A DNA stretch of 34,352 bases from Gammaproteobacteria bacterium (lineage in GTDB: Bacteria > Pseudomonadota > Gammaproteobacteria > JABXHR01), in the NCBI GenBank assembly GCA_013373515.1, contig JABXHR010000030.1, positions 1 to 34,352 of the forward strand, in the 5' to 3' direction. The position numbers were made by a program, and so were the translations under genes. The notes beneath the pieces were generated by a model. That model was not told where the DNA came from, did no database searches, and was given only the letters and a program-made list of their open reading frames with translations. The number at the start of each line of letters is the position of its first letter. The stretch's first letter is position 1. Of the stretch, positions 1 to 34,352 are shown piece by piece.

Positions 1-299
1 ATGACGACACCGATGACGATTAAGCCAATTCCAAACACTGCTGGCAGACTCAAGGCTTGCCCAAATACTTTCCAACCGACCACTGTAATCAGCACCGTCC
101 CTACACCAGACCAAACTGCATAGGCCACGCCCACGGGAATGCTGCGCAAGGTAATTGATAAGCAATAAAACGCAACGGCAAATGCGAGCACCACGATGGC
201 CGATGGCAGCGGTTTGCTAAAACTTTCGCTGGCTTTAAGTGCACTGGTGCCCACGACTTCCGCCACGATGGCGGTCAGCAAAATTAACCAAGACTTCAC
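1..299 (-). CDS. SMR-family multidrug/quaternary ammonium efflux protein (3' end outside window)
   Basis: Partial small multidrug resistance protein of the inner membrane, a family of four-helix proton antiporters that export cationic compounds. The visible 99 residues show the family pattern: an N-terminal helix with the conserved membrane glutamate (TAIVAEVVGTSALK), the segment IPVGVAYAVWSGVGTVLI and a third helix after FGQ. It starts with GTG at 297-299, and this codon overlaps the TGA stop of the upstream yaeQ gene (GTGA), so translation is probably coupled. The C-terminal helix lies beyond base 1. EmrE-type export and SugE/Gdx-type guanidinium export cannot be separated from this fragment alone, though the EmrE-like YAVWSG motif is clear. 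Confidence 0.9.
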   Translation of the reverse strand, partial: MKSWLILLTAIVAEVVGTSALKASESFSKPLPSAIVVLAFAVAFYCLSITLRSIPVGVAYAVWSGVGTVLITVVGWKVFGQALSLPAVFGIGLIVIGVV

Positions 300-832
300 A
301 GCAGCGTTTGCCAATTGATTTCGGCTTGCATGCTATCGCCTGCCAGATAGGCGCTCTGACCGGTCAGGGTGACGGATAAGTCCATGGTGCGCTCAAGTTG
401 GGCGCTCAGGGCTTCTACCTCGGACCAATTAAATTGCACCACGCGCAAGGATTTGGCTTCGCGCTGAATTTTTGCGCCATTAATTGACCACCAAGTATCG
501 GCTTTGCTGTTAAAGCAATAGATCGCCACCTCGTCGGCGAGGCGTCCTGCTTTTTTGACCCGCTCGGCGGTGGGCTCGCCCACGTCGACCCACAGCGGTG
601 TTTTGCCATCGTGCACCGGCACCCAGAGATCGGCTTCTTCGACATCACTCAGCCCTTTGCAAAACACCAAGTCTTCACGTGCCTCCAAGCAATAGGCCAG
701 CACACGGGCCATCATCCGCTCTGCCGTTTCAGAGGGATGCAAGGCCACAGTGAGGTTATATGCCTCGTAAATGTCGCGATTGAGGTCTGATAAATTGATG
801 CGAAATTTGTAGATGGTGGGTTTGATGGCCAC
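296..832 (-). CDS. yaeQ: YaeQ family protein
   Basis: A 178-residue protein matching the YaeQ family over its whole length: the N-terminal segment IYKFRINLSDLNRDIYE, the block HPSETAERMMARVLAYCLEA and the segment LWVDVGEP are family hallmarks. YaeQ proteins have a PD-(D/E)XK nuclease-like fold, but their cellular role is not settled; early work linked the family to suppression of RfaH-dependent phenotypes. Translation starts at GTG (830-832), preceded by the Shine-Dalgarno sequence AGGAGA about six bases upstream. It is the third gene of a compact minus-strand run and overlaps the SMR gene downstream by four bases. No sign of damage. Confidence 0.93.
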   Translation of the reverse strand: MAIKPTIYKFRINLSDLNRDIYEAYNLTVALHPSETAERMMARVLAYCLEAREDLVFCKGLSDVEEADLWVPVHDGKTPLWVDVGEPTAERVKKAGRLADEVAIYCFNSKADTWWSINGAKIQREAKSLRVVQFNWSEVEALSAQLERTMDLSVTLTGQSAYLAGDSMQAEINWQTLL

Positions 833-876
833 GGTGCTCTCCTGCTGGTGGCGCTAGTTTACGTGATCGCGAGGGC

Positions 877-1131
877 TTAGGGGCGAGTGAGTGACTCTAA
901 ATTGCCAAGGTACTGAAGTGCATACTCGCGGTTGCTGCCACACATCTCGGTGCTGGGTCGTAATCCGGCGCAGCAACTGGGACGCTCTGGCTGGCCAAAC
1001 AATCCACAGCGCATGGCTGCGTCGAGATGGACGCAGGCGGTGTTTGCGGGCTTGCCATTGGGCATGCCTTTGAAGGATTGGTTGATGCTTGGCGCGATGC
1101 AGCACGCCCCGCAGCCTTCGCGACAGTTCAT
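877..1131 (-). CDS. YkgJ-type cysteine cluster protein (UPF0153-like)
   Basis: An 84-residue cytoplasmic protein with eight cysteines, starting MNCREGCGACC and continuing with spaced cysteines in NTACVHL, MRCGLFG, PSCCAGL and EMCGSN. This is the pattern of the YkgJ/UPF0153 family, thought to bind zinc or an iron-sulfur cluster; the biochemical role is unknown. The ATG sits one base after the stop codon of the DUF3422 gene upstream, and yaeQ follows after 44 bases, so all are probably on one transcript. Overlapping frames on both strands encode nothing recognisable, whereas the ordered cysteines make this frame convincing. Confidence 0.85.
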   Translation of the reverse strand: MNCREGCGACCIAPSINQSFKGMPNGKPANTACVHLDAAMRCGLFGQPERPSCCAGLRPSTEMCGSNREYALQYLGNLESLTRP

Positions 1132-1132
1132 A

Positions 1133-2401
1133 TTAGCTACCGCTGTGAAAGCGCTTTTTGATGCGCTGCAGGCCCCAATAGACCAAGCCCATGGTGGGCA
1201 AAGCCACCGCGCCCATCAGCCAAGCTTTATCGATGTCGATTGCTTTGGCCACAGGTGCAATCAAATAACCCACAATCGAAATCGCATAGTAACTGATTGC
1301 CACCACGGACAAGCCTTCGACCGTGGTTTGGAGTCTTAGTTGGTCTTCGGAGCGCTGATTGAGCTGCATCAGCAGCGCGCGATTACTCGCCGCCAGATCG
1401 ACATCCACCCGGGTACGTAGCAGATTCGCGGCGCGCTCGGCGCGTTCCGATAAGTCATCTAGGCGTTGCTTGGTTGATTGGCAGGTGCGCATGGCGGGGT
1501 CATAGCGGCGCAGTAGAAATTCGCTGAACAGTTGAAAATTGCGAAAGCGTTGCTCACGCAGCACTGCGACGCGTTCGTGGACGATGGACTCGTACGCCAT
1601 GGCCGCACCAAAGCGAAATGCGGTCTGGCTAGACATGACCTCAGCTTTGGCAGAAATGGCCTGGATGTCGAGCAACAGTGCCTGCGGGTCCGCTTCTGCG
1701 GAAACCATGTTTTCGACCACGGCAGATAGCTTGGCATTGAGCTCGGCGACCTGTTTGGCGGTGCTGCGCGCCAATGGTAGCGCGTGCATCGATGCAACCT
1801 TGTAGGTTTCCAATTCGATCAGCCGCTGCGTGATACGCCCCACTCGACGCACACTGGCCCCGGGTTTGATCCAGACTGACAGCGGAATGTGCCCCTGTGC
1901 ATTTTGGCGAAAATCGGTTGCCACAATCGCTGTGCCATCGACCACTTCTGCAGCGGCCAAGCTATCTTGCTGATAGCGTTCGAGCACCGTTTCTCTAATC
2001 TGCAATGACTCACTGTTTGCATACTCGGCAATTTCCATCGCGATCGATGTCAGACGTGAGCCCGGTGAGCGTTTGACCCATTGCTTGGGAATGAGTGTCT
2101 CGATGTCATCTTCGCTTGGGTAAACCCACATATAGCCTACAAACTCGGTATGCAGTTCCCACTTGACCCAGAGCCTATCGTTCAGTGCGATGGTCAAATG
2201 GACGCAGTCGTCATTTGGCTTTTGCACCGAAAAGTGATCGAGCAGCTCAAATAAAAACGCACGCTCGGTGTCGGCATTGTGTGAGTCCTCGCGCGCCAAG
2301 GCCAGATAGAGCACTTTGCAGGGTGGTTGAATCGCGGGGAAGGGACGAGCGTGCAGTTCGCGCTGCACCTGAATCAGTAGTGGATGATCTCTGAGATCCA
2401 T
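1133..2401 (-). CDS. DUF3422 family membrane-anchored protein
   Basis: A 422-residue protein of the DUF3422 family, recognised by its N-terminal block DHPLLIQVQRELHARPFP and by the layout: a large soluble N-terminal region, a helical middle with coiled-coil character (about residues 210-340), and two hydrophobic helices near the C-terminus (about 355-410). It is probably held in the inner membrane by those helices with its bulk in the cytoplasm. The general plan, coiled coil followed by a C-terminal helical hairpin, resembles CorA-like proteins, but no GxN signature is visible, so I do not assign transport. It is the first gene of the minus-strand run ending in the SMR gene. No clear Shine-Dalgarno precedes ATG 2401. 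Confidence 0.85.
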   Translation of the reverse strand: MDLRDHPLLIQVQRELHARPFPAIQPPCKVLYLALAREDSHNADTERAFLFELLDHFSVQKPNDDCVHLTIALNDRLWVKWELHTEFVGYMWVYPSEDDIETLIPKQWVKRSPGSRLTSIAMEIAEYANSESLQIRETVLERYQQDSLAAAEVVDGTAIVATDFRQNAQGHIPLSVWIKPGASVRRVGRITQRLIELETYKVASMHALPLARSTAKQVAELNAKLSAVVENMVSAEADPQALLLDIQAISAKAEVMSSQTAFRFGAAMAYESIVHERVAVLREQRFRNFQLFSEFLLRRYDPAMRTCQSTKQRLDDLSERAERAANLLRTRVDVDLAASNRALLMQLNQRSEDQLRLQTTVEGLSVVAISYYAISIVGYLIAPVAKAIDIDKAWLMGAVALPTMGLVYWGLQRIKKRFHSGS

Positions 2402-2594
2402 TTTGAGTTACACGTTTTGCCAAATTCGATGCGGCGTCTTGAGCGGCCGCTGAGCATAGCTTAACAACTGATCCTACAAGTCATATGACACCAAAGAGAT
2501 ATATTGGCACAAAAGTGTGTCGGCGCTGTGCGCTATGATCAACTGGCAGGCGGCGCTAGTGAAGCGCACTCTGACAAAAACCAAAGGAGAAACG

Positions 2595-3014
2595 ATGAAA
2601 ATTTCAATGTCTTTACTCACCATCGTGCTGATGATGGGCACGGCACACGCGGAAACTTACAAAGTCGCCATTCACGTGGATGAAAACGATCCAGCAGTGA
2701 TGAATATGGCGCTCAATAATGCACAGAACGTCGAGAAATACTACGAGGCTCAGGGGGATGATGTGATTGTCGAGGTCGTTGCATACGGCCCCGGGCTAAA
2801 TATGTTTAAACTCGATAGTCCCGTGGCTGCACGCATTGACGCGATGTCGTTGGACGAGAGCTATGCATTCTCGGCCTGTGGCAATACTCACCGCAAAATG
2901 AGCGAGAAGGCGGGAAAAGACGTTCCCCTGCTAGAAGGGGCCCAGATTGTGCCCTCTGGCGTGGTGCGTTTGATTGAATTGCAGCGTGAGGGTTACGCAT
3001 ACATTCGTCCGTAA
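2595..3014 (+). CDS. secreted DsrE-like family protein
   Basis: A 139-residue protein with a clean Sec signal peptide (MKISMSLLTIVLMMGTAHA, cleavage before ETY). The mature part begins with an alternating beta-strand YKVAIHVDEND and contains NAQNVEKYY, VEVVAYGPGL and a single conserved cysteine in FSACGNT, the typical pattern of DsrE/DsrF-like sulfur-relay fold proteins that sit in the periplasm. The cysteine is the likely reactive site; substrate and partner are unknown. An in-frame upstream ATG exists, but the start at 2595 is preceded by AGGAGA at 2585-2590 and gives the signal peptide, so it is preferred. It stands alone, convergent with the MocR gene. Confidence 0.85.
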   Translation: MKISMSLLTIVLMMGTAHAETYKVAIHVDENDPAVMNMALNNAQNVEKYYEAQGDDVIVEVVAYGPGLNMFKLDSPVAARIDAMSLDESYAFSACGNTHRKMSEKAGKDVPLLEGAQIVPSGVVRLIELQREGYAYIRP

Positions 3015-3031
3015 CTTCGGACACTCCACAC

Positions 3032-3059
3032 AGATTTGGCGTCTATCGGACGCCAATCT
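3032..3059. terminator. hairpin between convergent DsrE-like and MocR genes
   Basis: An inverted repeat (TTGGCGTC / GACGCCAA with a five-base loop TATCG, extended by three more pairs after a bulge) lies between the two convergent genes and overlaps the MocR stop codon. Neither strand has a proper U-run directly after the stem, so this may slow polymerase or protect 3' ends rather than be a full intrinsic terminator. Confidence 0.4.
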
Positions 3060-4452
3060 GATCAAAAAAATCCCAAACGCGGCGGTCTCTCGCCCACGGA
3101 TAAGCCAAGCGAATCCAGCCCGGCTCGGGCATGTCAAAATAGCTCCCCGTCAAGAAAAATAAGCCACTTTCTCGGGCGAGACTGATGAGGCGCTCTTCGT
3201 TCTCTAACGCGGGATGATGAATAAATTCGTACATGCTGAAGTGATTGCGCGAAAACGCAGTGAAGTTTCGCTGAGCCACTTCTTTGGCCACTTTGATTCG
3301 CGCACTGCTGAGCTTTGCAATCAATTGATTGATGTGTTTTCGATAAGCACCTTCGCGGAGCACTTCGTCCACAATTCGTTCGTCGAGTTCGCTGGGTCGA
3401 TGTCCGACTCTGACTCTGAGCGCTTGATCTCGCTTGTTGGCGGGCACGAGTAAGTAACCGATGCGCATTTTGCCCGACAATGTCTTTGAATAGGAATTGA
3501 CGTAAAACACGCGATTGACTTGATCGAGTGTGGCCAATCTCAAGGGGGTCGTTGGATCTAATGTGCCGAATACGTCGTCTTCAATAATGGCGAAATCGTA
3601 TTGATCGGCCAGTTTTAGCAGCGTAAAGGCATCTGCGGGTCGCAAGTTTGCGCCCGTTGGGTTGTGGCTAAGCGTGGTCGAAATATAGAGCTTAGCGTTG
3701 GTGTGTTTGAGCACTGACTCAAGCTGCGCTGCATTGGGGCCAAATTCTTGTCGGTCGACGAAGGCAATATTAATCTGGTTGTTTTCGAGAATTTGTTTGT
3801 AAAGCGGGTAGCCGGGCTTGTCGAGAATGGCGGTGTCCCCCGGCTTACACGCCAGTTTAATGGCAATGTCGATGGCAGATAGCGCGCCATTGGTGGTGAT
3901 GATTTGGCTGGCATCACAATGAATGTCGATGCCATGCAATCGAGATTGAATGGCCTCTCGCAGCGGGCGATAACCGCCGTATTCACCATACCCGTCGACC
4001 AAGGTTCTAAAGCCATGCCGAGCGACGCGGCGATAAGCGCGTTCTAGCATGTCGGGCTGTAGCCAATCCGGGGGGAAAGTCGCACGACTGGCATTGAAGA
4101 GCTTGGTTGTCGACTCAATGGTCATCAGCGATTCGGCTGTTGAGCCATCGACGTCAATAAGGTCGATGGATTTCAAGTGCTTTCTGACATAAAACCCTGA
4201 GCCGTGGCGGGATTCGAGCTTCCCCAAGGCCACCAATCGGTCGTATATCTGGACTGTGGTGAAGCGACTGACGCCGTTGTCTTTTGCAAATTGTCGAATC
4301 GAAGGCATTTTGGCCCCGGGTTGGAGTTTGCCATCGTCGATTAGGGCGTTTAATCGTTTAGTGATGCTGTCTGTAAGTGTACCGGTCGCTATGCCAGTAC
4401 AGTCAATCTTGATTTCCATGCCGTGACTTGTCCGACTGTTGTGACTAACCAT
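3043..4452 (-). CDS. MocR/GabR-type transcription regulator with aminotransferase domain
   Basis: A 469-residue PLP-dependent regulator. Residues about 22-90 form a GntR-type winged helix (SIRQFAKDNGVSRFTTVQIYDRL, then the wing SRHGSGFYV). Residues about 120-465 are a fold-type I aminotransferase domain with NPTG (about 264), the PLP-contacting IIEDDVFG, and the Schiff-base lysine in NSYSKTLSGKMRIGYL (about residue 323). MocR proteins sense PLP together with an amine or amino acid and usually act on adjacent genes. The divergent DUF1127 gene is the nearest candidate. The start is uncertain: ATG 4452 gives the longest form, ATG 4419 (MEIKIDCTG) is equally plausible, and neither has a strong Shine-Dalgarno. 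A true aminotransferase role is possible but less likely given the DNA-binding domain. Confidence 0.92.
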   Translation of the reverse strand: MVSHNSRTSHGMEIKIDCTGIATGTLTDSITKRLNALIDDGKLQPGAKMPSIRQFAKDNGVSRFTTVQIYDRLVALGKLESRHGSGFYVRKHLKSIDLIDVDGSTAESLMTIESTTKLFNASRATFPPDWLQPDMLERAYRRVARHGFRTLVDGYGEYGGYRPLREAIQSRLHGIDIHCDASQIITTNGALSAIDIAIKLACKPGDTAILDKPGYPLYKQILENNQINIAFVDRQEFGPNAAQLESVLKHTNAKLYISTTLSHNPTGANLRPADAFTLLKLADQYDFAIIEDDVFGTLDPTTPLRLATLDQVNRVFYVNSYSKTLSGKMRIGYLLVPANKRDQALRVRVGHRPSELDERIVDEVLREGAYRKHINQLIAKLSSARIKVAKEVAQRNFTAFSRNHFSMYEFIHHPALENEERLISLARESGLFFLTGSYFDMPEPGWIRLAYPWARDRRVWDFFDQIGVR

Positions 4453-4536
4453 AACTTTGCCGTGATGATTGGCCCTGTGTTTCCCTAATCAATTGAATTT
4501 TAATTAAAGTCGAGTTTGAAGCAGGGAGAACGCATT

Positions 4537-4773
4537 ATGGAACAAACACAAACGACACAGACAATATTAACGCTTAAACTGTACCGTCATACCAGAATTA
4601 TTGTACAGAAGGTATCGTTCGTCCTGCAGGTTCGTCGTCAACGCAAGCAGCTTTTGGGCCTCAGTGATCATCAGCTGAAGGATATTGGCCTCAATCGTGA
4701 GGATGTGGTGCGCGAGGCTGGACGGCCATTTTGGGACTTACCCATGCGAAGTGAATTCCGGCTGTGGATGTAA
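4537..4773 (+). CDS. DUF1127 family small basic protein
   Basis: A 78-residue protein ending in the DUF1127 pattern: an arginine-rich segment (LQVRRQRKQLLGLSDHQLKDIGL) followed by NREDVVREAGRPFWD. DUF1127 (YjiS-like) proteins are short, often arginine-rich, and in several bacteria have been tied to RNA binding or to phosphate/metabolic regulation; the role here is unknown. A longer reading from TTG 4516 exists, but ATG 4537 is preceded by GGGAG at 4524-4528 and fits the family. It is divergent from the MocR regulator with 84 bases between the two starts and is closed by a strong terminator at 4823. Confidence 0.88.
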   Translation: MEQTQTTQTILTLKLYRHTRIIVQKVSFVLQVRRQRKQLLGLSDHQLKDIGLNREDVVREAGRPFWDLPMRSEFRLWM

Positions 4774-4822
4774 GTCATCTGGCCGACATACAGCGGGTGT
4801 AAATTGTTGTTAGGCTCATTGG

Positions 4823-4846
4823 GAGGACGTTGTCCTCCTTTTTTTG
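4823..4846 (+). terminator. intrinsic terminator after DUF1127 gene
   Basis: Perfect seven-base stem GGAGGAC / GTCCTCC with a three-base loop, followed at once by seven T residues. It ends the DUF1127 transcript, 49 bases after the stop codon. Confidence 0.92.
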
Positions 4847-4864
4847 TGCTTGGCGTATTTTGAC

Positions 4865-4901
4865 AATTGCGTCTATTGATTTCGTTGATAATTGCGTCTA
4901 T
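4865..4901. repeat. pair of 12-base direct repeats upstream of GNAT gene
   Basis: The sequence AATTGCGTCTAT occurs at 4865-4876 and again at 4890-4901, 25 bases start to start and embedded in AT-rich DNA. The pair lies after the DUF1127 terminator and 100-137 bases before the GTG of the acetyltransferase gene. The layout suggests a two-site protein-binding element or a small duplication in the promoter region; which one cannot be decided from the sequence. Confidence 0.6.
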
Positions 4902-5001
4902 CTATTCACTAACGATTTCTAATTAATTAACAGTTAATCTTGAATGCCGAGCTGATGGCTCGGATTTTCAAAGGCTTAACTGACCCAGGAGGAAACAAGC
5001 C

Positions 5002-5523
5002 GTGAGGAACACTTTGGCCGCAAACCCTAGTTTTGATACTGCACGGTTGAGTGTGCTGGAGTTGGCTTCAGAGAATTGCTTTTCGCCGTCGGAGGCCTTT
5101 CTCGATTGTATTCAACGTGTGCTGACGCCTGAGGTGGTTGCCCATTTGCCCAACTACTTCAAAGGCGTTAACTCACGTGGTCAGGCCGAGTTGTGGCTTG
5201 GCGCGATCATGGCGGACAGCCGTCTGTTCGCATTGCTGGACTCTGACAGAGATCAGCTGATTGGTTTTTTATTTGTGCACGAAAGCGACGGTGGCCTGGC
5301 CAATATCGGGTATTTATTTGAGCAATCCAGTTGGGGCAAAGGCTTTGCAACAGAGCTGCTCAACGGTCTGATTGAATGGAATACCCGCACTCAACAATGG
5401 CAGCGAATTTTAGGGGGCGTTGAGTTGGAAAATGCGGCGTCGTCTCGTGCGTTGATCAAGGTGGGTTTTGAGCCTGCCGGTGAGCCCTCGGACGATCGGC
5501 AAATGTATCAATACAAGGCCTAA
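5002..5523 (+). CDS. GNAT family N-acetyltransferase
   Basis: A 173-residue acetyltransferase of the RimJ/RimL-like kind. The acetyl-CoA-binding region is visible as NIGYLFEQSSWGKGFATELL (about residues 108-127), in which Q-x-x-W-G-K-G-F-A stands for the Q/RxxGxG/A loop, followed by LENAASSRALIKVGFEPAG, the usual C-terminal N-x-x-S-x-x-x-x-x-K-x-G-F motif. The acceptor, protein N-terminus or small amine, is unknown. It starts with GTG at 5002, nine bases after a full AGGAGG (4987-4992). It is monocistronic as far as can be seen, with hairpins downstream and a pair of direct repeats upstream. Confidence 0.9.
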   Translation: MRNTLAANPSFDTARLSVLELASENCFSPSEAFLDCIQRVLTPEVVAHLPNYFKGVNSRGQAELWLGAIMADSRLFALLDSDRDQLIGFLFVHESDGGLANIGYLFEQSSWGKGFATELLNGLIEWNTRTQQWQRILGGVELENAASSRALIKVGFEPAGEPSDDRQMYQYKA

Positions 5524-5547
5524 ACGCTGACACACTACCCCTTAGAA

Positions 5548-5568
5548 CGCCGTGTTTTTTGCACGGCG
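5548..5568 (+). other. hairpin after GNAT gene
   Basis: Perfect seven-base stem CGCCGTG / CACGGCG enclosing a T-rich loop, 25 bases after the GNAT stop. No T-run follows the stem, so it is not a standard terminator; a 3' end stabiliser is possible. Confidence 0.5.
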
Positions 5569-5644
5569 AACCACTTAAAAATTATCCCATCAAATTCCAC
5601 TTGACGGACCACGAAATTGGCCCAAAAATGCGCTCGCGTCTGGC

Positions 5645-5673
5645 AGGTTGTATCTAGGGTGATACGCCTTTTT
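5645..5673 (+). terminator. possible terminator or leader attenuator before the RimK-family gene
   Basis: Stem GTATC / GATAC with loop TAGGGT, extended by AGG / CCT across a small internal loop, then four T residues. It lies 90 bases before the RimK-family start. A possible promoter (TTGACG at 5601-5606, AAAAAT at 5624-5629, spacing 17) sits just upstream. If that promoter is real the hairpin would be in the leader of the downstream transcript; otherwise it ends the GNAT transcript. Confidence 0.4.
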
Positions 5674-5762
5674 AGCGTGCTGTCGCTCTAACAAGTCTCT
5701 ACCCTTGCTCAAGGTTATGTGTTTGCCAAAGACAGCGGTATTTTCTGTTTTAGGGTTCACAC

Positions 5763-7223
5763 ATGACTAAGCAATTAAAAATCGTGGTCGAGCACGCCAG
5801 CGACTGGCGCGGCCTATATCCCTCTGATGACGTGATTTTAGCGTCGGAATACCTTGCCATGCCCCCGACGGCGAAAGCCAAGACCCGCGTGATCAATTTG
5901 TGCCGTGATTACGGGTATCTCAGCGCGGGTTATTACACATCGTTACTCGCCGAGGCGCGCGCTCAGCGCGTGGTGCCTTCTGTTAAGCATATGCAAGATC
6001 TGTCGCGTCGAATTTGGTCTACCACCATCAGTGTGGATGCGGCCAAAGCGCTGGAGACTGCGGCAGCGGGTGCGGATGAAGTGAAACTGATGCTGTATTT
6101 CGGCACGACGCAGGTTGAAGGTTTGACCATGGTGGCACGACGCCTGTTTGAGCAGTTGTCTGTGCCGATTTTGTTGGCGCAATTCCAAAAGGTGAAAGGC
6201 GCATGGCGGCTAGGAACTGTCTCAGCCGTCGGCATTCACAAGCTTAGCGATACGGAACAAACCGAATTTGCCCAATCTTTGGATCATTACAGTCGCTTGA
6301 TTTGGCGCAAGCCGCGAAGCAATAAGCAAAGTCGCTACGATTTGGCGATTCTTGTCGACCCGGAGGAGCCTTTTGCACCGAGTAATTCAGTGGCAATTAG
6401 TCGCTTTGTCAAAGCTGGCAAAAAGCTCGGGATTCATTGCGAGACCATCACGCGTAAGGATTTGGGAAAACTTGGCGAATATGATGCCCTGTTTATTCGG
6501 GCCACCACATCGGTCAATCACTACACCTATAAATTCGCGCGAATTGCGCAAGCGGAGGGCTTAGTTGTGATGGATGATCCCGATTCGATTTTGCGCTGCA
6601 CCAACAAAATTTACTTGTCGCAATTGCTTGATACCCATGGTGTTCCAACGCCGAAAACCCAAATTTTGGCGCAATCAGATTTGGCGCAATTAGACACGGT
6701 GATTGCCAATATGGGCTTGCCGATGGTGTTAAAAGTGCCCGATGGTTCCTTCTCGGTTGGGGTGCACAAAGTGGCGGATAGCGCGGCGCTTGAGAGCACG
6801 CTAAAACAGATGTTTAAAAGCTCGGCGTTGGTATTGGCTCAGCAATATTTGCCCACGCAGTTCGATTGGCGAATTGGGGTGCTGAACAACCAGGCGCTAT
6901 ATGCTTGCCGCTACTACATGGTGAAAAATCACTGGCAAATCTACCACCATGGGGCGAAGGGGACGCAGTCGGGCGGTTACGATGTCATGCCGACCTATGA
7001 GGTGCCTGCCAAGGTGATCAAAACCGCATTGGCGGCAACCAAGCTGATCGGCAATGGCCTATATGGGGTTGATCTCAAGCAGTCCGCCGATGGCGTTTAC
7101 ATTATTGAAGTCAATGACAACCCCTCCATTGAGTCGGCGGTCGAGGATCGTGTGTTGGAACAGGGACTTTATGAGACCATAATGGCTGAGTTTAAACGGC
7201 GATTGGATCAGCGCGGCCTGTGA
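5763..7223 (+). CDS. RimK-family ATP-grasp ligase with N-terminal RLAN-type domain
   Basis: A 486-residue ATP-grasp enzyme. Residues about 1-180 match the RimK-like ATP-grasp N-terminal (RLAN) domain, with CRDYGYLSAGYY and the block VVPSVKHMQDLSRR. Residues about 190-480 are the RimK-like ligase part: NTP-binding lysine and glycine-rich loop at VLKVPDGSFSVGVHK (about 322-336), QQYLPTQFDWRIGVL, and the metal-binding carboxylates in IIEVNDNPSIES (about 447-458). Such enzymes form amide bonds between a carboxylate and an amino acid or peptide; the substrate is not known. ATG 5763 is preceded by AGGG at 5752-5755. The stop overlaps the GTG start of the ZntB-type gene, so the two are translationally linked. 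Confidence 0.9.
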   Translation: MTKQLKIVVEHASDWRGLYPSDDVILASEYLAMPPTAKAKTRVINLCRDYGYLSAGYYTSLLAEARAQRVVPSVKHMQDLSRRIWSTTISVDAAKALETAAAGADEVKLMLYFGTTQVEGLTMVARRLFEQLSVPILLAQFQKVKGAWRLGTVSAVGIHKLSDTEQTEFAQSLDHYSRLIWRKPRSNKQSRYDLAILVDPEEPFAPSNSVAISRFVKAGKKLGIHCETITRKDLGKLGEYDALFIRATTSVNHYTYKFARIAQAEGLVVMDDPDSILRCTNKIYLSQLLDTHGVPTPKTQILAQSDLAQLDTVIANMGLPMVLKVPDGSFSVGVHKVADSAALESTLKQMFKSSALVLAQQYLPTQFDWRIGVLNNQALYACRYYMVKNHWQIYHHGAKGTQSGGYDVMPTYEVPAKVIKTALAATKLIGNGLYGVDLKQSADGVYIIEVNDNPSIESAVEDRVLEQGLYETIMAEFKRRLDQRGL

Positions 7224-8098
7224 TTATCAACCACGACTTTGAGCTTTACCCGATTTTAGAAATCAGCGGTGACGACGATACCGACGGCGTAAAACATGCC
7301 GAGGCGGCTCAATGGCCGCCAGGGCTGGTCTCCACCTTACTCGGCGACGAGGTGAGGCCGCAGTATCTCAGTCACGGCCCAGAGGCATTTCAGCTCGTAC
7401 TTCGCGGCATTAATTTGGCTGACCAAGGTCAGCCGGAAGATATGGTATCGGTGCGCTTGGCTTGGTTTCAAGGCCAGCTGGTCGTGGTGCATCGTCGGCA
7501 TGTCAAATCATTGGTCGAGACGTTGCAGGACACCCCGGCACATCCGTCGGAGTTTGCCTTGATCCTTGCAACGCGGATGACCGATAAGATCGAAACCTTT
7601 ACCTTTGCACTGGATGAAGAAATCGAAGATGCAGAGCAGGCGATGCTGGCGGACAGCGACTGCAAGCCCGATTTGGGGCACTACCGACGCAGTGTCATCA
7701 AGCTGCGCCGCTATTTGCTGCCTCAGCGTGAAATCCTCGCGCACATGGCGCGGGCCAACGATGAGGTGTTTGACGATCGACAGCGGCACCAATGGCATGA
7801 TTTGTCCCAGCGCACCGCCCGTGTGTGTGAGTTGTTGGATGCTTTTCGCGAGCGTTTAATCTTGATGCAGGAGGCCCAAGCCCAAGCGGCTAACGACCGC
7901 CTCAACCGCAATCTCTATCGCTTGTCTCTGATCTCGGCGGTGTTCTTACCGCTGGGTTTTATTACCGGTCTGCTCGGAATTAATGTCGGCGGCATTCCGT
8001 TGGTCGATAGTCCTTACGGTTTTGCGGTGATATTTGGTATATGTGCAGTGTTTGGGGTGAGCATCGTTGCGTATTTCAAGCACAATCGCTGGTTTTAA
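7220..8098 (+). CDS. zntB: ZntB-type CorA-family divalent cation transporter
   Basis: A 292-residue inner-membrane protein with the CorA-superfamily plan: a large acidic cytoplasmic N-terminal domain, a long helical stalk (about 130-230), then two C-terminal helices (about 236-253 and 266-286). The pore signature reads GINVGGIP (253-260), with GIN in place of the Mg2+-transporter GMN; G(I/V)N-x-GGIP is typical of ZntB zinc transporters. The protein ends with positively charged residues after the last helix, also usual. The GTG start overlaps the RimK-family stop (GTGA), which couples the genes. ZntB was first described as a zinc exporter and later evidence favours proton-driven uptake, so direction is left open. 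Confidence 0.9.
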   Translation: MIINHDFELYPILEISGDDDTDGVKHAEAAQWPPGLVSTLLGDEVRPQYLSHGPEAFQLVLRGINLADQGQPEDMVSVRLAWFQGQLVVVHRRHVKSLVETLQDTPAHPSEFALILATRMTDKIETFTFALDEEIEDAEQAMLADSDCKPDLGHYRRSVIKLRRYLLPQREILAHMARANDEVFDDRQRHQWHDLSQRTARVCELLDAFRERLILMQEAQAQAANDRLNRNLYRLSLISAVFLPLGFITGLLGINVGGIPLVDSPYGFAVIFGICAVFGVSIVAYFKHNRWF

Positions 8099-8124
8099 CC
8101 TCAATCCCTGTTAGAATTGCGCCG

Positions 8125-8160
8125 CCGCCGAGCATTTCTCGGTGTGGCGTTATTTTATTT
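8125..8160 (+). terminator. GC-rich hairpin with T-rich tail before the VUT transporter
   Basis: GCCGAG / CTCGGT pairs around a five-base loop (8127-8143), extended by further G-C pairs with bulges, and is followed by an interrupted T-rich tail (TTATTTTATTT). It ends 33 bases before the VUT start. It could end the RimK-zntB transcript or act as an attenuator in the VUT leader. A second short stem, CTCGC / GCGAG at 8163-8179, follows directly before the ribosome-binding site. Confidence 0.45.
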
Positions 8161-8192
8161 CGCTCGCCTATTTAGCGAGAATTGAGGACTGT

Positions 8193-8744
8193 ATGAAAAT
8201 CCTTTGGATTGCACTTTACGTTGCAAGTATCCTGCTTGCGAATCTCACACTGGATAAATTTATCCAATTGCCTGCACTGGGCGATTTCCCGGCCTTCGGC
8301 ATGCTAAGTGTCGGCACCCTGTTTTTTGCTTTTGTATTTACCCTGCGGGACAAATTGCACCAGTTTGGTCTTCCGACGGTATTTTTGGCGATCGGCTTGG
8401 CCTTGCTGGTCAATGTGGCGGCTGCAATTTGGCTGGATACGCCGTTTCGCTTTATCGCCGCATCGTTTATCGCCATTGCCGCCAGTGAATTGGCCGATAC
8501 CGCTGTCTACCAAAAGCTGATGGCGCGCGCTTGGCTAACTCGTGCACTGACCAGCAACGCGATCAGCGTGCCGCTCGATACCATTTTGTTTACTTTGCTG
8601 GCCTTCTACGGCGTGATGTCGAGTCAAGAAATGCTGGAAATCATCTATGCCGATTTGGTGTTTAAAACACTGATTGCCGCTGGATTGGCGGTGGTTTTGG
8701 CATTGGGAATCAAACGTGAGCCCACGGTGGAAGCAACGGCATAA
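8193..8744 (+). CDS. VUT-family membrane transporter (queuosine-precursor type)
   Basis: A 183-residue, largely hydrophobic protein with about six helices. The middle and C-terminal motifs fit the VUT family (COG1738/YhhQ-like): an acidic helix ASELADTAVYQKLM followed by SNAISVPLDTILFTLLAFYG. Characterised members import the queuosine precursors preQ0 and preQ1. A longer frame starts upstream, but ATG 8193 has TTGAGGA at 8183-8188 and gives a clean first helix. Its TAA stop shares a base with the ATG of the next gene (TAATG), so the two proteins are probably made together. The leader contains two hairpins. No match to a known preQ1 riboswitch is evident by eye. Confidence 0.82.
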   Translation: MKILWIALYVASILLANLTLDKFIQLPALGDFPAFGMLSVGTLFFAFVFTLRDKLHQFGLPTVFLAIGLALLVNVAAAIWLDTPFRFIAASFIAIAASELADTAVYQKLMARAWLTRALTSNAISVPLDTILFTLLAFYGVMSSQEMLEIIYADLVFKTLIAAGLAVVLALGIKREPTVEATA

Positions 8745-9115
8745 TGCAGTCGCATCCGTCTCAATTTGTCGATGGTGAGCTTAAGACCATCGACAATGCA
8801 CTCCCTGAGATTGAGACCGAGGTCGAGCATGTGGTGTATCTGCCCACGCTGTGCCTGAAGAGTCAAAACCCCAAAGCAGGTAGCTTGCTTCGCATTCGCT
8901 ACACTGCAGCGGCAAAGCTGCTAGAGCTGTTTGCCCTTGATCGATATATCCAAGCGTACATCGGCCATCCGACGGTGCGCGATATGGAATATTTCGTCCA
9001 AGTGATCGCGCTGGAGTGTGGTCGTGCGCTCGGCCAGCCGGTGACGGTGCTGGCTGAAATTGAATTCAATCAGGTGGCTCAAGGACAGCGGATTGAGGCG
9101 ACCTACCGTCCATAG
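8744..9115 (+). CDS. small protein of unknown function, possible diverged T-fold (QueF-like) protein
   Basis: A 123-residue soluble protein that I do not firmly recognise. It has a [18 protein letters not shown] stretch (Cys37) leading into a beta strand LRIRYTA, then a helix containing [14 protein letters not shown], then [18 protein letters not shown] and a final strand pair VTVLAEIEF / RIEATYR. This order resembles unimodular QueF (preQ0 nitrile reductase), where the catalytic Cys sits in SLCPKTGQPDF before a strand and an E-S-K-S-L-K helix start. The QueF catalytic Asp seven residues after the Cys is a Lys here, and the ESKS motif is reduced to ELFAL, so normal reductase activity is doubtful. 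TAATG overlap with the VUT transporter supports a role in deazapurine or pterin metabolism. Its 3' end overlaps mgsA by 13 bases, convergently. Confidence 0.6.
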
Positions 9116-9564
9116 TTAGGGTCGATCTGCCGTGCCAAATAGGCGCGGTATTCGTTGAGGTCTTGTCCGACCTGCAATTTATCCAATGCTGCAAAGCCCG
9201 GACTACTCACCATCAAATCTGCGGTGCTTTGATTACAGGCAATCGGCACGTCATACACTGTCGCAAGCCGCACCAAAGCCTTGATATCCACATCATGCGG
9301 CTGAGCGGTCATTGGGTCTTGAAAAAACACCAATGCCCCGATTTTTCCCTCTGCAATCATTGCACCGATTTGTTGATCGCCACCGAGCGGGCCGCTTTTA
9401 AGTGGGGTAATTTTAAGGCTCGGGCATTGCGCTAATAACAAACGTCCAGTGGTGCCTGTCGCCACAATGGGGTAGGCACTGAGTGATGTTTCATGGGTGG
9501 CAGCCCATTGACAAAGATCATGTTTCTTTTTGTCGTGTGCCACCATGGCAATTGATCGTTTCAT
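9103..9564 (-). CDS. mgsA: methylglyoxal synthase
   Basis: A 153-residue cytoplasmic enzyme converting dihydroxyacetone phosphate to methylglyoxal and phosphate, the entry to the methylglyoxal bypass of glycolysis. The family signatures are complete: [14 protein letters not shown] at the N-terminus, phosphate-binding [10 protein letters not shown] (about 34-43), [17 protein letters not shown] with the catalytic aspartate (about 63), [16 protein letters not shown] with the active-site Asp and His (about 83-93), and the closing [12 protein letters not shown] 9564 has only a weak ribosome-binding site. The length matches the E. coli enzyme (152). The last bases overlap the end of the convergent small T-fold-like gene. 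Confidence 0.96.
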
Positions 9565-9619
9565 TTTTCTGCAGTGAATTTAAGTTAATAAAGAATTTCT
9601 GTCTAAGTTTGCCAAAATC

Positions 9620-9633
9620 TTACCGATAGGTAA
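9620..9633. promoter_or_regulatory. inverted repeat in the mgsA / DUF1800 intergenic region
   Basis: TTACC-GATA-GGTAA is a five-base perfect inverted repeat with a four-base spacer, placed 46 bases before the DUF1800 start and 56 bases before the divergent mgsA start. Position and symmetry suggest an operator serving one or both genes; the binding protein is unknown. Confidence 0.45.
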
Positions 9634-9678
9634 TATTGTGATGAGCTTCAAACTAACCCTCACACTATAGAGGTGTTT

Positions 9679-11361
9679 ATGCGTATTCGCACTTTCCTTG
9701 GAATGTCGACGTTGATCTTGGTCGTCGCCTGTGGCGGCGGTGGTGGATCCTCAGATTCGAAATCTAGTTCTGTCGCATCTACGGCGCCTGTGCCACAGCG
9801 TGGCGCGAGCGATAGCCGATCAGAGCAGGGGGTTAGCGATGTTCAAGCGGCACGCTTTCTTACGCAGGCGACGTTCGGTCCGACTTATGCGGATATCGCG
9901 GGCTTGCTCGAAACGGGCCGAGATCAATGGTTGGCCGATCAATTGGCCATGCCACCCACTTATCATCGACCCTTGATGTTGCCCAACGAGGAAATGGACA
10001 ATTACTGGCAAATTCACCGCATCGAAGCTTGGTGGAAGGCTGCGCTCCGCGCACCGGATCAACTGCGTCAGCGTATGGCGTTTGCACTGAGTGAAATCTT
10101 CGTTATCTCGGATCACAATGGTGCGGTCGAGCGCCATTCGGTCGGCATGACGCACTACTACGACCGACTACTTGAGCATGCTTTTGGCAATTATCGCGAT
10201 TTATTGGAAGCGGTGACACTTCATCCGATGATGGGACGCTATCTCAGTCACCTCGGCAATGAAAAAGCCAACGTCGAAAAAAATATCCGCCCAGACGAGA
10301 ACTACGCCCGCGAGGTGATGCAGTTATTCACCATCGGGCTGGTTGAGCTCAATCTCGATGGCACAGAAAAATCCGACGCTCAAGGCCGTCCCATTCCCAC
10401 CTACGACCAAGAAACAATCGAGAATTTTGCCCGTGTATTCACCGGCTGGACCTTCGCGCAATCAAGTAGTTGGTTGTGGCCTGCGGAGACGGCTTCAATG
10501 CCGATGGAGGCTTGGCCGTGGTTTCACGATGACGGGGAAAAGACTTTATTACAAGGTGAGGTGGTCCCTGCAGGTTTAAGTCCAGAGGAAGATCTGGAGC
10601 GTGCACTGGATAATTTGTTTTATCACCCAAATGTGCCGCCATTTATCAGCAAGCAGCTTATTCAACGATTTGTCACCAGTAATCCGACCCCAGCCTATGT
10701 AGAGCGTGTGGCGAGGGTGTTTGTCGACAATGGGCAAGGCGAACGCGGCGATTTGGGCGCTGTCATCCAGGCGATTTTACTGGACGATGAGGCACTTGCC
10801 GGCACGCAGGCGCTGCCGAATCAATTTGGCAAATTGCGTGAGCCTTTGATCCAGACGGCTCACGTTTGGCGCAATCTCGATGCACGGTCGAACACTGATC
10901 GCTTGTGGACGTGGCAGCTTTATAAGTCGCATGGTCAGGGCCCGTTGCAGTCACCCTCAGTGTTCAATTTCTTTCGTCCGGATTACACGCCGCCCGGTGA
11001 GATATTGATGGCGCCGGAGCTACAGATGTACAACGACAGCTTGGTGATTTCTCAGCTCAATGAGTGGATGGGAAGCATCGTTTGGGCGGAGCGTTCGCGC
11101 AATGAGGACAACAATGACGACAACCGAATCTTGGTGCATACCGATCAGTGGGAAGCCGACTATCGCGCCCACGGTGGCGACGAACTACTGGATCGTTTGA
11201 ATCTAGTGTTTTTCTCCGGGCAACTCAGTGGTGCCGAGCTCGCGATTTATCGTGCCGCCTTGACGGAGATGGAAGGCTACGACTGGCTGATCGACTCTGA
11301 AAAAATAACCAACTTAATTTTTATGATGGTGACTTCACCGCAATATCAGGTGCAACAATGA
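9679..11361 (+). CDS. DUF1800 family lipoprotein
   Basis: A 560-residue DUF1800 protein. The N-terminus is a lipoprotein signal (MRIRTFLGMSTLILVVAC) whose cysteine is followed by a glycine-serine linker. DUF1800 marks follow: ARFLTQATFGPTYADI, the segment RQRMAFALSEIFVIS, the NYAREVMQLFTIG block, and near the C-terminus SPSVFNFFRPDYTPPG. The biochemical function is unknown. It is almost always followed by a DUF1501 gene, as here: its TGA overlaps the next ATG (ATGA). The start at 9679 is preferred over an in-frame GTG six bases earlier because AGAGG lies at the right distance. Lipid attachment suggests it stays on the outer or inner membrane facing the periplasm. Confidence 0.92.
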   Translation: MRIRTFLGMSTLILVVACGGGGGSSDSKSSSVASTAPVPQRGASDSRSEQGVSDVQAARFLTQATFGPTYADIAGLLETGRDQWLADQLAMPPTYHRPLMLPNEEMDNYWQIHRIEAWWKAALRAPDQLRQRMAFALSEIFVISDHNGAVERHSVGMTHYYDRLLEHAFGNYRDLLEAVTLHPMMGRYLSHLGNEKANVEKNIRPDENYAREVMQLFTIGLVELNLDGTEKSDAQGRPIPTYDQETIENFARVFTGWTFAQSSSWLWPAETASMPMEAWPWFHDDGEKTLLQGEVVPAGLSPEEDLERALDNLFYHPNVPPFISKQLIQRFVTSNPTPAYVERVARVFVDNGQGERGDLGAVIQAILLDDEALAGTQALPNQFGKLREPLIQTAHVWRNLDARSNTDRLWTWQLYKSHGQGPLQSPSVFNFFRPDYTPPGEILMAPELQMYNDSLVISQLNEWMGSIVWAERSRNEDNNDDNRILVHTDQWEADYRAHGGDELLDRLNLVFFSGQLSGAELAIYRAALTEMEGYDWLIDSEKITNLIFMMVTSPQYQVQQ

Positions 11362-12710
11362 TGCAGTCTTTTACTCGCCGAAATTTATTGCGACAAATGA
11401 TGATGGGCGGCCTCGGTGCCGCCGCAGCGGCCAGTGGTCAAATGGCACTGATGCGATCAGCACTCGCGGCCAGCTCATCGATCGATAGCGACTATAAAGC
11501 GTTGGTTTGTGTGTTCCTCTATGGCGGCAACGACTCCTGGAACATGCTATTGCCCATGTCTGGCGATGCGCGGGTACGTTATGAGGATGCTCGACAAAAC
11601 CTTGCTGCGACCGCAACGGTCGCCTCGCGGCTGGGCAACGGCATTGAGGGAGGGCTGGGCCTGCACCCCGCCATGTCGCGGTTAAATGCCTTGGTCGATG
11701 CGGGAAAGCTTGCGGTGCAAACCAATGTCGGGCCGCTGATTGTGCCAACCACATATGACCAATTCCGCAACAATGCGGTGCCTGTGCCGGAACAGCTTTT
11801 CTCGCACAATGACCAACAAGCCACTTGGATGCGTGGCGCAGAGGCCAAGGATATGAGCTTTGGGTGGGCCGGGCGAATGCTCGAGCTACTCGATGATACA
11901 GGTGGTTTTACCCGAAACTTTACCCTCGCGGGCAACAATCTTTGGCAAAGCAGCATCAACGGCAACCCATTTACATTGAGCCAAGAGGGCGTGCCGGAGA
12001 TCAACGGCTTTGAAGGCGATTGGTGGGGGCCGATGCTTCGCAAACGTGTGCACGAGCAAATACAGGCGCTGGCAGATCATCCTCTAGAGCGCATGGCCGC
12101 TCAAGTCACTAATAATGCGGTGATCAACGCCAAATTTGTCCGTAATGCCTTGGCGATGGCACCGAATACGCAAACCGAATTCACACCGGGTAATCATCTG
12201 TCTAGTCAGCTCAAGGCCATCGCACGGCTCATCACCGTCCAGCCGCATCTCAAGCCCAAGCGCCAGGTATTCTTTGTAGGGCTTGGCGGCTGGGATACGC
12301 ACGATGAGCAAAACCAACTGCACAGCGATTTATTGGAAGGCTTGGCCAACGGCTTGGCCGATTTCCAAGCCGAGCTGGATGCATTTGGCGTCGGCCATCA
12401 AGTGACCACTTTTACTATGTCCGACTTTGCTCGCACACTGAGCTCAAACGGCGACGGCACCGACCATGCTTGGGGCGGGCATCAATTCATTATGGGGGGC
12501 GCGGTGAACGGCGGGCGCCTATATGGTGAGCTGCCACGACAAGCGCTCGACAATGGCATCGACATCGGCGGTGGGCGAATGATACCCACCACGGCAAATG
12601 AGCAGATGTTCGCTTCACTGGCATCGTGGATGGGCCTAAGCGTCAGTGAAATCGCTGACATCATGCCGGCAATTGGGGCGTTTGATACGCCGCCAAATTA
12701 TTTTGTTTAG
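11358..12710 (+). CDS. DUF1501 family Tat-exported protein
   Basis: A 450-residue DUF1501 protein, related to the sulfatase/alkaline phosphatase-like fold. It begins with a twin-arginine signal (FTRRNLLRQ, then a hydrophobic stretch ending near SALAASS), so it is folded and probably loaded with a metal before export. Mature-part signatures include KALVCVFLYGGNDSWNMLLP, FSHNDQQATWM, and GLGGWDTHDEQNQ, with the conserved DFARTLSSNGDGTDHAWGGH containing likely metal ligands. The function is not established. It overlaps the DUF1800 gene by four bases and the convergent MATE gene by four bases at its end. Confidence 0.93.
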   Translation: MMQSFTRRNLLRQMMMGGLGAAAAASGQMALMRSALAASSSIDSDYKALVCVFLYGGNDSWNMLLPMSGDARVRYEDARQNLAATATVASRLGNGIEGGLGLHPAMSRLNALVDAGKLAVQTNVGPLIVPTTYDQFRNNAVPVPEQLFSHNDQQATWMRGAEAKDMSFGWAGRMLELLDDTGGFTRNFTLAGNNLWQSSINGNPFTLSQEGVPEINGFEGDWWGPMLRKRVHEQIQALADHPLERMAAQVTNNAVINAKFVRNALAMAPNTQTEFTPGNHLSSQLKAIARLITVQPHLKPKRQVFFVGLGGWDTHDEQNQLHSDLLEGLANGLADFQAELDAFGVGHQVTTFTMSDFARTLSSNGDGTDHAWGGHQFIMGGAVNGGRLYGELPRQALDNGIDIGGGRMIPTTANEQMFASLASWMGLSVSEIADIMPAIGAFDTPPNYFV

Positions 12711-14101
12711 TGGCAGCGTCCGCGCCATGCATTGATATGATCGCGCAGGGCGTGACCAAATGGCTCGTGCTCCGGGTCGACGTTGCTATCAATGAGCTCG
12801 GTTACTAGCCATAACCCCAAAAATGCAAACATGATTCCACCGACGGCTTGGCCAATCAGCACGCCTTCAGCACCCCAGAAATACGCGCCAATCAGCACGA
12901 ATGGGTAGGTGCCAACGGTATTGCGCCCCCAGTTGATCCAAGAGGCGTAACTGGGCTTGCCGAGGTTATTGAAGCTGGCGTTGCCGACGAAGATCATGCC
13001 GTTAAAAATATACGCCAGTGCGAGTGGGCCACAGAATAGGTAGAGTAATTCTAGGGCGATGCCATCTGCCTCGAATACGGCGGCGATATAGGGGCGAAGT
13101 AAATAAAGTACAACGGTCATCACAATGACGTAGATCGTCACAAATTTCACCGCATCTAGGACAGCAGTTTTGACGCGATCGTAGCGTTTTGCACCGACAT
13201 TTTGTCCCACAATGGGGCCAATGGCGCCTGATAGCGCAAACACCACGGCAAACGCAACCGGTGTTAATCGACCAATAATCGCCATCCCGGCAACTGCGTC
13301 TGTGCCATATTTCGCCATCGACCGAGTCACAATCGCCATGCCAATCGGGGTGGCGACGTTGGTTAGGATGGCGGGTAGCATGATGGCCAGTACGGTTTTG
13401 AAATGCGTGTGAATCTGGCTTGGACTTGGCAGACTCATTCCATTGTAATACCGAATTACCGGCCACACCGATGTGATCAATATGGTCACACGCGCTGCGA
13501 CGGTGGCCATGGCAGCGCCTTTGATGTCTAAGCCCAGTACGAAAATAAATATGGGGTCTAAGGCAGCGTTGACGAATGCCCCGGCAAGCGTAGAGTACAT
13601 GGCGCGTTTGGCGTCACCGTGCGCACGCAAAAGCGCGTTAGCGTGCATGGCAATGGCCATGATGGGCATGCTGAGCACAACGATGCGAAGATAGGATACG
13701 GCTTGCGCGAGGGTTTCGCCTGTCGCGCCCAGCGAGGCAATAATTTGCTCTGCGAAGGCATAGACGCCGCCAGCCACCAGAATACTCAAGCCAATCCCGA
13801 TGCCGCTGACTGCATTGGCTTTGCTGCGGGCATCCTCCTCGTCGTCTGCACCAAGGGATTTGGCCACTAAGACCCCGCCCGCGATTGACAGCGCGATGCT
13901 AATGGAATTGGTGAAGAACAATGCGGTTCCAGCATAGCCAACAGCCGCCGCTAGGGCGACGTTGCCGAGCATGGAAATAAATATCAAATCCACCAAGTCG
14001 GCAGCGAAGATTGCCATGATCCCTACGCTAGAGGTCATGGACATGACGACGATGTGTTTTAGCAGACTGCCTTCGACAAATTTGGCGTGCGACTCGCTCA
14101 T
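12707..14101 (-). CDS. MATE family efflux transporter
   Basis: A 464-residue inner-membrane protein with about twelve hydrophobic helices in two similar halves, the plan of multidrug and toxin extrusion transporters that export organic cations against Na+ or H+. Matching features are the N-terminal MTSSVGIMAIFAADLVDLIFISMLG, AAAVGYAGTALFFTNSISIALSIAGGVLVAKSLGA (helix 2-3 region), and the repeat half starting near ANLP-equivalent AILTNVATPIGMAIV, followed by VGQNVGAKRYDR. Start ATG 14101 follows AAGGGG. The substrate cannot be predicted. It is separated by 137 bases from the protease gene upstream, and its end overlaps the DUF1501 gene by four bases. Confidence 0.92.
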   Translation of the reverse strand: MSESHAKFVEGSLLKHIVVMSMTSSVGIMAIFAADLVDLIFISMLGNVALAAAVGYAGTALFFTNSISIALSIAGGVLVAKSLGADDEEDARSKANAVSGIGIGLSILVAGGVYAFAEQIIASLGATGETLAQAVSYLRIVVLSMPIMAIAMHANALLRAHGDAKRAMYSTLAGAFVNAALDPIFIFVLGLDIKGAAMATVAARVTILITSVWPVIRYYNGMSLPSPSQIHTHFKTVLAIMLPAILTNVATPIGMAIVTRSMAKYGTDAVAGMAIIGRLTPVAFAVVFALSGAIGPIVGQNVGAKRYDRVKTAVLDAVKFVTIYVIVMTVVLYLLRPYIAAVFEADGIALELLYLFCGPLALAYIFNGMIFVGNASFNNLGKPSYASWINWGRNTVGTYPFVLIGAYFWGAEGVLIGQAVGGIMFAFLGLWLVTELIDSNVDPEHEPFGHALRDHINAWRGRCH

Positions 14102-14215
14102 GACTACCCCTTCGGTTGCATCGGCGGCATGGACGCCGTGTAGAAGGGGCTAGAGTGTAATCGTTGTCGCAGCTTGCAATGAAGCCGCAAGTGGCGAAAT
14201 ATTGAGTTGATGCAA

Positions 14216-14230
14216 AAATTGGCGCAATTT
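14216..14230 (-). terminator. weak terminator after the metalloprotease gene
   Basis: On the minus strand AAATTG-CGC-CAATTT is a six-base stem running into a short T-run, eight bases after the protease stop. The stem is AT-rich, so termination is probably incomplete. Confidence 0.35.
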
Positions 14231-14238
14231 ACACGAGA

Positions 14239-16362
14239 TTACGGATTTTTGGCGGTGGCGAGGCATTGGGCCGATCGCTTCCGACGAACAATCAATGCGC
14301 CTGCCATGACGACTAGACCGAACCATCCCATACTGCCGCCACCGCCAGAAGATGGGCTGGACGGTGTACTGGCAGCACTGGCGACGTTTTGCGAAGTGCC
14401 AGTTTGGCTTTTGCGAGTTTTTTCGACTGTCTCCAGCTCATCGCTGCGAACGGCGATCACATAATCCTCGCTGGCGTCAATTTCAACGGCATGACGATCG
14501 TTTTCCACGCCAAAATCTGCATAGTGAATGGGCGACACCACGGCATCGAGTGACAGGGTGTTACCGCTGGCGATCAACGCAATTTGGAACTCACTATCGC
14601 CATAGCCATCGCAAATGGTGAGATCCTCGGCTTCAGCGCGGCAACGATCTGGCAGTGCGGCGAGTGCGGACCCGGGGTGATTCACTTGTAATTCAAATTC
14701 GGTGGCAACGCCGCTTTGTGCAGTGACCGCAATGGTCGCCACAGACGATTTGATTTCGGTGATATCGACCGCGTAATCCACACCCGTGCTGGTACAAGAG
14801 AGCGCTGGGGTCGTGTTGAGTGTTTCGGTGCTGCAATTGGAGAATTGATATTGCATGCCATAGCCGAACTGTGCCGTCATGATCTGTCGATTGGCGACGC
14901 TGCAGTTGGTCTCTTGATCGTGCAGTGCGCCGAAATTATGAGCGATCTCGTGGGCGCTTAAGAGTCCCGGCTCCATGTAGGGTAGGACAGTGCTGACATC
15001 AAACCCATCGGTACGACATGCGCCACCGACATAGGCAAGTCCTACGCTTTGATGCGAGATTGGGCGCTCGACAAACCATTGCACATGCGCCAGATGATCG
15101 GGCAAATATTGATTGAGTGCCCGTCTGCCATCGACGGCGTTGCGCAAGATGTTTTGGATGTTGTCGCTGCCGTATCGATCATCGAGTTCGGTGTCTAAAA
15201 CCACCGCGTCCAGTTGCAGCGCGATGCGGTTTTGGATGCGAAATAGGGCGTCAGACACATTAATGGACGAAATCGCTGCCAACATGCCATAGCCGTGGTG
15301 ATAGGCCTCATATTGCCCATCGACCACAATGCCAATATTCGCAAGCTCATAGTCGTTTCTAGAAGCGCTACTCGGTGATTGGAGGCTATCGATTTGCATC
15401 GTCGGCACATCGGCGACCACATCATTTTGCAACTGGCTCTCATCGCGCCAGTAACTATTGAGCGTGCCGATGCCGGTCAGCGTATTGAGTGCAATGTAAT
15501 CTCGACCATCAAATAACACACCCATCGCCTGGCCTGATTGCGTGGTTAAGCGCACCCAGCTGCCAGGGATGATGTCGATTTTGCCTTGGAACGTGGTGAC
15601 AGGGTCATCCGGCGTGATGAGGGAACCCGTTGAATAGAACTCGGTGTTGGCCAACAGGTCGTTGGGCGTGAGCAACAAACGATGGGTCTGTTGACCCAAT
15701 GACAAATAAGTCTCGAATGGATAGCGCTCGTCATTGGTGCGCTTGACGATATCAAATAATGCACGCTCTGCTTGGCGTTGTTCGACCGCTTCGATTCTTG
15801 CCGACGCACGTTCAAACCACAGTGGGCTGGTGGCTGCCAGCGCGGGCAGTTGGTCACTGAACCGACTGGCATGACGTGCTTTGATCGCTTGGAGTAGGGT
15901 TTTGGCATGATCGAGTTGACCGGTTTGCTCGTAGGCGATGGCGAGCAGATACTCGGTGGCGTCGAGCTGTGTTTGTGCGGCCTGGTGCGCTTGCAGCACA
16001 AGTAGGCCGTTGATGGCGCGGTCGTAGTCATGGGTTTCCATGATCCTGAGATAGGCCAACAAATATTGCATCTTGATGGTTGCGGCGTCTGCCCAGTTTG
16101 GGTCTTTAGACACGGCGGCCTCAAGCGTTGTGATTGCGCTGGTGTAATTTTCTGCCTTCAGCGCGCTGAGCGCGGTTGAAAATCCACTGTCGCCCGAGGT
16201 GTCTGCCTCACGGATCAGGGCATCGAGCTGATAGGCGAGATTCTGGCGAAAATCATTGTCGTCGAGCTCGATATCGCTGGTTTGTGTCGAAAAATACAGT
16301 GTCAGTGCCAGAAAAATGGCGAGCAGTGCCCAGACCGGTTTGACGAGTTGCCTTGCAAACAT
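14239..16362 (-). CDS. TPR-containing metzincin-type zinc protease with GlyGly-CTERM tail
   Basis: A 707-residue exported protein. A membrane/signal segment (KPVWALLAIFLALTLYFS) is followed by a helical-repeat region of TPR type (about 60-165), a linker, and a metzincin catalytic domain with HEIAHNFGALHD (471-482), the HExxHxxGxxHD zinc site of reprolysin/adamalysin-like proteases. A beta-rich C-terminal region with a DRC...DLTICDGYGD segment comes next. The extreme C-terminus has a Gly-rich patch, a hydrophobic helix and a basic cluster (SSGGGGSMGWFGLVVMAG then RRKR), the GlyGly-CTERM signal processed by rhombosortase on type II secretion cargo. It starts three bases after the HAMP-like gene. 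The substrate is unknown. The TPR plus reprolysin-like combination is unusual. Confidence 0.85.
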   Translation of the reverse strand: MFARQLVKPVWALLAIFLALTLYFSTQTSDIELDDNDFRQNLAYQLDALIREADTSGDSGFSTALSALKAENYTSAITTLEAAVSKDPNWADAATIKMQYLLAYLRIMETHDYDRAINGLLVLQAHQAAQTQLDATEYLLAIAYEQTGQLDHAKTLLQAIKARHASRFSDQLPALAATSPLWFERASARIEAVEQRQAERALFDIVKRTNDERYPFETYLSLGQQTHRLLLTPNDLLANTEFYSTGSLITPDDPVTTFQGKIDIIPGSWVRLTTQSGQAMGVLFDGRDYIALNTLTGIGTLNSYWRDESQLQNDVVADVPTMQIDSLQSPSSASRNDYELANIGIVVDGQYEAYHHGYGMLAAISSINVSDALFRIQNRIALQLDAVVLDTELDDRYGSDNIQNILRNAVDGRRALNQYLPDHLAHVQWFVERPISHQSVGLAYVGGACRTDGFDVSTVLPYMEPGLLSAHEIAHNFGALHDQETNCSVANRQIMTAQFGYGMQYQFSNCSTETLNTTPALSCTSTGVDYAVDITEIKSSVATIAVTAQSGVATEFELQVNHPGSALAALPDRCRAEAEDLTICDGYGDSEFQIALIASGNTLSLDAVVSPIHYADFGVENDRHAVEIDASEDYVIAVRSDELETVEKTRKSQTGTSQNVASAASTPSSPSSGGGGSMGWFGLVVMAGALIVRRKRSAQCLATAKNP

Positions 16363-16365
16363 GCG

Positions 16366-16947
16366 CTATACCTCGATTGGATCGACGCTGTCTTTGAGCT
16401 GTTTGAGAAAGGCGCGTACCTCTTGGTCACTGGCGTTCTCGAGGTCGAACTGCTGTAGGTCGCGTACGGCAGGGATAAGGTGGTTGTCGACACTATTGAC
16501 CAGCTCGTTGACGTGTTGAATCAATAATTCACGGTCGAGTTCGTCACCCTCGCGCAGGCGGGTAGAGAGTTTGCCCTGTGCAAGCCCAGTCAACACCCGG
16601 CAGGCTGCGAGTGTCGGGATGTTTGCAACCCAGACCAAATGGTAAACGCCGTAGCCGAAGATCAGTGCTGTGCTCAGTGCGATGTAGATTGGCGTTTTGA
16701 TGCTTTGCCAAACCGAGCTTTGCATTTCGCTCGGCGGATTGACCAATAGCATGGTTGGCATTTTGGTGTGAAATAGCGCTGACAGTGTCTCCAGATAAAC
16801 CATCACAAATAGGGCGATGACGATCAACACAAAGGCAAAGCACAGGATCGCGAGGTTACGAAGCGCCCCCGCATGCGGCATTTGTTTGATGAAAATCCGA
16901 TGTAATAACGACTGATCGGCCTGGCGATTCTGCATTGATTTATCCAT
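16366..16947 (-). CDS. two-helix membrane protein with HAMP-like region
   Basis: A 193-residue protein that I cannot place in a named family. It has a basic N-terminus, a first helix (NLAILCFAFVLIVIALFVMVYL, split about residues 30-52), a short periplasmic loop, a second helix (about 86-112), and then GLAQGKLSTRLREGDELD with a following LLIQHVNELVNSVDNHL, which resembles a HAMP linker as found in chemoreceptors and sensor kinases. No kinase, cyclase or receptor output domain follows, only a helical tail. It is transcribed directly ahead of the metzincin gene (3-base gap). Start ATG 16947 or ATG 16935 are both possible; neither has a strong ribosome-binding site. Confidence 0.75.
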   Translation of the reverse strand: MDKSMQNRQADQSLLHRIFIKQMPHAGALRNLAILCFAFVLIVIALFVMVYLETLSALFHTKMPTMLLVNPPSEMQSSVWQSIKTPIYIALSTALIFGYGVYHLVWVANIPTLAACRVLTGLAQGKLSTRLREGDELDRELLIQHVNELVNSVDNHLIPAVRDLQQFDLENASDQEVRAFLKQLKDSVDPIEV

Positions 16948-16994
16948 AAGTTAACGACAGCTCTTTGCGGATAAAGCAAAATTTGTGCCCTAAA

Positions 16995-18368
16995 TCACAA
17001 TTTCTGATCGCTACGATGGGTGAATTTGATGAGTACCTCTGCCCCCGGGCGCATTGTAATCAGGGGTAATGGCGGGATGTGCGAGACCTCCGAGCTGATA
17101 TTGAATTGCTGCAGGATGGTGGCCAGCGCAACGGTGCCTTCAAGCGTGGCAAAATGGCTGCCAATACACACGCGCGGGCCATCACCGAATGGAAAATAGG
17201 TGCCGCGATCGTGACTTCGTTCTTTGTCCATAAAGCGGCGTGGCTCGAATTGATAAGGGCTATCCCAAAGGTCTTCTCGATAGTGGCTAATCAATGGTGA
17301 AATGAGCAGTGAATCGCCCTTGTTAAGACTCAGGCCTGGTAACTCGACGGCTTGCTTGGCCCGTCTGGAGATTGCCCAAGCCGGTGGATACATTCGGAGC
17401 CCTTCCTTGAAAACCGCTTGCAGATAGGGCATTTGAGCGAGATCGTCTGCCGTGATTGGGGCTTGTCCGATGGTGGTATCGATTTCTTGTTGTAACTGGC
17501 TTAGCACTTCGCGGTTTAGGGTCAATAGCCAAAGTGTCCAAGACAATGCGTTAGCCGTGGTTTCATGACCGGCGAGAAAGAGCGTCATGACCTCAAAGCG
17601 AAGTTGCTCGCTGGACATTCGCTCGCCACTGTCTTCATCTTGCGAGTCGATCAACGCCTGCAATACGTCGTCTTGTTTGGTGTCGCTTTGTTTGCGCTCG
17701 GCAATGATGCGATCGACGACGCCGTCGAGCGTTCGCCGATGCTTGGCAACCTTTAGGTGATGCGGTGTTGGCACCCAGCGGGGCAGGTTGATTAGATTGC
17801 CGATTCGCTCGTTCGCATCCTCCAGCAGGTACTCCAGCGGATTGCCGATGGTCTGCTGCAATTCGGTCTGATTTGATTTCAGTAACGTGGCGTTGAGGAT
17901 GCTCAAGGCCAGATCACTCATGTGTGAACGGACATCGAAGGGGCCCGAGATCGCAGGAAGTCGATTGATCCAGTCTACGGTGGTTTGCTGCATCACCGGC
18001 ACGAGTTCGGTGATTTTGCGATGATGAAATGCACCTTGCGACAGCTTGCGTTGATGGCGATGAAAACTACCTTCGCTGGTCAGCAGTCCCTCACCCAACA
18101 CAAACCGCAGCGCGTCGTATTCGCGGCCTTTGGTGAAATGTTTGGCCTGCGTACGCAAGACCCCTTGGATGATGGCTGGGTCAGTGGTCAGGATCACGCG
18201 GCGCCCCAGGAGCGTAGACTCTGCGATCGGCCCGTACGCATCCGAAAAACGCTTCAAAAAGCCAATGGGGTCCGCTTTAAAGGCGGGTCCAATGCCGGCA
18301 ATAGGCTTAATTTCCCGGTCGACTGATTGCCGGGTCGCCTTGGGGGCATTGATGTCAAAAGGAAGCAT
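16995..18368 (-). CDS. cytochrome P450
   Basis: A 457-residue soluble P450 monooxygenase. The I-helix oxygen-binding motif is LFLAGHETTANALSW (AGHETT at about 266-271), the K-helix ExxR is KEGLRMYPP (E322, R325), and the heme-thiolate loop is FPFGDGPRVCIGSHFA, with Cys401 as the iron ligand. There is no N-terminal membrane anchor, the usual bacterial form, and no fused reductase; ferredoxin partners are not in this window. The sequence style (PAWAISRRA, PPFGDGPRVCIG) is closer to CYP102/CYP110-like class I-II fatty acid hydroxylases than to camphor-type P450s. The substrate is unknown. It is divergent from the TPR gene at 18482. Confidence 0.95.
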   Translation of the reverse strand: MLPFDINAPKATRQSVDREIKPIAGIGPAFKADPIGFLKRFSDAYGPIAESTLLGRRVILTTDPAIIQGVLRTQAKHFTKGREYDALRFVLGEGLLTSEGSFHRHQRKLSQGAFHHRKITELVPVMQQTTVDWINRLPAISGPFDVRSHMSDLALSILNATLLKSNQTELQQTIGNPLEYLLEDANERIGNLINLPRWVPTPHHLKVAKHRRTLDGVVDRIIAERKQSDTKQDDVLQALIDSQDEDSGERMSSEQLRFEVMTLFLAGHETTANALSWTLWLLTLNREVLSQLQQEIDTTIGQAPITADDLAQMPYLQAVFKEGLRMYPPAWAISRRAKQAVELPGLSLNKGDSLLISPLISHYREDLWDSPYQFEPRRFMDKERSHDRGTYFPFGDGPRVCIGSHFATLEGTVALATILQQFNISSEVSHIPPLPLITMRPGAEVLIKFTHRSDQKL

Positions 18369-18481
18369 AATTCATCGTGATTAGCCAATCTGTTGGCGCA
18401 GTTTACTTTGCTACCTTGATCACGCGCAAACTGTGGTAGTTTTGAGTGAGATCAGCTGGGACGACGACTCGGAGGGTGATT

Positions 18482-19018
18482 GTGAAGCGATACATTTTGG
18501 CTGCGGCGCTGGGGCTGTCGATACTGACATCAGTGACCGTGTCGGCAGAACAATCATCGTTGGATGATTTATTTGAACGATTGCAACGCACGCAAAGCAC
18601 CACTTACGCGCTCAGGGTGACCAATTCGATTTGGCGGATTTGGAATACTCCCCCTGACCCCGATCAAGCGATGAAGGTTGATGCTTTTCATCAAGCGCTT
18701 GGGCGACGTAACTTGAAATTGGCGCGTCAATTGGCCGATGGCTTGATCGATGCTGCTCCTGAATATGCCGAGGCTTGGAACAAGCGAGCAATCGTGTTTT
18801 TTGAGCTGGGCATGTACGATCGGTCACTGGAAGATATCGACAAGGTATTGAGCTTAGAGCCTCGCCATTTCGGTGCGATGAGTGGTCGGGCGCATATTCA
18901 TTTGGCACGCGATGAGCTAAGTTCAGCCTATCGCTGGTTTAGCAAGGCGTTAAAGGTCAATCCTCACCTTCAAGATGCGAAGCGTTTTGTTGAATCGCTC
19001 GGGGGCTCAGAGGCTTGA
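18482..19018 (+). CDS. secreted small TPR protein
   Basis: A 178-residue periplasmic protein with a Sec signal (MKRYILAAALGLSILTSVTVSA, initiator GTG, cleavage before EQSS) and about three tetratricopeptide repeats: KLARQLADGLIDAAPEYAEAWNKRA, then FELGMYDRSLEDIDKVLSLEPRH, then LARDELSSAYRWFSKALKVNPH. TPR proteins are protein-protein adaptors; the partner is unknown. GTG 18482 has GGAGG at 18471-18475 with ideal spacing, and upstream in-frame GTG 18446 would spoil the signal. The 3' end overlaps the convergent chemoreceptor gene by 49 bases. It shares an intergenic region with the P450. Confidence 0.86.
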   Translation: MKRYILAAALGLSILTSVTVSAEQSSLDDLFERLQRTQSTTYALRVTNSIWRIWNTPPDPDQAMKVDAFHQALGRRNLKLARQLADGLIDAAPEYAEAWNKRAIVFFELGMYDRSLEDIDKVLSLEPRHFGAMSGRAHIHLARDELSSAYRWFSKALKVNPHLQDAKRFVESLGGSEA

Positions 19019-20538
19019 TCGAGCATTTCGATTTGAGTTTGCATACGGGCGACAACATCAGACAGTTGATGCATATTCTGCGCAGTTCGATCGCTTTGGT
19101 CGTTTAGTTGTTGACTACGACTGACGCTTTGTACCGAGTGCTGCGCGACCTCCGAGGCCAACTGCAACATTTCTTCGACTTGCGTTTGATTTTCCTCAAG
19201 CTGCGATGAAATGTGACTCACCGCACGGCTCACGTCTTGGACGGACTGGATCATGCGGTTCAAACTCTCTGCACTGGTGCGAATCTGAATTGCACCGTCA
19301 TCGATGTCAGCGAGCGTGGTGTGGACTTTCTCTGTGATTTTGGTGGCAAGGCCATTTGAATCGGTGGCCAATTTGCGGATTTCCATGGCGACGACTGAAA
19401 AGCCTCGGCCGAATTCACCCGCCCTAGCCGCTTCGATGGAGGCGTTTAGCGCCAACATATTAGTCTGACTGGTCAAGTCCTCGATCTCAGCAATTGTAGT
19501 GAGGACTTGTCGGCTCGACTCGACAATGGTGTCAAATGAGTTGACGGCGTTTGCGATGTGTTGATTGCATTGGGTCGACGTCTTGCCGAGGGTTTCGAGA
19601 TGTGAATGATTTACGCAGAGCGCCGCATGAGAGTCCGCAAGGCTGGTCACCATTTGATGCATCACTTGGTTCAGCCGCGCGATTCGGGCATCGAGATCGG
19701 TTGCGCCTTGTGCTTGTTCATTGGCAAGGTTATTCGCGTTCATCGCGCTGAGTTGCAAGCTTTCGGCGACCTGCTCGATTTGAGCTTGCCCTGCAGAGAT
19801 TTGTTGGCGATTAATTTTCAGCGCTTCCGCTTGGGCTTGGAAGCGGGCCAAGAAATGCGCTTGCTGCGCAGAGAAATCGATTTCGTGCGCCATCGCTTGG
19901 TATACAAATCGATAAAAAGTCGCACTGACTAAGGCAATAATTGGAAAGACCGAGAACTCGATCATGGTCGCCAACCAAACGGGGGGAGGCGAGGGGAAAT
20001 CGTGCAATGGGATTTGCAGCCAGTGATGGGTAATCGCCATGCCTAACACACCATTGCCCAGCGCTGTGAGTAGTGCTAGCCGGATCTGCAGCAACAGCAC
20101 CATATAGATTGGCATGATGAGCAAATAGTTTGTGGCGCTGCTGAAGGTTTCGATTATGGCCGGCACCGCGATATAAGTTGCGATAGCGCCAGCGCTCATT
20201 GATAACAGCGTGCTGATAGCAATCTGAAACTGTTCAATCCGCTGAATGTATAGCGCAGCTGCGGCAAACAGAGTGGCTGCCACAACCAATGCGCTGCCGC
20301 CGATTGGATAGCCTGTGGCAATTAACGTGAGTCCAAATAGTCCGGTAGAGACTGCGCCAACCCAGTTGACATTGGCCACTCCTGAGAAGATCTGCCGCTT
20401 GATTGTGCAAGACTTAGCCATTGAGATATCGCGTGCCATGATTGCAATACCATCGTCAATGGGCGGTGAAGATAAATGGCTGTTGGTGAAATCTGCGCGG
20501 TGATCGAAATTTTTTGGAGCCGGTTTGCCCGGCTCCAT
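18970..20538 (-). CDS. methyl-accepting chemotaxis protein with six-helix membrane domain
   Basis: A 522-residue chemoreceptor. The N-terminal half has about six hydrophobic helices (about residues 57-210) with only short loops, so there is no classical periplasmic ligand-binding domain; signals are probably sensed inside or within the membrane. The cytoplasmic signalling hairpin tip is intact: EIEDLTSQTNMLALNASIEA followed by ARAGEFGRGFSVVAMEIRKLA (about 351-391), the CheA/CheW contact region. No HAMP domain is obvious. The first Met at 20538 lies five bases after the creatinase stop; internal starts at residues 34 and 40 are possible. It overlaps the TPR gene by 49 bases at the 3' end. It is co-directional with creatinase and likely on the same transcript. 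Confidence 0.93.
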   Translation of the reverse strand: MEPGKPAPKNFDHRADFTNSHLSSPPIDDGIAIMARDISMAKSCTIKRQIFSGVANVNWVGAVSTGLFGLTLIATGYPIGGSALVVAATLFAAAALYIQRIEQFQIAISTLLSMSAGAIATYIAVPAIIETFSSATNYLLIMPIYMVLLLQIRLALLTALGNGVLGMAITHHWLQIPLHDFPSPPPVWLATMIEFSVFPIIALVSATFYRFVYQAMAHEIDFSAQQAHFLARFQAQAEALKINRQQISAGQAQIEQVAESLQLSAMNANNLANEQAQGATDLDARIARLNQVMHQMVTSLADSHAALCVNHSHLETLGKTSTQCNQHIANAVNSFDTIVESSRQVLTTIAEIEDLTSQTNMLALNASIEAARAGEFGRGFSVVAMEIRKLATDSNGLATKITEKVHTTLADIDDGAIQIRTSAESLNRMIQSVQDVSRAVSHISSQLEENQTQVEEMLQLASEVAQHSVQSVSRSQQLNDQSDRTAQNMHQLSDVVARMQTQIEMLDQASEPPSDSTKRFAS

Positions 20539-20543
20539 GATGG

Positions 20544-21758
20544 TTAACCGATGATATTGAAGCCCGGGCCGTAAGGGTAGCCGGTGATGTTTTCGGCACC
20601 ATCATTGGTGACGACCAAAATATCGTGCTCGCGGTAGCCGCCTGCGCCAGCTTGGCCATTGGGAATGGTGAGCATAGGTTCCATCGAAATCACCATGCCG
20701 GGCTCAAGCACAGTGTCGATATCTTCACGCAGCTCAAGGCCCGCTTCTCGACCGTAATAGTGTGACAACACACCAAAGCTATGGCCATAGCCAAAACTAC
20801 GGTACTGCAACAGGTCACGCTCGGCAAAATAGTGGTTGATTTGTGCGGTGATGTCCGCACAGCTCATGCCGGGCTTAATTAGGGAGATACCGAGCTCGTG
20901 GGCACCGACGTTTGCATTCCAGATGCCGAGGCTGGTCTCATCCGCTTCACCGACAAACAGGGTACGCTCGAGCGCGGTGTAGTAGCCACTGATCATCGGG
21001 AAGGTATTGAGAGAAAGAATATCGCCGTGTTCCAGCTGGCGGCTGGTGACGGGGTTATGGGCACCGTCTGTATTGATTCCCGACTGGAACCACACCCAAG
21101 TGTCACGGTACTCGGCATCGGGAAAGCGCTTGGCAATTTCGAGCTCCATCGCATCGCGACCCGCCATCGCAACGTCAATTTCGCGGGTACCAATTTTGAC
21201 CGCATCTTTGATGGCATATCCGCCGACATCCGCCACTTGCGCACCATGGCGAATCAGTTCGATTTCTGCTGCGGATTTGTGCATACGCTGACGCATGGTT
21301 GACGCTGCGATGTCATCGGTGTGTGCGGGCCTGAGGAAGCTCTCCAGTTTGTCTAGTTGCAAGCGGGTGATATGGTCGGCCTCATAGCCAATTCGCTTGC
21401 CTGATCCGGTGACGTGCTCTACGGCTCGCCAGTAGTTGTCGCGCGTCCAGTCGGTGTAGGTGATGTTGTCGCCATAGCAGCGGCGCCAAGGCTGGCCGGC
21501 ATCGATCCCTGCGCTAATGGTCACAGAGGTATCGTGAGTAACCACCAAACCATAGGGACGGCCAAATGCGCAGTATAAAAAACCAGAATAGTAGGCAATG
21601 TTGTGCATCGATGTCATGAGGACAGCATCGAGGTTCTGGTCAGACATAATCCGGCGCAAACCAGTGAGACGTGCTTCGTATTCTTCGTTGGTAAATTGAA
21701 GTGGTGCTTGTTCGCCGTTGTGAAAACGGAAGTAATCGGTGCGAGTAGAAAGTGTCAT
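20544..21758 (-). CDS. creatinase (creatine amidinohydrolase), M24 pita-bread fold
   Basis: A 404-residue enzyme that hydrolyses creatine to sarcosine and urea. It matches Pseudomonas creatinase throughout: YYSGFLYCAFGRPYGLVVTH, QPWRRCYGDNITYTDW, WFQSGINTDGAHNPVTSR, GYYTALERTLF, GYGHSFGVLSHYYGREAGLE and LEPGMVISMEPM. The residues known to be catalytic or substrate-binding in the Pseudomonas enzyme have clear equivalents: Phe65, Arg67, His234, Glu264, Arg337 and Glu360. The metal ligands of M24 peptidases are absent, as expected of creatinase. ATG 21758 has GGAGG five bases upstream and gives the normal length; a longer frame upstream has no support. A chemoreceptor gene follows five bases later. 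No sarcosine oxidase or urease is visible here. Confidence 0.93.
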   Translation of the reverse strand: MTLSTRTDYFRFHNGEQAPLQFTNEEYEARLTGLRRIMSDQNLDAVLMTSMHNIAYYSGFLYCAFGRPYGLVVTHDTSVTISAGIDAGQPWRRCYGDNITYTDWTRDNYWRAVEHVTGSGKRIGYEADHITRLQLDKLESFLRPAHTDDIAASTMRQRMHKSAAEIELIRHGAQVADVGGYAIKDAVKIGTREIDVAMAGRDAMELEIAKRFPDAEYRDTWVWFQSGINTDGAHNPVTSRQLEHGDILSLNTFPMISGYYTALERTLFVGEADETSLGIWNANVGAHELGISLIKPGMSCADITAQINHYFAERDLLQYRSFGYGHSFGVLSHYYGREAGLELREDIDTVLEPGMVISMEPMLTIPNGQAGAGGYREHDILVVTNDGAENITGYPYGPGFNIIG

Positions 21759-21898
21759 TTCGACCTCCATTGTGGGGTGGCCATAGCATTGCCTGAACCC
21801 CTGAAAGGTCCCGGCGTACAGGACGACAAAACGACAAGGCAGCGACGCCATCGCTGCACGGCGAATATAGGACTTCGCTGGGATTTGGGCAAGTGAAT

Positions 21899-22393
21899 TT
21901 AGGGGGTAGGGCGCAATCGGGCAAGTAAGACGTTGTCCTCAAATTGACCGTTGGTAAATGTGGCTTGGCGTTTGAGCCCCTCGCGTTGAAAACCCATACT
22001 TTCATACAGTGCTAATGCTGCAGCATTGTGCGCATAAGCTTCGATTTCGATGCGTCGAATATTGTGCCAATTTTCAGCCAAATCGATCACTGCGCCGACC
22101 AGCGCTCTGCCAATGCCTCGTCCGCGATACTGCTCGGTAACCGCCATCCCGAAACCAGCGGTGTGGCGCAGGCGAGGATGCTGGTTGAGGTGCAATCCGA
22201 TGACCCCGACCACTTGATCCTCAATATCGGCGACTAAGGTAACTATCGTTTTGCTTCTGATCCGTTCCTGCCAGATCTCAACGCCTTGATAGGGCATCTG
22301 CAGCGTATTGGCGATGGCGCTTGAGCTTTGGTTGAAAATGTTGAGAATGGCCGCGGCATCGGTGTCGATAGCGCGGCGTATGTTCAGCTCCAT
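21899..22393 (-). CDS. YhhY-like GNAT N-acetyltransferase
   Basis: A 164-residue GNAT enzyme similar to E. coli YhhY (AaaT), an L-amino acid N-acetyltransferase: IANTLQMPYQGVEIWQERI at about residues 28-46, the acetyl-CoA loop YRGRGIGRALVGAVIDLAENW preceded by AGFGMAVTEQ, and IEIEAYAHNAAALALYESMG, with the final GFQREGLKR. The reaction is transfer of acetate to a free amine; the exact substrate is unknown. ATG 22393 has AAGGAA at correct spacing and aligns with the YhhY N-terminus, whereas the longer frame adds a cysteine-rich leader of no known family. It starts 16 bases after the L,D-transpeptidase stop, so it is likely co-transcribed with that gene. Confidence 0.88.
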   Translation of the reverse strand: MELNIRRAIDTDAAAILNIFNQSSSAIANTLQMPYQGVEIWQERIRSKTIVTLVADIEDQVVGVIGLHLNQHPRLRHTAGFGMAVTEQYRGRGIGRALVGAVIDLAENWHNIRRIEIEAYAHNAAALALYESMGFQREGLKRQATFTNGQFEDNVLLARLRPTP

Positions 22394-22409
22394 TGAACGT
22401 TCCTTGTGA

Positions 22410-23348
22410 TTACTGCAGCAGCAATTGCTCCGTATCGGATACGGCGGACTCTGCATTCATTGGGATATAGGTCGGAATACCGGTGCTCATTGCGATGGTT
22501 GCGGCCATGGCTTCGAATGAGTAGTCTGCCGGGGTCAAGCCGGTTCTTTCTTCGATCACCACTCGAGCTCGCTCGATCATTTCGCTCAGCGTGCCAGCAT
22601 CCTCATCGAGTGCTGGGTGAGATTCAACGTACAACATGCCGCCTGCTAGGCTCGCTTTGATGGGTTGATTGACCAGCGTTACCTGCTCGCCGACGCCGAC
22701 TTCATCAAACAGACGCTCGACGTCTTCGGGATACATACGGATACAGCCATGGGTTACGCGCTCGCCAACGCCCCAAGGGCGGTTGGTGCCATGAATCAAA
22801 TAACCGGGAATGCCCAAGCGCATTGCACGCGTGCCCAGTGGATTGTCAGGGCCCGCTGGCACCACATCTGGCAGTGGATCGCCCGCTTCGAGGTGTTCTT
22901 TTTTTATCGATTCGGGGGGCGTCCAAGTGGGGTCGACACGTTTCTCGGTAATTTTGGTGACGCCAAGCGGTGTATTCCAATCCAAACGGCCGACGGACAC
23001 GGGATGTGTTCTGACCGTTTTTTCCTTTCGGTCAAAGAAGTACAGTCGCATTTCTGGCAAATTCACCACAATCCCGCTGCGCTCTGCATCGGGCAAAATG
23101 TGGCGACTTGGAATAATCACTTCGGTGCCCTCGCCGGGCAGCCAGCGATCGACGTCGCGATTGGCATCGACAATTTCTTTTTGTCCAATGCTGTACTGAC
23201 GTGCGATGTCGAGCAGGGTGTCCTCGTGATTGGCGCTAATAAATAGCGTTTCACCAACCAAGCCAACGTCGCTGGGTGGCATTGGGTGGGTGGTTGCATT
23301 TACTGCTAACGGCAGTGAAATGGCGAGATAAGTGAGGGTTCTTAACAT
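22410..23348 (-). CDS. LysM-containing L,D-transpeptidase (ErfK/YbiS/YcfS type)
   Basis: A 312-residue periplasmic enzyme: signal peptide (MLRTLTYLAISLPLAVNA), LysM-type peptidoglycan-binding region (HEDTLLDIARQYSIGQKEIV, about 41-80), then a YkuD catalytic domain (about 90-225) with MRLYFFDRKEKTVRTHPVSVG, GYLIHGTN (His186) and VTHGCIRMYPED, giving the catalytic Cys202 in the conserved S/T-H-G-C motif. These enzymes make 3-3 cross-links or attach lipoproteins to meso-diaminopimelate in murein. About 85 residues follow the catalytic domain, as in YbiS-type members. It is divergent from the TolC gene, with 207 bases between, and precedes the YhhY-like gene. Confidence 0.94.
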   Translation of the reverse strand: MLRTLTYLAISLPLAVNATTHPMPPSDVGLVGETLFISANHEDTLLDIARQYSIGQKEIVDANRDVDRWLPGEGTEVIIPSRHILPDAERSGIVVNLPEMRLYFFDRKEKTVRTHPVSVGRLDWNTPLGVTKITEKRVDPTWTPPESIKKEHLEAGDPLPDVVPAGPDNPLGTRAMRLGIPGYLIHGTNRPWGVGERVTHGCIRMYPEDVERLFDEVGVGEQVTLVNQPIKASLAGGMLYVESHPALDEDAGTLSEMIERARVVIEERTGLTPADYSFEAMAATIAMSTGIPTYIPMNAESAVSDTEQLLLQ

Positions 23349-23398
23349 ATCTGGTTAATTGGTGTTTAGCGTCCCAGTGTAGGCACAGTTTATACGTT

Positions 23399-23410
23399 GT
23401 TTTGCAAAAC
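23399..23410. promoter_or_regulatory. 12-base palindrome between L,D-transpeptidase and TolC genes
   Basis: GTTTTGCAAAAC is a perfect palindrome in the divergent promoter region, 51 bases from the transpeptidase start and 146 bases from the TolC start. It may be an operator shared by the two envelope genes. AT-rich palindromes of this length also arise by chance, so support is modest. Confidence 0.35.
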
Positions 23411-23555
23411 ACTTGAAGCGATTCGACGTGTGAGATGGTAAAGTTTCGCAAAGCGATCCCAATCATCATCGTCATCACTGCCGAGCGAGACTCACATTTG
23501 AGCGCTTGGCGACAGCACAGCGGATCATTACCACACATTAATCAGGATATTCATT

Positions 23556-24833
23556 GTGAAACGATTTTCTATCGCCACGCTGAGCCTTGCACTTTCTGCT
23601 GTTATGGCCGCAGGCAGTGCTAATGCATTGACGCTGCTCGATGCATTCGAGCGCGCCAAGCAAAATGATGCAAACTTTGCCGCCGCATTGGATCAGAACA
23701 GAGCGGCTCAAGAGACAATCAATATCGCCAAAGCGGCAAACGGCATCAATGCTTCTCTGAACGTGTCAGGTGGCGGCAACTACAACTTCGACTTGGAAAC
23801 GGACAGCAGGACGTTATCGTCTCGCATTGGTGCGTCGAAATCGCTCTATAGTGCGGTGAATGATCTGCAGATTGAGCAGGCGAAACTATCAGTTGAGAAG
23901 GCGAATTTGTCTTTAGCCAGTGCTGAGCAGTCACTGATGTTCAAGGTGGCCGACGCATATGCGCAGCACCTCAAAGCCAGAGCACAGCTCAGCTCTGCGA
24001 AAGCGGAACGTCGCGCCATCGGGCAGCAGCTCTCTGTCACCCAGGCGCGCTATGAGACGGGCACTGCGGCAGCGGCAGATGTGTCTGATGCGCGTGCTCG
24101 CCGTGATCAATCCAAGGTCAAGGTGATCAGTGCTGAAATCCTAGTGGAGACTACCGCCTCTGCGCTTGCGCAGCTAATTGGTGGTCCTGTCAGTGATCTC
24201 AGCGAAGCCAAAGAAGGTTTCACAATTGACGAAATTGATGGCAGTTTGGACGTCTGGTTGGAAAAGGTTCAATCTAGAACCGACTTTATGGCGGCTCAAT
24301 ACGATGTGGAGATCGCTCAGCTTGACGTGGATTTGGCGGACAAAATTACTCATCCCACCGTCACATTAAACGGCAATATTAGCTCAAACTACAACGATAC
24401 CACTGGACAGGTAATGGACTCGGCTGGCGTGACTGTGGATCTGCAGTGGGTCTTGTTGACCGGTGGACGCGCTCAAGCAGAACTGCGTAGGGCAATCAAT
24501 TCGACTTCCGCAGCCGATAATCAAATGCGCTCTGTCTTAGATGCTGCGGAGCAGCAGGTGCGTCAAGCCTATCTGCGCTCTGAGGCGGACCGTGCCAACA
24601 TCGCTGCGCTTCGATCTGCGCTTAATTCGGCTCGAATTGCACGCGATGCTGCCAAAGCGGGCTATGAAGTGGGGACACGTAGCTCACTTGAATTACTCAA
24701 TGCCATGCAGTCTGTTTATGGTGCGCAAACTCAACTTAGCAATGCGCAGTATGATGCAATCATCAATCGCTTGGCGCTAGAGCAAAGTGTCGGTCAACTC
24801 GATGCGTCAGACCTTGCGAGCTTTTTGAACTAG
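23556..24833 (+). CDS. TolC-family outer membrane efflux protein
   Basis: A 425-residue outer-membrane channel component of type I secretion or tripartite efflux. A signal peptide (MKRFSIATLSLALSAVMAAGSANA) is followed by LTLLDAFERAKQNDANFAAA, the usual TolC opening. Two coiled-coil halves follow, each ending in NxxR/S-like repeats: AKLSVEKANLSLASAEQSLM and ARYETGTAAAADVSDARARR in the first, DAAKAGYEVGTRSSLELLNA in the second, the last being the classic V-G-T-R-S family motif. Length and the alkaline protease-export-like style resemble AprF/TolC members. The GTG start at 23556 has AGGA at 23544-23547. No cognate ATPase or adaptor gene is adjacent. It ends at a bidirectional terminator. Confidence 0.93.
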   Translation: MKRFSIATLSLALSAVMAAGSANALTLLDAFERAKQNDANFAAALDQNRAAQETINIAKAANGINASLNVSGGGNYNFDLETDSRTLSSRIGASKSLYSAVNDLQIEQAKLSVEKANLSLASAEQSLMFKVADAYAQHLKARAQLSSAKAERRAIGQQLSVTQARYETGTAAAADVSDARARRDQSKVKVISAEILVETTASALAQLIGGPVSDLSEAKEGFTIDEIDGSLDVWLEKVQSRTDFMAAQYDVEIAQLDVDLADKITHPTVTLNGNISSNYNDTTGQVMDSAGVTVDLQWVLLTGGRAQAELRRAINSTSAADNQMRSVLDAAEQQVRQAYLRSEADRANIAALRSALNSARIARDAAKAGYEVGTRSSLELLNAMQSVYGAQTQLSNAQYDAIINRLALEQSVGQLDASDLASFLN

Positions 24834-24860
24834 AAAATATTTCAGACAGCACAAACAAAA

Positions 24861-24885
24861 AGCGGCCACTTGGGCCGCTTTTTTT
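24861..24885 (+). terminator. bidirectional intrinsic terminator between TolC and OprI-like genes
   Basis: Perfect seven-base stem AGCGGCC / GGCCGCT with a five-base loop, seven Ts on the plus-strand side and an A-run on the other side, so it can stop both converging transcripts. Confidence 0.95.
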
Positions 24886-24897
24886 ACGAGTACAATT

Positions 24898-25149
24898 TTA
24901 TTTGTACATCGACTTCTTAAACATACGGTCGAGGCGCTCAGTGTTGGCGTCGGCTTTCGCTTGCGCCGCCTGTGCAGCGTACTCAGCTTGCTGAGCAGAA
25001 GCTGCCGCAGCTTGTGCTGAAGCCGCAGCTTGTTGTGCTGCAGCCGTGGCTTCTGCAATCTGTGCTTCGAGTGACATCATCGCTTCGTTGTTGGTGTTGG
25101 CGCAGCCGGCCAAGACGACAAGTGATGCGACCGCAATTAATTTTTTCAT
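24898..25149 (-). CDS. OprI/Lpp-like alanine-zipper outer membrane lipoprotein
   Basis: An 83-residue lipoprotein. The signal MKKLIAVASLVVLAGC has a lipobox ending at Cys16. The mature chain is an uninterrupted alanine-rich heptad helix (about 25-68, for example AAAQQAAASAQAAAAS), then TERLDRMFKKSMYK. This matches OprI of Pseudomonas and Lpp of enterics: a trimeric helical spacer with a C-terminal lysine that can be joined to peptidoglycan. ATG 25149 follows GAGGGA. The gene begins 11 bases after the stop of a YkuD-domain enzyme, a notable pairing, because YkuD enzymes attach or detach such lipoproteins. Confidence 0.9.
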   Translation of the reverse strand: MKKLIAVASLVVLAGCANTNNEAMMSLEAQIAEATAAAQQAAASAQAAAASAQQAEYAAQAAQAKADANTERLDRMFKKSMYK

Positions 25150-25160
25150 AGTGGTTTCCC

Positions 25161-25700
25161 TCAAGGTTCAATAATGACTTTCATGCCTGGTCGAGCCAGA
25201 CGTGCCAGTGTGTTGATTTGTTCATTGGTCAGTGCAACGCAGCCCTGAGTCCAATTGTATTGACGATGGATTTTGATATCTCCCCGGCCAAGGCCGTGGA
25301 TGCCGATGTGCCCGCCCAAAGCGGTAGTTTGTGGCGGCACCTTACCTTGATCATGCGCTGTTTTGATATTTATCCAAGTGTTTTGGTCGATTATGCCGGC
25401 ACGCAAGCCACGCGTCGCGTCTTCCATGTTTGGATAATTCAGTGCAATGAAAGTGTTGAATTTCGCACTCCCTCGTACTTGCGTAATACGATACTCCCCA
25501 GCAGGCGTAATGTCATCACCCATCGCAAGCTTGTCTTGTACCCCACGTAAACCAAACGCTACCTGATCAAATTGTTGAATAATTTGCCCATTATCGATGA
25601 CGTAAACGCTGCTGTCGCGCTGGCTTACTTTGAGGTAGCGCTCGGCATGTGCTGGATTGATAAACAGCAATGCGAGCACAATAACGAGAAGGCGATTCAT
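25161..25700 (-). CDS. small YkuD-domain L,D-transpeptidase (YafK/DpaA-like group)
   Basis: A 179-residue periplasmic protein: signal peptide MNRLLVIVLALLFINPAHA, then a YkuD domain alone, without LysM. The catalytic region reads HIGIHGLGRGD (His135) and YNWTQGCVALTN, with Cys154 in a T-x-G-C version of the usual S-x-G-C motif. The segment FIALNYPNMEDATRG is close to the F-P-N-x-x-D-x-x-x-G block of COG3034 proteins (YafK/DpaA), some of which cut the lipoprotein-murein bond rather than make it. The start at 25700 gives a clean signal; the ribosome-binding site is weak and longer starts exist. It precedes the OprI-like gene by 11 bases. Confidence 0.87.
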   Translation of the reverse strand: MNRLLVIVLALLFINPAHAERYLKVSQRDSSVYVIDNGQIIQQFDQVAFGLRGVQDKLAMGDDITPAGEYRITQVRGSAKFNTFIALNYPNMEDATRGLRAGIIDQNTWINIKTAHDQGKVPPQTTALGGHIGIHGLGRGDIKIHRQYNWTQGCVALTNEQINTLARLARPGMKVIIEP

Positions 25701-25731
25701 GGTGCTTTTGGTGAACAAGTTTGGCAATAGT

Positions 25732-26304
25732 TTAGCTGAGCTCACGCCAGTTTCTCGAAAAGTGACTGGATAAAAATTGCATTTGATCGCTTCGAATTCG
25801 TTTGCTGTTAATCAGTGCTAAATATTCCGCTCGGTTTGGACGGTAGGGCACTGCGAGCAATTGCATTCCAGCCTCCTCGGGTGTTTTGTTGCTTTTGATT
25901 TGGTTACAGCGTTTGCAGGCTGAAATCACATTGGTCCAATTGTGCTTGCCCCCTCGGGACACTGGCACAATGTGGTCGAGGGTAAGTTCTTTAAAACTCA
26001 ATTGATCGCCGCAGTACATGCACAAGTGTTGATCGCGCATGAAGACCGTTCTGCGGCTGAGTGTCGGGGTGGTTTGGTGGCCACGATGGATGGTGCCCGT
26101 TGAGGCAATAATGCCCGGCAATTGCAGTTTGGTTTGCAAGCCGGTCATCCGGTTACGGCCACCGCAAATTTCCATAATGGGCTCGCCGATGCTCCACGCA
26201 ATTTTGTCGCGGGCATACAGGCAGGCGGCATCTTCCCAATTTAGCCATTCGATGGGAGCGCCGCCGATATTAAGCCGAAGAATACTCAGTTTGCTCTGGT
26301 TCAT
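25732..26304 (-). CDS. HNH endonuclease family protein
   Basis: A 190-residue protein with a C-terminal HNH nuclease fold: zinc-finger pairs LCMYCGDQL (Cys95, Cys98) and SACKRCNQIKSNKTP (Cys130, Cys133), enclosing LDHIVPVSRGGKHNWTNVI with the catalytic His111 and the conserved Asn residues. The N-terminal half has the segment NIGGAPIEWLNWEDAACLYARDKIAW, typical of the chromosomal HNH family widespread in gammaproteobacteria and cyanobacteria; these are not obviously mobile. The role is unknown, possibly DNA repair or processing. ATG 26304 follows GGGAGG. It is the first gene of the run leading to the YkuD and OprI-like genes, with a 31-base gap. Confidence 0.92.
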   Translation of the reverse strand: MNQSKLSILRLNIGGAPIEWLNWEDAACLYARDKIAWSIGEPIMEICGGRNRMTGLQTKLQLPGIIASTGTIHRGHQTTPTLSRRTVFMRDQHLCMYCGDQLSFKELTLDHIVPVSRGGKHNWTNVISACKRCNQIKSNKTPEEAGMQLLAVPYRPNRAEYLALINSKRIRSDQMQFLSSHFSRNWRELS

Positions 26305-26455
26305 TCAGTTCGCCTCCCATGCCAATGGTGTCTAAATTTTTAGCACAGGTCAATTGACAGAGTATGACAGCGAGGCAAGTAGGGATTGATTCAAGGCAAA
26401 AAAACAGCTTACTCGCTGGCAAGCTGCGGATCAGCAACTAGGCTATTACGTCAGA

Positions 26456-27223
26456 ATGATTAAATTAGAGAAACAACTTAACACGCCGTTGTGGACGCTG
26501 ATGCCAAGCCTGATCATTTTGGGCTATTTGGGATTGGCCTATCCGCAGTGGTGGCTTGAGCGACACTTGGTCTGGCTGTGGATTCTTGGGTTTGCGGCTC
26601 TAGCATCATGTTTAATTTGGGAAAGATCGGGGCCGCGCAAGTTAATGACCGATTTGAGACTTCTGCTAACCACGCCTCGCCTCGATGTGATTTCGTTGTT
26701 GACCCAGTTGTTGCACCTCGCCGAGATCTCGCGCCGCGCTGGCCTGAGTAAGATGTCTGAACTCAAAGCAAACTGGCGACCGCTGCAAGATGCTGGGGTA
26801 TTTATCGCTGCGGCGACCCCGACCGATGAAATTCGCGAGCATCGGCAGCGCTTGATTTCGCAAAATCAGCAGCGCTTTGACGATGTGTTCCGTCGATTGG
26901 CAGAAGTGGCGTTGATGATTGCGATCGCAGGCACGCTGTTTGAAGTGGGGGCGGATAGAATTGAAGGGCGCAGCGATTTGGCCTTTATCGAGCACTGGGT
27001 GTGGGTGATGCCAATTTTGGCGCTTTATATCATGGCAAAAATTGCGCTGGCCAACGAAAATCTGGCCATTGAGCTGACCTATGAGGCGACCGAGTCTTTG
27101 CTTAAGAACAACTCCAGTGCTGCTGTGTTCCAAGCGCTAATCCCCATTTTGCCCAAGCGGACGCATCGAAAGTTTGTGTCGCTTTATTCTGAGTTGGTTG
27201 CATTGGAGCAGGGCCATGTTTAG
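26456..27223 (+). CDS. inner membrane protein, distant MotA/ExbB-like layout
   Basis: A 255-residue membrane protein of uncertain family. Two N-terminal helices (about 13-31 and 38-56) are followed by a cytoplasmic region LLTQLLHLAEISRRAGLSKMSELK, then two more hydrophobic segments (about 150-165 and 180-200) and a charged tail. The arrangement, two helices, a cytoplasmic loop with LAEISRRAGL, then two helices, is reminiscent of MotA (which has LAExARKxGL), but the MotA Pro and channel residues are not clear, so the assignment is tentative. It has no strong ribosome-binding site. Its stop overlaps the start of the PilZ gene by eight bases, so the two are coupled. Confidence 0.75.
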   Translation: MIKLEKQLNTPLWTLMPSLIILGYLGLAYPQWWLERHLVWLWILGFAALASCLIWERSGPRKLMTDLRLLLTTPRLDVISLLTQLLHLAEISRRAGLSKMSELKANWRPLQDAGVFIAAATPTDEIREHRQRLISQNQQRFDDVFRRLAEVALMIAIAGTLFEVGADRIEGRSDLAFIEHWVWVMPILALYIMAKIALANENLAIELTYEATESLLKNNSSAAVFQALIPILPKRTHRKFVSLYSELVALEQGHV

Positions 27224-27605
27224 GTCGCGTTCGGTCGAAATCGAGTTTCCGACAGAGCCACTGCGTCGGTATTTTCGGATACCAACGGCGATTGGATTGG
27301 CCCCAATGGCAGAACTCGATGGAGAGTTTGTCGATGTGGTGGATTTTGGTGCGGGTGGTGTTTCGCTATTTGGCGAGGGGCACACCGACGAGCAAGCGTA
27401 TTCGTTTTTAATGGCATTGGACGATGGGCCCACCATCGCCTGCCAAGTGCGCAAGGTCGAGGAGTCTGATGGATTTAGCCGATACTGCTTTGTCGATTTG
27501 TCGGCGCAAGATCGTGAGACGCTGCATCTGTATGTGCTGGAGTGCCAAAAAGTGTTAATCAATCATTTACAATATCGGGCTGTTCACGAGCATTTGCTGC
27601 CCTAG
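27216..27605 (+). CDS. PilZ domain protein
   Basis: A 129-residue cytoplasmic protein matching a PilZ domain, the cyclic-di-GMP-binding beta barrel. The N-terminal arginine motif is RRYFR (Arg17-x-x-x-Arg21), followed 22 residues later by DFGAGGVSLF (Asp43, Gly48), the D-x-S/A-x-x-G motif with Gly in place of Ser. Both parts needed for dinucleotide contact are thus close to standard, but the substitution may weaken binding. ATG 27216 lies inside the end of the upstream membrane protein gene and follows GGAGCAGGG. A function in motility, surface polysaccharide or the neighbouring membrane protein is possible. Confidence 0.83.
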   Translation: MFRSRSVEIEFPTEPLRRYFRIPTAIGLAPMAELDGEFVDVVDFGAGGVSLFGEGHTDEQAYSFLMALDDGPTIACQVRKVEESDGFSRYCFVDLSAQDRETLHLYVLECQKVLINHLQYRAVHEHLLP

Positions 27606-27619
27606 GTACAGTCTTAATC

Positions 27620-28708
27620 ATGTCAAACTTGGTGTTGTCTCGCCTCAATCAAGCGGTCGCTTCTGGGAATCTGGTTGCTGACTCCGCACAGAGTCAATTG
27701 GCGCAGTGTTTGGATGCGCTATACACCCGCTTAGTTGCGCCAGTTGCGCCTTTGTCAATGTGGCAAAAATTGCGAGGTGTCAAGCCTGAGACCGTTAAAG
27801 GCCTTTATATCCAGGGCGAAGTTGGTCGAGGTAAAACACTGCTATGCGACTGGTTTATCGAGGCTTATCGCGATGAACTGGCCATTGAACGCCAGCATTT
27901 TCATCGCTTTATGGAAAGCATTCACAACGAGCTTCGCCTGCTGGGTAACGTTGCTGATCCACTGCCAAAGATTTCGCAAAAGTGGGCGTCGTCGGTCAAG
28001 CTATTGGTGCTCGATGAGATGCAAGTCAATGACATCACCGATGCAATGTTGATGGCGGGACTGTTTGAGTGTTTGTTTGACGCCGGTGTGGTGCTACTGA
28101 CCACCAGTAATTTGTTACCCAATCAGCTCTATCGCAACGGTCTGCAACGCGAGCGTTTTTTGCCTTGTATTGCATTGTTTGAATCACAATGCGAGGTGCA
28201 TCAACTCGGCGATGGTGACGATTATCGGCGCCGGGCTTTGGTACAAGCGGGTGTGAGCATTGTTGGGGATAATGCTGCGATTGCCGAGTTTGCAGCGCAG
28301 AGTTTCGAGGGGCTATCAAACGTCAAACCCACGCCTTCGAGCATTGAATTATTTAACCGAACGCTTGCCTGCCAAGGCGTCTCAAATCAAGCCATTTACT
28401 TTCGCTTTGAGCAGATCTGCAAAGGTCAGCGTGCGGCGAAAGACTATGTTGAGTTGGCGATGATTTATCCGACATTGATTTTGGCACCAGTGTCGCCGAT
28501 GACCGATTCGGAGCTAGATCCGTTGCGACGCTTTATCAATCTCGTCGATTCGCTGTACGATCATGGCAGCAAACTTGTGATTGGTAGTACCGTGCCGATT
28601 GATCAGCTTTATCAGGGTGAGCGGATGGCGTTTGAGTTCCAGCGCTGTTTGAGTCGTTTGGTTGAAATGCAGAGCGAAGATTATTTGCATCGCTCACACC
28701 GTAGTTGA
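27620..28708 (+). CDS. zapE: ZapE (AFG1-like) cell-division ATPase
   Basis: A 362-residue AAA+-type ATPase of the AFG1/ZapE family, in E. coli a Z-ring-associated division protein. Visible features are [20 protein letters not shown], Walker A GEVGRGKT (66-73), the HFHRFM segment with MESIHNELR, Walker [18 protein letters not shown] (about 127-143), sensor 1 [20 protein letters not shown] and the C-terminal LYHG-equivalent [16 protein letters not shown] 27620 is preferred over upstream in-frame codons because it matches the family N-terminus; the ribosome-binding site is weak. The stop TGA (28706-28708) is followed eight bases later by kdsA, so they are one operon. Confidence 0.94.
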
Positions 28709-28716
28709 GGAAGCTT

Positions 28717-29517
28717 ATGTTTACACCGTTTTCAAATGAAGGGCGATTTAGCCTGATTGCTGGCCCTTGTGTGGTTGAGTCAGAGGCGCTGGTGATGCAG
28801 ATCGCCGAGCACATGGTGACGTTGTGCCAGTCGCTCGGGATCAATTATGTGTTCAAAGCGAGCTACGACAAAGCTAACCGCACCAGTGCCAGTGCATTTC
28901 GTGGGCCGGGTATCGAGTCGGGGCTGCGCATTTTGGAAAAGGTTCGTGACACTTACCAAGTCCCCGTGCTGACCGATGTGCATGAGGATTCTCCGCTCGA
29001 TGAAGTCGCCTCGGTGGTCGATGTGCTACAAACGCCGGCGTTTTTGGTTCGCCAGACCAACTTTATCCAAAATGTCGCTCGTCAGGGTAAGCCGATGAAT
29101 GTCAAAAAAGGGCAGTTTCAAGCACCTTGGGACATGCCGCCGGTGGTTGAAAAATGCCGCGCGGTAGGCAATGACCAAGTCATGCTTTGCGATAGAGGCA
29201 CATCCTTTGGCTACAACACACTGATCAGCGATATGCGTGGGCTCGAGATCATGAAGCAAACTGGCTGCCCAGTGGTATTTGATGCGACGCACTCGGTACA
29301 GCAGCCGGGTGGCCAAGGCACGTCAAGCGGTGGGCAGCGTGAGTTTGTGCCCACATTGGCACGTGCTGCGGTGGCCGTCGGGGTGGCAGGCGTGTTTATG
29401 GAGACGCATCCCGATCCGGACAGCGCGCTTTCAGATGGCCCAAATATGGTGCCATTGGCTGACGTCGAAGCGTTACTGCGTACCCTGGTTGCTATCGATC
29501 AAGCGGTTAAGCCCTAA
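28717..29517 (+). CDS. kdsA: 3-deoxy-8-phosphooctulonate synthase
   Basis: A 266-residue cytoplasmic enzyme that condenses phosphoenolpyruvate with arabinose 5-phosphate to Kdo-8-phosphate for lipopolysaccharide. The family motifs are all present: [80 protein letters not shown] and [17 protein letters not shown]. Asn is found at the metal-site position in YDKANRTS, which indicates the metal-independent class, like E. coli KdsA. ATG 28717 has GAGG at 28707-28710 close to the zapE stop. It is somewhat shorter than the E. coli protein (284), and the end overlaps the convergent MarC gene by four bases. Confidence 0.97.
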
Positions 29518-30143
29518 CGCCCACTCGCCGCAAAGAATACGGTATCGACATAGTTTGCGATGCCGTTGAGCAGCATCTGCACTGCGAGTAGAAGCAGCAA
29601 CATTCCCATGAGTCGCTCCAGCGCACGAACAAAGCGGGTGCCAAGGCGATCGACAAAGTAGGGTGAGGCGACAACGATCGCCGTGCTTAGTCCCCATGCC
29701 ATCAATAGCGCGACGAGTGTTCCCGCGAGCCCAAGGTGACTGCCAGAGCTTTGGACCATTACCACTGCCATGGCAGATGGGCCTGCGATCATGGGGATGG
29801 CAATGGGCACAATCATCGGGTCTTCAAATTCTTCTTCTTCATTGAGTTGGCGACGTCCGGGAAATACCATTTGAATGGCGATGACCAGCAACAGTGTGCC
29901 ACCGGCGATGTTGAGGCTCGACGAGCTAAGACCCAGTGTGTCCATCACTTTTTCACCGCCGATGGTGAAAAGCCCAAGGATGATCAGACCGATCACCGAC
30001 TCGCGCAATAGGGTAAGTGCGCGTTGCTTTGGTGGCTGCGCTTTTAGGAGCGCGTTAAACACCGGAATGTTGCCAAACGGGTCGACAATGAAAAACAGCA
30101 CCACAGCGGCAGCGCTAATGGCGGCCCAATCGAATATCATCAT
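29514..30143 (-). CDS. MarC family integral membrane protein
   Basis: A 209-residue inner-membrane protein of the MarC/NAAT family with about six helices. Family markers include the opening [25 protein letters not shown], the [26 protein letters not shown] segment and the [19 protein letters not shown] block, a family hallmark. Despite its name MarC has no proven role in antibiotic resistance; some relatives move amino acids. The start ATG overlaps the stop of trhP (ATGA-like junction at 30140-30143), so the genes are coupled. Confidence 0.93.
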
Positions 30144-31504
30144 TTCGGTAAGTCTCGCAATAACAGGCTAAAGTCGTCGACTTGGGCTTCAACATGAATG
30201 GGAATGGTGACCACGTGGCCGGAGCCCTTGGCGTCGGTGATGGATTCGCCTTTGGCGTTGGTCATTGCATCGACGGTAAATCGATGATTGCCTGCCGGCG
30301 TCATCAACTCGACCGTATCGCCGACGCAGAATTTGTTTTTTACGGCGATGGTGATGCTGGTGTCTGTGTGCGCAGAAATATCGCCCACATACTGCTGGCG
30401 AGTTGGGGTAGAGGCCCCTTTCTCGTAGTTTTGGTATTCCTCGGGCAGGTGGCGTCGGTAGAAGCCCTCGGTGTAGCCACGATTGGCCAGCGATTCGAGC
30501 TCATCCATCAGCCGCATATCGAAGGGGCGACCCGCAACGGCATCATCAATGGCTTTTCGATAGGCTTGTGTGGTGCGTGCCACGTAGAAATAGGTTTTGG
30601 TGCGGCCCTCAATTTTTAAGGAATCCATGCCCATCTTGGTGAGCGCCTCGACGTGCTGTACGGCGCGAAGATCTTTTGAGTTCATGATGTAGGTGCCGTG
30701 CTCGTCTTCGTACGCGGGCATTAACTCACCGGGGCGGGTTTCTTCTTCGAGCAGGACAGGCGCGACTTCATCAAGATCGTTCGCAGCGTTGCCGGGGCTC
30801 CATAGCGCTGCGTTAGCTTGTGTGGTTGCCTCGGCGTTGGCGGCGGCGACTTTGACCAAATCGCCGCTGTCGTCAGTATCGGTTTGATGGACGTCGTACT
30901 TCCAGCGGCAGGTGTTGGTGCACGTGCCTTGGTTAGGATCGCGATGGCTCATGTAACCCGACAGCAGGCAGCGGCCAGAGTAGGCGATACACAAGGCACC
31001 ATGAACGAACACTTCCAGCTCCATCTCGGGCACATTGGCTTTGATCTCCGCGATCTCTTCGAGTGACAGTTCGCGAGATAGGATGACGCGGCTTAGCCCC
31101 ATGCGCCGCCAAAATTCGACCGAGGCATAGTTGACCGCATTGGCCTGCACCGAGAGATGCACCGGCATATCTGGCCAACGGTCGCGCACCATCATGATCA
31201 GACCGGGGTCACTCATAATGAGCGCGTCCGGGTTCATGTCGATGACTGGCTCTAAATCGCGCAGGTAGGTTTTGATTTTGGCGTTGTGCGGGTTGATGTT
31301 GGAGGCGAGGTAGAATTTTTTGCCCAACGCATGCGCTTCGGCGATGGCATCGGCAATGACTTCGTGCTTGCTAAATTCATTGTTGCGCACGCGCAGTGAA
31401 TAGCGAGGCTGGCCAGCGTAGACTGCATCTGCACCATAGGCGAAGGCAAAACGCATGTTTTTTCGACTGCCTGCAGGCGCGAGGAGTTCGGGGATTTTGA
31501 CCAT
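30140..31504 (-). CDS. trhP: prephenate-dependent tRNA uridine(34) hydroxylase TrhP (YegQ), U32 family
   Basis: A 454-residue U32-family enzyme that hydroxylates uridine 34 of tRNAs on the way to cmo5U/mo5U, using prephenate. It carries ELLAPAGSRKNMRFAFAYGADAVY, NNEFSKHEVIADAIAEAH, VHGALCIAYSGRCLLSGYMS, GTCTNTCRW with the cluster-type cysteines, and EDEHGTYIMNSKDLRAVQH, all as in E. coli YegQ, then a C-terminal OB-like domain with VKNKFCVGDTVELMTP. ATG 31504 (MVKIPELLAP) fits the family; a GTG nine codons earlier would lie almost on a TATACT hexamer at 31534-31539 that could be a -10. Its stop overlaps the MarC gene start. Confidence 0.94.
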   Translation of the reverse strand: MVKIPELLAPAGSRKNMRFAFAYGADAVYAGQPRYSLRVRNNEFSKHEVIADAIAEAHALGKKFYLASNINPHNAKIKTYLRDLEPVIDMNPDALIMSDPGLIMMVRDRWPDMPVHLSVQANAVNYASVEFWRRMGLSRVILSRELSLEEIAEIKANVPEMELEVFVHGALCIAYSGRCLLSGYMSHRDPNQGTCTNTCRWKYDVHQTDTDDSGDLVKVAAANAEATTQANAALWSPGNAANDLDEVAPVLLEEETRPGELMPAYEDEHGTYIMNSKDLRAVQHVEALTKMGMDSLKIEGRTKTYFYVARTTQAYRKAIDDAVAGRPFDMRLMDELESLANRGYTEGFYRRHLPEEYQNYEKGASTPTRQQYVGDISAHTDTSITIAVKNKFCVGDTVELMTPAGNHRFTVDAMTNAKGESITDAKGSGHVVTIPIHVEAQVDDFSLLLRDLPK

Positions 31505-31576
31505 GAGCAACGAAGTGGAATGAAAAGCCACATAGTATACGACTGAGGGCGGTTTACAGCCAGATGTAGCGAGAGA

Positions 31577-31601
31577 TCAGTGCTGTGCTAGACAGCGCTG
31601 A
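31577..31601 (-). other. hairpin at the stop of the degenerate EAL gene
   Basis: Ten-base stem TCAGTGCTGT / ACAGCGCTGA (one G-U pair) with a five-base loop containing the TAG stop codon. On the minus strand no T-run follows, so it is not a standard terminator; it may stabilise the 3' end. Confidence 0.55.
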
Positions 31602-32541
31602 ACTGAGTAGACCATGGCGCATATTCAATCGATTGGGCAAACAGCATCAACTGAGCCGCAGGGAGACCAGTGGCGAGGTGTGGGCCTTCAAAATAGTCTA
31701 TGCCTGCATCGATTAGCTGTTGCAGCTCTTGCTGATTGCGGATGCCTGTGGCCATCAAATCTCGCCCTGCGGATTTGACCGTACGGATTTTGTTGAGGTC
31801 GCACTTCTCCCACTGGTCTCTGGTGAGTACCGTGGTTTTAGGCACAGGAAGTTTTGTGCTGGGCAGCTCGAAGCCAATATCACTCGGCTCACAGGTTCGT
31901 GGTTCTAACGACAGCATCAGTGGATAGGGCATTTTGATGGCATGGTCATCAAGTAGTGCAGCGACTTGGTATCGATCGGTTAGATCCTCATGCACACTGA
32001 TCCATACGTGCATCGGCGGCAGCTCATGGGTCATGGTCATCAGCGATCGCTGCGCTTGGGTCAGTAAGTAATAATCCAGCTCGTGAACCATTTTGAGCGT
32101 GATGCAGGCTTGGGTCAGCATGTCGAGCGGCTTTAGCCCGTCTGCCCCTTTGAGAAAGAGTTCGGTTTTGGTAATCACCCATTTGCCGTTGCGATCAATG
32201 ACAGGGGTATAGCGAAACTCCATTCTAGCGGGCACTAGCCACTGCATGACGATTTGGCGAGCCATCGACTCATTCATGCTAGGAATCTCGGACTCTGTGA
32301 CTGTCCAGCGTGCTATGGGGTTATTTTTGTTGCGTTGACTCAGCATAATCGCTGCTGCGCACACCACATAGATTGCGCAAATCGCAACGGCGACCTTCGG
32401 GTTGAGGCCAGAAGTCAATAACGCCGCACCAAGCATTCCCAAACCAAACATGGCAACAAATGGCCCACGTTTTGACAATGGCGTCAGTTGCTCGGGTTGG
32501 CATTCGGATTTGGCGGGTGTGTAGCGCGCTAGGAGAATCAT
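31588..32541 (-). CDS. membrane protein with degenerate EAL-type domain
   Basis: A 317-residue protein (353 from 32577 would be too long: that start adds 12 residues, giving 329). Two helices (about 35-75) anchor it; the rest resembles an EAL phosphodiesterase fold: ARMEFRYTPVIDRNGKWVITKTELFLKG corresponds to the F-x-Y-Q-P-I opening and EAL strand, and at the C-terminus TGIRNQQELQQLIDAGIDYFEGPHLATGLPA matches the closing E-T-x-E-Q-x-x-x-L-x-x-L-G-x-D-x-x-Q-G. EAL itself reads ELF and the catalytic acidic residues are mostly missing, so it is probably not an active cyclic-di-GMP hydrolase. ATG 32541 is favoured by GGAGA upstream, but a hairpin covers that site; ATG 32577 is the alternative. 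It lies downstream of typA. Confidence 0.78.
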   Translation of the reverse strand: MILLARYTPAKSECQPEQLTPLSKRGPFVAMFGLGMLGAALLTSGLNPKVAVAICAIYVVCAAAIMLSQRNKNNPIARWTVTESEIPSMNESMARQIVMQWLVPARMEFRYTPVIDRNGKWVITKTELFLKGADGLKPLDMLTQACITLKMVHELDYYLLTQAQRSLMTMTHELPPMHVWISVHEDLTDRYQVAALLDDHAIKMPYPLMLSLEPRTCEPSDIGFELPSTKLPVPKTTVLTRDQWEKCDLNKIRTVKSAGRDLMATGIRNQQELQQLIDAGIDYFEGPHLATGLPAAQLMLFAQSIEYAPWSTQFSAV

Positions 32542-32555
32542 GCGATTCTCCAGCG
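32527..32555 (-). promoter_or_regulatory. inverted repeat sequestering the ribosome-binding site and start codon of the EAL-like gene
   Basis: GGAGAATC / GATTCTCC is a perfect eight-base stem (32532-32539 and 32544-32551), extended by CGCT / AGCG across a one-base bulge, with a four-base loop. In the minus-strand mRNA the GGAG Shine-Dalgarno lies in the 5' arm and the AUG at 32541 spans the loop and the 3' arm, so this fold would block initiation there. Confidence 0.7.
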
Positions 32556-32582
32556 AATTTAAATCGAAATGGTACATTTTGT

Positions 32583-32635
32583 CTCGCTGCCTGGGTTCAT
32601 TCCCTTAAACCTTCAGAAGGGACATCGGCAGCGAG
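32583..32635 (-). other. long inverted repeat between typA and the EAL-like gene
   Basis: A perfect nine-base repeat, CTCGCTGCC / GGCAGCGAG, encloses an inner TCCCTT / AAGGGA stem (32601-32606 and 32617-32622). On the minus strand it ends six bases before ATG 32577 and lies 18 bases after the typA stop. No T-run follows on the minus strand, so it is not an obvious terminator; a structured 5' leader or processing site are the alternatives. Confidence 0.65.
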
Positions 32636-32653
32636 TTCAAAATGTTAAGTCGG

Positions 32654-34352
32654 TCACGCTTTTGCGCGAGAGTTTCTTTTGCGTTCGTTTTCGGTGAGGT
32701 GCTTTTTGCGCACACGAATTGACTCTGGTGTCACTTCAACCAGTTCATCGTCATCGATAAACTCGAGCGCTTGCTCCAATGTCATTCGAATTGCAGGGGT
32801 GAGGATTAGGTTCTCGTCAGTACCCGCTGCGCGAATATTGGTCAGCTGCTTGGCTTTCAGCGGGTTGACTGTAAGATCGTTGTCACGTGCATGGATGCCG
32901 ATCACTTGGCCTTCATACACCTCGTCGGCATGACCAACAAACAAGCGGCCACGCTCTTGGAGGTTAAATAGCGCATAGGCCAATGCTTTGCCAGTGGCCA
33001 TCGAGATGATGGCGCCGTTGTTGCGTTGGCCGATGGCATCGGCCGATAGCGGGCCGTAGTGATCAAAGCTATGGAACATCAAACCAGAGCCAGAGGTCAT
33101 GGTCAAAAAGTCGGTTCTAAAGCCAATCAAGCCACGTGCTGGAATAATGTACTCGATCCGAACGCGGCCGCGATCGTCTTGTTCCATGTTTTGCAATTCG
33201 CCGCGACGCAGACCAATAGACTCCATGATTGCGCCTTGATGTTCGAGTTCAACGTCGATAACCAAGTGCTCATAAGGTTCTTGTTTTTCACCGTCGATTT
33301 CGCGTATCACGACTTGTGGGCGCCCTACCGCGATTTCGAAGCCTTCACGGCGCATATTTTCGAGCAGCACGGACAAATGAAGCTCGCCACGGCCTGAGAC
33401 GCGGAAACTTTCGTTGTCGGCACTGTTCTCAACGCGCAGTGCGACGTTGGTGAGCAGCTCTTGCTGCAAGCGGTCATGAATATTGCGTGAGGTGACGTAT
33501 TTACCTTCTTTGCCTGAGAATGGCGAAGTGTTGGCCATAAACGTCATGCTAATCGTCGGTTCATCTACTGCCATCGGTGGAAGGCCTTCGACGTTTTCGA
33601 CATTACAGAGGGTGTCGGAGATAAATAGCTCATCCATCCCTGTGATCGCCACAATATCGCCCGCTTGAGCATGGTCCACTTGCACGCGATCGAGGCCGTG
33701 GAAGCCATAAATGTTGAGGATGCGGCCACTGCGCACCTTACCATCGCGATCGACGACCTTGACGGCGGTATTGGTTTTGACTTCGCCGCGCTTGATGCGG
33801 CCGATGCCAATCAGGCCTTGGTAGCTGTTGTAGTCTAACTGCGAAACTTGCATCTGAAACGGGCCGTCAGCATCGACGTCTGGTGAGTTCACGCGCTCGA
33901 CGATCGCTTCAAATAGCGGATCCATGGTGTCTGAGGCAATGCTCGGATCTGTGGTGGCAAAGCCATTGATGGCCGAGGCATAAATCACAGGAAAGTCTAG
34001 CTGCTCGTCGGTTGCGCCGAGTTTGTCGAATAGGTCGAAGGTTTGATCGAGTACCCAGTCTGGACGTGCACCGTCGCGGTCAATTTTGTTGATGACGACG
34101 ATTGGCTTGAAACCCATATCAAAGGCCTTTTGGGTCACAAAACGTGTTTGTGGCATTGGGCCATCAACCGCGTCGACCAACAGTAGCACCGAGTCAACCA
34201 TCGATAATACGCGCTCAACTTCGCCGCCGAAGTCGGCGTGTCCTGGGGTGTCAACAATATTGATTCGATAGTCATTCCAGCGAATCGCCGTGTTTTTCGC
34301 CAAAATGGTGATGCCGCGCTCTTTTTCGAGTGCGTTTGAGTCCATCACGCGC
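32654..34352 (-). CDS. typA: TypA/BipA ribosome-associated GTPase (5' end outside window)
   Basis: Partial translational GTPase. The first approximately 45 residues with the P-loop lie beyond the window; what is visible starts [20 protein letters not shown], with G3 [21 protein letters not shown]4 [15 protein letters not shown], the EF-G-like domains II and III/V, and the TypA-specific C-terminal domain ([64 protein letters not shown] and the [20 protein letters not shown] ending). TypA binds ribosomes and supports assembly of the large subunit and growth under cold and other stress. It is the first visible gene of the minus-strand run; the EAL-like gene follows 76-112 bases downstream. Confidence 0.97.

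Follow-up and report, generated by a model that had tools for sequence, protein, structure and literature searches.

A QueF-like T-fold protein paired with a COG1738-family transporter: a candidate component of queuosine-precursor salvage

Introduction

In the stretch of DNA analysed here, 34,352 nucleotides of a gammaproteobacterial contig (JABXHR010000030.1; hereafter the window), the gene for a putative queuosine-precursor transporter ends in the very base with which the gene for a 123-residue protein begins. What might such a small protein do beside a transporter? A preliminary description, made from the sequence by eye, regarded it as resembling half of the T-fold of the enzyme QueF and suggested that it may be a carrier, a regulator or a modified enzyme acting on the imported base.

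The gene pair and its transporter

The two genes and their junction are as follows.

8193..8744, + strand: VUT / COG1738 (QPTR) family queuosine-precursor transporter, 183 aa (PF02592, TIGR00697, orthologues)
8742..8746, + strand: TAATG, stop/start overlap, translational coupling (sequence; in most other loci the two genes likewise overlap or lie close together)
8744..9115, + strand: QueF-like unimodular T-fold protein, 123 aa (AlphaFold, Foldseek 4f8b, hhalign, 18 paired homologues)

The transporter coding sequence runs from the ATG at 8193 to the TAA at 8742-8744, and the small-protein gene comprises 123 codons from the ATG at 8744, with a stop ending at 9115. The coupling claimed in the preliminary description, with one base common to stop and start, is confirmed in the sequence. 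The last 13 bp of the small gene (9103-9115) are shared, tail to tail, with the methylglyoxal synthase gene that occupies 9103-9564 of the opposite strand.

The upstream product, taken for a deazapurine-type transporter in the preliminary description, is a VUT/COG1738 member by its match to the Pfam family Vut_1 (PF02592; E=4.8e-13, 50.2 bits, above the cut-off of 27.2), while the score against the TIGR00697 equivalog falls just below its threshold (45 bits against 50.95). It shares 49-66% identity with its orthologues in 19 other loci and about 30%, over 81 aa, with E. coli YhhQ. The subfamily is predicted to take up preQ0 or preQ1, which is supported by the riboswitch context of four orthologues (see below). 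Among more distant VUT genes, one on a Deinococcus taeanensis plasmid (L099, 6433-9023) lies beside a 6-carboxytetrahydropterin synthase gene, an unnamed short gene and queC. Another, in the Pectobacterium phage PEAT2 (L101, 16863-18088), overlaps a gene annotated as queuine tRNA-ribosyltransferase, a possible case of phage-borne deazaguanine import.

Fold and ancestry of the small protein

The AlphaFold2 model of the small protein, built on the family alignment, is a confident T-fold (mean pLDDT 96.4, pTM 0.89). In a Foldseek search with this model QueF 4f8b ranked first (E 7.9e-6, TM 0.74) and FolE came next; the TM score of QueF-L 5jyx was 0.68. A relationship to FolE or QueD was set aside, since FolE is second structurally and its TM and sequence scores are lower than those of QueF. 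The features first picked out by eye are found in the model: the loop with C37 precedes strand 48-55, helix 62-70 is opened by E61-L62, and the closing strands span residues 100-107 and 114-121. What did not survive is the notion of half a T-fold, as the model represents a whole unimodular domain; an origin as half of a bimodular QueF is ruled out by this completeness and by a QueF-II match spanning residues 13-89.

Comparison of profiles points to the same relative. The family, which consists of the window's protein and 18 paired homologues, aligns with 19 canonical QueF-II sequences over 104 columns (hhalign, P=6.8e-6), and its profile had only two matches among PDB sequences, both of them QueF (E 0.2). 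TIGR03139 (QueF-II) is matched by 18 of the 19 members (best 1.3e-6) and PF14489 (Pfam QueF) by 16. The window's protein alone scores far below either cut-off (TIGR03139: 16.1 bits, E=0.0079, cut-off 86.9; PF14489: 14 bits, E=0.061, cut-off 27.3), and family members reach at most about 22 bits with the Pfam model, against 69-119 for the canonical QueF of the same genomes. A class-wide search with the single protein returned, besides itself, only weak matches to unimodular QueF proteins, the first 65-70 residues being about 33% identical; matches to XerC and CHS5 were short, far under any cut-off and attributed to chance. Homology to QueF and the status of a whole T-fold domain therefore follow from the family matches, the AlphaFold model, Foldseek and the profile-profile comparison, and the homology is well supported.

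Residues kept and lost

In QueF (B. subtilis numbering), Cys55 is the thioimide-forming nucleophile, Glu97 holds the base in place and Asp62 is one of the defining active-site residues, while the NADPH-binding motif reads E(S/L)K(S/A)hK(L/Y)(Y/F/W); sequences missing any one of these features were classed as non-QueF (PMC5372742). The counterparts of two of these residues are encoded as follows.

8852..8854, + strand: Cys37 codon, invariant in 19/19, aligned with the thioimide nucleophile Cys55 (HMM, hhalign)
8987..8989, + strand: Glu82 codon, invariant in 19/19, aligned with the base-anchoring Glu97

E82 aligns with the Glu of the FHE motif across a two-residue insertion (MAFFT, hhalign) and is probably the counterpart of Glu97, with D80 as a possible alternative in another register. 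The Glu of the QueF motif, E61, is likewise present in all 19 members. In total, 22 positions are invariant in the 19-protein alignment: I16, H29, P34, L36, C37, N42, P43, G46, S47, Y53, E61, F63, L65, Y68, H75, V78, R79, D80, E82, Q86, V100 and Q113.

Other QueF features are gone. The Lys noted at the catalytic Asp position of the window's protein (Q-P-D changed to N-P-K) is indeed there, and across the family this position is held by K, A, R, G, M, L or S, never by Asp. The motif reported as broken is so as well: ESKS/ELKS reads ELFA in the window's protein and E(L/V)F(S/A)L..Y in the family, the first Lys being replaced by Phe in 19/19 and the second not conserved as Lys. Moreover, the RGG element near the canonical QueF C terminus is absent from the family. 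By the criteria of the field the family is thus not QueF, because the catalytic Asp and the NADPH-binding Lys residues are missing from every member, and membership as a plain divergent QueF was not accepted, two defining residue features having failed. Nor is it QueF-L, which has both Cys and Asp (PMC5485725). Without the Asp and the two Lys of the NADPH motif, ordinary nitrile reduction is unlikely. The small protein is a descendant of QueF that no longer has the parts required for the known QueF reaction. Its gene shows dN/dS values of 0.03-0.20 across six close pairs and is therefore maintained by purifying selection.

A two-gene unit in distant bacteria

A contig scan with the window's transporter aligned with its nearest relative as the query gave 19 loci elsewhere, in 18 of which the next gene downstream, in the same orientation, encodes a homologue of the small protein (phmmer E 1e-37 to 1e-23). 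These homologues share 37-54% identity with the window's protein and occur in Alcaligenaceae, Lautropia, Neisseriaceae, Wohlfahrtiimonas/Ignatzschineria and other lineages. In 16 of the 18 the start of the small gene overlaps the transporter stop or lies within about 20 nt of it; by the start rule applied, the remaining two junctions are 31 and 159 nt apart. The exception (L047, on the same contig as in genome G001, of the GTDB family of the window) has a kinase-like gene after the transporter, in a genome that is only 58% complete. In the four Lautropia loci L048, L049, L050 and L063 the homologues carry long low-complexity extensions, Ala/Pro-rich and N-terminal, of up to about 200 residues, several with a Lys/Arg-rich C-terminal tail.

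The family-wide neighbour of the small protein is thus the COG1738 transporter (18/19 loci), as would be expected for the link to queuosine suggested at first. Neither of the two outcomes named beforehand as refuting the preliminary description, a confident fold other than a T-fold or neighbours unrelated to queuosine across the family, was observed. The QueF-II matches of 18 of the 19 members, and the return of this gene order in 18 of 19 loci reached through the transporter alone, exceed what chance would give. Flanking genes otherwise differ between distant lineages, so the conserved unit is the two-gene pair, and a larger conserved operon is ruled out by these differences between distant genera. 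The family is rare, being found in 1 of 369 class genomes and 1 of 398 phylum genomes, each time the window's own. The homologues were all found via the transporter, an approach that would miss members located elsewhere in genomes; the class and phylum searches argue that such members are few. Phage, plasmid and viral collections gave no relatives, and a phage or plasmid origin was discarded on this result. The small protein founds a rare, unnamed family, of which no description was found in a literature search confined to open-licence papers.

Leaders of the transporter genes

Two types of leader precede the pair.

L053:4957-4992, L055:825-858, L056:4962-4995 and L062:4962-4995, before the transporter pair: preQ1-I type III riboswitch-like leaders (aptamer core)
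8145..8192 of the window, + strand: leader hairpin CUCGC-CUAUUUA-GCGAG, just 5' of the transporter ribosome-binding site

The first type is found in both Wohlfahrtiimonas and both Ignatzschineria loci, where UUGGGUUCCCUCACCCCAA is followed by an A-rich tail, an A-AGG ribosome-binding site and the transporter start. These four leaders and the leader of E. coli yhhQ (NC_000913) have exactly the same 19-nt core, and the E. coli preQ1-I type III riboswitch that regulates yhhQ has been crystallised (PMC10622847). A structural pattern scan gave one site per locus, against 0.2 chance matches per 10 kb in mononucleotide shuffles; an Rfam search of L053 and L056 did not report a preQ1-I type III element. 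The transporters share only about 30% identity with YhhQ, over 81 residues. In E. coli itself, yhhQ has dcrB next downstream and no QueF-like partner, which, as far as sampled, belongs to the present transporter subfamily.

The second type is present in the window (8112-8192) and in seven loci (L045, L059, L051, L052, L054, L057 and L063), with a similar hairpin, a CUAUUUU-like loop and a stem of varying sequence (CUCGC/GCGAG, CCGGA/UCUGG, CCAGA/UCUGG, UCGGA/UCUGA). The 96-nt leader of the window folds at z -3.8, the hairpin segments alone being no better than shuffles. A known riboswitch was rejected for this leader, which had no Rfam match and no type III pattern; the hairpin is possibly an unrecognised regulatory RNA.

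Queuosine pathway genes in the host genomes

The window's genome, which is 97% complete, was searched family by family. It contains tgt, queA and queG; no QueC match exceeded the cut-off, a canonical QueF is absent, and the small protein is the only QueF homologue. Ten of the 19 genomes that carry the pair have a canonical QueF scoring above the Pfam cut-off; the other nine, the window's own among them, have none. Of all 19, QueC is found in six and tgt in 18, the exception being a Lautropia MAG (G372) in which none of the queried genes matched; tgt is thus present in eight of the nine genomes without QueF. As a baseline, 41 of 369 sampled class genomes have no QueF-profile match, a comparison that is only suggestive since the pair genomes are not independent. 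Of the two bases preQ0 and preQ1, only the latter is regarded as a precursor that a cell without QueF can use (PMC5372724).

These counts bear on two simple proposals. Replacement of QueF as a general role was dropped with canonical QueF in 10/19 pair genomes, and a role as a general QueF helper with no QueF in 9/19. The occurrence of the pair with and without QueF argues against a role defined by QueF; the job of the small protein tracks the transporter.

Possible roles of the small protein

The small protein is assigned to the handling of imported 7-deazaguanines on account of its conserved pairing, its descent from QueF and the preQ1 riboswitch. Under the reading that we prefer, at about even confidence, it is a non-reductase, base-binding acceptor or carrier partner of the transporter that handles a deazaguanine. 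The two genes would form a queuosine-precursor salvage cassette, in which the COG1738 transporter would import a 7-deazaguanine base (preQ1, or preQ0 where QueF exists) and the co-translated, QueF-derived T-fold protein, probably oligomeric, would receive or hold it in the cytosol. The retained QueF pocket may be used for this, with Glu82 and Glu61 for the base and Cys37 toward the C7 substituent, and the base would then be handed to Tgt, or to QueF where one exists; NADPH-dependent nitrile reduction would have been lost. The fold, the homology to QueF, the residues kept and lost, the conserved pair, purifying selection, the riboswitch of four loci and the pathway profile are shown; ligand binding, the carrier or acceptor role, the loss of reductase activity and the oligomeric state are what we infer for this protein. 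In favour of a carrier are the T-fold with QueF as its closest structure, the PDB profile matches confined to QueF, the QueF family matches, the invariance of C37, E61 and E82 alongside a variable Asp position and a Phe for the motif Lys in all 19, the pairing in 18/19 loci, the riboswitch in four, the presence with or without QueF, and the dN/dS values. Counted against it are the invariant Cys and the invariant polar residues H29, N42, S47, H75, R79, D80, Q86 and Q113, which together resemble an active site more than they do a passive carrier. We know of no need of VUT transporters for a cytosolic partner, and the lone L047/G001 orthologue suggests that the transporter may work without the small protein, although that genome is incomplete.

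The same residues can be read as an enzyme with altered chemistry, in which Cys37 would still attack the C7 group of an imported 7-deazaguanine, with H75, R79, D80 and another co-substrate in place of Asp and NADPH, to supply preQ1 or another Tgt-usable base in genomes without QueF. The invariant Cys with about ten further invariant polar residues is consistent with this, as are the nine pair genomes without canonical QueF, eight of them with tgt. A precedent is offered by archaeal QueF-L, which keeps the Cys and in which hydride is replaced by ammonia (PMC5485725), but QueF-L retains the catalytic Asp that the present family does not have. Furthermore, no candidate substrate or co-substrate is evident, and if the substrate is preQ0 the enzyme would be a redundant preQ1 former in the ten genomes with canonical QueF, so that we regard this alternative as possible but doubtful. 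Rather unlikely, too, is its extension to a new QueF-superfamily branch with a Cys reaction other than NADPH-dependent nitrile reduction, providing a Tgt substrate to bacteria without QueF and preQ0 synthesis. The idea of a divergent QueF that has remained able to reduce preQ0, its NADPH site rearranged and another residue serving as the general acid, draws on the common fold, on the retained Cys, Glu82 and Glu61, and on the small protein being the sole QueF homologue of a genome that has tgt, queA and queG and no queC. This seems improbable in view of the variable catalytic position that is never Asp in 19 members, the disappearance of both Lys as the motif changed from E-S/L-K-S/A-h-K to E-L/V-F-S/A-L-x in every member, the missing C-terminal RGG element and the co-occurrence of canonical QueF in 10 genomes. 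Equally little weight is given to a ligand-sensing regulator that would bind the transporter and gate uptake by the cytosolic preQ1 level: the tight coupling and the divergence correlated with that of the transporter (distance correlation r=0.87) would fit, yet in four loci a preQ1 riboswitch already appears to exert feedback control on the operon, and the distance correlation with Tgt is nearly as high (0.83). Since the two values are almost equal, specific co-evolution with the transporter is not demonstrated. Of the three roles offered in the preliminary description, none is singled out by the evidence; what has been added is that QueF is excluded by definition and that NADPH-dependent reduction is unlikely.

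Comparison with known systems

Unimodular QueF (TIGR03139, EC 1.7.1.13; B. subtilis QueF, 4f8b) is similar to the acceptor or carrier candidate in its T-fold, nucleophilic Cys, base-anchoring Glu and motif Glu; the family differs in having no catalytic Asp, neither NADPH-motif Lys and no RGG element, and in coexisting with canonical QueF in 10 genomes. The QueF-Like archaeosine synthase (5jyx) is also a QueF-derived T-fold protein that retains the Cys and is not an NADPH reductase. In contrast to the bacterial, Asp-less family paired with a transporter, QueF-L has retained the Asp, and its substrate is preQ0 in the tRNA of archaea (PMC5485725). With regard to the transporter, YhhQ / QPTR (COG1738), which transports preQ0/preQ1, belongs to the same Pfam family and its riboswitch core is shared by four loci, but the window's transporter falls in a separate subfamily and YhhQ has dcrB downstream in place of a QueF-like partner. 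The QueT / QueK / QueL systems salvage queuosine precursors, as the pair is proposed to do; they consist of other protein families, and no such partner was seen beside the pair.

Implications for queuosine salvage

To our knowledge, queuosine-precursor transporters are few, and whether they are specific for preQ0, preQ1 or queuine has yet to be settled. A cytosolic partner that is conserved and descends from the enzyme for the same base offers a direct handle. Such a partner would explain the supply of preQ1 in salvaging bacteria without QueF, or reveal a COG1738 subfamily with an acceptor protein. With this family, the QueF / QueF-L / FolE T-fold lineage gains a branch that is bacterial and has no catalytic Asp, and the recurrence of the pair in distant bacteria points to an undescribed component of queuosine-precursor salvage.
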